From an uncultured Clostridia bacterium (GTDB lineage: Bacteria > Bacillota > Clostridia > Oscillospirales > Ruminococcaceae), in NCBI GenBank assembly GCA_947166515.1, contig CAMVEM010000003.1:1-49023 (forward strand): a stretch of 49,023 bases of DNA. Reading direction: 5' to 3'. The notes beneath the pieces were generated by a model. That model was not told where the DNA came from and ran no database searches. It was given only the letters and a program-made list of their open reading frames with translations. The translations under genes and the position numbers were made by a program. This document shows, in pieces, positions 1 to 49,023 of this stretch. Each line of letters opens with the position of its first letter. Position 1 is the stretch's first letter.

Positions 1-552
1 TGCTTTAACTTCTGCCGTTGTAGCTTCTCCGATGTTGTCTTCGGTTATATCAGCTGGGTTTGTTACCTTTGTGAACGATACGGAGGATTCGGGCTCGCTG
101 CTGGCAGACGCTTCATGCACAGCAAACGTTACTACTGGATAGTATCCTCCTGTTACGATCGATGTCACATAGATGCCGTCGGAAGTATCAGTTACAGGCC
201 AATTGCCTCCCTCAATACCCATCTCTCCGTAAATGCAACCAAGATAGGCACCACCATTGCTCTTTAAGAAGTAGTAAGCACCAGTATCTGATTCAGTAAT
301 ATCAAAAGGACCAGTGATATTTCCTCTTACCAATGTCCATGGCTTAACATTTGGATTGAGAGATACCCCATCCCCAATTTGATACTCTGTAGTCGAATTG
401 ATGGTATCGCCCGGATGAAGTACATCTCCCTCTTGCAGAGTTGTAAATTCTGTCGCTGTCGCATACGCCGTCAGGCTCATTCCCGCCATGCACGAAATTA
501 TCATGCAGAATGACAGGAAAATGCTTAAAAATCTGTTTCTTTGCTTTTTCAT
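1..552 (-). CDS. Secreted protein of unknown function, 3' part beyond the window
   Basis: The first 184 codons are present and the frame is open at the window edge. The N-terminus has a typical export signal: MKKQRNR, then a hydrophobic stretch rich in F, I, S, C and M, ending near an AYA cleavage site at about residues 30-35. The mature part is rich in S, T, G and D and reads like an extracellular beta-rich domain, but I recognise no family. The ATG at 552 is preferred because AGGA lies 8 nt upstream; an in-frame ATG at 561 would sit inside that ribosome site. A strong promoter and a roughly 210-nt structured leader precede it, which points to control at the RNA level. Confidence 0.75.
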   Translation of the reverse strand, partial: MKKQRNRFLSIFLSFCMIISCMAGMSLTAYATATEFTTLQEGDVLHPGDTINSTTEYQIGDGVSLNPNVKPWTLVRGNITGPFDITESDTGAYYFLKSNGGAYLGCIYGEMGIEGGNWPVTDTSDGIYVTSIVTGGYYPVVTFAVHEASASSEPESSVSFTKVTNPADITEDNIGEATTAEVKA

Positions 553-598
553 CTTTGACATCCTTTCATAATGAAATGTTGATTTATATAAAAACACT

Positions 599-720
599 CT
601 GAGACCCCTGAAAAACAGTGGTCCCGGGCGTTGTAGCCTTTATTGATCCCGGAGCTTGACAAAAGAGCGCAGTCAAGCTGCTGTACAGTTGCGGGTATAT
701 CACGCACATACATGATCGTC
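599..720 (-). promoter_or_regulatory. Structured 5' leader, candidate riboswitch or cis-acting RNA
   Basis: Read on the minus strand this part of the leader folds into consecutive hairpins. An 8-bp perfect stem AGCTTGAC/GTCAAGCT has arms at 672-679 and 653-660. A CCGGG/CCCGG pairing joins 648-652 and 624-628 and encloses GGCTACAACGCC. A final GACCACTG/CAGGGGTC stem (616-623 with 603-610) is followed by a U-containing run. I checked for the c-di-GMP-I, TPP, cobalamin, FMN, glycine and SAM cores that I know and saw none. That it is regulatory RNA is an inference. Confidence 0.45.
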
Positions 721-770
721 AAGCCCCTTTCTGTGAAAATGTGCCTATTTTTTTTAAATCCGACACTTGC

Positions 771-799
771 ATTATAGCACATTTTGCTAATAAAGTCAA
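771..799 (-). promoter_or_regulatory. Sigma-A promoter of the secreted-protein gene
   Basis: On the minus strand TTGACT (794-799) and TATAAT (771-776) are 17 bp apart. Transcription would start near 764, giving a leader of about 210 nt before the ATG at 552. Confidence 0.8.
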
Positions 800-1005
800 G
801 ATTGTAAGCAAGATTCTTGTGCTGAATATATTATAACACACAAAGTGTTACCAGACCGTTACTGGAAAGGGCACTTTTATGATAGAAAAATGAAAGTTTG
901 GTGATGTTTCTCTGAAAGATGTGGTTTTGGGGTTGCTTTTCGGTGCTGCAGTGGAGAGCGTGGAATCCGCGGCAGTCGGATGTCGCACCTTTTTCCGTAA
1001 ATCCG

Positions 1006-1034
1006 TTGACAATGTCCGTATTATATGATATACT
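1006..1034 (+). promoter_or_regulatory. Sigma-A promoter
   Basis: TTGACA (1006-1011) and TATACT (1029-1034) are 17 bp apart. It lies about 280 bp before the membrane-protein gene at 1322 and directly before the folded RNA at 1041-1141. The stretch 800-1005 between this and the opposing promoter shows nothing I can name. Confidence 0.75.
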
Positions 1035-1040
1035 AAAAAA

Positions 1041-1141
1041 AATTCTTGTTTCGTCGGAAAAATTTCCTTGACTGATGCTGAGGGGACGAATAAGATTGAT
1101 TAAAAATTCTGGCTCTGATACAACAATCGGTCGATTTTTTT
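1041..1141 (+). ncRNA. Candidate small RNA or attenuated leader
   Basis: From the predicted start near 1041 the RNA can form TTCGTC/GACGAA (1050-1055 with 1085-1090) enclosing a GGAAA/TTTCC hairpin. It can then form GATTGATT/AATCGGTC (1094-1101 with 1125-1132) followed by seven T residues (1135-1141), as in an intrinsic terminator. The product would be about 100 nt. It could be a free small RNA or a leader that must be read through to express the gene at 1322. No known family was recognised. Confidence 0.35.
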
Positions 1142-1164
1142 AATTGTCAATTTCAATTTTAAAC

Positions 1165-1201
1165 CCGCTTGACCGGATAGGGTCGAGCGGTTAATTCTTT
1201 T
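1165..1201 (+). terminator. Terminator-like hairpin in the 1322 leader
   Basis: CCGCTTGACC (1165-1174) pairs completely, with one G-U, with GGTCGAGCGG (1181-1190). A T-rich run to 1201 follows. It is the second terminator-like structure between the promoter at 1006 and the gene at 1322, consistent with attenuation. Confidence 0.4.
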
Positions 1202-1321
1202 CGGCTTTTACTTCTGAAGAACATTCACACGGCGGTTTGTGAGCTGCTGTGCGGACTGTTCTCCGTAACCGGTGAAGACCGTCGGTATTATGCTGCGAAA
1301 GGGAAATGGGAGGTATGGACT

Positions 1322-2581
1322 TTGGAACTTGATAACGAACTCATCCCCGAGGAAAAGAAAAACGCGGAAGAAACAGTGACAGCTGCAGAGGCAGAGGTTC
1401 CTGCCGCTTCCGGGGAACCGGAAAAAAAGAAAAAGAAGCGCCGCCGTCAGATACACGAAGTCACGGCCGAAAATGATATCAGATACCGCGGGCCGCTTTC
1501 TTACAGGCATCTTAAGATACTCGGCTGGTTCTGCATAATTATTTCACAGATAGCTGTTGTGGAACAACTGAAAGAGCATGTTACGGGAAACGCCATTCCG
1601 TTTTTCTGTAATGATAGAATTATAAGCTTATTCACTTTTGCAGCTCTTCCACTCCTGCTGATATCCATTTTCTCGGTACTTCTGCAAAAGCGCAGCAATT
1701 ACAGGAGCACGCTTGTCATAAACGGTGCTCTGGCGCTTGGAATGATCGGATTGTTCATGCTGATATATCATCGCTATATATTGGGGCTGGCGGGAGCATT
1801 TTTCAATACCGCGAATCAGTCCGCAGCGGACGCGTTTGATGATATGATGTCGACGATACCGAGCTTCAGGGGATTTCTGACGTTCAACATCTTTATCGAT
1901 GTTTTTCTCTGCGTACTTGTCATGTTTTTTCTCGATTATACGCCGAAGCACTTCTTTACCGGAAAGAAGCTGCTGATATTCCGTTCGTTCGTGATAATCC
2001 CGCTGATTTATGAGCTGGCCTGCATCCTGATAAAGATAATGGCCACAGAGCGTTTTATCACGCTTCCGTTCTGGGTATCGCCTCTGCTTACCACAAAGCC
2101 TCCTATGAGTATTCTGATGTTCCTTTCTATAGTCAGATTTATAAAGATACGCGAGAAGAAATATCTTGCGACCGGAAAGTCTATTGAAGAATATCACGAA
2201 TTCCTGAAAACAAACACAAATTCCTTCCAGTTTTCGAGACATCTTATACTGACAGTAACCGTCTATTCGTTACTGGATTTCCTGCTTCTGATATTTCTTA
2301 CTGCGATAGATCTGGTAGTTTTGGGGCGGCTGGATGCCTCCGACCTGCCATTGGCTCTTGCAGAATCGCTGGCAAAGGTGAATTCATGGGGATTCGGCGG
2401 TACTGCCGGAATGATGGACCTTATTCCGATAATTTTGCTGTTCTCATATACAAGGACGCACAAACAAAAACTGATCGACGCGGCGATACCTGTTGTCAGC
2501 GTGATCGTTATTGTACTGGTCTATCTTGACGGCGGGTTCCAGCTGATACAAGGCGTATTGAGGAACTCGGGCACTATATGA
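1322..2581 (+). CDS. Multipass membrane protein, unknown function
   Basis: The 419-residue protein starts with a charged cytoplasmic segment of about 60 residues: an acidic Glu/Ala-rich part, then a run of Lys/Arg near residues 37-44. Around seven or eight hydrophobic segments follow between residues 65 and 415, separated by short basic loops. I recognise no family or catalytic motif. The start is a TTG at 1322, chosen because GGGAGG (1308-1313) lies 8 nt before it; the nearer ATG at 1315 is out of frame and stops after five codons. The gene seems to be transcribed alone from the promoter at 1006, through a leader with two terminator-like hairpins. Its existence as a gene is well supported by length and composition; its role is unknown. 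Confidence 0.8.
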   Translation: MELDNELIPEEKKNAEETVTAAEAEVPAASGEPEKKKKKRRRQIHEVTAENDIRYRGPLSYRHLKILGWFCIIISQIAVVEQLKEHVTGNAIPFFCNDRIISLFTFAALPLLLISIFSVLLQKRSNYRSTLVINGALALGMIGLFMLIYHRYILGLAGAFFNTANQSAADAFDDMMSTIPSFRGFLTFNIFIDVFLCVLVMFFLDYTPKHFFTGKKLLIFRSFVIIPLIYELACILIKIMATERFITLPFWVSPLLTTKPPMSILMFLSIVRFIKIREKKYLATGKSIEEYHEFLKTNTNSFQFSRHLILTVTVYSLLDFLLLIFLTAIDLVVLGRLDASDLPLALAESLAKVNSWGFGGTAGMMDLIPIILLFSYTRTHKQKLIDAAIPVVSVIVIVLVYLDGGFQLIQGVLRNSGTI

Positions 2582-2582
2582 T

Positions 2583-2608
2583 GACCGGTAGCTGGCAGCG
2601 GTCCTTTT
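2583..2608 (+). terminator. Weak terminator candidate after the membrane-protein gene
   Basis: GACCG (2583-2587) and CGGTC (2599-2603) form a 5-bp stem followed by CTTTT. It is placed directly after the stop codon but is weak. Confidence 0.3.
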
Positions 2609-2682
2609 CCGGGCATCAGCCATATATCTGATATTGTTTTGCTTATCATATCATTCATATTGATTTTATTTTCTAAAGGTGG

Positions 2683-2711
2683 TTGACAATCTGAAAATAA
2701 TGTTGTATAAT
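2683..2711 (+). promoter_or_regulatory. Consensus sigma-A promoter of the STAS gene
   Basis: TTGACA (2683-2688) and TATAAT (2706-2711) are 17 bp apart, a perfect consensus. The start near 2718 gives a leader of about 95 nt. Confidence 0.85.
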
Positions 2712-2811
2712 GATATATGTGTAAAATTATGCTTGCCATGTTACGGGGCTGACAGCGCTCCGGGCGTGGTATGGAGTTTATCGGAATAAAGACGCATAAA
2801 GGAATTTGTAT

Positions 2812-3096
2812 ATGGAACTTGAAAAGACAGGAACCAGCCTTAAAGTCAGGCTCATAGGAGAAGTAAACAGCGATAATGCGCCAGGGATCGTGGAAACACT
2901 GTTCAGGGAGACCGAGGGTATTACAGATCTGACATTTGACCTGAAAGACCTTGAATATATCTCCTCGGCAGGACTGCGTATGATGCTCGGGCTGCAGAAG
3001 ATCCTGAAAGACCATATGACCATAGAGAACACGAATGAGGAAGTAATGGAGATCTTCTCCATTGCCGGATTTACTAATCTGCTTCATTTCGCGTGA
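2812..3096 (+). CDS. STAS-domain anti-sigma factor antagonist (SpoIIAA/RsbV type)
   Basis: This 94-residue protein is a single STAS domain. The family core is visible: LTFDLKDLEYISSAGLR near residues 45-61, where the first or second Ser of ISSAG is the usual site phosphorylated by the partner anti-sigma kinase. Such proteins, when dephosphorylated, bind the anti-sigma factor and free the sigma factor. I start it at the ATG at 2812, 8 nt after GGA of AAAGGA; an in-frame TTG two codons earlier is less likely. It is a single-gene unit with its own strong promoter and terminator. It is a paralogue of the STAS protein at 39526-39822: both share the IGEV and EGxTDLTFDL..LEYISSAGLR blocks. The cognate kinase and phosphatases are most likely those at 39844-45480. 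Confidence 0.88.
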   Translation: MELEKTGTSLKVRLIGEVNSDNAPGIVETLFRETEGITDLTFDLKDLEYISSAGLRMMLGLQKILKDHMTIENTNEEVMEIFSIAGFTNLLHFA

Positions 3097-3115
3097 AAAC
3101 AGATATTTCTGTTTT
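3096..3115 (+). terminator. Small AT-rich hairpin after the STAS gene
   Basis: AAAACAGA (3096-3103) pairs with TCTGTTTT (3108-3115), overlapping the stop codon. The T-rich 3' arm could serve as a weak terminator before the stronger one at 3152. Confidence 0.35.
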
Positions 3116-3151
3116 ATTGATGCGTCAGACGATTTATGTGATGTCAAAAAT

Positions 3152-3192
3152 GCCCGGAAGCGGCTGTGTGCTGCTTCCGGGCTGTTTTGTTT
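3152..3192. terminator. Bidirectional terminator between convergent units
   Basis: GCCCGGAAGC (3152-3161) pairs perfectly with GCTTCCGGGC (3173-3182). A T-rich run follows on the plus strand (3183-3192) and AAAAA precedes it, giving a T run on the minus strand. It can end both the STAS transcript and the ABC importer transcript. Confidence 0.85.
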
Positions 3193-3916
3193 ATAATACT
3201 TTTGAAAGAAACGCCTTAAGTCTCGGATTTTTCGGAGCTCCGAAAAAGCTTTCAGGAGCGTTTTCCTCTGCGATAACGCCGTCGTCAATGAACATTACGC
3301 GTGAAGCCACTTCTCTGGCAAATCCCATTTCGTGCGTTACGACGACCATTGTCATACCCTCTGTGGCGAGCTTTTTCATAAGATTAAGCACTTCGCCGAC
3401 CATTTCGGGGTCAAGCGCCGAGGTGGGCTCATCGAACAGCATCACGTCGGGATTCATCATAAGTCCGCGGGCGATCGCGATACGCTGCTTCTGGCCGCCG
3501 GAGAGCATATTCGGGTAGCTGTCCGCCTTGTCGGAAAGTCCGACCTTTTTAAGGAGCTCTTCGGCTTTCGCGTTCGCCTCGTCATTTGTCGTGATACCGA
3601 GCTTGACCGGAGCGAGCGTGAGGTTTTTTCGTATCGTCAGATGTGGAAAAAGGTGGAAATGCTGGAAAACCATTCCCATTTTCTCGCGGATCTTGTAAAG
3701 CTGTTTCTCGGGTGCTTTTGTAAGATCGACACCTTCAAAGATTATCGAGCCCTCCGTCGGCTTTTCCAGCATATTCAAGCAACGCAGGAAGGTGCTCTTT
3801 CCGGAACCGGACGGCCCTATAACAACGACTTTTTCGCCCTTTTCTATGGTCGTGTCGATACCCTTGAGGATCTCAAGCTTGCCGAAGTTCTTTTTAAGTC
3901 CTTTAACCTCGATCAC
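3191..3916 (-). CDS. Polar amino acid ABC importer, ATP-binding protein (GlnQ/HisP type)
   Basis: This is the ATPase of a polar amino acid importer. It has a Walker [10 protein letters not shown] near residue 30, a Q-loop in [13 protein letters not shown], the signature LSGGQKQR, Walker [14 protein letters not shown], and the switch His in VVTHEMGF. The open frame extends upstream to 3949. The likely start is the GTG at 3916, 10 nt after AAAGGAGG; this gives 241 residues, the usual size for the family, beginning [12 protein letters not shown] as its relatives do. With this start the gene overlaps the permease stop by 14 bp, so the two are translationally coupled. The last of three importer genes, it ends at a bidirectional terminator. 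The transported amino acid cannot be told from the sequence. Confidence 0.92.
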
Positions 3917-4595
3917 TTTTCTTGAGCCTCCTTTCAAGCTTCCCGACAAGGGAGCTCAGCCCCACGACAAGTATCAGATATATAAGTGCGACCGCTATGA
4001 GCGGCAGGAACGCCTCGTAGGTGACACTTCGTATGATGTCGCCGCCCTTGGTGAGATCCTGGAGCGCGATATATCCCGCGACGGATGTTTCTTTCAGGAG
4101 CACTATGCATTCGTTCGCGAGCGCGGGGAGGATATTTTTGAACGCCTGGGGCATTATGATGAATATCATCGTCTTGCGGTAGTTGAGACCGAGGCTCGCG
4201 CCCGCTTCAAACTGGCCGGGATCGATCGACATTATTCCCGAGCGGACTATCTCCGCCACATAAGCGCCGGAGTTTATACCGAACGCGAGGATTCCGACGA
4301 ATGTCTTGTCGATGCGCACAGAAGCGAAGATAACATAATAGATTATGAGGAGCTGCACCATTACCGGGGTTCCTCTTATAACTGTGAGGTAGATCTTAGC
4401 GATGAAGTTCAGTACTTTAAGCTTTCCCGTCTTGTCATGCGTAGCGCGCACGGTAGCGACCAGAAATCCTATCACCATACCGAGCATAACCGCAAAAAGC
4501 GTGATGAGAAGCGTGGTCTTAAGACCGTCTATGAGGTACATATACCTGTTGTCGTAAATGAAGGTATCGTACAGCTTCTGTAAAAATTCGTCCAA
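3903..4595 (-). CDS. Polar amino acid ABC importer, permease (HisM/GlnP family)
   Basis: The 230-residue membrane subunit has about five hydrophobic segments. The EAA loop that contacts the ATPase is clear: [20 protein letters not shown] near residues 133-152. The motif [12 protein letters not shown] near residues 91-102 is also typical. The C-terminus [11 protein letters not shown] overlaps the ATPase start. A gap of about 54 bp separates it from the binding-protein gene upstream, so the three genes form one operon read toward lower coordinates. Only one permease gene is present, so the channel is presumably a homodimer. Confidence 0.92.
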
Positions 4596-4649
4596 TGGTA
4601 TTTCCTCTCTGTCCAGACATTTATACAGCAGAGCGCCGCTGTGTATGCC

Positions 4650-5429
4650 TTACTTTGCGCGGACTATTATAGCCTGCTTTGATGTTGCGTAACCCTGTGT
4701 GAAGTTTACGTTCTTGACTCTGTCCTCGGTTACTGACATTCCGGCAACGCCTACGTCAGCCTTTCCGGAGGTGACTGCTGTGATTATGGAATCGAAAGCC
4801 ATATCTTCGATAACGAGTTCCATGCCTATCTTGTCGCATACTGCTCTCATCATATCAACGTCTATGCCGACGATATTTCCGCTCTCCTTGAGCTCATAGG
4901 GCGGGAATTCCGCGTTTGTAGCCATAGTGAGAGTGCCGGTCCTTGTTACGGAGCTGTCTGCAACGTAAGAAGCGCGGTCGGCGTTTTCGCCTATCCAGTG
5001 TGAAACTATCTTATCGAGAGTTCCGTCAGCCTTGAGTGCCGTGAGCGCGTCGTCGATCTTCTTGCCGAGCTCCTCGTTTCCTTTTGCGTAGGCTATCGCA
5101 TATTCCTCGTCGGCAAAAGGCTCGTCGAGTATTTTAAGGTCGGAATTCTTGCTGACGAATGCCTTGGCAGTCTCCATGTCGATCATTACCGCATCTACCT
5201 TCGCCTGCTTGAGAGCCTGTATGGCGTCAGCGCCCTTGTTGTATTTTTCTATCGTTGCGTCCTTTATGTCTTCGGCATATAAAGCGCCGGTCGTTCCGAG
5301 CTGTACTCCGACAGTTTTTCCTTCAAGGTCAGCAAGGCTGTTTACTGTGTTTGCCGGAACACCGTTCGAGCAGCCTGCGAAGCAGAGAGCTGCGGTCACG
5401 AGCAGTGCGGATATAAATCTTTTCTTCAT
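4650..5429 (-). CDS. Amino acid ABC importer substrate-binding lipoprotein with circularly permuted domain order
   Basis: This 259-residue lipoprotein has a signal peptide with lipobox FAGC (Cys20). It belongs to the bacterial extracellular solute-binding family 3, but its halves are in reverse order. Residues 30-148 match what is normally the second half: SLADLEGKTVGVQLGTTG, then VDAVMIDMETAKAF, then LKADGTLDKIVSHWIG, which in relatives is the C-terminal end. Residues 165-259 match what is normally the first half: TLTMATNAEFPPYE, IVGIDVDMMRAV, GMSVTEDRVKNVNF, ending VR at the usual hinge. A linker of about 17 residues joins the old C-terminus to the old N-terminus. Ligand contacts expected in the family are kept: Arg237 in one lobe, Thr46/Thr47 and Asp84 in the other. 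The reading frame, lipobox, ribosome site and promoter are intact, so it looks functional rather than decayed. Confidence 0.9.
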   Translation of the reverse strand: MKKRFISALLVTAALCFAGCSNGVPANTVNSLADLEGKTVGVQLGTTGALYAEDIKDATIEKYNKGADAIQALKQAKVDAVMIDMETAKAFVSKNSDLKILDEPFADEEYAIAYAKGNEELGKKIDDALTALKADGTLDKIVSHWIGENADRASYVADSSVTRTGTLTMATNAEFPPYELKESGNIVGIDVDMMRAVCDKIGMELVIEDMAFDSIITAVTSGKADVGVAGMSVTEDRVKNVNFTQGYATSKQAIIVRAK

Positions 5430-5476
5430 GTTGTTTTCTCCTTCTTCTGTCTTTATTGGTGCCTTTGCACCATAAT

Positions 5477-5505
5477 ATTATAACTCATACGCCCGCAAAA
5501 AGCAA
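5477..5505 (-). promoter_or_regulatory. Sigma-A promoter of the amino acid importer operon
   Basis: On the minus strand TTGCTT (5500-5505) and TATAAT (5477-5482) are 17 bp apart, about 50 bp before the lipoprotein start. The rest of the gap 5506-5642 is AT-rich and shows nothing else. Confidence 0.7.
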
Positions 5506-5642
5506 TAGCATAAAAATATTTTTTTCACAATAATTGAGATAAAAACAAGTGCGATTTACGATATTTTGACCACTTAAGCGGAAAAGGAATCTTTAGGCTT
5601 CTGTTTGCCTGTATCCGGCGGGCTTTGAAGGCATAAAAGCTC

Positions 5643-5671
5643 TTTACAAATCTGTATCTGTGTGATATAAT
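5643..5671 (+). promoter_or_regulatory. Sigma-A promoter of the GGDEF/EAL genes
   Basis: TTTACA (5643-5648) and TATAAT (5666-5671) are 17 bp apart, about 100 bp before the diguanylate cyclase gene. Confidence 0.7.
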
Positions 5672-5776
5672 ATAAGCAATACCGCACAAAGACCGCTTGA
5701 ATGCTTTGTGTGCTAAAGCCTATTATCTAAGCTTGAATGCCCCGGGCGACATACAGAATATAATGATCCGGGGGCT

Positions 5777-6913
5777 GTGAGTTGGGAGATGAGCTGTCTG
5801 GAACGCACTGTTCAGAGCGCGGCGATGATTAATACCGTGCCCATACTTATACTTATTTTCCTGCTGTTTTTTCTGAGAGCAAACTGGCGTTATGAGGTCA
5901 GGCTGACGGCTCATTTCATGCCGTCGACGCTTCTGCTGATGATACTGACGGGACTTGATAACCTTGATTTCTTCGCATTTGCGCATCAGGGGACCGATGA
6001 GACTGCAGCGTTCTTACACAAGCTTGTGGGAATGCTGCAGTATGATGTCAGGATACTGCTGATGGCGTTTCTGATCTCGATAGTTGCAGACAGACTGAGC
6101 AGGAGAGAACATACCAGGTTCTGGACGATAGCGCCTGCTGTGGCGAACTGCTTCCTGCTTCTGCCGAGCCTGTTTACTGATCTGTTCTTTTCGTACAACG
6201 AGGACGGGCGGATCGTCAGGGGTGTGCTCCACTATGAACCCCATATCGTTTCTGCGTTTTATATAGTGTTTCTGTTCGTGCTCGCGTTCATGGCGAAAAG
6301 GCGCACACATTCGACCGAAGCCGGCATACTGGCGATAACAGCTTCGTCGGTGGTCGTCGCTGTTCTTGTGGAAATGGTTTTCTCTCTGCGCGGCATACTG
6401 CTGTCGGTTATTGCGCTGTCGATACTCGGATATTATCTTTATCTGCATATCGAGCATTTCAGATATGACAATCTGACCGGAGTGCTCAACCGCGAGGCGT
6501 TCAATGTGGATATAACCAGATACGGCAATCATCTTGTATCTCATATACTAAGCATCGATCTGAACGACCTGAAAGTCATTAATGACACACAGGGTCACGA
6601 AGCCGGAGACAGGGCTCTGGTAGCTACATCCCATGCTCTGGTGGACTCGCTTCTGCCGAAAAGCCGCATCTACCGCGTGGGCGGCGACGAATTTGCAGCA
6701 TTCTGCATACTGAGAAGCACGCCGGATGTGGAAAAAATGGTGGATAATATGTATAAGGCGGTCGAGGCCAAGGGATATTCCTGCGCCATAGGATATTCCG
6801 AATGGCTGAGCGGAAAGTCGTTCATGGAGGTCTATAAATCCGCCGATGACGCAATGTACAGGACAAAGCGAAGAATGAAGGATTCTGTATATGAAAATGC
6901 GGAGGCAAATTGA
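5777..6913 (+). CDS. Membrane diguanylate cyclase (GGDEF)
   Basis: The protein makes c-di-GMP from two GTP. Seven or eight hydrophobic segments fill residues 15-225, a membrane sensor of no family I can name, followed by a GGDEF domain at about residues 233-370. The catalytic motif GGDEF is intact at residues 302-306 in YRVGGDEFAAF, and DNLTGVLNR, IDLNDLKVINDTQGHEAGD are typical flanking motifs. No RxxD product-inhibition site stands five residues before GGDEF. The start is uncertain: GTG at 5777 and ATG at 5789 are both open to translation, neither with a well-spaced ribosome site. The EAL gene follows 53 bp downstream in the same direction, so synthesis and breakdown are probably co-expressed. 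Confidence 0.9.
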   Translation: MSWEMSCLERTVQSAAMINTVPILILIFLLFFLRANWRYEVRLTAHFMPSTLLLMILTGLDNLDFFAFAHQGTDETAAFLHKLVGMLQYDVRILLMAFLISIVADRLSRREHTRFWTIAPAVANCFLLLPSLFTDLFFSYNEDGRIVRGVLHYEPHIVSAFYIVFLFVLAFMAKRRTHSTEAGILAITASSVVVAVLVEMVFSLRGILLSVIALSILGYYLYLHIEHFRYDNLTGVLNREAFNVDITRYGNHLVSHILSIDLNDLKVINDTQGHEAGDRALVATSHALVDSLLPKSRIYRVGGDEFAAFCILRSTPDVEKMVDNMYKAVEAKGYSCAIGYSEWLSGKSFMEVYKSADDAMYRTKRRMKDSVYENAEAN

Positions 6914-6966
6914 ATCGGAAATTCCCTGTGCCGCTTAGGCGGCATCGGTAAGGAAAGGCTGGAGCA

Positions 6967-9924
6967 ATGACAGAAAAATACCGTTACACTGATTCCGAGA
7001 TGTCGCTCATGGAAGGATCGCGCATACCGTTTGCCGTTTATCAGTTCATAGAGGGCAGAGTCGTCACGCTTGTCCTTTCGGCGGGATTTCTTGATCTTTT
7101 CGGATATACCGGTAAAGATCAGGCGTATAATGATATGGACAACGATATGTATAAAGACATTCATCCCGACGATGCCGCGCGTATCGCCGACGCTGCGCTG
7201 CGCTTTGCGAAAGACGGGGCGGAGAACAGCAGGTATGATGTGATCTATCGCTCGAAAAACAGCAATCATGCCGGATATAATATAATACACGCCATGGGAG
7301 AGCATATCAGGACCGGGACCGGAGAACGTCTCGCGCAGGTGTGGTACACATACGAAGGCTCGTATTCCGACAAGGAAAACGGCACCAGACTTACCGAGGA
7401 GCTCAGAGCTGCTATCCGTGAGGAAACTATCCTGAAAGAGAGCCGTTACGATCAGCTTACGGGACTTCCGAACATGACGTATTTTTTCGAGCTCGCCATA
7501 GCCAGGAGAGATGCGCTTCTGAACGAGGGAGCATCTCCAGTTCTGCTGTTTCTCGATCTGTGCAGAATGAAGGATTTCAATCACAGGCATGGTTTCGCGG
7601 AAGGCGACCGCCTGCTGCGCGCATTTGCGAGAGTGCTGGCGCGGTATTTCGGAAGCGAGTGCAGCTGCCGTATCGGCGAGGATCATTTTGCCGCCGTTTC
7701 ATCTGAGGGAAAGCTCGATGAGACTCTCTCGGCGCTGTTTGAAGAAGCCCGCTGGATAAATGGCGGACTTGCTTTGCCGGTGCACTGCGGCGTATATCCG
7801 GACAGAGCCGAGAAGGTCAATGCCGGCGCGGCATGCGACCGTGCGAAGCTTGCGTGCGATTCCATAAAAAATACATATTCCTCCGCGTACTGCTACTATG
7901 ACGTTTCCATGAAAGACATCGAGGAGAAGCGTCAGTATATAATCGCGAACATCGACAGAGCTATCAGTCAGGACTGGATAAAGGTTTATTACCAGCCGAT
8001 CGTCAGGGCCGTAAACGGCAGAGTCTGCGATGAGGAAGCTCTTGCGAGGTGGATCGACCCTGTAAAGGGGTTCATGTCTCCTGCGGATTTCATACCTGTT
8101 CTTGAAGACTGCGGGCTGATATACAAGCTTGATCTTTACGTTGTTGACCGCGTTCTCGAAAAGCTCGCTGTTTTGAAGGCCGAAGGGCTTCATCTTGTGC
8201 CGCAGTCGGTAAATCTTTCGCGCTCGGACTTTGACGCCTGCGATATGGTGGAGGAGATAAGGAAGCGCGTCGATGAATCTGGACTTCCGCGCAGTCTGGT
8301 GACTATAGAGATAACCGAAAGCACAATCGGCAGCAGTTTTGAATTCATGAAAGTTCAGATAGACAGATTCAGAGAGCTCGGATTTGCTGTGTGGATGGAC
8401 GATTTCGGCAGCGGATATTCGTCGCTTGACGTTCTCCAGAGCATAAAATTTGATCTTATCAAGTTTGATATGCGTTTTCTTCAGAGCTTCGGCGAGGGAG
8501 ACGCCAGCAGGATAATCCTTACCGAGCTGCTGAAAATGGCGACGTTCCTCGGAATAGACACGGTATGCGAGGGCGTTGAGACGGAGGAACAGGTCGTGTT
8601 CCTGCGAGAAACAGGCTGCTCAAAGCTTCAGGGATATTATTACTCGAAGCCCCTGCCGCTTTCGCAGATACTTGAAAGAAATCGCAGAGGGCTGCAGATA
8701 GGATTTGAAAATCCCGCGGAATCGCATTATTTTGAGACTATCGGAAGAGTTAATCTTCACGACCTTGCGGTCATTACACAGGGAAGCGGCGAGAAATTCC
8801 ACAATTTCTTCAATACGCTCCCCATGGCGATAGTCGAGCTGACTGTGGACAAGCTGCGCGTTGTACGTAGCAACCAGTCATACCGCGATTTTATGGGGCG
8901 CTATCTGACGTCGGACAGATCATCAAAGGGAATAGCTCACAGCGAGGCTCCGGCAATGGTGGAGATCATACGCCGGTGCAGCCGGAACGGCAGCCCTGAG
9001 TATGTTGATATCAAAATGCCGGACAACACAGACGCACATTATTTTGTGCGCGGAATTGCCGTTGATCCGCTCGACGGAACTATAGCGGCAGTCATTGTAG
9101 TGCTCACCGTAACTGACGCGGATCAGGGCACGGATTACGCAAATATAGCGCGTGCGCTTGCGGCGGATTATTTCAACCTTTATTATGTCGATCTTGAGAC
9201 TGAAGAATTCATAGAGTACAGCTCCGGGGTCGGAGAGGAAGACCTGGCGCTCGAACGTCACGGCAGCAATTTCTTCTTCGAGAGCCGCAAGGACGCGCTC
9301 GAATTTCTTTATCATGAGGACCGTGAAGCGTTTATCGAAGCGTTCAGAAAAGAAAAGATACTCAGCGCGCTTGACGAGCAGGGTGCTTTCACGTTTACAT
9401 ACAGGCTGATACGTAACGGCGAGCCTGAGTTTGTGAACATGAAGATAATGCGTATGCAGGGAAGCGGGAGATATATCATAATCGGCGTCAGCAGCATAGA
9501 TTCGCAGATGAGGCAGAAGAAGCTTCTTGAAGAGATCGAGCGCGATCGGGCCGCATATCAGCGTATATCTGCGTTAACGGGCGATTATTTATGCATGTAC
9601 ACTGTTAATCCGAATACCGGACACTATTTTGAATACAGCGCGACCGGCGAATATGAAGGTCTGGGATTTGAAAAGCAGGGAGACGATTTCTACGCCAAAG
9701 CTCTGTCCGACGGCGAACGTACGGTTGCTCCGGAGGATTATCCGAGATACCGCGAGCTCTTCACCAAGGAGAATGTGCTCCGTGATGCGGCGGAGAACGG
9801 CGCGTTTTCTATCAGCTATCGCCTTATGATAGGAGGAGAAGCGCATCCTGTGACTCTGAGAGCGGCACTTGTGAAGGAAAGCGACGGCGAAAAGCTCATA
9901 GTCGGAGTAAGAAGCGCAGGCTGA
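6967..9924 (+). CDS. PAS - degenerate GGDEF - EAL - PAS-repeat protein, probable c-di-GMP phosphodiesterase
   Basis: This 985-residue cytoplasmic protein probably hydrolyses c-di-GMP. A PAS-like domain covers residues 20-130. A GGDEF domain follows (about 157-310), but its signature is GEDHF at 237-241, so it is unlikely to make c-di-GMP and may bind GTP. The EAL domain (about 320-560) looks active: EAL at about 356, SVNLSRSDF, ITEST, DDFGSGYSS with the Asp pair at 478-479, KFDMRF, EGVET and LQGYYYSKPL are present. After it come a PAS-like segment (from about 610) and two similar modules (about 724-850 and 865-985) that each carry a Y-x-D/N...E..G-x-Y/F pattern, suggesting tandem duplication of a sensory domain. 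PAS modules after the EAL domain are an uncommon placing. Confidence 0.92.
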   Translation: MTEKYRYTDSEMSLMEGSRIPFAVYQFIEGRVVTLVLSAGFLDLFGYTGKDQAYNDMDNDMYKDIHPDDAARIADAALRFAKDGAENSRYDVIYRSKNSNHAGYNIIHAMGEHIRTGTGERLAQVWYTYEGSYSDKENGTRLTEELRAAIREETILKESRYDQLTGLPNMTYFFELAIARRDALLNEGASPVLLFLDLCRMKDFNHRHGFAEGDRLLRAFARVLARYFGSECSCRIGEDHFAAVSSEGKLDETLSALFEEARWINGGLALPVHCGVYPDRAEKVNAGAACDRAKLACDSIKNTYSSAYCYYDVSMKDIEEKRQYIIANIDRAISQDWIKVYYQPIVRAVNGRVCDEEALARWIDPVKGFMSPADFIPVLEDCGLIYKLDLYVVDRVLEKLAVLKAEGLHLVPQSVNLSRSDFDACDMVEEIRKRVDESGLPRSLVTIEITESTIGSSFEFMKVQIDRFRELGFAVWMDDFGSGYSSLDVLQSIKFDLIKFDMRFLQSFGEGDASRIILTELLKMATFLGIDTVCEGVETEEQVVFLRETGCSKLQGYYYSKPLPLSQILERNRRGLQIGFENPAESHYFETIGRVNLHDLAVITQGSGEKFHNFFNTLPMAIVELTVDKLRVVRSNQSYRDFMGRYLTSDRSSKGIAHSEAPAMVEIIRRCSRNGSPEYVDIKMPDNTDAHYFVRGIAVDPLDGTIAAVIVVLTVTDADQGTDYANIARALAADYFNLYYVDLETEEFIEYSSGVGEEDLALERHGSNFFFESRKDALEFLYHEDREAFIEAFRKEKILSALDEQGAFTFTYRLIRNGEPEFVNMKIMRMQGSGRYIIIGVSSIDSQMRQKKLLEEIERDRAAYQRISALTGDYLCMYTVNPNTGHYFEYSATGEYEGLGFEKQGDDFYAKALSDGERTVAPEDYPRYRELFTKENVLRDAAENGAFSISYRLMIGGEAHPVTLRAALVKESDGEKLIVGVRSAG

Positions 9925-9960
9925 CGCGCAGGCCGGAACGAATTCAATTCAAGAGAAATA

Positions 9961-9989
9961 TTGACAATTTATAAAAAATCTGATATAAT
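9961..9989 (+). promoter_or_regulatory. Consensus sigma-A promoter of the phosphorelay operon
   Basis: TTGACA (9961-9966) and TATAAT (9984-9989) are 17 bp apart, a perfect consensus, about 100 bp before the hybrid kinase start. Confidence 0.88.
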
Positions 9990-10087
9990 TATAGCGGGTA
10001 TGTCTGAGCATATCCGCTTCCCTGTTTCAGAGAAGATCACAAATGACACGAATTCCGGCATCCGGACCGCAACTGGAGACGCTTTGT

Positions 10088-12931
10088 ATGAGATCAATCC
10101 GATCAAAGATAATTCTTGTTATTTCCGCGCTGATGATAGCGGTCGTCGTGACATTCGTGTTTACTTCGACTACCAGAACAAACGCCATACTTACCGACGA
10201 CTCGGACAGGATACTGCTTTCGTCCGCAGAGTATCACGCTAATATAATTGACGATAACTTCCGTTCTACCGAACAGTCGGTCGGAACGATATTCAATTAC
10301 GCAATAAAGCGTGCGGAGACATATTCGCACTTTCTCGAAGATGAGACCGAACGCGATAATTATACATACGACGTATCTGAGCTCGGTAAGAGCATTGCCG
10401 AGAATACCCGCGGCGGCATGTCGGTATATCTGAGATATAATCCCGACGATTTCGGGTCGAGCACCGGCTTCTGGTACACCATAAACCTGACCGACAAATC
10501 GTGGCAGCCGTCAGAGCCTACAGATATGAGTCTTTATGACAAGGACGACCTTGAGCATGTCGGCTGGTATTACATTCCGATAGGCGCGGGAACGGCCATG
10601 TGGATGGATCCTTATTATAACGCTAATCTCGGCGTTAATATGATATCCTACATAATCCCTTATTTCTACGGCGATTATATCGTTGGCATAATCGGAATGG
10701 ACATAAGTCTCGATCTGCTGAAGGAATCTGCATCCGAGGTATCCGTATATAAGACGGGCCGTGCGTTCATGATGGAGAAGAACGGCAATATCATATACCA
10801 TGAAGATTATCCCGAAGGGATAACGTTCAGCGAGCTTAACGATTCGGATAAGGAGTTCTTCGGAAATATACTCAGAGCGGATATGGATACTGCGATTATC
10901 CGTACCGGAAGACACGGCGAAGAAGAGAAGATAATACTTAAAAAGCTTAAAAACGGCATGATACTCGGAATATACGCGCCGACCTCAGAGATAAGCGCGC
11001 CTCAGAGAAGCCTGTTTTTACAGCAGATAGTTATTTCGGCCGTAATACTTATACTTGCTATACTTGTCGGACTTCTGTTCGTGCGGTCGGTGACCGAGCC
11101 GCTCAAGAAGATGACCGCCGTTGCAAAGCAGTATGAAAACGGCAATTTCGGCGAAGAGATAAGCGTAAAGGGCGACGATGAGGTAAGTGTGCTGTCGCGC
11201 TCTCTCCAGACAATGGCGACATCGCTCAAACAGCAGATAGAGATAGCGGACAGTGCCAACAGGGCAAAGAGCGAGTTCCTCGCAAGTATGTCCCACGAAA
11301 TAAGAACTCCTATCAACGCGGTGCTCGGCATGAACGAGATGATACTGCGCAACGCGAAGGAAAGCGATATACATGAATATTCGCTCAATATACAGGACGC
11401 GGGACGCACGCTTCTCTCGCTTATAAATACTATACTTGACTTTTCGAAGATCGAGGACGGAAAAATGGAGATAATCCCCGTCACCTACGATCTTGCAGCA
11501 ATGATAAACAACCTTGTCAATTCCATTTCAGAACGTGCAAAGGCGAAGGAACTGACTTTCAGAGTCGATGTCGATGAATCGCTTCCGACTGAGCTTATGG
11601 GAGATGACATGCGCATCTCGCAGGTAATAATGAACCTGCTGACGAATGCTGTGAAATATACCAAAGAGGGCGAAGTAACGCTGTCGATAAAGGACGGCGG
11701 CCGTGTGAACGGCGTGATACTGCTCGATGTGTCAGTTTCGGATACGGGCATCGGAATAAAGGAAGAAGATCTTGAAAAGCTGGGCATGGCGTTTGAGCGT
11801 CTCGATGTGCTCAGAAACAGGAATATTGAGGGAACCGGTCTCGGTATGTCGATCGTAACGAGCCTTCTCACCAAAATGGACAGCCAGATCGATGTAAAGA
11901 GCGTTTACGGCAAAGGAAGCACTTTCTCGTTCAGACTTTATCAGCAGATAGTCAATGATAAGCCTATCGGAAACTATGAAGAATATATAAAATCCTCAAA
12001 ACGGCTCGGCGCTGTAGATGTGCTTCCCGAAATAAAGAACGCTATGGTTCTTGTCGTTGATGATTACGCGATGAATCTCAAGGTGGCGGAAAACCTGCTG
12101 AAGCTTTTCGGCATAACGCCGGTATGTGTGCAGTCGGGAAGAGAAGCCATAAAGGTTATGGACAACAAAAGCTTCCATATCGTTTTCCTCGATCATATGA
12201 TGCCGGGAATGGACGGTATCGAAACGCTTAATGAGATGAAAGCGCGCGGACTGATAAAACGTTCGACGAAAATGATCGCGCTTACAGCGAACGCTGTTGT
12301 CGGCGCGAAAGAAAATTATCTTGCCGCGGGATTTGACGATTATCTATCAAAGCCTATCGAAATGAGCGATCTTAAAGCTATACTGATGAAATATCTGCCG
12401 AAAGGCAACATCACGTTCAGGGAGAAAAGCGCTCCGGAATCTGACGAGGCCGCAGAAGAAGGCTTCAGAATAGTATGCACCGCCGGCGACGGTTCCGAGA
12501 TAATGGAATTTGCTCCTCGCAAAAAGGAATCAGCCGAGATAAAGAAAAACATCTCGCGCCCGCTTGAAGAAGCGCTGCGTGACGACGCAGGCATAGATAT
12601 GAAAGCGGGAGTAAATTTCTGCGGAGATATGCCGGAACTTTATAAGGATATACTTGCCGATTACTCGAAAGCGGCCGACCTCAAGGCGGAAGAGCTCGAC
12701 GGATATTATATCGGGAAGAAATGGAACGAATACCGCGTGCTTGTACATTCGATGAAGAGCGGATCAAAGACTATCGGCGCCGATAACCTCTCCGACAAGG
12801 CCAAAGAGCTTGAAGATGCCGCAAAAGAATCGGACGAGAAATTCATAACGGAGCATCATGCCGAATTTATAGAATTTTACAGGAAAACGGCAGCTTCTGT
12901 CGGCAGGATACTCAAGGAGAAGAAAAGATAG
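10088..12931 (+). CDS. Hybrid sensor histidine kinase: Cache - HAMP - HisKA - HATPase - REC - HPt
   Basis: A 947-residue membrane kinase. A first membrane segment (about 7-29) is followed by an extracellular Cache-type ligand domain (about 40-300; note MWMDPYYNA and IVGIIGMDISLD), a second membrane segment (about 317-340) and a HAMP linker. The HisKA domain has the phospho-His at 403 in SHEIRTP. The ATPase domain shows MNLLTNAVKYT, DTGIG and GTGLGMS. A receiver domain has Asp702 in LDHMMPGMDG, and a C-terminal HPt domain has His887 in VHSMKSGS. Phosphate can thus travel His-Asp-His within one chain. The start at 10088 is preferred over an upstream in-frame ATG at 10043 because GGAG lies 9 nt before it and it opens directly on the membrane segment. 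The next gene starts one base after this stop. Confidence 0.93.
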   Translation: MRSIRSKIILVISALMIAVVVTFVFTSTTRTNAILTDDSDRILLSSAEYHANIIDDNFRSTEQSVGTIFNYAIKRAETYSHFLEDETERDNYTYDVSELGKSIAENTRGGMSVYLRYNPDDFGSSTGFWYTINLTDKSWQPSEPTDMSLYDKDDLEHVGWYYIPIGAGTAMWMDPYYNANLGVNMISYIIPYFYGDYIVGIIGMDISLDLLKESASEVSVYKTGRAFMMEKNGNIIYHEDYPEGITFSELNDSDKEFFGNILRADMDTAIIRTGRHGEEEKIILKKLKNGMILGIYAPTSEISAPQRSLFLQQIVISAVILILAILVGLLFVRSVTEPLKKMTAVAKQYENGNFGEEISVKGDDEVSVLSRSLQTMATSLKQQIEIADSANRAKSEFLASMSHEIRTPINAVLGMNEMILRNAKESDIHEYSLNIQDAGRTLLSLINTILDFSKIEDGKMEIIPVTYDLAAMINNLVNSISERAKAKELTFRVDVDESLPTELMGDDMRISQVIMNLLTNAVKYTKEGEVTLSIKDGGRVNGVILLDVSVSDTGIGIKEEDLEKLGMAFERLDVLRNRNIEGTGLGMSIVTSLLTKMDSQIDVKSVYGKGSTFSFRLYQQIVNDKPIGNYEEYIKSSKRLGAVDVLPEIKNAMVLVVDDYAMNLKVAENLLKLFGITPVCVQSGREAIKVMDNKSFHIVFLDHMMPGMDGIETLNEMKARGLIKRSTKMIALTANAVVGAKENYLAAGFDDYLSKPIEMSDLKAILMKYLPKGNITFREKSAPESDEAAEEGFRIVCTAGDGSEIMEFAPRKKESAEIKKNISRPLEEALRDDAGIDMKAGVNFCGDMPELYKDILADYSKAADLKAEELDGYYIGKKWNEYRVLVHSMKSGSKTIGADNLSDKAKELEDAAKESDEKFITEHHAEFIEFYRKTAASVGRILKEKKR

Positions 12932-12932
12932 T

Positions 12933-14897
12933 ATGGCTCAGGAATACTGGATAACGGTAGTCGATGATGATATTTCAAATCTGAAGATAGCCGGCTCCAT
13001 ACTCAGCGGGCATGGAATGCGTGTCACCGCTATGAGCACGGGGGCAGCGCTGCTTGAATATCTTGACGACGGAAATGAGCCCGACCTTATATTGCTCGAC
13101 GTACAGATGCCCGTAATGGACGGGCTGGAGACGCTTGAGAAGCTCAGGGCGCAGGAGAGGGAAAGAAATATCCGCAAGGGCGCCGAGCCGGCAGGAAAGT
13201 ATGACGGTATGCCGGTCGTTCTGCTTACCGCGGACGACAACGCAGAGACTGCCGACAGAGGACTTGCTCTCGGCACGCTCGATATTATAAAGAAACCTTT
13301 CGATCCCGTATCATTCGTTCAGAGGATAGAGAGCATCGTTACGGGCTGCAGACACATGAGAGAGCTTTCGGACAGCATCACTAAGGATAAGCTTACCGGA
13401 CTTATGAGCAAGGCGGGCGCCGACAGGCTGATGCGGTATGAACTCGGCAGATGCGGCGGCACGCTGATGCTGCTCGATATTGACGGTTTCAGAATGATAA
13501 ACGAACACTTCGGTCACGACGCAGGCGACAGATTTCTCACCGCATGTGCTGTGATACTGAAGCAGAATATACGCGCAGACGATATGGCAGCACGAACTGA
13601 CGGCGACACTTTCGTTGTATTTCTGAAAGATGTGTTGTCCGAAGATAAAGTGACCGGGTTAGTGCGCGTGCTGAACAGCAAGCTGTGTGCGGAAGCGTAC
13701 AGAATGTTCGGCAATAAAAAAGATATCACGGTCGGTGTATCGTGCGGAGCGGTCATCGCTGAAAAAGGGCACAGCTTTGAAGAACTTCTGCGCACGGCGG
13801 AAAGAATGCTGATCTCGGCAAAGCGGGACGGCAAACACGGCTGCGCAGTCTTTTCAAGAGGTGAAAAAGCAGGAAACGCCAGACGCCACACCGATGAGCT
13901 TGCGAGGATATGCGAGTCGTTTGATGAGCATAATACAGAGCACAAGGCGCTGTGCACCGGGAGTGAATCCTTCGGCATGATCTACCGCTACATTATGCGC
14001 CATATACAGCGCTATAACGGTATAGTACAGAAAGTGCTGGTAACAGCGGAAAACATTGAAAACATTCCGGCGTCGGAACTTTCGGCGAAAATGGAGCAGC
14101 TCAGCGGTATAGCCGCGGGAATGCTCAGAAACAGCGATATTATTTACCGGTGTTCACCGGATCAGCTTTTGCTGTTGCTTCCGATGCTGTCGGACGCCGA
14201 TCTTCCGGGAGTTATGGAGAGAATATCAACAGGGTGGAATAACGCAGAGGATCCGGGCCGCCGCACAGAGATAACGTATGTTTCAGAATGCGTCGGTAAC
14301 GTACTGCCGCAGTATCCGGATATAGAAGGCCTTGACTGGCGCTACGCGAAGCTTAATCTGCCGACCGAGCGGCTTCTCATGGACACGCTTAAAGATCTTT
14401 ATTCCTCGATACCCAAACGTATCGCGAGACTCGAAGGCTTTTATGCGGATATCGACAGTGCGGAGTCCATAAAAAGCTATAAGACGGAAGTGCACGCGAT
14501 GAAGAGTGCCGCGGCGCTTATCGGACTTATGCAGATATCGGGACTTGCGAAAATGCTTGAATCATACGCGGCCGCAGGTGACGCGCAGAGCGTAAGAACG
14601 CTTCATGAACCGTTCCTGAAAGAATTCAGGAAAGCGTATGACGCGATAGGAAAAACGTTCGGCTTTGAAGCCGAGGAAATGAAAAAACAGGACGGAAAGG
14701 CCATGCTGCCTCCGCTGCTCGGAGTTCTCGAAAGCAGTCTTAAGGAAATGGACATGGAAACTGCCGACCGTGTTATAACAAAAATAAGATCGTATTCGTA
14801 CGATGAACGGACAACAGAGCTTATAGACAAGCTGGCGCGCGCGTCTGTCGAGCTCGATGACAGTGCCTACGACATAATAAAGGAGTTAACGTCATGA
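12933..14897 (+). CDS. Response regulator: REC - two degenerate GGDEF - HPt
   Basis: A 654-residue soluble protein. The receiver domain (1-125) has phospho-acceptor Asp56 in LLDVQMPVMDG. A GGDEF domain (about 150-290) keeps the fold motifs DKLTGLMSK and LLDIDGFRMINEHFGHDAGD, but the signature is DGDTF at 223-227, so cyclase activity is unlikely. A second region (about 325-460) looks like another decayed GGDEF: LRNSDIIYRCSPDQLLLLLP mimics the family pattern. An HPt domain follows with His521 in VHAMKSAAAL, and two further helices end the protein. Having both a receiver and an HPt, it can take phosphate and pass it on, so it is probably an intermediate of the relay begun by the hybrid kinase. 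It overlaps the next gene by ATGA. Confidence 0.88.
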   Translation: MAQEYWITVVDDDISNLKIAGSILSGHGMRVTAMSTGAALLEYLDDGNEPDLILLDVQMPVMDGLETLEKLRAQERERNIRKGAEPAGKYDGMPVVLLTADDNAETADRGLALGTLDIIKKPFDPVSFVQRIESIVTGCRHMRELSDSITKDKLTGLMSKAGADRLMRYELGRCGGTLMLLDIDGFRMINEHFGHDAGDRFLTACAVILKQNIRADDMAARTDGDTFVVFLKDVLSEDKVTGLVRVLNSKLCAEAYRMFGNKKDITVGVSCGAVIAEKGHSFEELLRTAERMLISAKRDGKHGCAVFSRGEKAGNARRHTDELARICESFDEHNTEHKALCTGSESFGMIYRYIMRHIQRYNGIVQKVLVTAENIENIPASELSAKMEQLSGIAAGMLRNSDIIYRCSPDQLLLLLPMLSDADLPGVMERISTGWNNAEDPGRRTEITYVSECVGNVLPQYPDIEGLDWRYAKLNLPTERLLMDTLKDLYSSIPKRIARLEGFYADIDSAESIKSYKTEVHAMKSAAALIGLMQISGLAKMLESYAAAGDAQSVRTLHEPFLKEFRKAYDAIGKTFGFEAEEMKKQDGKAMLPPLLGVLESSLKEMDMETADRVITKIRSYSYDERTTELIDKLARASVELDDSAYDIIKELTS

Positions 14898-15640
14898 AAA
14901 AACTGATGCTGATCGGAAATCCCACGGACAATCTGAAAAAACTCGGCGAAAGCCTGTCTGCCGGTTATAATGTACAGACTGTCGGCTTTGTACCGGATGT
15001 TGTGTATGATATACTTGCGGTGTTCTCACCGGACGTGATAGTGATATCTCTTGAAGGAGCGCATGAGTCAGTCAAGGCGGTGCTGAGATATATCAACACC
15101 CGATATCAGAGCAAGCCGGTCATAACGCTCGGAACAGAAGCCGAGAAGAACGCTTTTGCGCAGTACTATAAAGAGAGCCAGTTCGAGAACATCGACCGTT
15201 CAGCCGGATCGGATGAGATCTGTGCCGCTGTTGAGCGCAGACTTGCCGAGAATTTCGGAGCAAAGTCCACAAACAAAAAATACATCATGGTCGTTGATGA
15301 CGATATGTCGTTCTTGAAGTCTGTAAAAGCTATGCTTGAAGACGATTATGAGGTCGCTGTCGCACCGTCCGGAATGGCAGCTCTGAGAATGATGAACACA
15401 AGACTTCCGGACCTTGTGCTGCTCGATTATGATATGCCGCACTGTGACGGCCGTCAGACGCTCGAAATGATCCGCACCGTGACCGTTACTAAAGATATGC
15501 CTGTTATGTTCCTTACATGCATCACAGACCGTGATCATATAGACGCAATACTTGGGCTCAACCCTCAGGGATATATCGTTAAGCCTGTTGATCCGGCGAC
15601 CCTTAAGGAAGCTGTTGAAAAGGTACTGTTCTATCTTTGA
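14894..15640 (+). CDS. Tandem receiver protein: pseudo-REC - REC, no output domain
   Basis: This 248-residue protein has two receiver-like domains. The first (about 1-120) has the fold but lacks the acceptor: the strand that should end in Asp reads VIVISLEG. The second (about 130-248) is canonical, with VVDDD at its start, Asp178 in LLDYDMPHCDG, the Thr/Ser in FLTC and Lys in VKPVDP. There is no DNA-binding or enzymatic output, so it must act by protein contact, as a phosphate sink or as an adaptor. The start overlaps the previous stop by four bases, making it the last gene of the phosphorelay operon. Confidence 0.88.
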   Translation: MKKLMLIGNPTDNLKKLGESLSAGYNVQTVGFVPDVVYDILAVFSPDVIVISLEGAHESVKAVLRYINTRYQSKPVITLGTEAEKNAFAQYYKESQFENIDRSAGSDEICAAVERRLAENFGAKSTNKKYIMVVDDDMSFLKSVKAMLEDDYEVAVAPSGMAALRMMNTRLPDLVLLDYDMPHCDGRQTLEMIRTVTVTKDMPVMFLTCITDRDHIDAILGLNPQGYIVKPVDPATLKEAVEKVLFYL

Positions 15641-15660
15641 TATTGTATAAACATCGCAGA

Positions 15661-15690
15661 TATCCCCGCGACCAGTATATCGCGGGGATA
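15661..15690 (+). terminator. Perfect 11-bp hairpin after the phosphorelay operon
   Basis: TATCCCCGCGA (15661-15671) pairs fully with TCGCGGGGATA (15680-15690). The T run after it is poor, so it may protect the RNA end rather than stop transcription alone. Confidence 0.55.
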
Positions 15691-15736
15691 AGGATTTATT
15701 GGCGGATAACGTTCTGTAGTTTAATAATGTGGCTGT

Positions 15737-15902
15737 GTTACAACAAACGTTTTTTGTGGGGCTTTGCCCCACACCCCTTTGAACGATATTTAGATAGAGG
15801 CTTCGCCTCTATAACTCTGACCAGGGCGACGTCGCCCTGGATCTCCGGCCGCGTCGCGCGGCGGCGACTGCGCTTCGCGTAAATATCAACAAAAGTTGTG
15901 AC
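15737..15902. repeat. Fold-back element with nested GC-rich hairpins
   Basis: Nested inverted repeats bound the element: GTTACAAC (15737-15744) with GTTGTGAC (15895-15902), 7 of 8 matching, and GATATTTA (15785-15792) with TAAATATC (15880-15887), perfect. Inside are GTGGGGC/GCCCCAC (15756-15772), AGAGGC/GCCTCT (15796-15810), a 20-bp palindrome at 15821-15840 and GCCGCG/CGCGGC (15848-15862). This fills most of the gap between the phosphorelay operon and the DMT gene. It resembles the elements at 24758 and 39366 in design, not in arm sequence. Confidence 0.6.
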
Positions 15903-15978
15903 AAGACCAATAGATTGAGTCATAATTCGTGATCGGCTGATATCGGTAAAAACGTTTTTTAAAGGTTTGTAGATATAG

Positions 15979-16962
15979 ATGTCACAAAAGATCAAAGGCA
16001 GCATAATGCTGTTTTTTACGGCGCTGATATGGGGCGTAGCGTTTGTTGCGCAGAGCGACGGCATGAACTATGTCGGTCCGTTCACATATAACGCGACGCG
16101 TATGCTGATAGGAGGATGTGCTCTGATGCCCGTCTGCGCTGTGTTTGGTGCCGGGCGCAGAAAGCGCACGGAGGCGGAAACAGAGAAGGCAAATGCAAAA
16201 GAGGCCGCTCCGCTGAAAACCACATTTATCGGCGGGATATGCTGCGGCGTAGTTCTGTTTGTCGCTGGGTCGCTCCAGCAATTCGGTGTAAAATATACGA
16301 CAGTAGGAAAAGCGGGATTCATAACCGCGCTTTATATCATAATCGTACCGCTGATACAGTTCGTGCTCTACAGGCGGTCATCGCTGAAGCTGTGGCTCTG
16401 CTCGGCGTGTGCGATAGCGGGATTTTATCTCCTGTGCATAAACGGCGATTCCGGCGTATCGGCAGGAGATCTGCTCGTGCTTGCTTGTGCTCTGTTCTTC
16501 GCGGTGCACATCATGGTTATCGACCGTTTCAACTCAAAGAACGCAAACGGTCTGATAATGTCGTGCATACAGTTCTTCACTGCCGGTATCGTAAGCTTTG
16601 TATGCATGTTCATATTCGAAAAGCCGGTCTTTGAGGATATACTCGCGGCGTGGCTCCCTATCCTGTACGGAGGAGTGATGTCGAGCGGTGTCGCATACAC
16701 CATGCAGATACTCGGGCAGCGATATACCGAACCGACGACAGCTACGCTTATAATGAGCCTTGAATCGGTATTTTCGGCGCTTGCAGGTTGGGTGCTGCTC
16801 GGACAGGTGCTCAGTATCAAGGAACTCTCGGGATGTGCTCTCGTATTTGCGGCGGTGGTAGCCGCGCAGATAGACATTCCGTCAAAAAAATTAAAAAAAA
16901 CCGAAAGGAGTGGTATCCGAAAGGATACCGGTAAGGAAGATGAAAAAAGGATTATTGAGTAA
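15979..16962 (+). CDS. EamA/DMT-family permease
   Basis: A 327-residue inner-membrane transporter of the drug/metabolite superfamily. Ten hydrophobic segments in two EamA repeats are visible: the first opens with GSIMLFFTALIWGVAFVAQ, the second has VMSSGVAYTMQILGQRY and SLESVFSALAGWVLLG, both typical of the family. A charged loop of about 25 residues (KRTEAETEKANAKEAA) separates helices 2 and 3, and the C-terminal tail is Lys/Arg/Glu-rich. The substrate cannot be predicted. The ribosome site before 15979 is poor. The 3' end overlaps the start of the antiporter gene by 23 bp, so the two are coupled. Confidence 0.9.
   Translation: MSQKIKGSIMLFFTALIWGVAFVAQSDGMNYVGPFTYNATRMLIGGCALMPVCAVFGAGRRKRTEAETEKANAKEAAPLKTTFIGGICCGVVLFVAGSLQQFGVKYTTVGKAGFITALYIIIVPLIQFVLYRRSSLKLWLCSACAIAGFYLLCINGDSGVSAGDLLVLACALFFAVHIMVIDRFNSKNANGLIMSCIQFFTAGIVSFVCMFIFEKPVFEDILAAWLPILYGGVMSSGVAYTMQILGQRYTEPTTATLIMSLESVFSALAGWVLLGQVLSIKELSGCALVFAAVVAAQIDIPSKKLKKTERSGIRKDTGKEDEKRIIE
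16905..16942 (+). promoter_or_regulatory. Ribosome site separated from the start codon by a hairpin
   Basis: A good Shine-Dalgarno AAAGGAG (about 16904-16910) is followed by a perfect stem-loop GGTATCC-GAAA-GGATACC (16912-16929) with a GNRA loop, then ATG at 16940. Folding would reduce the distance from 29 nt to about 11 nt. A GTG at 16910 is in frame but overlaps the ribosome site. Confidence 0.45.
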
Positions 16963-18637
16963 GATCATTTTTGCTCTGATAGTCGTGGCGTTTATCGTCT
17001 GCTGCGCTATAAGCGCGCCGATAACAGAGGCTGTGGGAACGCTATGGTCGCTTCTGCCGCCGATAGTTGCGATAGGTCTTGCGCTGATAACCAAGGAGGT
17101 TTACTCCTCGCTGTTCATCGGAATACTGACAGGCGGTTTTCTGTATGCCGTTGCGGGCAACACACCGCTCCCCGAGGATCCGGAAGCAACTGTATTCACG
17201 GGATTCCCGAAATTCATGGACGCTGTGGTCAGCAAGGGATTCATCGGTAATATCGCAGACTCGTACAATGTTGGCATACTGATATTCCTCGTTGTGCTCG
17301 GCATAATCGTCGTGCTGATGAACAAGGCCGGCGGAAGCCGCGCTTACGGCGAATGGGCTGCTGCGCACATAAAAACGCGTGCCGGTGCATCATTCGCTAC
17401 ATTCCTGCTTGGCGGACTTATATTCGTTGACGACTATTTCAACTGCCTTACGGTAGGTTCTGTAATGCGGCCCGTAACGGACAAGCATAAGATATCCCGC
17501 GCAAAGCTCGCATATCTTATAGACGCTACCGCGGCGCCGGTCTGTATCATAGCTCCGATATCGTCGTGGGCTGCCGCTGTCAGCGGAACGGTTGAGGGCG
17601 TTAACGGAATACAGCTTTTCATAAATACTATACCGTGGAATCTTTACGCTTTGCTCACGCTTATAATGGTGATCTTCATCTCGCTCTCCGATACCGATTT
17701 CGGACCTATGAAGCTGCATGAGGACAATGCAAAACGCGGAGATATTTTCACCACGCGCAACAAGGTATATCCCGAGGATGACAAGCCCGTTCATTCGCTC
17801 GGAAAGGTGATAGACCTTATCCTCCCTGTAATTGTTCTCATAGCTTTCTGCGTTGTCGGAATGATCTATACCGGCGGATTCTTTGACGGTGCTTCGTTCA
17901 TGGACGCATTTGCGGACTGCGACGCGTCGCTCGGACTTTCGCTCGGCTCTATCGGCGCACTTATCGTCATAATTTTCTACTATATGCTCAGAGGTGTGCT
18001 AAATTTCAACGAATGCATGGATTCGATCGCTGCGGGATTCAAACAGATGGTTCCCGCTATACTGATACTCACATTTGCATGGTCGCTGAAATCCATGACA
18101 GGACTTCTCGACGCAGGTCCGTTCGTTTCCGGACTTGTACAGGAAGCAACAGCACTTCAGATACTTCTGCCGCTCATTCTGTTTGCAGTCGCTATCGGAC
18201 TTTCGTTTGCGACAGGTACATCTTGGGGAACTTTCGGCATACTGATACCGATAGTTACCGGAGTATTCTCGACTGAGCTCGCAAACACCGCAGAGACCGG
18301 AGTTATACCGCCCATAGTAATAGTCTGCATCTCAGCTTGTCTTGCAGGCGCTGTCTGCGGAGACCACTGCTCGCCTATCTCCGATACGACGATCATGGCA
18401 TCCACCGGCGCTCAGTGCGATCATGTTAACCATGTATCGACTCAGCTCCCGTACGCATTCACAGTTGCGGGTGTCTGCGCTGTGGGATATCTGATCTCCG
18501 GATTTATACAGAACGTTTTCCTGGTGCTCGGAATATCGGTCGTACTGCTCATCGGCGTACTTTTTATAATAAAGATCGTCGAAAGCAAGAAGGCTTCAAA
18601 GAATTTTGTTGAAGAAGTTCCGCCGGCTAAGGAATAA
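16940..18637 (+). CDS. nhaC: NhaC-family Na+/H+ antiporter
   Basis: A 565-residue transporter with about 12 hydrophobic segments. Family motifs are visible: WSLLPPIVAIGLALITKEVYSSLFIGIL at the N-terminus, FVDDYFNCLTVGSVMRPV near residue 170, APVCIIAPISSWAA, SFATGTSWGTFGILIP and CGDHCSPISDTTIMAST. These contain the conserved acidic and polar residues of the NhaC group, which exchange Na+ for protons; related members instead exchange organic acids or amino acids. The ATG at 16940 is preferred because it opens the normal family N-terminus (MKKGLLSK). The gene lies inside the end of the DMT gene and is followed by a strong terminator. Confidence 0.9.
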   Translation: MKKGLLSKIIFALIVVAFIVCCAISAPITEAVGTLWSLLPPIVAIGLALITKEVYSSLFIGILTGGFLYAVAGNTPLPEDPEATVFTGFPKFMDAVVSKGFIGNIADSYNVGILIFLVVLGIIVVLMNKAGGSRAYGEWAAAHIKTRAGASFATFLLGGLIFVDDYFNCLTVGSVMRPVTDKHKISRAKLAYLIDATAAPVCIIAPISSWAAAVSGTVEGVNGIQLFINTIPWNLYALLTLIMVIFISLSDTDFGPMKLHEDNAKRGDIFTTRNKVYPEDDKPVHSLGKVIDLILPVIVLIAFCVVGMIYTGGFFDGASFMDAFADCDASLGLSLGSIGALIVIIFYYMLRGVLNFNECMDSIAAGFKQMVPAILILTFAWSLKSMTGLLDAGPFVSGLVQEATALQILLPLILFAVAIGLSFATGTSWGTFGILIPIVTGVFSTELANTAETGVIPPIVIVCISACLAGAVCGDHCSPISDTTIMASTGAQCDHVNHVSTQLPYAFTVAGVCAVGYLISGFIQNVFLVLGISVVLLIGVLFIIKIVESKKASKNFVEEVPPAKE

Positions 18638-18654
18638 AACAGCAAATAATAAGT

Positions 18655-18695
18655 AAGCCGTTCTCCGCTGAAAGCGGAGAACGGCTTATTTTTTT
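18655..18695. terminator. Strong terminator, shared core with 33824
   Basis: AAGCCGTTCTCCGCT (18655-18669) pairs perfectly with 18673-18687, loop GAA, followed by ATTTTTTT. It lies between the convergent nhaC and rex units and can serve both. Its core GTTCTCCGCT/AGCGGAGAAC recurs at 33832-33854. Confidence 0.9.
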
Positions 18696-19353
18696 ATTCG
18701 GTGGGCGCGTCTGCTTCCGACTTGTTGTTCAGGCCATAGCACAGAGCCATGAGGCTGTCACCGAGATGAACGTTTTCGACGACGGCGCCTTCTATGTCTT
18801 CAAGACGTATATCGTAGTGAGTGAAGTTCCAGAATCCCGTTATGCCAAGCTTCGCGAGACGTTTTCCGACTTCCGCGGCGGCAGATTTCGGAATGCAGAG
18901 TATTGCTATTTCCGGCCGCTGTTTTTCGCAGAAGCTGTCAAGCTCCGTCATGGGCTGGACGACAAATCTGCCCGTCGTTGTTCCTGCAGCGGCAGGGTCG
19001 GAATCGAAGATCCCGCAAAGCTCGCAGCCATACTTTTTATAATCGAAATGCACGGCAAGCGCTCTTCCGAGATTGCCGGCACCGATCAGCACAGCTTTGC
19101 GGCACTTGTCAACGCCGAGAATGGAGCCTATCTCTTCCCGCAGATCAGCTACAGTATAGCCGTATCCCTGCTGGCCGAAGCCGCCGAAGCAGTTGAGATC
19201 CTGCCTTATCTGCGACGCAGTGACATTCATTCTATCGGCAAGCTCACGCGAGGATATTTTGGTAAAACCCTCCGAGAGCAGCTCGCCGAGAAATCTGTAA
19301 TATCTCGGGAGCCTTCTTATCACGGAATTTGAGATCTTTTCACTTTTTGACAT
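18694..19353 (-). CDS. rex: Redox-sensing transcriptional repressor Rex
   Basis: Rex senses the NADH/NAD+ ratio: it binds DNA when NAD+ is high and lets go when NADH rises. The 219-residue protein has the winged-helix domain (about 8-80) with ISSRELADRMNVTASQIRQDL and FGGFGQQGYGYTV, and a Rossmann domain with VLIGAGNLGRAL, followed by GIFDSDP and the domain-swapped C-terminal helix region. It is complete. It follows icd by 22 bp in the same direction and has no room for a promoter of its own, so it is probably the last gene of the acn operon. Since a Rex-like operator covers the acn promoter, rex is likely self-regulated. Confidence 0.95.
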   Translation of the reverse strand: MSKSEKISNSVIRRLPRYYRFLGELLSEGFTKISSRELADRMNVTASQIRQDLNCFGGFGQQGYGYTVADLREEIGSILGVDKCRKAVLIGAGNLGRALAVHFDYKKYGCELCGIFDSDPAAAGTTTGRFVVQPMTELDSFCEKQRPEIAILCIPKSAAAEVGKRLAKLGITGFWNFTHYDIRLEDIEGAVVENVHLGDSLMALCYGLNNKSEADAPTE

Positions 19354-19375
19354 ATTATCACGTCCTTATCAAACG

Positions 19376-20587
19376 TCAGACTGTCTCTTTCAACCTCTCG
19401 TTTATGGCGTCGAGGAACTGCTCGGTATTGACCTTCTGCTTGTTTTCAAGAGTTGACAGAACATACAGATCGCCGGTCATTACACCGTCCTCGATAGTCT
19501 TGATCGTTGCTTTTTCGAGCTTTCCGGCAAACTCTACGAGCTCGGGAAGCTTATCAAGCTCGCCGCGCTTTCTGAGAGCTCCTGTCCACGCGAAGATAGT
19601 TGCTACCGAGTTCGTGGAGGTCTCTTCCCCCTTGAGGTGCTTGTAGTAGTGACGTGTTACCGTTCCGTGAGCTGCCTCATATTCATAAACGCCTGTAGGC
19701 GATACAAGCACCGATGTCATCATGCCGAGGCTTCCGAACGCGGTAGCCACCATATCCGACATAACGTCGCCGTCGTAGTTCTTGCATGCCCAGATATATC
19801 CGCCCTTAGAGCGTACCACTCTTGCGACTGCGTCGTCTATGAGCGTGTAGAAATACTCGATGCCGGCATGTTCGAACTTTGACTTGTACTCTGTTTCGTA
19901 AATGTCCGCGAAAATGTCCTTGAATGTGTGGTCGTACTTCTTCGAGATAGTGTCTTTTGTCGCGAACCATATATCCTGCTTGGTGTCGAGCGCGAAGTTG
20001 AAGCAGGAGCGTGCGAACGATGCTATGCTCGCGTCAATGTTGTGGAGTCCTTGTATTATGCCGTCGCTGCCCTTGAACTCGTGGATAAGCTGTCTTGTTT
20101 CATTTCCGTTCTTGTCGGTAACGATGAGTTCAGCCTTAGATCCGTCCTTCACCTTCATCTCGCTGTTCTTATAAACATCGCCGTAAGCGTGACGCGCAAT
20201 GGTTATCGGGGAAGTCCATGTCGGGATAAGCGGGTTGATGCCCTTTACGAGTATCGGAGCGCGGAACACGGTTCCGTCGAGTATCGCTCTTATCGTGCCG
20301 TTCGGGGACTTCCACATCTCTTTCAGATTGTATTCGGTCATTCTCTGCGCGTTCGGAGTGATAGTCGCGCATTTTACCGCAACGCCGTATTTCTTTGTAG
20401 CGTTCGCGCTGTCGATTGTGATCTGGTCGTTGGTCTCGTTGCGCTTTACGAGTCCGAGGTCGTAATACTCGGTCTTTAAGTCGATATACGGAAGCAGGAG
20501 CTTATCCTTTATCATCTTCCATATAACGCGGGTCATCTCGTCGCCGTCCATTTCGACGATCGGGGTCTTCATTTCTATCTTTGCCAT
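19376..20587 (-). CDS. icd: NADP-dependent isocitrate dehydrogenase, eukaryote-like type II
   Basis: The enzyme turns isocitrate into 2-oxoglutarate and CO2 with NADP+, supplying the carbon skeleton of glutamate. The 403-residue sequence is of the homodimeric type found in eukaryotes and many anaerobes, not the E. coli type: it begins with [20 protein letters not shown], continues with [27 protein letters not shown] and GTVFRAPI, and has [12 protein letters not shown] near the C-terminus. Length matches the family. It is in one operon with aconitase, a small zinc-ribbon protein and Rex, read toward lower coordinates. No citrate synthase gene lies in the window. Confidence 0.96.
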
Positions 20588-20610
20588 GTCGCTGTTTTCC
20601 TTTCGGTTAT

Positions 20611-20859
20611 TTATTCAACAATATAAGTGTCAAGTATGACCTTCTGGCAGTCCTGACAGCAGTGAGCCTTTAAAAGGGGAGAGAGGTATGAGTATTCGTC
20701 TGCGTGCAGTTCTTTAGGCGTATCATTCAGTCTCTTTAACTTGGAGCGTGCAGCCTCAATATCGTCCCACCATTGAAGATCATGGCTGTAGAGATTTCTG
20801 TCAGTCGGACAGAGCACTGCTCCTTCTCTCATTTCTTTTCCGCAGAACGGGCAGTTCAT
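20611..20859 (-). CDS. Small zinc-ribbon protein (DUF6487-like)
   Basis: An 82-residue protein with two Cys pairs: CPFC at residues 3-6 ([10 protein letters not shown]) and CCQDC near the C-terminus, separated by a charged helical part. The N-terminal MNCPxCGKEMxxG pattern recalls small proteins of the DUF6487 group; this is a resemblance, not a search result. It lies between acn and icd, 6 bp after the aconitase stop and 24 bp before icd, so it is clearly in the operon. A role in iron-sulphur or metal handling for aconitase is only a guess. Confidence 0.7.
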
Positions 20860-20865
20860 ATCTTA

Positions 20866-22797
20866 TCACCCGTTTTTCTTTGTGTAATTCAGCAGTCCGC
20901 CTTCTAGTATCATTCCCTTGCCGCGTTCGGAAAGTTCAAGCGTTGTTTCGATCTCGAAGCCCTTGGTGATGTCCTTTACAATGATCTTCGAGCCGGTCTC
21001 TATCGCTTTCTTAACGTCGGGAAGTGCGAGCTCATCGCCCTGATCTATGCGGTCATAGTCCGCCTCGTTCACGAACGTGAGCGGGAGAATACCATTATTG
21101 ATGAGGTTCTGTTTGTGTATTCTTGCAAAAGATTTGCAGATTATCGCCTTTACGCCGAGGTAGAGCGGTGCAAGAGCCGCGTGCTCACGCGAGGAGCCCT
21201 GACCGTAGTTCGAGCCGCCGACGATGATCGACTTTCCGGCTTCCTTTGCGCGCTTCGGGAATGTCTCGTCACATACGGTAAAGCAGAATTCCGAGATAGC
21301 CGGTATATTCGAGCGGAGCGGGAGTATCTTCGCGCCTGCGGGCATGATGTGGTCGGTGGTGATGTTGTCGCCGACTTTCAGGGTTACGCCTGCCTCGATG
21401 CTGTCGGGGAGGGGCTTGTTGATCGGGAACGGCTTGATGTTCGGTCCTCTGAGGACTTCAACGTTCGGTGCTTCCTCGGGAGAAGCGGGAGCGGCTACCA
21501 TGTTGTCGTTTATGATGAACTTTTCGGGCATCACATAGGGCGGCATAGCTCCTATCGTTCTCGGGTCGGTGAGTACGCCGGTTATCGCGGATATCGCTGC
21601 GGTCTCGGGTGAAACGAGGTAGATCTGGCCGTCCTTTGTTCCGCTTCTGCCTTCAAAGTTGCGGTTGAAGGTACGGAGCGATACGCCGTGGCTGTTCGGT
21701 GACTGGCCCATACCGATGCAGGGTCCGCAAGCACATTCGAGTATTCTCGCGCCCGCGTCGATGAGGTCGGACAGTGCGCCGCACTGAGACATCATATTGA
21801 ACACCTGCTTTGAGCCGGGCGCTATAGCAAGGCTCACATCGGGGTGAACGGTCTTGCCTTTAAGTATATGTGCGACTTTCAGAAGATCCTGCATAGAGGA
21901 GTTCGTGCAGGAGCCGATGCACACCTGATCTATCTTTATCTCGCCGATATCGCCGAGCGACTTTACGTTGTCCGGGCTGTGAGGACATGCTGCAAGCGGT
22001 TCGAGAGTCGAGAGGTCGATCTCGACGGTCTTGTCATATACGGCGTCGGGGTCGGCTGCGAGCGGAACATAATCCTCCTCACGTCCCTGAGCTCTGAGGA
22101 ACTGTCTTGTCGTTTCGTCAGACGGGAATATCGAGGTCGTAGCGCCAAGCTCCGCGCCCATGTTGGTGATAGTTGCTCTTTCCGGAACAGAGAGCGAAAG
22201 AACGCCGTCTCCGGTGTATTCCATTACCTTGCCGACGCCGCCCTTTACGGATAGTATCTGTAATACTTTGAGTATAACATCCTTCGCAGATACCCAGTCG
22301 TTTAATTTTCCGGTGAGCTTTATGTTCACGATCTCGGGCATTGTGATATAGTATGCGCCGCCGCCCATAGCGACTGCGACATCGAGTCCGCCTGCGCCGC
22401 ACGCGAACATTCCTATACCGCCGCCGGTCGGGGTGTGGGAGTCGGAGCCGATCAGCGTCTTGCCGGGCTTTCCGAAGCGCTCAAGGTGTACCTGGTGGCA
22501 GATGCCGTTTCCGGGGCGCGAGAACCATATACCGTGTTTTTTCGCTACGCTTCCGATGAAGCGGTGGTCGTCCGCGTTCTCGAAGCCGGACTGGAGCGTG
22601 TTGTGGTCGATATAAGCGACTGAGCGCTCGGTCTTTACGCGGTCAACGCCCATAGCCTCGAACTGGAGATATGCCATTGTACCGGTGGCGTCCTGCGTGA
22701 GAGTCTGATCTATGCGCAGACCTATCTCGGTGCCTTTCTTCATTTCGCCGTCAACGATGTGTTCTTTGATTATTTTCTCGGTAAGTGTAAGTCCCAT
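20866..22797 (-). CDS. acn: Aconitate hydratase, mitochondrial-type
   Basis: The [4Fe-4S] enzyme interconverts citrate and isocitrate. The three cluster cysteines are visible in CIGSCTNSS and CACGPCIGMGQSP. Substrate-side motifs include GSDSHTPTGGGIG, VAMGGGAYY and the swivel-domain GSSREHAA. At 643 residues it is of the shorter mitochondrial-like class rather than the 890-residue AcnA. The start at 22797 (MGLTLTEK) is chosen because AGGAGG lies 6-7 nt upstream; the open frame begins at 22836. It is first in the acn - zinc ribbon - icd - rex operon. The promoter overlaps a Rex-like operator. Confidence 0.95.
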   Translation of the reverse strand: MGLTLTEKIIKEHIVDGEMKKGTEIGLRIDQTLTQDATGTMAYLQFEAMGVDRVKTERSVAYIDHNTLQSGFENADDHRFIGSVAKKHGIWFSRPGNGICHQVHLERFGKPGKTLIGSDSHTPTGGGIGMFACGAGGLDVAVAMGGGAYYITMPEIVNIKLTGKLNDWVSAKDVILKVLQILSVKGGVGKVMEYTGDGVLSLSVPERATITNMGAELGATTSIFPSDETTRQFLRAQGREEDYVPLAADPDAVYDKTVEIDLSTLEPLAACPHSPDNVKSLGDIGEIKIDQVCIGSCTNSSMQDLLKVAHILKGKTVHPDVSLAIAPGSKQVFNMMSQCGALSDLIDAGARILECACGPCIGMGQSPNSHGVSLRTFNRNFEGRSGTKDGQIYLVSPETAAISAITGVLTDPRTIGAMPPYVMPEKFIINDNMVAAPASPEEAPNVEVLRGPNIKPFPINKPLPDSIEAGVTLKVGDNITTDHIMPAGAKILPLRSNIPAISEFCFTVCDETFPKRAKEAGKSIIVGGSNYGQGSSREHAALAPLYLGVKAIICKSFARIHKQNLINNGILPLTFVNEADYDRIDQGDELALPDVKKAIETGSKIIVKDITKGFEIETTLELSERGKGMILEGGLLNYTKKNG

Positions 22798-22905
22798 TTG
22801 TTGTCCTCCTGTGTTCTTACTGACAGGCAGTCGCACCGGACAGGTTAGCTGCGGTCAGATATGCCTGTTTTGCGCCGCTTTGAGGCGCATTATACTACAC
22901 TACAT

Positions 22906-22934
22906 ATTGTACTATATATATAGTCTTTTGTCAA
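22906..22934 (-). promoter_or_regulatory. Sigma-A promoter of the acn-icd-rex operon
   Basis: On the minus strand TTGACA (22929-22934) and TACAAT (22906-22911) are 17 bp apart. The -35 element lies inside the Rex-like palindrome, so a bound repressor would block polymerase. Confidence 0.8.
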
Positions 22935-22947
22935 TATTTTGACAAAA
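22926..22947. promoter_or_regulatory. Probable Rex operator
   Basis: TTTTGTCAA (22926-22934) and TTGACAAAA (22939-22947) form a perfect palindrome with a TATT centre. The core TTGTCAA-N4-TTGACAA keeps the outer TTGT/ACAA and inner AA/TT of known Rex sites in Clostridia (TTGTTAA-N4-TTAACAA). Its position over the -35 of the operon that encodes Rex supports the call. Confidence 0.75.
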
Positions 22948-23023
22948 ATTTTTTATCCCGGAAATGTTACATTTTGTATAATTTCATACCAATAATTTTT
23001 ATGAACAAATTCTGCAAACCCTA

Positions 23024-23052
23024 TTGACTAAACGCTTTTTTGGTGCTATAAT
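23024..23052 (+). promoter_or_regulatory. Sigma-A promoter of the GHL10 lipoprotein gene
   Basis: TTGACT (23024-23029) and TATAAT (23047-23052) are 17 bp apart, about 45 bp before the GTG start. It diverges from the acn promoter about 90 bp away. Confidence 0.8.
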
Positions 23053-23096
23053 CATTATGTGGCATTTTGCCGCGTAATGCTTCGGAGGTGAGAACG

Positions 23097-24761
23097 GTGA
23101 GAAAAAGAATGCTGCTGTGTTTTCTGACAGCCGTTATTTTCGTTGTAAGTCCGCTCTCATCCTGTAAGAGCGTCGAAGCAGTCGTGGATAAGACCGGTGA
23201 GATCACCACTTCTGCGACACCGGCTGTGGTGACTATACAGAACGGCGATTTCGGCGGGATACCGTTTGATGTGCCTGCCGTGACCGCAGCGACTGCGGCT
23301 CCGATACCTGACAGTTACGCCACTGACAGCTCTGATGCGGAAGAAACAACAGGTGAGAGCGAAAACACGCAGTCATTGGAAGATACGACCACATCTGCCG
23401 ATACCACGGTCATGACTCAGGTTGCAACTACCTCCGCGACAACAATAGCTGCGACTGCGGCAACAACGACCACTGCTTCCACAACGACCACAACAGCGGC
23501 GATCACAACTGTTTCTGCCGCAGCAACGACAACTTCTGCAACTACTACAACAGTAACAACTACCACAACGGCTGCGACAACAACTACAGCTGCGACAACG
23601 ACCACTACAGCCGCTACGGAAGCTTCGCCGGTATCGGGCGGAAACTACACAAAAAACAGCTACTCCGCGCTGAACTACAGCTATGTCAAGGCAATGTGGA
23701 TCTCATACATAGAGCTCGGGGCGCTTTACGGAAAGGACGAGGTCGGGTTCAGAAGCGGATTTGCAGCAATGCTCGATAAATGCGCATCACTCGGGATAAA
23801 CACTGTGTATGTCCACGCAAGGGCTTTCTGCGACGTTTATTACTATTCGGAGCTGTTCCCGTTCACAAGACGGCTCAGCGGAACTGTTGGGAAACGCACC
23901 GCGTATGATCCTCTGAAAATAATGATAGCGGAAGCACATTCGCGCAACATTTCTTTCCATGCGTGGATAAATCCGCTGCGCCTCGGAAGCGCGGCAGATC
24001 TTTCCGCAACACCGACGAGTTATCTTACAGGAAAATGGTACTCGGGAAACGAGAATGGAAAATATGTCGTGAATGTCGGCGGAACATGGTTCCTTAATCC
24101 CGCTTATCCGGAAGTCAGAAAGCTTATCGGTGACAATGTGCGCGAGATAGTTTCAAAATATAACGTTGACGGCATACATATAGACGATTACTACTATCCG
24201 ACAACAGACGCTTCGTTCGACAGTGCGGCGTTCAAGGCGAGCGGCTCCGGAGACCTTGCAGGTTTCCGCAGAGGCAATGTGAATGCAATGGTAAAGGAGA
24301 TATATACTGCGGCGCACGAGTGCGGTTCCGCGGTGTTCGGAGCTTCTCCCCAGGGCAACAATATCAACAATCTGAATGTGCTCTATGCAGATACGAAAGC
24401 GTGGTGCTCAGGAGGATACATCGACTACTTCTGTCCGCAGATATACTACGGATTTGAGAACGGCGCGGTGCCGTTCAAAGCAAACGTTGACGAGTGGCTC
24501 GGAATAGTAAAGGGTACCAAAACCAGGCTTTATATAGGACTTGCGGTCTATAAGGCCGGAAATGAGGATAAATGGGCAGGCGCCGGAAAGCATGAGTGGG
24601 AGAATACCGACACAATTCTGAAACGTCAGAAGGAGTACGCGGACAGTGCCGGCTGCAGCGGCATTGCACTGTACAGCTACAATTTTATATTTACATCGGG
24701 ATATAACACACCCGCGATGACTAAGGAGATAGCAAATCTCAAGCCTTTGCTTTTGGGATAA
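23097..24761 (+). CDS. Lipoprotein with Thr-rich linker and GHL10-like glycoside hydrolase domain
   Basis: A 554-residue exported lipoprotein: a signal peptide with lipobox LSSC (Cys near residue 22) is followed by an acidic stretch, then a Thr/Ala-rich spacer (about 100-175) that probably spans the wall. The rest (about 185-554) is a TIM-barrel like the GHL10 family (PF02638): MWISYIE, GINTVYVHARAFCD, HAWINPLRL, YNVDGIHIDDYYYP, FGASPQGNN and FCPQIYYGFEN are visible. The paired acidic residues of HIDDYYYP fit a hydrolase site. The likely substrate is a cell-wall or extracellular glycan. Start: GTG at 23097, 8 nt after GGAGG; an in-frame TTG at 23067 lacks a ribosome site. The next gene encodes a related barrel fused to an amidase. 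Confidence 0.88.
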   Translation: MRKRMLLCFLTAVIFVVSPLSSCKSVEAVVDKTGEITTSATPAVVTIQNGDFGGIPFDVPAVTAATAAPIPDSYATDSSDAEETTGESENTQSLEDTTTSADTTVMTQVATTSATTIAATAATTTTASTTTTTAAITTVSAAATTTSATTTTVTTTTTAATTTTAATTTTTAATEASPVSGGNYTKNSYSALNYSYVKAMWISYIELGALYGKDEVGFRSGFAAMLDKCASLGINTVYVHARAFCDVYYYSELFPFTRRLSGTVGKRTAYDPLKIMIAEAHSRNISFHAWINPLRLGSAADLSATPTSYLTGKWYSGNENGKYVVNVGGTWFLNPAYPEVRKLIGDNVREIVSKYNVDGIHIDDYYYPTTDASFDSAAFKASGSGDLAGFRRGNVNAMVKEIYTAAHECGSAVFGASPQGNNINNLNVLYADTKAWCSGGYIDYFCPQIYYGFENGAVPFKANVDEWLGIVKGTKTRLYIGLAVYKAGNEDKWAGAGKHEWENTDTILKRQKEYADSAGCSGIALYSYNFIFTSGYNTPAMTKEIANLKPLLLG

Positions 24762-24936
24762 ATCATAATTTGTAGGTTTTTCTGGGGGGGCTTTCCGGTC
24801 GCCCCCCAGACCCCCTTCGGGTTGCCCGCCGAAAACAGGTGGGGTGTGGGGAGCTCTGCTCCCCACATATAGGAATAGTTCCCCCCTCCCCTTTAGGGGA
24901 GGGGCCGGGGGTAGGGCTCTGCAAATTATGATTTAT
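24758..24936. repeat. Fold-back element with 15-bp inverted ends and GC-rich hairpins
   Basis: ATAAATCATAATTTG (24758-24772) is repeated in perfect inversion at 24922-24936. Between the arms lie TCTGGGGGGC/GCCCCCCAGA (24781-24810), GTGGGGAGC/GCTCCCCAC (24846-24866) and CCCCTCCCC/GGGGAGGGG (24883-24904). The left arm takes in the stop codon of the lipoprotein gene. The CCTCCCCTTTAGGGGAGG part has a close relative at 39409-39426, with the same GGGGGT-GGG tail. Confidence 0.65.
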
Positions 24937-24983
24937 ATATATTAGATTCTGAGAGAATAACTTTCATAAAAAGGATAGATCAA

Positions 24984-27900
24984 ATGAAACGTAAACTTAC
25001 AGCAGTCTTACTGGCTGCGGCGCTCACTGTCTGCGCCTTTGATATGTCGGCTTTTGCCGAAAACGAAGATAATCCGCCGGAAGCTCCGGCAGATACGCAG
25101 GCAGCCGATACCAACACCAGCTCCGAAGAGAGCGGAGAATACTCCTATATGTATTCTCTCCCGGAAAATATGAGAGCATCAGTGATAACTCCCGGGATCG
25201 ATTATTACAAGTCGGGCGATGAATCCGCAGAAGTCCTGACTTCCGAGCTTGAAGATATTTTCGGCGAGTTCGCAGCTATCGGACTGAATACCGTTATCAT
25301 AAACACGGTAAACGAGGATAAGGCGTATTACAGCCTTGAGATGAACGACACCTCGGTCGATCCGACGCTTGCAGCGGTAAAGTCCGCATACACTCACGGA
25401 ATATCTCCGTTCGTCGTATTCGATCTGAGCCACGCGCTGTCGGACTGCCGCTCCGGCGCGGACGCCATCGACACATTGGTGTCTAAAACTCACCGCTTTA
25501 CTATGAAGTACACCTGCGCGGGTGTGATCCTTGATGATTATTATGTCAGGAGAAATGCTCACACCTTCGGCGAGTATATGGAGAACGGCTCCGGCATCGG
25601 ATATAAGAACTGGCTGTATGATACCGCGGAGCAGTATTTCAGCACCGCTGCCGACATAATACGCAGAACGGACAATACGATAGCTGCGGGATTCATGATA
25701 AACGATATGTGGGCTAATTCGTCTTCTCTCGAAGGCGGAAGCGAGACTCAGGACAGCTTTCAGGCATATTTTGACGGATATTCCGACACAAAGAGCTTTA
25801 TAGAGAAAGGCTATGTGGATTTTGCTCTGCTGCGCACATTCGGCTCGATCACTTCGTACAGACTTCCTTTTGAAAAAGTCACGGGTTGGTGGGGAACGCT
25901 TGCCGAGGAGCACAGCATCCCGCTTTATATAGTTCACAGCAACGAATATATCGGTACCGACACCATAGGCTGGGCCGGAGAGGATCAGCTCTTAAAGCAG
26001 CTTACCGTCGCTAAGAAGGTGAAGGGATACGCCGGAAGCGTGTTCAATTCATACGCGTCGCTGAAAAAAGACCCGCTCGGGACGACCGATACGCTCAAAT
26101 CGTTCTACAAAGAAGAAATAAACGAGAAGTCGCTTTTTTCCGATCTGAAAATGACATCGCCGTCAAATCTTGTGTTCACGACTGCGGAAGCTTCGGTCGC
26201 GTTCATGGGAAGCTTCGACAGCAATTTCCCGGTATATTTCAACGGTGAGCCCATTAAGCTCAATGACGCCGGAAACTTTTATTTCGAGAAAAAGCTTGCC
26301 GACGGACTTAACACTTTCACGATAAAGCATAAGTCAAAGACATATACATACAAGATCACCCGTAAAATAACAGTACTTAAAGGCATCGGTGAGACTATAT
26401 CCGACGGAAAATCGCTCAAGGTGGACGGCGGCACGAAGATAAAATTCCTCGCAAGAGCATATAAGGGCTCGACCGTTTACGGTACCGTGAACGGCACTAA
26501 GGTGCCGATGGCGGAAGTTACTGACGCTGCGGACGAAGAGGATTCAAACTCCACTTATGTCAGATTTGTCGGCACATATACCGTGCCCGACGGTATAATC
26601 GGCAAGGAACAGCAGCTCGGAAAGATACATATTTACGGTTCATACGGAGTTTACAGCATGGAGACTGTCGGCGCGTCCGTTACCGTAAACGCGGAGCCCG
26701 AGCCTGTGAAGCCTGCCGAACCAGTTACTTTCTTTGAAGCGTCTGCTGAAGGAAGCGGAGAGGTCATTGCCTCACTCGCGTCGCCGCATAAGGCGTCCGA
26801 AAAAGTGAAATTTGTAAAGACTAACTCGGACGGCACTATCGTTTATGACGGAAAGACAGCCGACGATATCCCGTCGCCGATATTCTCTCAGCTCCCCGCG
26901 GGGACTCTCGAATATTACAAAACTACCTCCGGAAATTACTACATAACCGAGTCCGGCAAGAGAATAGCCGCAAGCGCGTCATCGGTCATTGACGGCAGCG
27001 GAATAGAAAAGAACGCTCTTTATGTAAGCTCGGTCGGCACGAAGAACGGAGACAGTTTCATAAAGATGAAGCTTGATCAAAAGACCGGTTTCAATATGCA
27101 GCTTATCGGCAACTCATACTTTACATCGTGGGAAGGCGATTATAACTTAAGCAGCTTCAAGGCTACGCATCTTTACATAACATTAGAAAATGTCACAAGT
27201 GTGACGTCGCTGCCTTCGTTTGCGAATAACATGGTGTTCAGCTCCGGAAAGTGGGATACCGTGACCGAGGGCAACGGCACGAAATTCAGGCTTATACTTG
27301 AACTGCGCCAGCCGGGAGTATATTTCGGACACTGGGCGAAATACGACAGCAACGGCGATCTTGTGCTGTCGTTCAAGGTTCCCGTAAACAATCTGAGCGG
27401 ACTTACTGTTGTTATTGACCCGGGTCACGGCTACGGAAAGAGCGCGAACCTGTTTGATCCCGGAGCTATAGGTGAGGTCGTTGAGCAGGAAGTTGTGCTT
27501 ACGATAGCCAAAGAGCTTGAATCTCAGCTCAAAGCGGCGGGTGCGAATGTCGTAAGGCTCAAGACCGAGAGCGGCCTGATAGTTACCAAAGAGCGGCCGA
27601 TATACGCGCGAGGGTATGGGTGCGATATTTATTTATCGATCCATGCAAATAAGGCTACCGGAACCGCGAGAGGCGTTGAAGTGTATTACTTTACGTCATA
27701 CTCTCAGCCGCTTGCGGCAAATATTTCGGCAGCGATAGCAAAGTATTATAAGGCCAACGTTTACTCCGACGGAGCGGACAAGAACCGAGGTGCAAAATAC
27801 AGCTATTATCATGTAACGCTGCAGCAGGATTTCCCGTCCGTGCTTGTGGAAACAGGATTTGTCGATAACATAGAGGACGCTATGGCGCTTGCATCACCGA

Positions 27901-28232
27901 CGCATGTCAAAGGGATCGCAGCGGCTATAGTGAGCGGGATAAAGAGTTATATCTCACGCAGCAGTATTTCCTACGCGTCCGACGGATATTCCGCATCAAA
28001 CGGATCGTCTGAGCAGACATCTGCCGAAACAACGACTACCACGACGACAGCGGCAACGACTCCGGAGACCGAGCCTTCGGAGACTTCTGCTGAAAGCGAA
28101 GAGACTTCTTCCGAAACATCCGAAGAAACCACATCAGCGCCGTCTTCGGAAGAAACTACTACGAGCACATCTTCGGACTGGAAAGACCCGCAGGATCCCG
28201 GCGCATGGGATACGACATCTCCCGCGACCTGA
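24984..28232 (+). CDS. Exported TIM-barrel - N-acetylmuramoyl-L-alanine amidase fusion
   Basis: A 1082-residue secreted protein. A signal peptide ends near AFA (residue 25). Residues about 55-380 form a barrel related to the GHL10 domain of the previous gene (GLNTVIINTVNEDKAYYS, GVILDDYYV), but the catalytic motif is altered. Beta-rich linker domains fill about 390-790. An Amidase_3 domain (about 808-1005) follows, with zinc ligands in IDPGHG, the Glu of the VEQEVVL region, LSIHAN and the catalytic Glu of VLVETGFVDN; this class cuts the bond between MurNAc and L-Ala in peptidoglycan. The last 70 residues are Ser/Thr/Glu-rich. Fusion of a GHL10-like barrel to an amidase suggests a two-activity wall remodelling enzyme. 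AAGGA stands 8 nt before the ATG. Confidence 0.9.
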   Translation: MKRKLTAVLLAAALTVCAFDMSAFAENEDNPPEAPADTQAADTNTSSEESGEYSYMYSLPENMRASVITPGIDYYKSGDESAEVLTSELEDIFGEFAAIGLNTVIINTVNEDKAYYSLEMNDTSVDPTLAAVKSAYTHGISPFVVFDLSHALSDCRSGADAIDTLVSKTHRFTMKYTCAGVILDDYYVRRNAHTFGEYMENGSGIGYKNWLYDTAEQYFSTAADIIRRTDNTIAAGFMINDMWANSSSLEGGSETQDSFQAYFDGYSDTKSFIEKGYVDFALLRTFGSITSYRLPFEKVTGWWGTLAEEHSIPLYIVHSNEYIGTDTIGWAGEDQLLKQLTVAKKVKGYAGSVFNSYASLKKDPLGTTDTLKSFYKEEINEKSLFSDLKMTSPSNLVFTTAEASVAFMGSFDSNFPVYFNGEPIKLNDAGNFYFEKKLADGLNTFTIKHKSKTYTYKITRKITVLKGIGETISDGKSLKVDGGTKIKFLARAYKGSTVYGTVNGTKVPMAEVTDAADEEDSNSTYVRFVGTYTVPDGIIGKEQQLGKIHIYGSYGVYSMETVGASVTVNAEPEPVKPAEPVTFFEASAEGSGEVIASLASPHKASEKVKFVKTNSDGTIVYDGKTADDIPSPIFSQLPAGTLEYYKTTSGNYYITESGKRIAASASSVIDGSGIEKNALYVSSVGTKNGDSFIKMKLDQKTGFNMQLIGNSYFTSWEGDYNLSSFKATHLYITLENVTSVTSLPSFANNMVFSSGKWDTVTEGNGTKFRLILELRQPGVYFGHWAKYDSNGDLVLSFKVPVNNLSGLTVVIDPGHGYGKSANLFDPGAIGEVVEQEVVLTIAKELESQLKAAGANVVRLKTESGLIVTKERPIYARGYGCDIYLSIHANKATGTARGVEVYYFTSYSQPLAANISAAIAKYYKANVYSDGADKNRGAKYSYYHVTLQQDFPSVLVETGFVDNIEDAMALASPTHVKGIAAAIVSGIKSYISRSSISYASDGYSASNGSSEQTSAETTTTTTTAATTPETEPSETSAESEETSSETSEETTSAPSSEETTTSTSSDWKDPQDPGAWDTTSPAT

Positions 28233-28548
28233 GAAAAAACGCTACGCTTGAGATTTGGGCTCTTTCTGTCGGTGTCGGCCATGACCGCTTAATAGCGCGC
28301 ATCAATGCATGTCTTTTGGCGGTCGATCGTTGCATCGTGCAACGACCCTCTGGCTCCTTCGTCGCCATCTCCCGCATTCGGGGAGACACCCAAACCCCGC
28401 TGTTTTTCGTACGCGACGCAGCATGATGCTGCGGTAGCTGATGCCAGAAGAGCGCATGGATGCGCGTATATAAGCATCAGCGAAAAGTAAGTGCAAAAGC
28501 GACTCGTTTCGCAAATTATATAACAAGTTACTACTTTTTGACAAACAG
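28233..28548. repeat. Dispersed palindrome-rich repeat, full-length copy
   Basis: This gene-free stretch begins at the stop of the amidase gene. Its first 50 bases or so (ACGCTACGCTTGAGATT..GGGCTCTTTCTGTCGG) recur at 48975-49023 with few changes. Inside are CGTTGCA/TGCAACG, CGCAGCAT/ATGCTGCG, GCTGATGC/GCATCAGC and, nested in the last, GCGCAT/ATGCGC. On the minus strand the shared part can be read as DRKSPNLKRSV, but no ribosome site is visible. I see no gene here. Confidence 0.6.
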
Positions 28549-28587
28549 AATCGCCCGCATCTGAACAGCTTTCAGATGCGGGCGATT
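28549..28587 (-). terminator. Terminator of the two-component operon
   Basis: AATCGCCCGCATCTGAA (28549-28565) pairs perfectly with 28571-28587. On the minus strand CTGTTTGTC follows. It stands just after the response regulator stop. Confidence 0.85.
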
Positions 28588-28611
28588 GCTATTTCTGAAA
28601 GAGTGTGATCT

Positions 28612-29238
28612 TCAGGCTTTCACCTCGGTATAATAGAATACCGCGAGCTGTGTGCGGTCTCTGAGCGAGAGCTTTTCGAGCAGAGTGCTTATATAATTTC
28701 TGACAGTTCCTTCTCCGAGAAAGAGCTTTGCGGCGATCTCCTTGTTTGAAAGGCCTTCCGCAACGAGTTCAATTATCTCGCGCTCTTTATCCGTTATACC
28801 GTGAGCAGCAAAATCGAACGATTCCTTTGGCTTCATCAGATCGGGCAGCTTTCCGATCACCTTGTCTCCGAACACGCTCTGCCCGCGCATTACAGCTTCG
28901 AGCGAGGGCGCGATCACTTCGAAATCCTGTTTCAGGATATATCCCTTGGCTCCAATACTGAGCGCGTTCAATATGTATTCGTCATCGGAGAAGGTAGTCA
29001 GATATAATATCTTCGTGTCCGGGAACTCTTTGAGTATCGCACGTCCGGCGTCTATTCCGCTCATGCCCTCCATGCGGATATCCATAAGAATAACATCCGG
29101 TCTGTGCCGGCGGAAAAGCTCTATAGCCTCAGCTCCGCTGCTTCCGACCTCAAGCACGTTTATCTGTCCTGTGCTTTCAAGTATCGTTTTAAGTGACAGA
29201 GCTACAAGCCTGTCATCGTCTATAACTACTATATTCAT
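28612..29238 (-). CDS. NarL/LuxR-family response regulator
   Basis: A 208-residue DNA-binding regulator. The receiver domain (1-120) has the acidic pocket IDDDR, phospho-acceptor Asp53 in LMDIRMEGMSG and Lys in ILKQD. The C-terminal LuxR helix-turn-helix (about 145-205) shows ITDKEREIIELVAEGLSNKEIAAKLFLGEGTVRNYISTLLEKL. It starts 3 nt after the kinase stop, with AAAGGAG upstream, so kinase and regulator are one unit. The divergent ABC-2 exporter operon, with an inverted repeat before its promoter, is the likely target. Confidence 0.93.
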   Translation of the reverse strand: MNIVVIDDDRLVALSLKTILESTGQINVLEVGSSGAEAIELFRRHRPDVILMDIRMEGMSGIDAGRAILKEFPDTKILYLTTFSDDEYILNALSIGAKGYILKQDFEVIAPSLEAVMRGQSVFGDKVIGKLPDLMKPKESFDFAAHGITDKEREIIELVAEGLSNKEIAAKLFLGEGTVRNYISTLLEKLSLRDRTQLAVFYYTEVKA

Positions 29239-29241
29239 AGT

Positions 29242-30315
29242 TTACTGCTCCTTTGGTATCGTCATGAATATACGGAATCCCTTTTCGGTGTGCGTGAAGG
29301 TTATCCTGCCTCCGACACTTGAAGCCCGATCCTCCATGTTTTTGAGGCCTATGCCATGAGAGCTTCCGTCATTGTGTGCGGCGCTGCTTCCGTTGTCCTC
29401 GATAAGCAGCTGATAGAACGCCGGGTGTTCGAGGAATACTATATTTATCCTGTCGCCGTCGGAATGTTTAACACAGTTTGAAACGCCTTCCCTGACTATA
29501 CCGGCAACACAGAGCTTTACATTTCCGGGGATATTCCCGCCCGCACTGTAATTCAGCGTGATGTCAAACCGGCTGTCCACTGCGGCAATTATCTCTTCTA
29601 TCGTCTTTTTAAGATCTATTGAATCGTCGTGAAGATCGTGAACGCTCGTCCGTATGCTGGACATTGCGCCGTCAAGCGTGTTTTTAAGATCATTAAGCGG
29701 CTCTTTCAGCTTTTCGTCCTTGTTGATTATCTGGAGCGCGCCTGTCTGCAGTATCGAGCGTGTTAGCATGTGACCTACGTTGTCATGTATCTCACGCGCA
29801 ATGCGGTTTCGCTCCTTGAGAGTGGCGAGATGGACTTCGTTGTCCTGCGCCTCCGCGAGCCTTATGTTCTGCCCCGCAAGCTGCATATTCTTCTCAGTGA
29901 CCTCGTCGCGCAGGGATTTGAGATTTCCCACCGTCGCTTCGAGTGCGGAAATTCTGAGATACATTATAAGCGCGACCGCCATTCCCACAAGTGCAGCTAT
30001 GAACTGCTCAGTGCGCAGCTGACCTACTTCGCCGAGGACAGTCACAGCCGGCAGCGCCAGCCACCACTTCTTCTCATACAGCGCGTCGAGGAATATCAGA
30101 GGGAAAGCGCAGAAGAACAAGGGAAACAGACCGGATACCACGGCACAGCCCGCGATCATGACCCACGCGGCGCGTCTCCCGGAAAAAAGCTGTATGAGTG
30201 CGGAAACAGACACCGAAGCGAGCAGCGCCGCTACGGGTCCTATATAATCTCCGGACAGCACAAAAGCGAGCACACATATCATCAGTACTGCGCTTTTATC
30301 TATCAGTCGTTCCAT
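29242..30315 (-). CDS. Sensor histidine kinase, DesK/LiaS-like (HisKA_3)
   Basis: A 357-residue kinase. Four or five hydrophobic segments (about 8-112) with very short loops form the sensor, as in intramembrane-sensing kinases that respond to membrane or envelope stress. A coiled coil (about 115-165) leads to the HisKA_3 domain with His177 in REIHDNVGHMLTRS. The ATPase domain has the N-box VREGVSNCVKHS, then DNGSS and GIGLKNMEDRA. It is the first gene of the pair with the NarL-type regulator. The divergent exporter suggests response to an antimicrobial or membrane-active compound; this is inference from the arrangement. Confidence 0.92.
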   Translation of the reverse strand: MERLIDKSAVLMICVLAFVLSGDYIGPVAALLASVSVSALIQLFSGRRAAWVMIAGCAVVSGLFPLFFCAFPLIFLDALYEKKWWLALPAVTVLGEVGQLRTEQFIAALVGMAVALIMYLRISALEATVGNLKSLRDEVTEKNMQLAGQNIRLAEAQDNEVHLATLKERNRIAREIHDNVGHMLTRSILQTGALQIINKDEKLKEPLNDLKNTLDGAMSSIRTSVHDLHDDSIDLKKTIEEIIAAVDSRFDITLNYSAGGNIPGNVKLCVAGIVREGVSNCVKHSDGDRINIVFLEHPAFYQLLIEDNGSSAAHNDGSSHGIGLKNMEDRASSVGGRITFTHTEKGFRIFMTIPKEQ

Positions 30316-30338
30316 TTTCTCACTTCCTCACTGAGAAG

Positions 30339-30367
30339 ATTATAGCATAAAAGCACGCAAAATGCAA
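30339..30367 (-). promoter_or_regulatory. Sigma-A promoter of the two-component operon
   Basis: On the minus strand TTGCAT (30362-30367) and TATAAT (30339-30344) are 17 bp apart, about 25 bp before the kinase start. Confidence 0.75.
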
Positions 30368-30463
30368 GTTATACCCGATCTGCAAAAGATAAAACCCGCT
30401 TGTGTGTTCCTGCTTCCGGCGGAAGACACACGAAATAATGATCACAACTTCGGATATGACATT

Positions 30464-30520
30464 TGTCACATCATCTTGTGACAGAATACACTGTACTTTG
30501 CGCTTCTCCTGCGCTATAAT
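30464..30520 (+). promoter_or_regulatory. ABC exporter promoter with upstream inverted repeat
   Basis: TATAAT (30515-30520) has only a weak -35 (TGTACT, 30492-30497). Directly upstream TGTCACA (30464-30470) and TGTGACA (30477-30483) form a perfect inverted repeat with a 6-bp gap. A poor -35 with an adjacent inverted repeat suits activation by the NarL-type regulator. Confidence 0.6.
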
Positions 30521-30553
30521 AAAAGCAGAAAAAACAAATGGAGGAAAACTGAA

Positions 30554-31504
30554 ATGAAAAACAGCGTTGTAAAAATAGACAATCTCGTGAAGCGCTACGG
30601 CGACCTCACAGCCCTCGATCATTTAAGTCTTGATATCGCGGAAGGCGAGGTCTTCGGACTTCTCGGCCCTAACGGTTCCGGAAAAACGACCACCATAAAC
30701 TGTCTGCTGTCGCTTCTCACATACGACAAGGGAGATATAGAACTGTTCGGTAAGAAAATGTCTCCCACCGCATACAACATCAAAAAAGAGATCGGCGTTA
30801 TAATGCAGAACGTTGCGGTGTTCGACGAGCTCACAGTGTATGAGAACATAGATTATTTCTGCGGCCTTTACATAAATGATAAAGCGCAGAGAAAACAGTA
30901 TGTCGATGAAGCGGTGAAATTCGTGGGACTTGAAGAATTTCTGAAATCCCGTCCGAAAAAGCTTTCCGGCGGTCTTCTGAGACGACTCAATATAGCGTGC
31001 GGGATAGCTCACAAGCCGAAGCTCATAATCCTGGACGAACCCACCGTGGCAGTCGATCCGCAGAGCAGAAACAAGATACTCGAAGGAATAGAGCAGCTCA
31101 ACCGCGAAGGCGCAACAGTCATCTACACATCACACTATATGGAAGAGGTCGAGCAGATCTGCACACGCATCGCGATAATGGACAAGGGCAAAAAAATCGC
31201 CGAAGGCACAAAGGACGAGTTAAAGCGCATGATACGGAATACCGAGACTATGAATATTGAGATAATCGATCTTCCGGACGAGGTAAGATCGAAGATATCC
31301 GTTCTGCCTCATGTGTATAACACAGAATATGACGGCTCGAAGCTCACGGTTTACTGCTCCGGTGGGAAGCACAACCTGACCCGCGTTCTCGGAGTACTGC
31401 AGGAGCACGAGCTTGGATTCGGAAGAGTTTATTCCGAGCTCCCCACGCTCAACGATGTGTTCCTTGAAATAACCGGCAAGGCGCTGCGCGACAAGGAGGA
31501 CTGA
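30554..31504 (+). CDS. ABC-2 exporter, ATP-binding protein
   Basis: A 316-residue ATPase of the drug/bacteriocin-export group. Visible motifs are Walker A GPNGSGKTT (near residue 37), Q-loop GVIMQN, the signature LSGGLLRRL (the LSGGxxRR form usual in exporters), Walker B LIILDEPTVAVDP and switch His in YTSHYMEE. A C-terminal extension of about 95 residues follows the core, as in many ABC-2 systems. It is first of three genes; a permease starts 2 nt after the stop. It lies divergent from the two-component system. Confidence 0.94.
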   Translation: MKNSVVKIDNLVKRYGDLTALDHLSLDIAEGEVFGLLGPNGSGKTTTINCLLSLLTYDKGDIELFGKKMSPTAYNIKKEIGVIMQNVAVFDELTVYENIDYFCGLYINDKAQRKQYVDEAVKFVGLEEFLKSRPKKLSGGLLRRLNIACGIAHKPKLIILDEPTVAVDPQSRNKILEGIEQLNREGATVIYTSHYMEEVEQICTRIAIMDKGKKIAEGTKDELKRMIRNTETMNIEIIDLPDEVRSKISVLPHVYNTEYDGSKLTVYCSGGKHNLTRVLGVLQEHELGFGRVYSELPTLNDVFLEITGKALRDKED

Positions 31505-31506
31505 AA

Positions 31507-32637
31507 ATGTTTTTTCACAATCTAAAATATGAACTTCTGATCAATCTGCGTGCACCGGCGCTTATAGCATGGCTGATGATATTCCCGATTTTTCTCGGAA
31601 CGGTCTTCAAAATCGGATTTGGTTCGATATATGAAACGGTCGATTCTTTCGGCTCGATACCGACAGCGGTCGTTGAAACCAAAGAAAACGAGATATTCCG
31701 CAGCGTCGTAGAATCTGTGTCAGAGGGTGACAATAAACTTCTCGACGTGACTTTCACAGATGAGGAGAACGCTCTCAGAATGCTGAAAGACGGAGATGTA
31801 AAGGGAATAATCTATTCCGGCGACAAAGTAACGCTCACAGTGGTCGGAAAAGGCATACAGGAAACGATAATAAAGTCATTTATAGAGCAGTACAACGTTT
31901 ATGCTGATATAATAACGGACGCAGTAAGGAACGACCCGGCACGCGCTCAGGATGTTATCGCGGCGCTTTCAGCCGATATGACAGCCTGCAGGGAGGTGCC
32001 GCTCACACAGGGTGACCCCGATCATTATGCTCAGTATTTCTACAATCTTATCGCAATGGTCGCAATATTCGGCTCGGTCACCGGACTGCATATAACCGAA
32101 ACCAACCAGGCGAATATGTCGGCACTCGGTGCAAGACGAAACTGCTCGCCGACCCCGAAGTCTGCAAGTCTCACGGCTGCTCTGGCCGGAAGCTTCATAG
32201 CTCAGGCGGTATGTATGACGATATGTGTGACTTTTATCCAGTTCGCACTGAAGATAGATTTCGGCGAGCGGCTCCCGCTCGTATATGCGGCGGCAATAAT
32301 CGGCGGCTGCCTCGGCGTGACTATGGGATTCTTCATCGGCTCGATAGGAAGGCTTTCCTCGGAAGTCAAGAACGGCATAGCAATGACGGTATCAATGCTG
32401 TGCTGCTTCTTGAGCGGACTCATGGTAGGAAACATAAAAGGCTTGCTCGCTGAAAAAATACCGTGGTTCAACAATGTTAACCCCGTGGCGATAATCTCGG
32501 ACTGCTTCTACTGCCTTAACATCTATAGCGACTTTGACCGCTTCAGTTTCAAGATGATATCAATGGCTGTCTATATAGTCGTTTTCACATCACTCGGTAT
32601 TATTCTTTCAAGGGGGAAGAAATATGCAAGTATTTAA
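31507..32637 (+). CDS. ABC-2 exporter permease, first subunit
   Basis: A 376-residue membrane protein of the ABC2_membrane_3 type: one N-terminal membrane helix (about 18-35), a large extracytoplasmic domain (about 40-170), then five or six hydrophobic segments (175-372). Clear parts are IAMVAIFGSVTGLHITETNQANMSALGARR and SMLCCFLSGLMVG. It overlaps the next gene by 14 bp; the second permease has the same layout, so the exporter is probably a heterodimer served by the upstream ATPase. Confidence 0.9.
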   Translation: MFFHNLKYELLINLRAPALIAWLMIFPIFLGTVFKIGFGSIYETVDSFGSIPTAVVETKENEIFRSVVESVSEGDNKLLDVTFTDEENALRMLKDGDVKGIIYSGDKVTLTVVGKGIQETIIKSFIEQYNVYADIITDAVRNDPARAQDVIAALSADMTACREVPLTQGDPDHYAQYFYNLIAMVAIFGSVTGLHITETNQANMSALGARRNCSPTPKSASLTAALAGSFIAQAVCMTICVTFIQFALKIDFGERLPLVYAAAIIGGCLGVTMGFFIGSIGRLSSEVKNGIAMTVSMLCCFLSGLMVGNIKGLLAEKIPWFNNVNPVAIISDCFYCLNIYSDFDRFSFKMISMAVYIVVFTSLGIILSRGKKYASI

Positions 32638-33814
32638 CGCTTTCTTCAAAGTACTCAGAAGCAAGCTGGGTCTTGCTCTGATATATATACCGGTATTCAT
32701 TGCTATGACGATCGGACTGACCTTCGCCGATAACGGCGGCGGAGTATTTGAACAGGAAAGACTGAACGTCTGCATATTCGACGAGGACGCAACGCCGTTA
32801 AGCTCCGCGCTCTGCGACTTCATAGGAAAAAGGAACGACCTTGTACCGCTTGAAAATGACCGCGATGTTATCATTGACGCTCTCTATTACGGATGTGTGG
32901 ATTATGTTCTGACGATAAAGTCCGGATATGCGGATAAGCTCTCTGTGGGCAAAACAGATGAACTATATGAGAGTATGCGTATGCATGACACATACTCTAC
33001 CGTTTACATGACCCAAATGCTGAATGAATACGCGAATACAGTTTCGGCTTACATAGCAGGCGGCAACGACGCTATTACCGCTGCCGGCAAAGCCGGAGAA
33101 GCTATGCTGAAAGACGCAGAGGTAAATACCGCGAAATTCGATGATAACAGCGGTGCGGTATTGACATCGACAGCAGCGTTATATTTCAGATTCCTTGTTT
33201 ATGCGCTTATCGGACTCACCATGAGCACGCTTTGCCCCGTGCTTCTTGCAATGAGCAGGAAGGATATCCGCTACCGCACGAACTGCTCCGGCATACGTCC
33301 CAATTCCTACACACTGCAGATACTTGCGGGATGCGTGATATATATAATCGCGATATGGGCGGTATTCGTAGCCATAGGAGCCGTCATGAACGGCGGTGTG
33401 TTTGAGGGTGCACAGTGGATCGCGGTGCTCAACAGCTTCGTATTCATGCTCTTTACAACGATGCTGACGATATTCGTTTCGAGCTTCGATCCGAGCATAA
33501 ATATCATCAACATCATAACTCAGGTGATCTCCATAGGAATGTGCTTCTTAAGCGGCGTATTCATCGACCAGTCGATGCTCGGCGAAGGCGTTCTCTCAGC
33601 GGCAAGATTCCTGCCCGCCTACTGGTACATCAGGGTGAACCGTATGCTTGAAGGCTCCGAACCTTTCGACCAGAACACGCTGGTGCTCTCAATAGCTATA
33701 GAACTTGGATTCGCAGTAGTTCTGGCATTTATGACGCTGCTTATCCGCAGAGTAAGATACGGCGGCATGACAGTACACAAAGCACAGACGTCGGCTGCCT
33801 GCATTACAGAATGA
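32624..33814 (+). CDS. ABC-2 exporter permease, second subunit
   Basis: A 396-residue membrane protein built like its neighbour: helix near residues 13-33, extracytoplasmic domain (about 38-190), then five or six hydrophobic segments. LLAMSRKDIRYRTNCSGIRPNSY resembles the matching loop of the first permease, showing common origin. The ATG at 32624 lies within the end of the upstream gene, with GGGGG about 11 nt upstream. It is the last gene of the exporter operon, before a strong hairpin. Confidence 0.9.
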   Translation: MQVFNAFFKVLRSKLGLALIYIPVFIAMTIGLTFADNGGGVFEQERLNVCIFDEDATPLSSALCDFIGKRNDLVPLENDRDVIIDALYYGCVDYVLTIKSGYADKLSVGKTDELYESMRMHDTYSTVYMTQMLNEYANTVSAYIAGGNDAITAAGKAGEAMLKDAEVNTAKFDDNSGAVLTSTAALYFRFLVYALIGLTMSTLCPVLLAMSRKDIRYRTNCSGIRPNSYTLQILAGCVIYIIAIWAVFVAIGAVMNGGVFEGAQWIAVLNSFVFMLFTTMLTIFVSSFDPSINIINIITQVISIGMCFLSGVFIDQSMLGEGVLSAARFLPAYWYIRVNRMLEGSEPFDQNTLVLSIAIELGFAVVLAFMTLLIRRVRYGGMTVHKAQTSAACITE

Positions 33815-33823
33815 ATATCAGCG

Positions 33824-33869
33824 ATTATGCTGTTCTCCGCTTTCAGCGGAGAACAGCATAATTCTTCTA
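33824..33869 (+). terminator. Terminator of the ABC-2 exporter operon
   Basis: ATTATGCTGTTCTCCGCT (33824-33841) pairs perfectly over 18 bp with 33845-33862, loop TTC, followed by TCTTCTAT. The core matches the terminator at 18655 in inverted orientation. The stretch 33870-34004 holds nothing else I can name. Confidence 0.85.
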
Positions 33870-34004
33870 TATGGACTTCTGGATCATAAGGAAAACAGCA
33901 GGTGAAGCTTTATCCGGAGTTTCCCGGAGCTCATGCTTTCATTAACGGCAGTACCGGTGACAAAAAGATGTAATATTTCAAAGAAAAAATTTTTCGTAAA
34001 AGTA

Positions 34005-34033
34005 TTGACAAAATTTTTAAAATGTGATATTAT
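34005..34033 (+). promoter_or_regulatory. Promoter of the tRNA-Gly/tRNA-Arg operon
   Basis: TTGACA (34005-34010) and TATTAT (34028-34033) are 17 bp apart, about 25 bp before tRNA-Gly. Confidence 0.8.
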
Positions 34034-34057
34034 TAATAGGCATTCTGAAACAGATAT

Positions 34058-34131
34058 GCGGGTGTAGTTCAATGGTAGAATGTCAGCCTTCCAAGCTGAA
34101 CACGTGGGTTCGATTCCCATCACCCGCTCCA
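34058..34131 (+). tRNA. tRNA-Gly (anticodon TCC)
   Basis: A complete cloverleaf: acceptor GCGGGTG/CACCCGC, D arm with TTCAATGGTAGAA, anticodon stem TCAGC/GCTGA with loop CTTCCAA, and T arm TGGGTTCGATTCCCA. CCA is encoded in the gene. Confidence 0.97.
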
Positions 34132-34167
34132 TATTTCATCGGGCTGCTGCCCGTTATATTTATCTAT

Positions 34168-34244
<77 letters not shown>

Positions 34245-34258
34245 CCGGCGACGGCCGG
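34245..34258 (+). promoter_or_regulatory. Trailer hairpin directly after tRNA-Arg CCA
   Basis: CCGGC-GACG-GCCGG abuts the CCA. The minus-strand tRNA-Thr is followed in the same way by GTGGC-GACG-GCCAC. It may guide 3' processing; see the findings. Confidence 0.5.
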
Positions 34259-34351
34259 AGCGACTCCCGTCTCGGGTTTTCCGGGGCGGGGTATTTTTCT
34301 GCCTCGCAGTCCGGAGAATGTACTTTTGGTAACGTAATCACAGCGGCGAAC

Positions 34352-34392
34352 AGAGCCTCTGCAGGGTATATCTCTGCGGAGGCTCTTTTACT
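34352..34392 (+). terminator. Terminator of the tRNA operon
   Basis: AGAGCCTC (34352-34359) pairs with GAGGCTCT (34379-34386), extended by TGCAG/CTGCG, and TTTTACTT follows. About 100 bp of GC-rich trailer separates it from tRNA-Arg. Confidence 0.75.
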
Positions 34393-34437
34393 TCAAAGAA
34401 AACATCTGCTTGAACAGACTTATTATCCCTAAATGGA

Positions 34438-34466
34438 TTGATTTTATAACCAAAATATTGTATAAT
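34438..34466 (+). promoter_or_regulatory. Sigma-A promoter of the zinc-ribbon membrane protein
   Basis: TTGATT (34438-34443) and TATAAT (34461-34466) are 17 bp apart, about 40 bp before the ATG. Confidence 0.75.
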
Positions 34467-34507
34467 GTATTCAGAAGTATTTATGCCCGATCTGAAAGGA
34501 GAAAGTT

Positions 34508-35218
34508 ATGGCGTTCATTTGTCCGAACTGCGGCGCGGTGCTCGGAAGCAGCACGGGAAACTGCCCGAACTGTGGAGCATCTCTCGTCGCTAACAATTAT
34601 TATACCCAGCCGAACTATGTAAACGAAGCGCCTGTGCAGCTCACAAAACCGATCCCGCCGGGTGTATCTATGAACCGGAACGGCGAGTATCAATGGACCG
34701 GAGAGTGCTCTGCATGGAAATGCACCGCTTTTTTTCGTATAATACATATCGTCTGCGCCGTTTTTGCTGTACTGCTTTGTGTTCTGATAGGAGCGATAGA
34801 AGGTTTTGAATCGGTCGGAACGGTAGTTCTGTACTGGGCAATAGCTCTCGCTATACTCGGCGTCATAGATTTTTTCATATGTTTTATATGGGTAGCAAGG
34901 AGAGCGTTCAGGTATAAGGCTTTATATACGATCGGAGTCGATAGGATATACTCGTCCGAGATCGAATCAGAGGGAAAAAATGCCGGTATGGTATTGCTCC
35001 AGCTGGCAGCCGATCTTGCTGCGCGCGGTGAGTCGGAGATAGGATACAGCATAAGTGTTGATTACGGAAAGATCAGGGAGATCGTTCCGGACAGCAGCAG
35101 GACTATGATAAGGATAAAAGCCGGAGCTCCGGGCAAATTCGTGATAACCACACCTGAGCAGTTCGATTTTGTTGTTCAGAAGATACAGGAAAAACTGATG
35201 TTTGCAAAAAGAGCATGA
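34508..35218 (+). CDS. Zinc-ribbon membrane protein with C-terminal PH-like region
   Basis: A 236-residue protein. The N-terminus is a zinc ribbon: CPNCG at residues 5-9 and CPNCG again at about 19-23. A proline-containing linker and an amphipathic part follow, then two membrane segments (about 76-97 and 102-124). The C-terminal part (about 130-236), cytoplasmic, alternates short strands and ends in a helix (PEQFDFVVQKIQEKL), a shape seen in bacterial PH-like domains. I recognise no named family. GGAG stands before the ATG; the gene has its own promoter and terminator. Confidence 0.82.
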   Translation: MAFICPNCGAVLGSSTGNCPNCGASLVANNYYTQPNYVNEAPVQLTKPIPPGVSMNRNGEYQWTGECSAWKCTAFFRIIHIVCAVFAVLLCVLIGAIEGFESVGTVVLYWAIALAILGVIDFFICFIWVARRAFRYKALYTIGVDRIYSSEIESEGKNAGMVLLQLAADLAARGESEIGYSISVDYGKIREIVPDSSRTMIRIKAGAPGKFVITTPEQFDFVVQKIQEKLMFAKRA

Positions 35219-35224
35219 ATGAAC

Positions 35225-35262
35225 CGTGCCTTTCCCGCGATAAGGGAGGGGCACGATTTTTA
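35225..35262 (+). terminator. Terminator of the zinc-ribbon gene
   Basis: CGTGCC (35225-35230) pairs with GGCACG (35250-35255), with an inner TCCC/GGGA stem, followed by ATTTTTATT. Confidence 0.8.
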
Positions 35263-35318
35263 TTGATCTTTTGCGATAATACTATTTTGTTTCAGAATAC
35301 AGACAAGATTATTTTCAG

Positions 35319-35339
35319 CTCTCCCCCCTAAGGGGAGAG
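35319..35339. repeat. Short GC-rich palindrome of the dispersed family
   Basis: CTCTCCCC (35319-35326) and GGGGAGAG (35332-35339) form an 8-bp stem. It matches the CTCCCC-TTTA-GGGGAG unit seen at 24883 and 39409. Confidence 0.5.
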
Positions 35340-35376
35340 AAATAAATCTATATAGATATAAAATTAGCATAAGCTA

Positions 35377-35405
35377 TTGACAAAATGATTTTTATGGTGT
35401 ATAAT
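35377..35405 (+). promoter_or_regulatory. Consensus sigma-A promoter of the TetR operon
   Basis: TTGACA (35377-35382) and TATAAT (35400-35405) are 17 bp apart, a perfect consensus. Confidence 0.88.
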
Positions 35406-35410
35406 CAAGA

Positions 35411-35430
35411 TAATTAAACGCGTTTAATTA
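35411..35430. promoter_or_regulatory. TetR-type operator
   Basis: TAATTAAACGCGTTTAATTA is a perfect 20-bp palindrome lying right after the -10 element and before the regulator gene. The position and symmetry suit autorepression by the TetR-family protein encoded next to it. Confidence 0.75.
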
Positions 35431-35447
35431 ATGGAGATATAAAAATT

Positions 35448-36023
35448 ATGAAGCGTGATCTTGAAAAAACCAGAGCGGCACTGATAGAAGCTGCCGAAAA
35501 GCTTATGAGTGCGTGTGACGATCCCGATGAAGTCACCGCCCGTGCGATAACGCGCGAAGCAGGCGTTAATCTTGCAATGATAAACTACTGCTTCGGTTCG
35601 AGGGAAGAGCTGCTGTTTGAGGTGTTTTCTGAAATACATCGGAATGCGCTCGTGATATATCCCGGCTTCGTCGATATACTGAACAGCAGTCTTCCACCTA
35701 AGGGAAAGCTTGTAGAAGCACACTTCCATACGATGAAGCTGATGCTTGATAATTTCAAATACTGCAAGGCTCTGACGAAATATATCCTCATTACGCGTAA
35801 GATCGGCGGCGACCGCATGAGCCTTCAGTTTATACAGCAGCATTTCGGCGGCAGAAAGACAGAAGGTGAATGCCGGCTTATCGCGTTTGAGCTTTCGGGT
35901 CTGCACGAGCTCGCAGTGCTGCGGTATGAGGAGATAAAGACTCTCTGTGGCATTGATCTTATGAATGACGACGAGCTCAGAGAATACGTTTGCGGCAATA
36001 TCGAAAGAATGTTAGGAGATTGA
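35448..36023 (+). CDS. TetR/AcrR-family transcriptional regulator
   Basis: A 191-residue regulator. The N-terminal DNA-binding helix-turn-helix (about 8-55) is clear: TRAALIEAAEKLM, then ARAITREAGVNLAMINYCFGSREELLFEVF. The helical C-terminal part, which would bind the inducer, is not conserved enough to say more. A 20-bp palindrome just upstream, after the -10, is the likely operator, implying self-repression and control of the two downstream genes. The next gene starts 3 nt after the stop. Confidence 0.9.
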   Translation: MKRDLEKTRAALIEAAEKLMSACDDPDEVTARAITREAGVNLAMINYCFGSREELLFEVFSEIHRNALVIYPGFVDILNSSLPPKGKLVEAHFHTMKLMLDNFKYCKALTKYILITRKIGGDRMSLQFIQQHFGGRKTEGECRLIAFELSGLHELAVLRYEEIKTLCGIDLMNDDELREYVCGNIERMLGD

Positions 36024-36025
36024 GT

Positions 36026-38350
36026 ATGTTTATCACGGAACTCAGAAAAGCGGCAGGAACCGGGGCCGATATAGGCGGAAAGGCCGAGAGCCTCGGAAGA
36101 ATGCTCCGAATGGGACTTCCTGTCCCGTCGGGATATGTCATTTCTGTGGAAGCTTTTGCGGACGGCAGACTAAAAAGCGATGCCGCGGCGGAGCTTACAC
36201 AGCTTGTAAAAAAGCTGTCTGCGGGACATCATACATACGCGGTGAGATCGTCGGCTGTCGGCGAGGACGGAGCCGAGAATTCCTTTGCCGGCGCTTACGA
36301 GACTGTTCTTGACGTAAAGCCCGCGGATATCGAAAAAGCAGTTCTTACCGTTGCATCGTCCGCGCAGAATGAAAGAGTCGGCGTTTATGCAAAAGAACGC
36401 GGAACGCAGGCCGGCGGAACTGCCGTGGTGATACAGCGGTATGTTGCGCCGGAATATGCGGGCGTGCTTTTCACGGTCGATCCCATAAGCGGCAGCAGAG
36501 GGAAAATGGCCGGAAGTTTTGTCAGAGGCGCAGGCGAGAAGCTTGTCTCCGGCGAGGGCATGGACGGAGAGTTTGTGATAGATGCCGTCAGATATTCCTG
36601 CAGCGGCAGCGATGACATCGTACCTTACGCCAAAAAGCTTTTCAGATATGCCGGAAAGCTTGCCTCGGACGGGATCCCGAAGGATATAGAATGGGCTGTT
36701 TCCGGCGGTCGTGTATATATTTTGCAGTCAAGACCGATCACCACGCTTTTCCGGAACAACTATGATGAGTTTGATATAAACGAATCTCTCTGCGGAGAAC
36801 TCCTGCTGTCGAAAACAAACGTCGGTGAGATATTCCTGCGCCCCGTATCACCGGTGACGTTCGGAATGGTTAACATGATCTCCTCGGTAATAGGAATACC
36901 GCTTATCGCGAACGTGTGCGGTCAGCTTTATCTCAATATCAGCGGATTATGCTCTGTGATAATGTCTTTCGGAGTAAAGAAGGAAAAGGCGTTCGGTATC
37001 ATAAGAGAGCTTGCGGGCGGCATACCCGACACTGAGATACCGGTTTATCGCTATGACAAAAAGATACTGCGAAAAGCGATAGGCAATATCATCAAAGGCT
37101 CATTCGGGAAAAAGCCGAAAAAATATAAACCCAAAAATCTCAAAGGCCGTTTCACCGGAATAAGTCTTGAGATCATCGATATGATAAGAAAAGCGGAAAG
37201 CAGGGAAGAGCTTCTCGGCGTCTGGAACAATGAATGTGAGCTGTTTATGAGCGGTTCGCTGTCTGCGATAATGGCGGGACTTGATGTGAGATCGCTCTTC
37301 AAAACGAGAGAAAAGCTCGAAAAGATATGCGGCACGGAGCTTGCGGACAGGCTGATGTCGGACTGCTCGGACAGCGGCAATATCGAGAGCTTAGGCCCTT
37401 TGCTCGGAATTGCCGACGTTATCGCGGGGAAAATGACGCGTGAGGAATATACCGTGAAATACGGCCATCGCGACGCGGACGAAATGGAGCTTTGCCTACC
37501 GTTTCCTTACGAGGACAGAAACTTTCCCGATAACGTGATAGAGGATTATAAGAGATCGGGAGTGGACGCTTACGCTATGAAAGCCGCGCAGGAAAAACGC
37601 CGTGAAGCTGCGGTGAATGAATTTGCGGAAAAATACCCGTCGCAGCGTTCAAAGCTTGACCGTATGCTGAAAAAGTACTCCGCAGCGGTCTCGGGCAGAG
37701 AGGTCATACGAAGCGATGCGCTCAGGCTGTTCTGTGTGATACGCGAATATCTTCTCAGAGCGGGCGCGCTCACAGGGCTCGGGGATGATATTTTCATGCT
37801 GTATATCGACGAGGTGAAGGCTCTGCTTTCGGGCGACGAAAAGTGTATAGGAAAAATACCCGCAAGGCGTGAAAACTATGAAAAGCAGATGGCGATGCCT
37901 AATTTCCCGAGCATGATATGCGGAAGATTTACTCTTGACGAATGGCAGGCAGCAGGAAGTCCCGGCGGATATTACCGCTTCGGCGAGACCGCAGCGCAGA
38001 CAGATGAGAATGTGATAAACGGCGTTGCGGGCTCGGCAGGTCAGTGTGAGGGCATTGCGAGAGTGCTTAAAAATATCGATGATGTTGATACTATCGAACA
38101 GGGAGATATCCTTGTTGTGCCGGCTGCGAATATCGGCTGGGTAAGGGTGTTCCCTAAAATCTCCGCGCTCGTTACAGATGTGGGAGCTCCGCTCTCGCAC
38201 GCTGTCATAGTTGCGCGAGAGCTTGGCATTCCCGCGGCTGTGAGCTGCCAGAGCGCTTCTTCACAGATAAAGACAGGCGACAGAATACGCGTTGACGGTA
38301 CTCTCGGAAAGGTATATCTCATAGATAATGAGGCTGACAATGGAACGTGA
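36026..38350 (+). CDS. PEP-synthase/PPDK-family phosphotransferase, rifampin-phosphotransferase-like layout
   Basis: A 774-residue protein with an ATP-grasp N-terminal domain (about 8-250: GGKAESLGRML, VRSSAVGEDG, SFAGAYET, QRYVAPEYAGVLFT, IEWAV..YILQSRPI), a variable helical middle (about 260-680), and a C-terminal PEP-utiliser swivel domain with catalytic His725 in TDVGAPLSHAVIVARELGIP. It lacks the PEP/pyruvate barrel of true PEP synthase. The same ATP-grasp - middle - His order is found in rifampin phosphotransferase, which moves the ATP beta-phosphate onto a substrate held by the middle domain. The substrate here is unknown. The ATG at 36026 has GGAG 8 nt upstream. It is between TetR and PAP2 in one operon. 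Confidence 0.85.
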   Translation: MFITELRKAAGTGADIGGKAESLGRMLRMGLPVPSGYVISVEAFADGRLKSDAAAELTQLVKKLSAGHHTYAVRSSAVGEDGAENSFAGAYETVLDVKPADIEKAVLTVASSAQNERVGVYAKERGTQAGGTAVVIQRYVAPEYAGVLFTVDPISGSRGKMAGSFVRGAGEKLVSGEGMDGEFVIDAVRYSCSGSDDIVPYAKKLFRYAGKLASDGIPKDIEWAVSGGRVYILQSRPITTLFRNNYDEFDINESLCGELLLSKTNVGEIFLRPVSPVTFGMVNMISSVIGIPLIANVCGQLYLNISGLCSVIMSFGVKKEKAFGIIRELAGGIPDTEIPVYRYDKKILRKAIGNIIKGSFGKKPKKYKPKNLKGRFTGISLEIIDMIRKAESREELLGVWNNECELFMSGSLSAIMAGLDVRSLFKTREKLEKICGTELADRLMSDCSDSGNIESLGPLLGIADVIAGKMTREEYTVKYGHRDADEMELCLPFPYEDRNFPDNVIEDYKRSGVDAYAMKAAQEKRREAAVNEFAEKYPSQRSKLDRMLKKYSAAVSGREVIRSDALRLFCVIREYLLRAGALTGLGDDIFMLYIDEVKALLSGDEKCIGKIPARRENYEKQMAMPNFPSMICGRFTLDEWQAAGSPGGYYRFGETAAQTDENVINGVAGSAGQCEGIARVLKNIDDVDTIEQGDILVVPAANIGWVRVFPKISALVTDVGAPLSHAVIVARELGIPAAVSCQSASSQIKTGDRIRVDGTLGKVYLIDNEADNGT

Positions 38351-39260
38351 AAAAAAACATGAAAGAATAATGCTTATCGCGGGGATAGCGCTTGCGCTTG
38401 TGTCTGCTGCGGGGGTTGCCGCGGGAACGGCGCTCGACATGGATTTGGCGCGGGCGGTATATTCCCCGGACAGCGTTTTCTGGAGAATATTTACAATTGC
38501 CGGAATGTATCCGTTCATGGCTCTCTGGGTGCTGTATATGGGTGTTATATGCCGTCAGGTAAGGAACTCGCGGCTTTCAGAAGGCCAAAAGACCGTATGG
38601 ACTGCCGTGTGCGGATATCTCGGGCTTTCGACGAGTGTGGTATGCTCGTGGGCAATGTTCGCGGTAGATACTATCGGCGGCGTACTGCCTGAGACGATAA
38701 ACAATCTGCCGGTGATCGCCGCGGGAGCTCTTGTAGGCGTATATCCGCTGTTCTTTGTAGGGCTTTTCACATCAAAGAAAGAGTACGATGCAAGGCTTCT
38801 GAAACGGCTCATTGTACTATGCGTGATAATGCTTGCGGCGCTTATGATGCTTGAGCTGATAAAGCTTCTGTTCTGCCGGCCGCGGTACAGGCTTCTGATA
38901 CAGGAGATCGCCGGGATCGAATTTCAGACCTGGTATCTGCCGTTTTCGGGTTCGGCAGATCTTATAACCGGGTTCGGGCTGGACTGGAACGATTTCCGCT
39001 CTTTTCCGAGCGGTCATGTTCTGCAGTGCATGGCACTGATATTTGCGCTTCCGCCGCTTGCGGAGATATACAGATGTCTGAAAGGCAGACAGATATTGCT
39101 GTTCGCCGCGGGAGCAGTTTTTGCGGTGCTTGTTGGGATATCAAGAATGGTCATGGGCGCGCATTTTCTGAGCGATGTTTCCGCCGGAGCTCTGCTTGCT
39201 CTGATATTCGGCCTGGTCGAGCTTTGTATCCTGAAAACGGAGCGGCTGAAGCAGACATAA
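38340..39260 (+). CDS. PAP2-family membrane phosphatase
   Basis: A 306-residue membrane protein with six or so helices and the full phosphatase signature: KLLFCRPR (KxxxxxxRP), SFPSGH and SRMVMGAHFLSD (SRxxxxxHxxxD). The family removes phosphate from lipid phosphates such as undecaprenyl pyrophosphate or phosphatidate. The start at 38340 is preferred over an in-frame ATG at 38328: GAGG lies 6 nt before it. It overlaps the end of the phosphotransferase gene by 11 bp, so the two are coupled. Confidence 0.92.
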   Translation: MEREKKHERIMLIAGIALALVSAAGVAAGTALDMDLARAVYSPDSVFWRIFTIAGMYPFMALWVLYMGVICRQVRNSRLSEGQKTVWTAVCGYLGLSTSVVCSWAMFAVDTIGGVLPETINNLPVIAAGALVGVYPLFFVGLFTSKKEYDARLLKRLIVLCVIMLAALMMLELIKLLFCRPRYRLLIQEIAGIEFQTWYLPFSGSADLITGFGLDWNDFRSFPSGHVLQCMALIFALPPLAEIYRCLKGRQILLFAAGAVFAVLVGISRMVMGAHFLSDVSAGALLALIFGLVELCILKTERLKQT

Positions 39261-39281
39261 TAGGTTCGATAAAAAATAAAG

Positions 39282-39320
39282 AGGCATCCTGAGTGCTTAC
39301 GCACATGGGATGCCTTATTG
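39282..39320 (+). terminator. Terminator of the TetR-phosphotransferase-PAP2 operon
   Basis: AGGCATCC (39282-39289) pairs with GGATGCCT (39308-39315), with inner GTGC-TTAC-GCAC, followed by TATTG. Confidence 0.7.
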
Positions 39321-39365
39321 CGTCAGAATTGTTTTTGAAAACATATTATTGTGAAGCTGAAAAAA

Positions 39366-39440
39366 AGAGGGCGAGGGGGCTTTGCCCCCTCAGAAAAAGA
39401 AAATCTCCTCCCTTTGGGAGGAGGCAGGGGGTGGGCAAAA
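39366..39440. repeat. GC-rich double hairpin of the dispersed family
   Basis: GAGGGGGC-TTT-GCCCCCTC is followed by CTCCTCCC-TTTG-GGAGGAG and GCAGGGGGTGGGC. The same order of units, and a closely similar tail, occur at 24883-24920. Confidence 0.55.
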
Positions 39441-39462
39441 AACAGTTTTATTGATAAACAAC

Positions 39463-39500
39463 GACATCATGCGTGCTTGTGCGCATGATGTCTTGTTTTG
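39463..39500. terminator. Terminator at the end of the partner-switching operon
   Basis: GACATCATGCG (39463-39473) pairs with CGCATGATGTC (39482-39492). TTGTTTTG follows on plus; GTTGTTTATC follows on minus. It is suited to end the minus-strand rsb-like operon. Confidence 0.7.
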
Positions 39501-39525
39501 GGTGTTATACGACACGAATAATTGC

Positions 39526-39822
39526 TCAGACAATGTTCAGCAGTCTTACAAATCCTGTGACCTTGAAGATATCCATAACGTCTTCGTTCACGTTTCTGAT
39601 AGTCATAGTTCCCTGAGCCTTCATCAACTTCTGCATCTGCAGCAGTACGCGCAGACCTGCTGACGAGATGTATTCGAGCTGTTCAAGATCAAAAGTGAGG
39701 TCGGTGACGCCCTCTACCTCTTTCAGCAGTTTTTCTTCGATCTCAGCTATATTCATAGAATCGACTTCACCGATCAGTCTGACAGTCATTGCCTTGCCGT
39801 CGTTTATTTTCTCAAATTCCAT
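39526..39822 (-). CDS. STAS-domain anti-sigma factor antagonist (RsbV-like)
   Basis: A 98-residue single STAS domain. LTFDLEQLEYISSAGLRVLL contains the Ser pair where the partner kinase phosphorylates this family. It is clearly a paralogue of the STAS protein at 2812. It is third in the operon phosphatase - kinase - antagonist, 21 bp after the kinase gene, the classic partner-switching set. The dephosphorylated form would bind the RsbW-like kinase. Confidence 0.93.
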   Translation of the reverse strand: MEFEKINDGKAMTVRLIGEVDSMNIAEIEEKLLKEVEGVTDLTFDLEQLEYISSAGLRVLLQMQKLMKAQGTMTIRNVNEDVMDIFKVTGFVRLLNIV

Positions 39823-39843
39823 TATTCAACTCTCCTTCTCTTA

Positions 39844-40281
39844 TCAGTTAGTCTGCACATCAATGATTTTTTCCATAGTGAATATGTTCTGGCCGTCAGT
39901 GTACTCATATCTGACGTCGTCCATAGTTTCTTTTACAAGGAAGATCCCGAGACCGCCTATCGGTGTATCGTCAAGGTCAAGCCCGATATCGGGGTCTTCC
40001 TTGGCGAGCGGGTCATAGGGCTTTCCGCTGTCAATGAACGATATTATCGCACGAAGCGGGGGACTGCCTCCGGGCGAGCCTGACGAGTCGAACGTTATGC
40101 GTGCCTGTCCGACCGCGGGTGTGTAGGCATAGTTGACTATGTTTATATATATTTCCTCTACACAAAGTTTTATTTGTCTTATGACCTTTTTAGAAGCGCC
40201 GCATTCGGTAAGCGCTTCCTGCAGGAAGGTAAAAACTGCGGCTAAATTTTCACGTGTAGCATCAAGAGTTATTTCCCGCAT
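39844..40281 (-). CDS. Anti-sigma regulatory factor, RsbW-like serine kinase
   Basis: A 145-residue GHKL ATPase domain protein. The N-box reads KLCVEEIYINIVNYAY, followed by the ATP-binding motifs SFIDSGKPYDP and PIGGLGIFLVKETMD. Proteins of this type bind and inhibit a sigma factor, or another target, and phosphorylate the STAS partner. I start at the ATG at 40281, one base after the phosphatase stop, with AAAGG upstream; a GTG at 40293 lies too close to the ribosome site. No sigma factor gene is nearby, so the regulated target is not known. Confidence 0.9.
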   Translation of the reverse strand: MREITLDATRENLAAVFTFLQEALTECGASKKVIRQIKLCVEEIYINIVNYAYTPAVGQARITFDSSGSPGGSPPLRAIISFIDSGKPYDPLAKEDPDIGLDLDDTPIGGLGIFLVKETMDDVRYEYTDGQNIFTMEKIIDVQTN

Positions 40282-40282
40282 C

Positions 40283-41716
40283 TTATCGACCACCTTTCCA
40301 TACTACACTCATTATCGTAACATCGTCGAACGGGTCGTTTTCAGGCTGATATGCCTCGACCTCGTGCTTTAGATCTGTAACTATCTGTTCCGGAGTTCTA
40401 CCCTCACTGCGTTCAAGTGAATTTATGAGCCTGTCCATGCCGAAGCGTGATCCGTCCGGTGATTTTGCGTCCGTCACTCCGTCGGTATAAAGGAACAGAT
40501 TTCCGTCTTTTTCAAGCTGTAAAGTTTCTACCAGAAATTCTACGTTTTCCGCTGCTGCGAGCGGCGGGCAGTTTTCTTTTTCTATTACACTGACAGGTTT
40601 GCCTCTTGCTCCGATTATCGGATATTCATGACCGGCGTTTACATATTTGACAATGCCTGTCCTGAGATCGAGGATCCCGAGCCATACGGTTATGAATAAT
40701 TCTGCGCCGTTATTCTTGCAGAGAATATTGTTCACGTCGTACAGTATATCTGCAGGATCTCCGCCGAGCATCACCTTGTCTCGTATTATCGTTTTTGAGA
40801 CTATGCTGAACAGTGCGGCGGGCACGCCCTTTCCGGAGACATCTGCCATGACGAGCGCGATATGATCGTCGTCAACAAAGAAGAAGTCGTAGAAGTCTCC
40901 GCCGACCTCTTTTGCAGGAGTCATAGCCGCGAAAAGTTCAACACTGTCGTTTTCGGGAAAATCATTCGGCAGCATCTCGGCCTGTATCTTTGCCGCTACA
41001 CTCAGATCCGCCGCCATGTGTTCGGTCCTGTTTTCGAGATCGTTTATCTGCTTGTTCACAACGTGCAGGCTCTTCCTGTATTTCTGAGTAAACCAGACCA
41101 GTACAGCGCCCGCGACGACAAGCGACGCCGATATGACTATAACGGTGGTCATCATAAACGAGAAGACCTGTGCGTCATACCACTCTTTGCTGAAATCGAC
41201 CGCAACTATTCGCGCGACTTTCCCTTCTGAGTCGAAAACGGGACTGTATGCGCTGTAGAACCAGCCCCACGCATCCTGATAAGCGTTGAGCGAGGCTGTG
41301 GGAGTGCCTTTGCTTGCCTTATAGAGCGCTTCGGTATATGCAACGGGAGTGCCGTAATCGTCGGCGTCTTCTATTGTCGGGTCGAGTCCGAAAACGAAAT
41401 TTTTATCTCCCAGATCCTGTACAAGGTATATGTATGACATTCCCATACTGTACTGGAAGCCGGACAGCGTCTTCATAACTGACTCGTATTCGGGTGTGCC
41501 CTTATCTTCGTTAGTCACTGTATTCAGCGTATCGCCGTCGAGCATAGCTGCGGCAGTGTTGGCAATATCCAGCATCCACGAGCTTATCAGCGATTTGATC
41601 GCTCCGTCTGCCAGATTAGCCAAAACAAGACCGAGAGTCGCATTGACAAATACAAGAAATGCCCCTGCGATCACGAGATATTTAGTAGTCAGTACAAAAC
41701 CTTTTTTTGATTTCAT
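40283..41716 (-). CDS. Membrane PP2C-type phosphatase (RsbU/SpoIIE family) with Cache-like sensor
   Basis: A 477-residue protein: membrane helix (about 12-34), an extracellular sensor (about 40-188), a second helix (about 190-213), a short coiled linker, and a PP2C/SpoIIE domain (about 240-475). Metal-binding and catalytic motifs are EVGGDFYDFF, MADVSGKGVPAALF, YVNAGHEYP, LFLYTDGVTDA and DPFDDVTIM. It would dephosphorylate the STAS protein in response to an outside signal. First gene of the operon, it has a 175-nt leader. It is closely similar in its PP2C domain to the protein at 43816. Confidence 0.93.
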   Translation of the reverse strand: MKSKKGFVLTTKYLVIAGAFLVFVNATLGLVLANLADGAIKSLISSWMLDIANTAAAMLDGDTLNTVTNEDKGTPEYESVMKTLSGFQYSMGMSYIYLVQDLGDKNFVFGLDPTIEDADDYGTPVAYTEALYKASKGTPTASLNAYQDAWGWFYSAYSPVFDSEGKVARIVAVDFSKEWYDAQVFSFMMTTVIVISASLVVAGAVLVWFTQKYRKSLHVVNKQINDLENRTEHMAADLSVAAKIQAEMLPNDFPENDSVELFAAMTPAKEVGGDFYDFFFVDDDHIALVMADVSGKGVPAALFSIVSKTIIRDKVMLGGDPADILYDVNNILCKNNGAELFITVWLGILDLRTGIVKYVNAGHEYPIIGARGKPVSVIEKENCPPLAAAENVEFLVETLQLEKDGNLFLYTDGVTDAKSPDGSRFGMDRLINSLERSEGRTPEQIVTDLKHEVEAYQPENDPFDDVTIMSVVWKGGR

Positions 41717-41778
41717 ATCGGATTCCTCTTGTTCAGGCTAAACAATGCCTTTAATAACGGTATCACAGGCTGAAACGT

Positions 41779-41807
41779 TTTTCCGGTCTGTCGGTATGAC
41801 CGGAAAA
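41779..41807 (-). promoter_or_regulatory. Leader hairpin of the partner-switching operon
   Basis: TTTTCCGGTC (41779-41788) pairs perfectly with GACCGGAAAA (41798-41807), midway in the roughly 175-nt leader. Its role is not known. Confidence 0.4.
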
Positions 41808-41896
41808 CACACGGAAATACGGCCGGCGTTTATGTTAAGCGTTTATAACTGCGTTGATTCTGCATTACGCCAATAATATACAAATACACATACTAT

Positions 41897-41925
41897 ATTA
41901 TAGCAGAATTTGGGCATTTTGTCAA
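41897..41925 (-). promoter_or_regulatory. Consensus promoter of the partner-switching operon
   Basis: On the minus strand TTGACA (41920-41925) and TATAAT (41897-41902) are 17 bp apart. The stretch 41926-42090 holds only the 14-bp repeat at 41968-41981 and otherwise nothing I can name. Confidence 0.85.
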
Positions 41926-41967
41926 TGCTTTTTCTTGGATATGCTTCCGAAATTGTTATTTTTTTAC

Positions 41968-41981
41968 GAGACGGGAGTCGC
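41968..41981. repeat. 14-bp sequence shared with the tRNA-Arg trailer
   Basis: GAGACGGGAGTCGC is the reverse complement of 34260-34273, which follows tRNA-Arg. Both lie downstream of tRNA genes. Confidence 0.5.
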
Positions 41982-42089
41982 CGCTGTTTCAGACGAACAG
42001 TTTGGTTTTACTGTTGTAAGATACTGCAAAATAATTTCTAATGAATAGTGAATAATATTTAATGATTAATACTTTAGATTTTCAGGTAA

Positions 42090-42125
42090 AACAAAACCCT
42101 CCGATAAGCAGTTGCTTTCGGAGGG
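42090..42125 (-). terminator. Terminator of tRNA-Thr
   Basis: On the minus strand CCCTCCGA (42118-42125) pairs with TCGGAGGG (42097-42104), followed by TTTTGTTTT. Confidence 0.85.
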
Positions 42126-42135
42126 CTGTGTCGGC

Positions 42136-42149
42136 GTGGCCGTCGCCAC
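42136..42149 (-). promoter_or_regulatory. Trailer hairpin directly after tRNA-Thr CCA
   Basis: On the minus strand GTGGC-GACG-GCCAC begins at the base after CCA. Length, stem and the GACG loop match the hairpin after tRNA-Arg (34245-34258). Confidence 0.5.
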
Positions 42150-42225
42150 TGGAGCTGATACCCAGATTCGAACTGGGGACCTCATCCTTACCAAGGATGT
42201 GCTCTGCCTACTGAGCCATATCAGC
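42150..42225 (-). tRNA. tRNA-Thr (anticodon GGT)
   Basis: Acceptor GCTGATA/TATCAGC, D arm with GGCTCAGTAGGCAGAGC, anticodon stem CATCC/GGATG with loop TTGGTAA, and T arm CCCAGTTCGAATCTGGG. CCA is encoded. Confidence 0.97.
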
Positions 42226-42240
42226 TTGTTACAGATACAT

Positions 42241-42269
42241 ATTATATCATAACACAGGAAGTTTGTCAA
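42241..42269 (-). promoter_or_regulatory. Consensus promoter of tRNA-Thr
   Basis: On the minus strand TTGACA (42264-42269) and TATAAT (42241-42246) are 17 bp apart, about 15 bp before the tRNA. Confidence 0.85.
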
Positions 42270-42289
42270 GCTTTTTTTGAAAAAACAGC

Positions 42290-42325
42290 CCGAAAAATAA
42301 ATCTCCCCGACAGAGCCGGGGAGAT
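42290..42325 (-). terminator. Terminator of ackA
   Basis: ATCTCCCCG (42301-42309) pairs with CGGGGAGAT (42317-42325); on the minus strand TTATTTTTC follows. Confidence 0.88.
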
Positions 42326-42342
42326 CATGTTTGAATAATATA

Positions 42343-43542
42343 TCAAAGTCCGCAGAGAGCCTTTGTGTCTCTTGCTATAAGAAGCTCTTCGTTTGTGGGT
42401 ATTACCCAAACTTCCGTTTTGCTGTCGGGAGTCGAGATCTTGCAGAGCTTTCCATGGATAGTTGCGTTGAGTTCCTCGTCGATCTTTATTCCGAAGTAGC
42501 TCATATCGCGGCATACATCGCGTCTTACCAAATCAGCGTTCTCGCCGATACCGCCGGTGAAGATGACTGCATCGAGGCCGTTCATTGCCGCTGTATAAGC
42601 GCCGATGTACTTCTTGATGCCGTATCTCAGGATATCGCCGGCGAGGATAGCTCTCTTGTTGCCCTTCTGTGCAGCGTCCTCAACGTCTCTGTTGTCGCTG
42701 GAGATGCCGGAAACTCCGAGAAATCCGGACTTCTTGTTCAGATATTCGGCCATTTCGGGAGCCGAAAGTCCGAGCTTGTCGGCAACGAATGTTACAGCGG
42801 ACGGGTCAACACAGCCCGAGCGTGTTCCCATAAGCACACCGTCGAGGGGAGTGAATCCCATGGATGTATCAACGGATTTTCCGCCGTCAACGGCAGTTAT
42901 CGAAGAGCCGTTTCCGAGGTGGCAGGAAACTATCTTGAGATCCTTGAGGTCCTTGCCGGTCTCAAGAGCGTACTTCATAGTAACGAAGCGGTGTGATGTT
43001 CCGTGGAAGCCGTACTTTCTTACAGCGTACTTCTCGTAAACTTCATAAGGCATACCGAACATATAAGCCTTTTCGGGCATTGTCTGGTGGAACGCTGTAT
43101 CGAATATTACAGCTTGGGGAACGGAAGCCGGAACTACCTTCTTGCAGGCTCTCAGAGCGAGAGCGTGGCCGTGGTTGTGAACGGGAGCAAGCTCGCGGAG
43201 ATCATCGATCTTGTCTATGACTTCATCGGTAACGAGTACAGACTTAGGGAATACTTCCGCGCCCTGTACTATTCTGTGTCCGACAGCGGCGATCTCGGAC
43301 ATGCTTCCGATAACAGCAGCGTCGCCTGTTGTGAGGACCTCAACTACCTTTTCAAATGCCTCTGTATGAGTAGGGAATTCGCAGTCGGATTCGTATGTTC
43401 TGCCGTCGTGAGTGGTATGCTTGATATGACCGCCTATACCTATTCTTTCACAGTTACCCTTTGCGATCACCTTTTCGTCTGTCATCTCGATCAGCTGATA
43501 TTTCAGCGACGAGCTTCCTGCGTTGATTACGAGAATGTTCAT
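42343..43542 (-). CDS. ackA: Acetate kinase
   Basis: The enzyme makes ATP and acetate from acetyl phosphate and ADP, the energy-yielding end of acetate fermentation. The 399-residue sequence carries NILVINAGSSSLKYQL at the start, VGHRIVQG, AVIFDTAFHQTMP, YGFHGTSHRFV, HLGNGSSI, MGFTPLDGVLMGTRSG and FTGGIGENA, all family signatures including catalytic His and Arg. The start is placed at 43542, 9 nt after AGGA; an in-frame ATG two codons upstream (43548) is only 3 nt from it. It is transcribed alone, with its own promoter and terminator. Phosphotransacetylase, its usual partner, is not in the window. Confidence 0.97.
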   Translation of the reverse strand: MNILVINAGSSSLKYQLIEMTDEKVIAKGNCERIGIGGHIKHTTHDGRTYESDCEFPTHTEAFEKVVEVLTTGDAAVIGSMSEIAAVGHRIVQGAEVFPKSVLVTDEVIDKIDDLRELAPVHNHGHALALRACKKVVPASVPQAVIFDTAFHQTMPEKAYMFGMPYEVYEKYAVRKYGFHGTSHRFVTMKYALETGKDLKDLKIVSCHLGNGSSITAVDGGKSVDTSMGFTPLDGVLMGTRSGCVDPSAVTFVADKLGLSAPEMAEYLNKKSGFLGVSGISSDNRDVEDAAQKGNKRAILAGDILRYGIKKYIGAYTAAMNGLDAVIFTGGIGENADLVRRDVCRDMSYFGIKIDEELNATIHGKLCKISTPDSKTEVWVIPTNEELLIARDTKALCGL

Positions 43543-43598
43543 TTTCATATATCCTTTCAATTATTTCTGAGCCGTCAAGCGGCAAATATTACCCATTA

Positions 43599-43627
43599 AT
43601 TTTACACTATTCCGTCAAAAAAATCAA
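43599..43627 (-). promoter_or_regulatory. Promoter of ackA
   Basis: On the minus strand TTGATT (43622-43627) and TAAAAT (43599-43604) are 17 bp apart. Confidence 0.65.
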
Positions 43628-43698
43628 CCCTTTTTGATAATTATTTTGCAAAACAAGGGCGGTTATGGAAAAGATATGAAAAAAACACAAATTTGCAC

Positions 43699-43727
43699 TT
43701 GATTTTATCGGCAGAATGTGATAATAT
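43699..43727 (+). promoter_or_regulatory. Promoter of the second RsbU-like gene
   Basis: TTGATT (43699-43704) and TAATAT (43722-43727) are 17 bp apart, about 90 bp before the start codon. Confidence 0.6.
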
Positions 43728-43815
43728 ATATCATATATAGGTTATATATTTCCCTGACTTTTTATACCGATAACGGATCGGTGATCTCTATAAATTCTAT
43801 TGTAAAAGGCGCAAT

Positions 43816-45480
43816 ATGAAAAAAATATTCAAATCAACATTATTTGTCATAGCATCTGTCGCAGTATCCGCGGTGTATCTGACCATATCTTTGTTTATCT
43901 TCAGCCGGAGCACGAACAATCTTATAGATACATCGACAAAGACATATCTGTCCGAAAACGTAAAGGCTATGGCGGCAATATTCAACACAAAGCTTGAAGA
44001 CCAGCTCGTCATGCTCGAATCTCAGGTGCGTTATTATCAGGATATCGACCTTTCGGATTACAACAGTATGAAAGAAAGGATACTTACCACAAAGGGCATC
44101 GGTGCTTTCAAGAATATCGGCGTGGCGAACGCAACAGGCGCTACCGTTAATCAGAAGGGCAAATCCTCGGGCAACATAATGCTCTCTGATTATTTCAAGG
44201 AAGCTATGACCGGTGTCAGCTCCGTGTCGGAAAATACATCTATTGACGAGAACGGCGATGAGGTGCTTTGTCTTGCTGTCCCGATAATGCAGAACGGCAA
44301 AGCTGTCGGCGTTGTTTACGGAACATTCACCAAAGACATGCTCAACAGGCTTGTTGAGACGGTAAGCTTCGGCGAATCGAGCGCGAACGTTCTTTATGAT
44401 GACAGCGGCGCAATAATAGCACACACGACGGATAATGAATACCTCGACGGGAATGATGTGAATTTCTACGACCTTGTCGGCAGAAGGCCGGAGACAAGCG
44501 ACGATAACATCTTTCCTTACGACGACGAGGGCAGGCAAATGCTCGCGGCGGAATGCCCTATAGGCCTTCATGGCTGGCATTTCGCGACGCTCATAAATGC
44601 GTCGATGATAACCGATGTCAGCGATACGATCGGAAGATATGTCATTTATATCATCATAACGATCACAATAGTGTTCGCGCTGCTTCTCACTTCGATACTA
44701 ACGCTTATGAGGAATCTTTCGAAGATCAAGAGAGAATCTGCACGCATAAGCGCGGAGCTTGGAGTAGCGACAAGGATCCAGGCGGATATGCTGCCTACCG
44801 ATTTCCCGGAAGAGGACGACATCAAGCTCTATGCTACAATGACGCCGGCTAAGGAAGTCGGCGGAGATTTCTACGATTTCTTCTATACCGACAAAGATCA
44901 TATAGCTATGGTCATGGCAGACGTTGCGGGAAAAGGCGTTCCTGCCGCTCTGTTCATGGTAGTTGCGAAGGTCGTTATACGAAATCAGGTAATGGCCGGC
45001 GGTTCTCCGGCGGATATACTCTTCCTGGTAAATAATATCCTGTGCAGGAACAACCCCGGCGGATTGTTCGTTACAGTGTGGCTGGGAATTCTTGACATCA
45101 ATACCGGTGTGATCGAATATGTCAACGCTGGCCATGAGTATCCGGTCATCGGACGGGCAGGAAAAGGATTTGAAGTCAAGGAAGATGAGAACTGTCCTCC
45201 GCTCGCCGCAATGGAAGATATGGAATTTGTAAATGAGAGTGTGACTCTCGGAGCCGGCGACAGCCTGTTCCTCTATACAGACGGTGTGCCGGAAGCAAAG
45301 AATGCGGGCGGCGCGCGCTTCGGAATGGACGCGCTGATAAAAGGGCTGGACGAGGATCTCGGAAAGTCGGCTGCCGATCTTGTTGTCAATCTTAAAAAGA
45401 AAGTCGACAGTTTCGCGGGTGATATCGACCCGTTTGATGACATCACGATGATGTGTCTCAATTATCTCGGCAGAAAATGA
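43816..45480 (+). CDS. Membrane PP2C-type phosphatase with double-Cache sensor (RsbU-like)
   Basis: A 554-residue protein with a membrane helix (about 8-30), a Cache-type extracellular domain (about 35-270; note DYFKEAMTG, VLCLAVPI, GVVYGTF, LHGWHFAT), a second helix (about 277-298) and a PP2C/SpoIIE domain (about 320-552) with EVGGDFYDFF, MADVAGKGVPAALF, YVNAGHEYP, LFLYTDGVPEA and DPFDDITMM. The catalytic part is closely similar to that at 40283, the sensor is not. It probably feeds a second outside signal into the same STAS/kinase switch. It stands alone with its own promoter and terminator. AAAGG precedes the ATG. Confidence 0.92.
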   Translation: MKKIFKSTLFVIASVAVSAVYLTISLFIFSRSTNNLIDTSTKTYLSENVKAMAAIFNTKLEDQLVMLESQVRYYQDIDLSDYNSMKERILTTKGIGAFKNIGVANATGATVNQKGKSSGNIMLSDYFKEAMTGVSSVSENTSIDENGDEVLCLAVPIMQNGKAVGVVYGTFTKDMLNRLVETVSFGESSANVLYDDSGAIIAHTTDNEYLDGNDVNFYDLVGRRPETSDDNIFPYDDEGRQMLAAECPIGLHGWHFATLINASMITDVSDTIGRYVIYIIITITIVFALLLTSILTLMRNLSKIKRESARISAELGVATRIQADMLPTDFPEEDDIKLYATMTPAKEVGGDFYDFFYTDKDHIAMVMADVAGKGVPAALFMVVAKVVIRNQVMAGGSPADILFLVNNILCRNNPGGLFVTVWLGILDINTGVIEYVNAGHEYPVIGRAGKGFEVKEDENCPPLAAMEDMEFVNESVTLGAGDSLFLYTDGVPEAKNAGGARFGMDALIKGLDEDLGKSAADLVVNLKKKVDSFAGDIDPFDDITMMCLNYLGRK

Positions 45481-45486
45481 TAAGCA

Positions 45487-45522
45487 GGACCGCTTCATTA
45501 TAGAGGCGGTCCCTTTTATTTT
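45487..45522 (+). terminator. Terminator of the second RsbU-like gene
   Basis: GGACCGC (45487-45493) pairs with GCGGTCC (45506-45512), followed by CTTTTATTTT. Confidence 0.85.
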
Positions 45523-45531
45523 GTATTTTCG

Positions 45532-45561
45532 TTGACTTTTATGTGTTATTTATGGTATAAT
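45532..45561 (+). promoter_or_regulatory. Promoter of the GlpA-like operon
   Basis: TTGACT (45532-45537) and TATAAT (45556-45561) are 18 bp apart, about 30 bp before the ATG. Confidence 0.75.
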
Positions 45562-45589
45562 AAATATCAAACATTAAGGAAGTGATCTT

Positions 45590-46996
45590 ATGCCGGAGAA
45601 AAAATATGATGTCGCCATAATCGGCGCGGGTGTTACGGGCTGCGCAGTCGCGCGGGAGCTTTCAAAGTATGAGCTGTCGGTGATAGTGATCGACCGCGAG
45701 AGCGATGTCTGCGAAGGGACAAGCAAGGCGAACAGCGCCATAATCCATGCGGGATTCGACGCGAAGCCGGGTACGCTCAAAGCAAAGCTCAACGTTGAGG
45801 GCAATAAGCTTATGGACAGGCTTTCAAAGGAGCTCGATATCCCGTTTATCAGGAACGGTGCGCTCGTTGTATGCAGAAGTGCCGACGAAATCCCGAAGCT
45901 TGAAGAACTGAAACAGCGCGGCATCGAAAACGGAGTCGAGGGCCTGAAAGTCCTTACGCGCGAAGAGGCTCTCGCAATAGAACCGAACCTTGCCGATGAA
46001 GTTTACGGGGCGCTGTATGCCCCGACGTCCGGTATCGTCTGCCCGTTTGCATTGACGCTTGCATTCGCCGAGAACGCATACGCGAACGGCGTGGAGTTCA
46101 GCCTGTCGGACGAGGTCTCCGGTATCAGAAAGACAGCTGACGGCTTCGTCGTATCTGCGGCAAAGGGTGAGTACAGTGCAGAATGCGTGATAAACTGCGC
46201 GGGCGTGTATGCGGATAAGATACATTCTATGGTGTCCGAGCCTTCGTTCAGGATAACCGCACGCCGCGGCGAATATATGCTGCTCGACAGGAGCGCCGGA
46301 AACACCGTTAAACAGACGATATTCCAGCTCCCGACACACATGGGCAAGGGAATACTCGTAACTCCCACTGTCCATGGAAATCTCCTGCTCGGTCCGACAG
46401 CCGACGACATAGACGACAAGGAAGACACCGCGACAACGCGTGACGGCATTGCTTCTGTAAAGGCTAAGAGCGCGCTGTCTGTGAAGAATATCCCTTATAA
46501 TCAGGTGATAACTTCGTTCTCGGGACTCAGAGCTGTCGCAGATGACGGCGACTTTATAATACGCGAAGACGAAAATGTAAAGGGGCTCATAGACGCAGCG
46601 GGAATTGAATCTCCCGGTCTCACGAGCGCTCCCGCTATCGCGCTGTATATCCGTGATATTGTCGGGAAGATACTCCCGCTGAAAGAAAAATCCGGGTTCA
46701 TACCGACAAGAAAGGGAATTACGCTGCTGGCAAATCTTTCAGTTGAGGAACGCGCGGAGCTTATTAAACAGGAGCCCGCTTACGGACAGATGGTATGCCG
46801 CTGCTCGCAGGTCAGCGAAGGAGAGATCGCCGATGCTATCAACAGACCGCTCGGTGCGACTACGCTCGACGGAGTGAAGCGCAGGACAGGCTCCGGTATG
46901 GGACGGTGTCAGGGCGGATTCTGCTCTCCTAAGATAATGGCTATGCTTGCCGAAAAGCAGGGAATTTCACTGAAAGAGGTGAAGAAAAATGGCTGA
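45590..46996 (+). CDS. FAD-dependent oxidoreductase, GlpA-like, with C-terminal [2Fe-2S] domain
   Basis: A 468-residue flavoprotein of the DAO group. The FAD site is at the start: YDVAIIGAGVTGCAVARELS, with the second acidic anchor in VIVIDRE. HAGFDAKPGTLKAKL, INCAGVYADKIHSM, RRGEYMLLD and SGLRAVADDGDF match the anaerobic glycerol-3-phosphate dehydrogenase A / hydroxy-acid oxidase type. The C-terminus (about 400-455) is a BFD-like domain with four Cys in CRC...RCQGGFC. It overlaps the next gene by 8 bp. Glycerol 3-phosphate is the likely substrate by family and operon layout; L-2-hydroxyglutarate or another hydroxy acid cannot be excluded. Confidence 0.88.
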   Translation: MPEKKYDVAIIGAGVTGCAVARELSKYELSVIVIDRESDVCEGTSKANSAIIHAGFDAKPGTLKAKLNVEGNKLMDRLSKELDIPFIRNGALVVCRSADEIPKLEELKQRGIENGVEGLKVLTREEALAIEPNLADEVYGALYAPTSGIVCPFALTLAFAENAYANGVEFSLSDEVSGIRKTADGFVVSAAKGEYSAECVINCAGVYADKIHSMVSEPSFRITARRGEYMLLDRSAGNTVKQTIFQLPTHMGKGILVTPTVHGNLLLGPTADDIDDKEDTATTRDGIASVKAKSALSVKNIPYNQVITSFSGLRAVADDGDFIIREDENVKGLIDAAGIESPGLTSAPAIALYIRDIVGKILPLKEKSGFIPTRKGITLLANLSVEERAELIKQEPAYGQMVCRCSQVSEGEIADAINRPLGATTLDGVKRRTGSGMGRCQGGFCSPKIMAMLAEKQGISLKEVKKNG

Positions 46997-48260
46997 ACAT
47001 ATATCTCTTGCAGTGATCGGCGGAGGTCCCGCCGGTATGGCTGCCGCGATAGCCGCCTATGACAGCGGCATCACCGATGTTGCCGTATTCGAGCGTGACA
47101 ATGAACTCGGCGGGATACTCAATCAGTGTATCCACAACGGCTTCGGGCTTCACACCTTCAAGGAGGAGCTGACCGGTCCCGAATACGCCGGACGTTATAT
47201 TGCGCAGGTGAAAGAGCGCCGAATAAAATGCGAAACGGGAAGCACTGTGCTTTCGATCAGTCCGGAAAGGCAGATTACTGTCGTCAGCCGTGAAAAGGGT
47301 CTGAGAGTCATTGACGCAGACGCGGTAATACTTGCTATGGGCTGCCGCGAACGTCCGAGGGGAGCTCTGAATATCCCCGGATTCAGGCCGCAGGGCATTT
47401 ACAGCGCAGGAACGGCGCAGAAGCTGATAAACTGCGAGGGCTGTCTTGTCGGAAAAGAAGTGGTGATACTCGGTTCGGGCGATATCGGACTGATAATGGC
47501 GAGACGAATGACGCTCGAAGGCGCGCATGTAAAGGCAGTTGCCGAGCTTATGCCGTATTCGGGCGGTCTCAAGCGCAATATCGTGCAGTGTCTTGACGAT
47601 TATGACATACCGCTGCTGCTGAGCCACACTGTCGTTGATATAAAGGGAAAGCACAAGCTCGAAGGAGTCACTATCGCGGAGGTTGACGAGAAAAGCGTTC
47701 CGATTCCCGGAACGGAGGAGTTTTACGAGTGCGACACGCTTCTTTTGTCCTGCGGACTTATCCCGGAGAACGAGCTGTCGCTTACTGCCGGCGTGACAAT
47801 AAGCGGTGCCACGAACGGACCTGTCGTTGACGATACTCTCGGGACGAACGTGCCCGGTATTTTCGCCTGCGGAAACGTGCTTCATGTTCACGATCTTGTG
47901 GATTTCGTGTCCGAGGAATCCGGACGCGCGGGACACAACGCTGCGGAATATATAAAGTCTCACGGAAAAAAGGCGAACGCTCCGGATATCATAAACATTA
48001 CAGCCGGGAACGGCGTAAGATATACTGTTCCGTCAACTGTTGACAGAGCCAACGTGGAAAGCGAGATACATCTGAGGTTCCGCGTCCGCAATGTGTATAA
48101 GGGCTGTACAATAAAGATCGTGAGCGGTGATAATGTGATCCTGTCGAAGAAAAAGCGGATAAGCGTTCCGAGCGAAATGGAAGATCTGATAATAAGGCCG
48201 GAGATTCTTTCCGGAGCAGACGGCGGCTTAACAGTTATGATAGAGGAGGGCAGCGTATGA
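46989..48260 (+). CDS. FAD/NAD(P)-dependent oxidoreductase, partner of the GlpA-like protein
   Basis: A 423-residue flavoprotein of the Pyr_redox_2 group. An FAD-binding motif opens it (LAVIGGGPAGMAAAIAAYD) and a second dinucleotide motif lies mid-chain (VVILGSGDIGLIMARRM). GCRERPRGALNIPG, then GTNVPGIFACGNVLHVHD, are typical. In Firmicutes this gene stands between a GlpA-like gene and a DUF1667 gene, as here, and probably carries electrons from the dehydrogenase to NAD(P) or another acceptor. It overlaps both neighbours (8 bp and 4 bp), so all three are made together. Confidence 0.9.
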   Translation: MAEHISLAVIGGGPAGMAAAIAAYDSGITDVAVFERDNELGGILNQCIHNGFGLHTFKEELTGPEYAGRYIAQVKERRIKCETGSTVLSISPERQITVVSREKGLRVIDADAVILAMGCRERPRGALNIPGFRPQGIYSAGTAQKLINCEGCLVGKEVVILGSGDIGLIMARRMTLEGAHVKAVAELMPYSGGLKRNIVQCLDDYDIPLLLSHTVVDIKGKHKLEGVTIAEVDEKSVPIPGTEEFYECDTLLLSCGLIPENELSLTAGVTISGATNGPVVDDTLGTNVPGIFACGNVLHVHDLVDFVSEESGRAGHNAAEYIKSHGKKANAPDIINITAGNGVRYTVPSTVDRANVESEIHLRFRVRNVYKGCTIKIVSGDNVILSKKKRISVPSEMEDLIIRPEILSGADGGLTVMIEEGSV

Positions 48261-48607
48261 CAAGAAATATGATATGTATCGGCTGTCCTATGGGCTGCGA
48301 GCTGACAGTCGAGGTCGAGAACGGTCAGGCTGTCAGCGTTTCGGGCAACACCTGCGGTATAGGAAAGAAATACGCGGAATCGGAAGTTTCCGCACCTACG
48401 AGAATGGTGACATCGACCGTGATGTCAGATTCGGGAAAGCCTGTCCCGGTCAAGACCCGCACAGCTGTTCCGAAGGAAAAGATCTTTGATGTCATGAAGT
48501 GCATCAAGAACACGACAGTGAAGCTCCCGGTGAAGATCGGGGATATCGCGGTCGCCGATGTGTGCGGCACGGGCGTTGACGTTGTTGTTGCCAAAGACGC
48601 CGGATAA
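48257..48607 (+). CDS. DUF1667 protein, small Cys-rich redox partner
   Basis: A 116-residue protein with the DUF1667 pattern: CIGCPMGCEL at residues 7-16 (CxxCxxxC) and a fourth Cys in GNTCGIGKKYAESE, suited to bind an iron-sulphur cluster, followed by PTRMVTSTV and VPVKTRTAVPK. It regularly follows GlpA-like and GlpB-like genes, and is thought to be an electron carrier or assembly part of that complex. The start codon is in an ATGA overlap with the upstream stop. It is the last gene of the operon; a hairpin follows at 48615. Confidence 0.92.
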   Translation: MTRNMICIGCPMGCELTVEVENGQAVSVSGNTCGIGKKYAESEVSAPTRMVTSTVMSDSGKPVPVKTRTAVPKEKIFDVMKCIKNTTVKLPVKIGDIAVADVCGTGVDVVVAKDAG

Positions 48608-48614
48608 TAATTAC

Positions 48615-48644
48615 AGCGCGGGAAGATCGGATGATCTTCCCGCG
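48615..48644. repeat. Hairpin repeat, left copy; also terminator of the redox operon
   Basis: CGCGGGAAGATC-GGAT-GATCTTCCCGCG, then TTTGTCTTCTC, follows the DUF1667 stop. The 30 bp are repeated in exact inversion at 48904-48933. Confidence 0.75.
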
Positions 48645-48653
48645 TTTGTCTTC

Positions 48654-48917
48654 TCAGAACAGGCTTAACTGATCATAACCGATGCCCGGTCTCTTTCCCG
48701 CTTTCATGGATTTAACAGATCTGTCGGTGATCTTATCATTCAGTGGGTCTATGCGGTCACAGAGGATAGGCGATGCTGGGTCATAAAGTGCAAGTCTTTT
48801 CTTCACGGTTCCGGCGCGGAAATTCGCATAGCAGTAAACGCAGCCGTGTGGGCAGGTGTCATTTGTCTGTTGATAAGATTCAGGAAATTTATTTACGACT
48901 CGGCGCGGGAAGATCAT
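48654..48917 (-). pseudogene. C-terminal remnant of a DUF1848 (radical-SAM-like) protein
   Basis: This frame encodes 87 residues. From about residue 19 on it matches the end of DUF1848 proteins: NDTCPHGCVYCYANF has the CxxxC/CxxC cluster motif, and LYDPASPILCDRI and the YDQLSLF end are also typical. Full-length relatives have about 200 more residues before this point, which are missing. The start of the frame falls inside the inverted hairpin copy at 48904-48933, and the first 18 residues do not look like the family. I read it as a gene broken by arrival of the repeat; a short functional protein is unlikely. Confidence 0.65.
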
Positions 48918-49023
48918 CCGATCTTCCCGCGCTCAGACTGTCAAATAAGTCGCTTGCGCTTGAGGATTTCAGAGAAACGCTACGCTTGAGATTGGGGCTC
49001 TTTCTGTCGGAGTCAGCTATGAC
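48889..49023 (-). other. Open frame and repeat copy running off the window
   Basis: On the minus strand an open frame of 44 codons enters from the edge, passes DSDRKSPNLKRSV and then the hairpin repeat (SAGRSDDLPA), and stops at 48889. The part 48975-49023 is the second copy of the repeat beginning at 28233. It may be the end of a real gene to the right, or only repeat DNA. Confidence 0.35.
48904..48933. repeat. Hairpin repeat, right inverted copy
   Basis: Exact reverse complement of 48615-48644. The two copies flank the DUF1848 remnant. Confidence 0.75.

Follow-up and report, generated by a model that had tools for sequence, protein, structure and literature searches.

Natural permuted binding proteins (OpuAC, TpMglB-2) are already known, and the family-3 case described here adds to this kind. 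CPSARST reported permutation relations among betaine-binding proteins, in a set including 2B4L (accessible part of PMC2395249), and the accessible part of PMC4990184 presents the glucose-binding lipoprotein TpMglB-2 (Tp0684), a permuted protein of type I that has relatives among Gram-positive gut bacteria; the authors of that paper raised anchoring as a reason for the permutation. The accessible parts of PMC9732360 and PMC6450668 contained nothing on permuted binding proteins, and no permuted family-3 protein was found in the literature searched, most subscription papers falling outside it.

We analysed a stretch of 49,023 nucleotides (the window) of contig CAMVEM010000003.1 from an uncultured gut bacterium of the Clostridia (GCA_947166515.1). 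Based on Pfam, PDB-sequence matches, alignment and a structural model, it encodes a circularly permuted family-3 amino-acid-binding lipoprotein of 259 aa (4650..5429, minus strand, ATG start, stop codon included). Sequence family, predicted bilobed type II fold, ligand residues and importer context are shared with SBP_bac_3 proteins (GlnH, HisJ, ArtJ, AncQR, and the GlnPQ SBDs). Compared to these proteins, however, its segments are reversed, its anchor would sit on lobe 2, and its lobes would be joined by one covalent hinge crossing, where normal-order family-3 proteins have two. Judged by the best stretch, the order of the window protein within one domain was absent from the best 60 of 463 matching PDB sequences; the GlnPQ tandem 6h30 displayed it only at its domain junction. 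With the glycine-betaine-binding OpuAC (2B4L) the protein shares the permuted type II chain order (model colinear with 2b4l over 210 residues, rmsd 5.1), but sequence family and ligand differ, and the Pfam OpuAC model was absent from the four families listed for it at E 1e-3. TpMglB-2, of 'Cluster Bc', is likewise a natural permuted ABC importer lipoprotein with Gram-positive gut relatives (accessible part of PMC4990184). It has a type I/cluster B fold and a sugar ligand, whereas the window protein belongs to family 3 with best structure matches to type II, and the permutation in TpMglB-2 adds a fourth lobe crossing, whereas the window protein loses one of two.

Segment order of the lipoprotein gene

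By direct reading of the sequence, a Shine-Dalgarno-like AAGGAG (5438..5443, minus strand) lies 8 nt 5' of the ATG. Residues 1-20 form a putative signal peptide ending with the lipobox FAGC at residue 20 (5370..5429, minus strand), and in an alignment of 48 permuted sequences (the window protein and 47 of 60 listed permuted relatives) C20 reached a conservation of at least 90%. Pfam SBP_bac_3 (PF00497) matched with 119.7 bits (gathering cut-off 26.4) in two stretches of reversed order, the best of which placed residues 167-258 on profile positions 1-92; since the start of the profile lies at the end of the protein, the N-then-C order of SBP_bac_3 is not kept. Comparison with PDB sequences via phmmer aligned residues 27-148 with residues 107-233 of AncQR (4zv1) and residues 164-257 with its residues 9-103. 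Both searches bear out the reversed segment order that an earlier note on this DNA had described.

After the lipobox comes the normally C-terminal segment (residues 27-147, 4989..5351), in which lobe 2 leads via hinge strand 2 into the return helices of lobe 1. The linker between the former C and N termini (residues 148-164, 4938..4988) follows, and then early lobe 1, the normally N-terminal segment (residues 165-257, 4659..4937), with hinge strand 1 directly before the stop codon (all on the minus strand). According to the alignment, the linker, previously estimated at about 17 residues, is exactly 17 residues long, and the break is indeed located at the hinge between the lobes, the cut lying at the first hinge strand (IIVR), before SLADLEGK, the first lobe-2 helix. 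Based on the alignment and on DSSP applied to the model, hinge strand 2 (residues 106-115, 5085..5114, minus strand) would be the sole remaining covalent lobe crossing, and hinge strand 1 (residues 248-257, 4659..4688, minus strand) now forms the C-terminal strand.

Predicted fold and ligand site

AlphaFold2 predicted a bilobed, closed protein with confidence (pLDDT 91, pTM 0.84); structure prediction had been proposed as a check in the earlier note, and the two lobes of the model do close. The linker is predicted to be ordered, its three blocks displaying pLDDT values of 92, 95, and 98. Structure comparison with the model matched both segments to family-3 structures, the best matches being type II proteins, and the predicted fold is the two-lobed type II fold.

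The amino-acid site of GlnH, which we take to comprise Asp10, Phe13, Phe50, Gly68, Thr70, Arg75, Thr118, Gly119, and Asp157, corresponds in this order to N172, F175, F212, G230, S232, R237, T46, T47, and D84. In the 48 permuted sequences, T47, D84, G230, and R237 are invariant, and T46, N172, F175, and F212 are at least 90% conserved. As judged from the sequence, the amino-acid ligand residues of SBP_bac_3 appear to be present in both lobes, as had been claimed before. Amino-acid binding and service in an importer are predicted from the operon context. NCBIfam gave no ligand name, none of the 14 models listed for the protein reaching its cut-off; the lysine/arginine/ornithine model TIGR01096 scored 156.4 (curated cut-off 256.35) and was also missed by the normal-order relative L070 (159.9). 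A riboswitch or T-box naming the ligand was found neither in the window, where Rfam matched three tRNAs and nothing else at gathering scores, nor in 19 permuted loci at the same scores.

Importer operon and normal-order copies

Two genes downstream of the lipoprotein gene complete an otherwise normal importer, in agreement with the earlier note. The first encodes a GlnP-like permease (3903..4595, minus strand, TTG start as listed) with a BPD_transp_1 domain (Pfam, 73.1 bits), which scored above the cut-off of TIGR01726 and below that of the GlnP model. The second encodes a GlnQ-like ATPase (3191..3949, minus strand, Pfam ABC_tran), the listed start of which overlaps the permease end; it reached 311.1 bits with the GlnQ model (cut-off 379), and none of the best 25 of 189 NCBIfam models reached its cut-off. 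Directly past the ATPase gene lies a 13-pair terminator-like stem (3152..3182, no strand assigned, listed on the plus strand), a consensus match of a type of site no more numerous than in shuffled sequence.

At E 1e-3, the source genome revealed one stand-alone normal-order family-3 protein, located on contig C2. An intact normal-order copy had been named as a point against the permuted gene, but this protein, 33-36% identical, has its own permease and ATPase and belongs to another system. Since the source genome is 83% complete, a further normal-order copy may exist.

Conservation of the permuted order

Colinear full-length or near-full-length relatives with open frames of 260-337 aa were found in 20 of the 71 genus genomes, the source genome included, so that the permuted order is more than chance. 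The 19 other genus relatives were 60-76% identical, and profile scans confirmed the order at all 19 loci. In the family, the permuted order occurred in at least 65 of 297 sampled genomes (hand count of rows), among which three have it only as a permease fusion, one of these with an internal stop. A scan of named genome contigs yielded 65 loci (L038-L102). The window's order was present at 32 of 32 loci from L038 to L069 (48-76% identity), three of them fused to a permease, and L070-L102 comprised seven permuted proteins with another breakpoint (P2) and 26 normal ones. The permuted order also occurs in two single-contig genomes, G186 (L188) and G253 (L187), and nine pairs of close relatives displayed dN/dS values of 0.021-0.087.

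The source genome is a draft of 271 contigs, 83% complete, and contains tandem permuted units fused to permeases, which might lead one to suspect an assembly artefact or the decayed remnant of a gene, tandem or normal. We regard this as hardly credible in view of the 20 genus genomes out of 71 in which the permuted gene has a start and stop of its own, the same order in 32 separately assembled named loci (L038-L069) and in both single-contig genomes, and dN/dS values below 0.1. Misassembly and a pseudogene are ruled out by the genus genomes, the named MAG contigs, the single-contig genomes, and the low dN/dS, and the assembly question is settled for the family, if not for this strain. Homologues with the same order, which the earlier note had suggested searching for, carry the junction in many independent assemblies.

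At five of the 19 genus loci (L012-L016), a divergently oriented normal-order paralogue adjoins the permuted gene. Its halves are 30-36% identical, and it is too distant to be the parent of the permuted gene, but the pairing is curious. At L046, L047, L049, L050, L052, L055, L065, and L066, the retrieved flanks of proteins with the window's order held neither permease nor ATPase; a sensor role may be considered for these proteins.

Breakpoint classes, fusions, and arrays

All loci were scanned with profiles of the N segment, C segment, permease, and ATPase, and the window's order was designated P1, the two other breakpoints found in relatives P2 and P3. Distinct whole ORFs comprised 96 P1 (counting distant lone ones and the fusion L207), 9 scored as P2 (8 without L190), 11 P3, 48 normal ones, and 12 C-N-permease fusions, of which L215 is interrupted by a stop; these numbers reflect the search design and are not prevalences. 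L190 had been scored as P2 for its long tail, but the lobe-2 helix is absent there by eye, and it belongs with P1b; row G821 of the class sample, which looked colinear, is in fact of normal order. Proteins are conserved in each of the three breakpoint classes. A lipobox regular expression found 3 of the 11 P3 proteins, since the domain start overlaps the signal peptide, and the invariant Cys24 was used instead. All observed breakpoints lie at or in lobe 2 and none inside the N segment, a bias that is weak evidence because permuted queries were used to seed the searches.

In every group, the linkers that bridge the former termini had a median length between 16 and 18 residues (range 15-29), as though they were set by how far apart these termini lie. 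P2 and P3b group in one clade (support 100), and their shared linker reads roughly GDG..PVTSA..D.SK..QLVVATN, yet their ends differ, which suggests that the ends moved after the old termini had been fused, either by two trimmings of one tandem copy or by a second permutation. A search of the examined loci with the two motifs of this group revealed no normal-order relative of it, and in the class sample all 20 rows at 55% or more matched L168 over its full length and in its own order.

Fusions to permeases carry either a single permuted unit or an array of two to four C-N units. As in GlnPQ-type tandem fusions, several family-3 domains are thereby placed on one permease, but the GlnPQ domains are in normal order, whereas the C segment comes first in 11 of 11 distinct unbroken arrays with the start seen (L110 included). 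It also comes first in the stop-broken array L181; in L003/L111 and L118, which start at a contig edge, a partial N segment comes first. The examined frames of 521-559 aa were C-N-permease wherever the start was seen, L118 (559 aa) being the one at a contig edge, and no tandem N-C-N-C intermediate was found among the ORFs of the examined loci. In the source genome, L110:1877-4981 (contig C4) encodes a fusion protein of 1035 aa in which three permuted SBP units and an N-terminal hydrophobic segment are combined with a permease; an ATPase gene comes next, and contig C250 carries a similar fusion cut by the contig end.

Further domain combinations were noticed among the relatives. L207:2186-4042 encodes a 619-aa protein in which a sugar-type Peripla_BP_4 domain is joined to a permuted family-3 unit. 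L071:3911-4747, from a MAG labelled Spirochaetaceae, is a P2-type permuted SBP gene accompanied by permease and ATPase genes, which suggests transfer or a binning error. At L088:4727-6148, and similarly in L089, L094, and L097-L100, permease ORFs of 474-504 aa with an N-terminal extension of about 250 aa lie beside normal-order SBPs; Pfam named no domain in the L088 extension, the only one tested.

Number of origins

Trees of the SBPs were built on rotated sequences, N then C for all rows. The normal or permuted label required 9 changes on 112 rows and also 9 on 98 rows, the latter being the former minus 14 long or unstable rows. A single clade of all permuted rows was rejected on the 98 rows (AU p 2.7e-6). 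A clade of P3a with P3b was also rejected (p 2.9e-5) and a link of P1main with P1b was not (p 0.072); these groups were split after the FastTree tree had been viewed, so that the p-values resting on the splits are somewhat optimistic. P1main with P3a was rejected as well (p 0.035), as were the other permuted rows (without P3a) together with L177/L182 (p 3.4e-5), and L177 and L182 sit with five normal proteins in a starred clade. A clade of the permuted rows minus P3a, with L177/L182 absent from the set, was not rejected (p 0.118), nor were P1main with P2 and P3b (p 0.48) and P1main with the arrays (p 0.66). In the last case, the constrained tree was slightly better than the free tree, so the quick search was not exhaustive. 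The tests of P1main with P1b, with P3a, with P2 and P3b, and with the arrays, and that of all except P3a, used 64 of the 112 rows, and the test with L177/L182 used 69 (L148 and others left out).

One ancient permutation followed by reversions, instead of several permutations, would fit two of the clades left standing, namely all permuted rows except P3a in the set without L177/L182 and P1main with the arrays. We nevertheless consider it improbable, as the clade of all permuted rows, that of P3a with P3b, and that of the rest with L177/L182 were rejected, results that exclude one clade in each case and not reversion as such, and as the breakpoints of P2 and P3b differ, as do the linkers between groups. 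With reversions set aside, the smallest number of origins that we can defend is three, namely the bulk, P3a, and the L177/L182 group.

Function and evolutionary readings

Based on sequence and model, we are confident that the gene product is a lipid-anchored circular permutant that works as the amino-acid-binding protein of an ABC importer for polar amino acids; the permutant is real, conserved, and very probably functional. As sequence and prediction show, its chain starts with lobe 2 after the lipobox and crosses to lobe 1 at hinge strand 2; the linker then leads from the former C terminus to the former N terminus, after which lobe 1 is completed and hinge strand 1 comes last. The bilobed fold and the ligand residues are retained in model and sequence. 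The ligand may close the lobes as in GlnH, and the closed form may dock on the adjacent permease. From the order it follows that the lipid anchor pulls on lobe 2, no longer on lobe 1, and that the lobes of P1 proteins are joined by one covalent crossing, not two. A tandem duplication with subsequent loss of the outer halves is a plausible origin, and permutation seems to have occurred in family 3 more than once, mostly in Clostridia, with three different breakpoints.

On a permease tree of 94 rows, the order label required 13 changes, and one clade of 54 rows (support 89, not starred) comprised partners of P1 (25), fused P1 (5), P3a (4), and normal proteins (20). The same permease kind beside both orders speaks against a changed docking site, and the earlier proposal that permutation alters docking on the permease loses ground. 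This shared subtree, the unchanged ligand residues, and the conservation of all three breakpoint classes favour the reading that the fold tolerates permutation and that chance duplications and deletions fix it with function unchanged. On balance we hold this to be slightly more likely than not, despite the recurrence within one family and the position of all breakpoints at or in lobe 2, the latter a weak objection given the permuted queries. An advantage for membrane-anchored binding proteins, through an anchor moved from lobe 1 to lobe 2 or a loosened hinge, appears rather unlikely to us. It would be in line with the recurrence among anchored proteins of Clostridia and with the unrelated permuted lipoprotein TpMglB-2, for which an anchoring advantage was suggested (accessible part of PMC4990184), but normal order persists in many anchored relatives that stand beside the same permease kind, and in fusions the permease anchors the other end as well. 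More tentative still, and in our judgement doubtful, is the idea that Clostridia family-3 lipoproteins were permuted repeatedly, with three breakpoints at or in lobe 2, because the anchor shift and a looser hinge together alter receptor opening, closing, and ligand hand-over; the family would then be a natural permutant series, with arrays of up to four domains per permease.

The permutation is a large, recurrent pattern and not one odd protein. Earlier cases of permuted binding proteins came from single families. The present sequence family combines proteins of normal order with three breakpoints, fusions to permeases, and arrays of several domains, and its permuted halves are still up to 70% identical to normal-order relatives. 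Such a natural experiment in protein rearrangement provides a direct test bed for how permutation arises and for the part of hinge connectivity or anchor position in ABC import, and annotation blind to segment order hides it.

Other genes near the importer

Further genes were observed in the window next to the importer. A GGDEF protein is encoded at 5777-6913 and a PAS-GGDEF-EAL protein at 6967-9924, followed by a large Cache-HAMP hybrid histidine kinase with a receiver domain and a weak Hpt match at 10043-12931.
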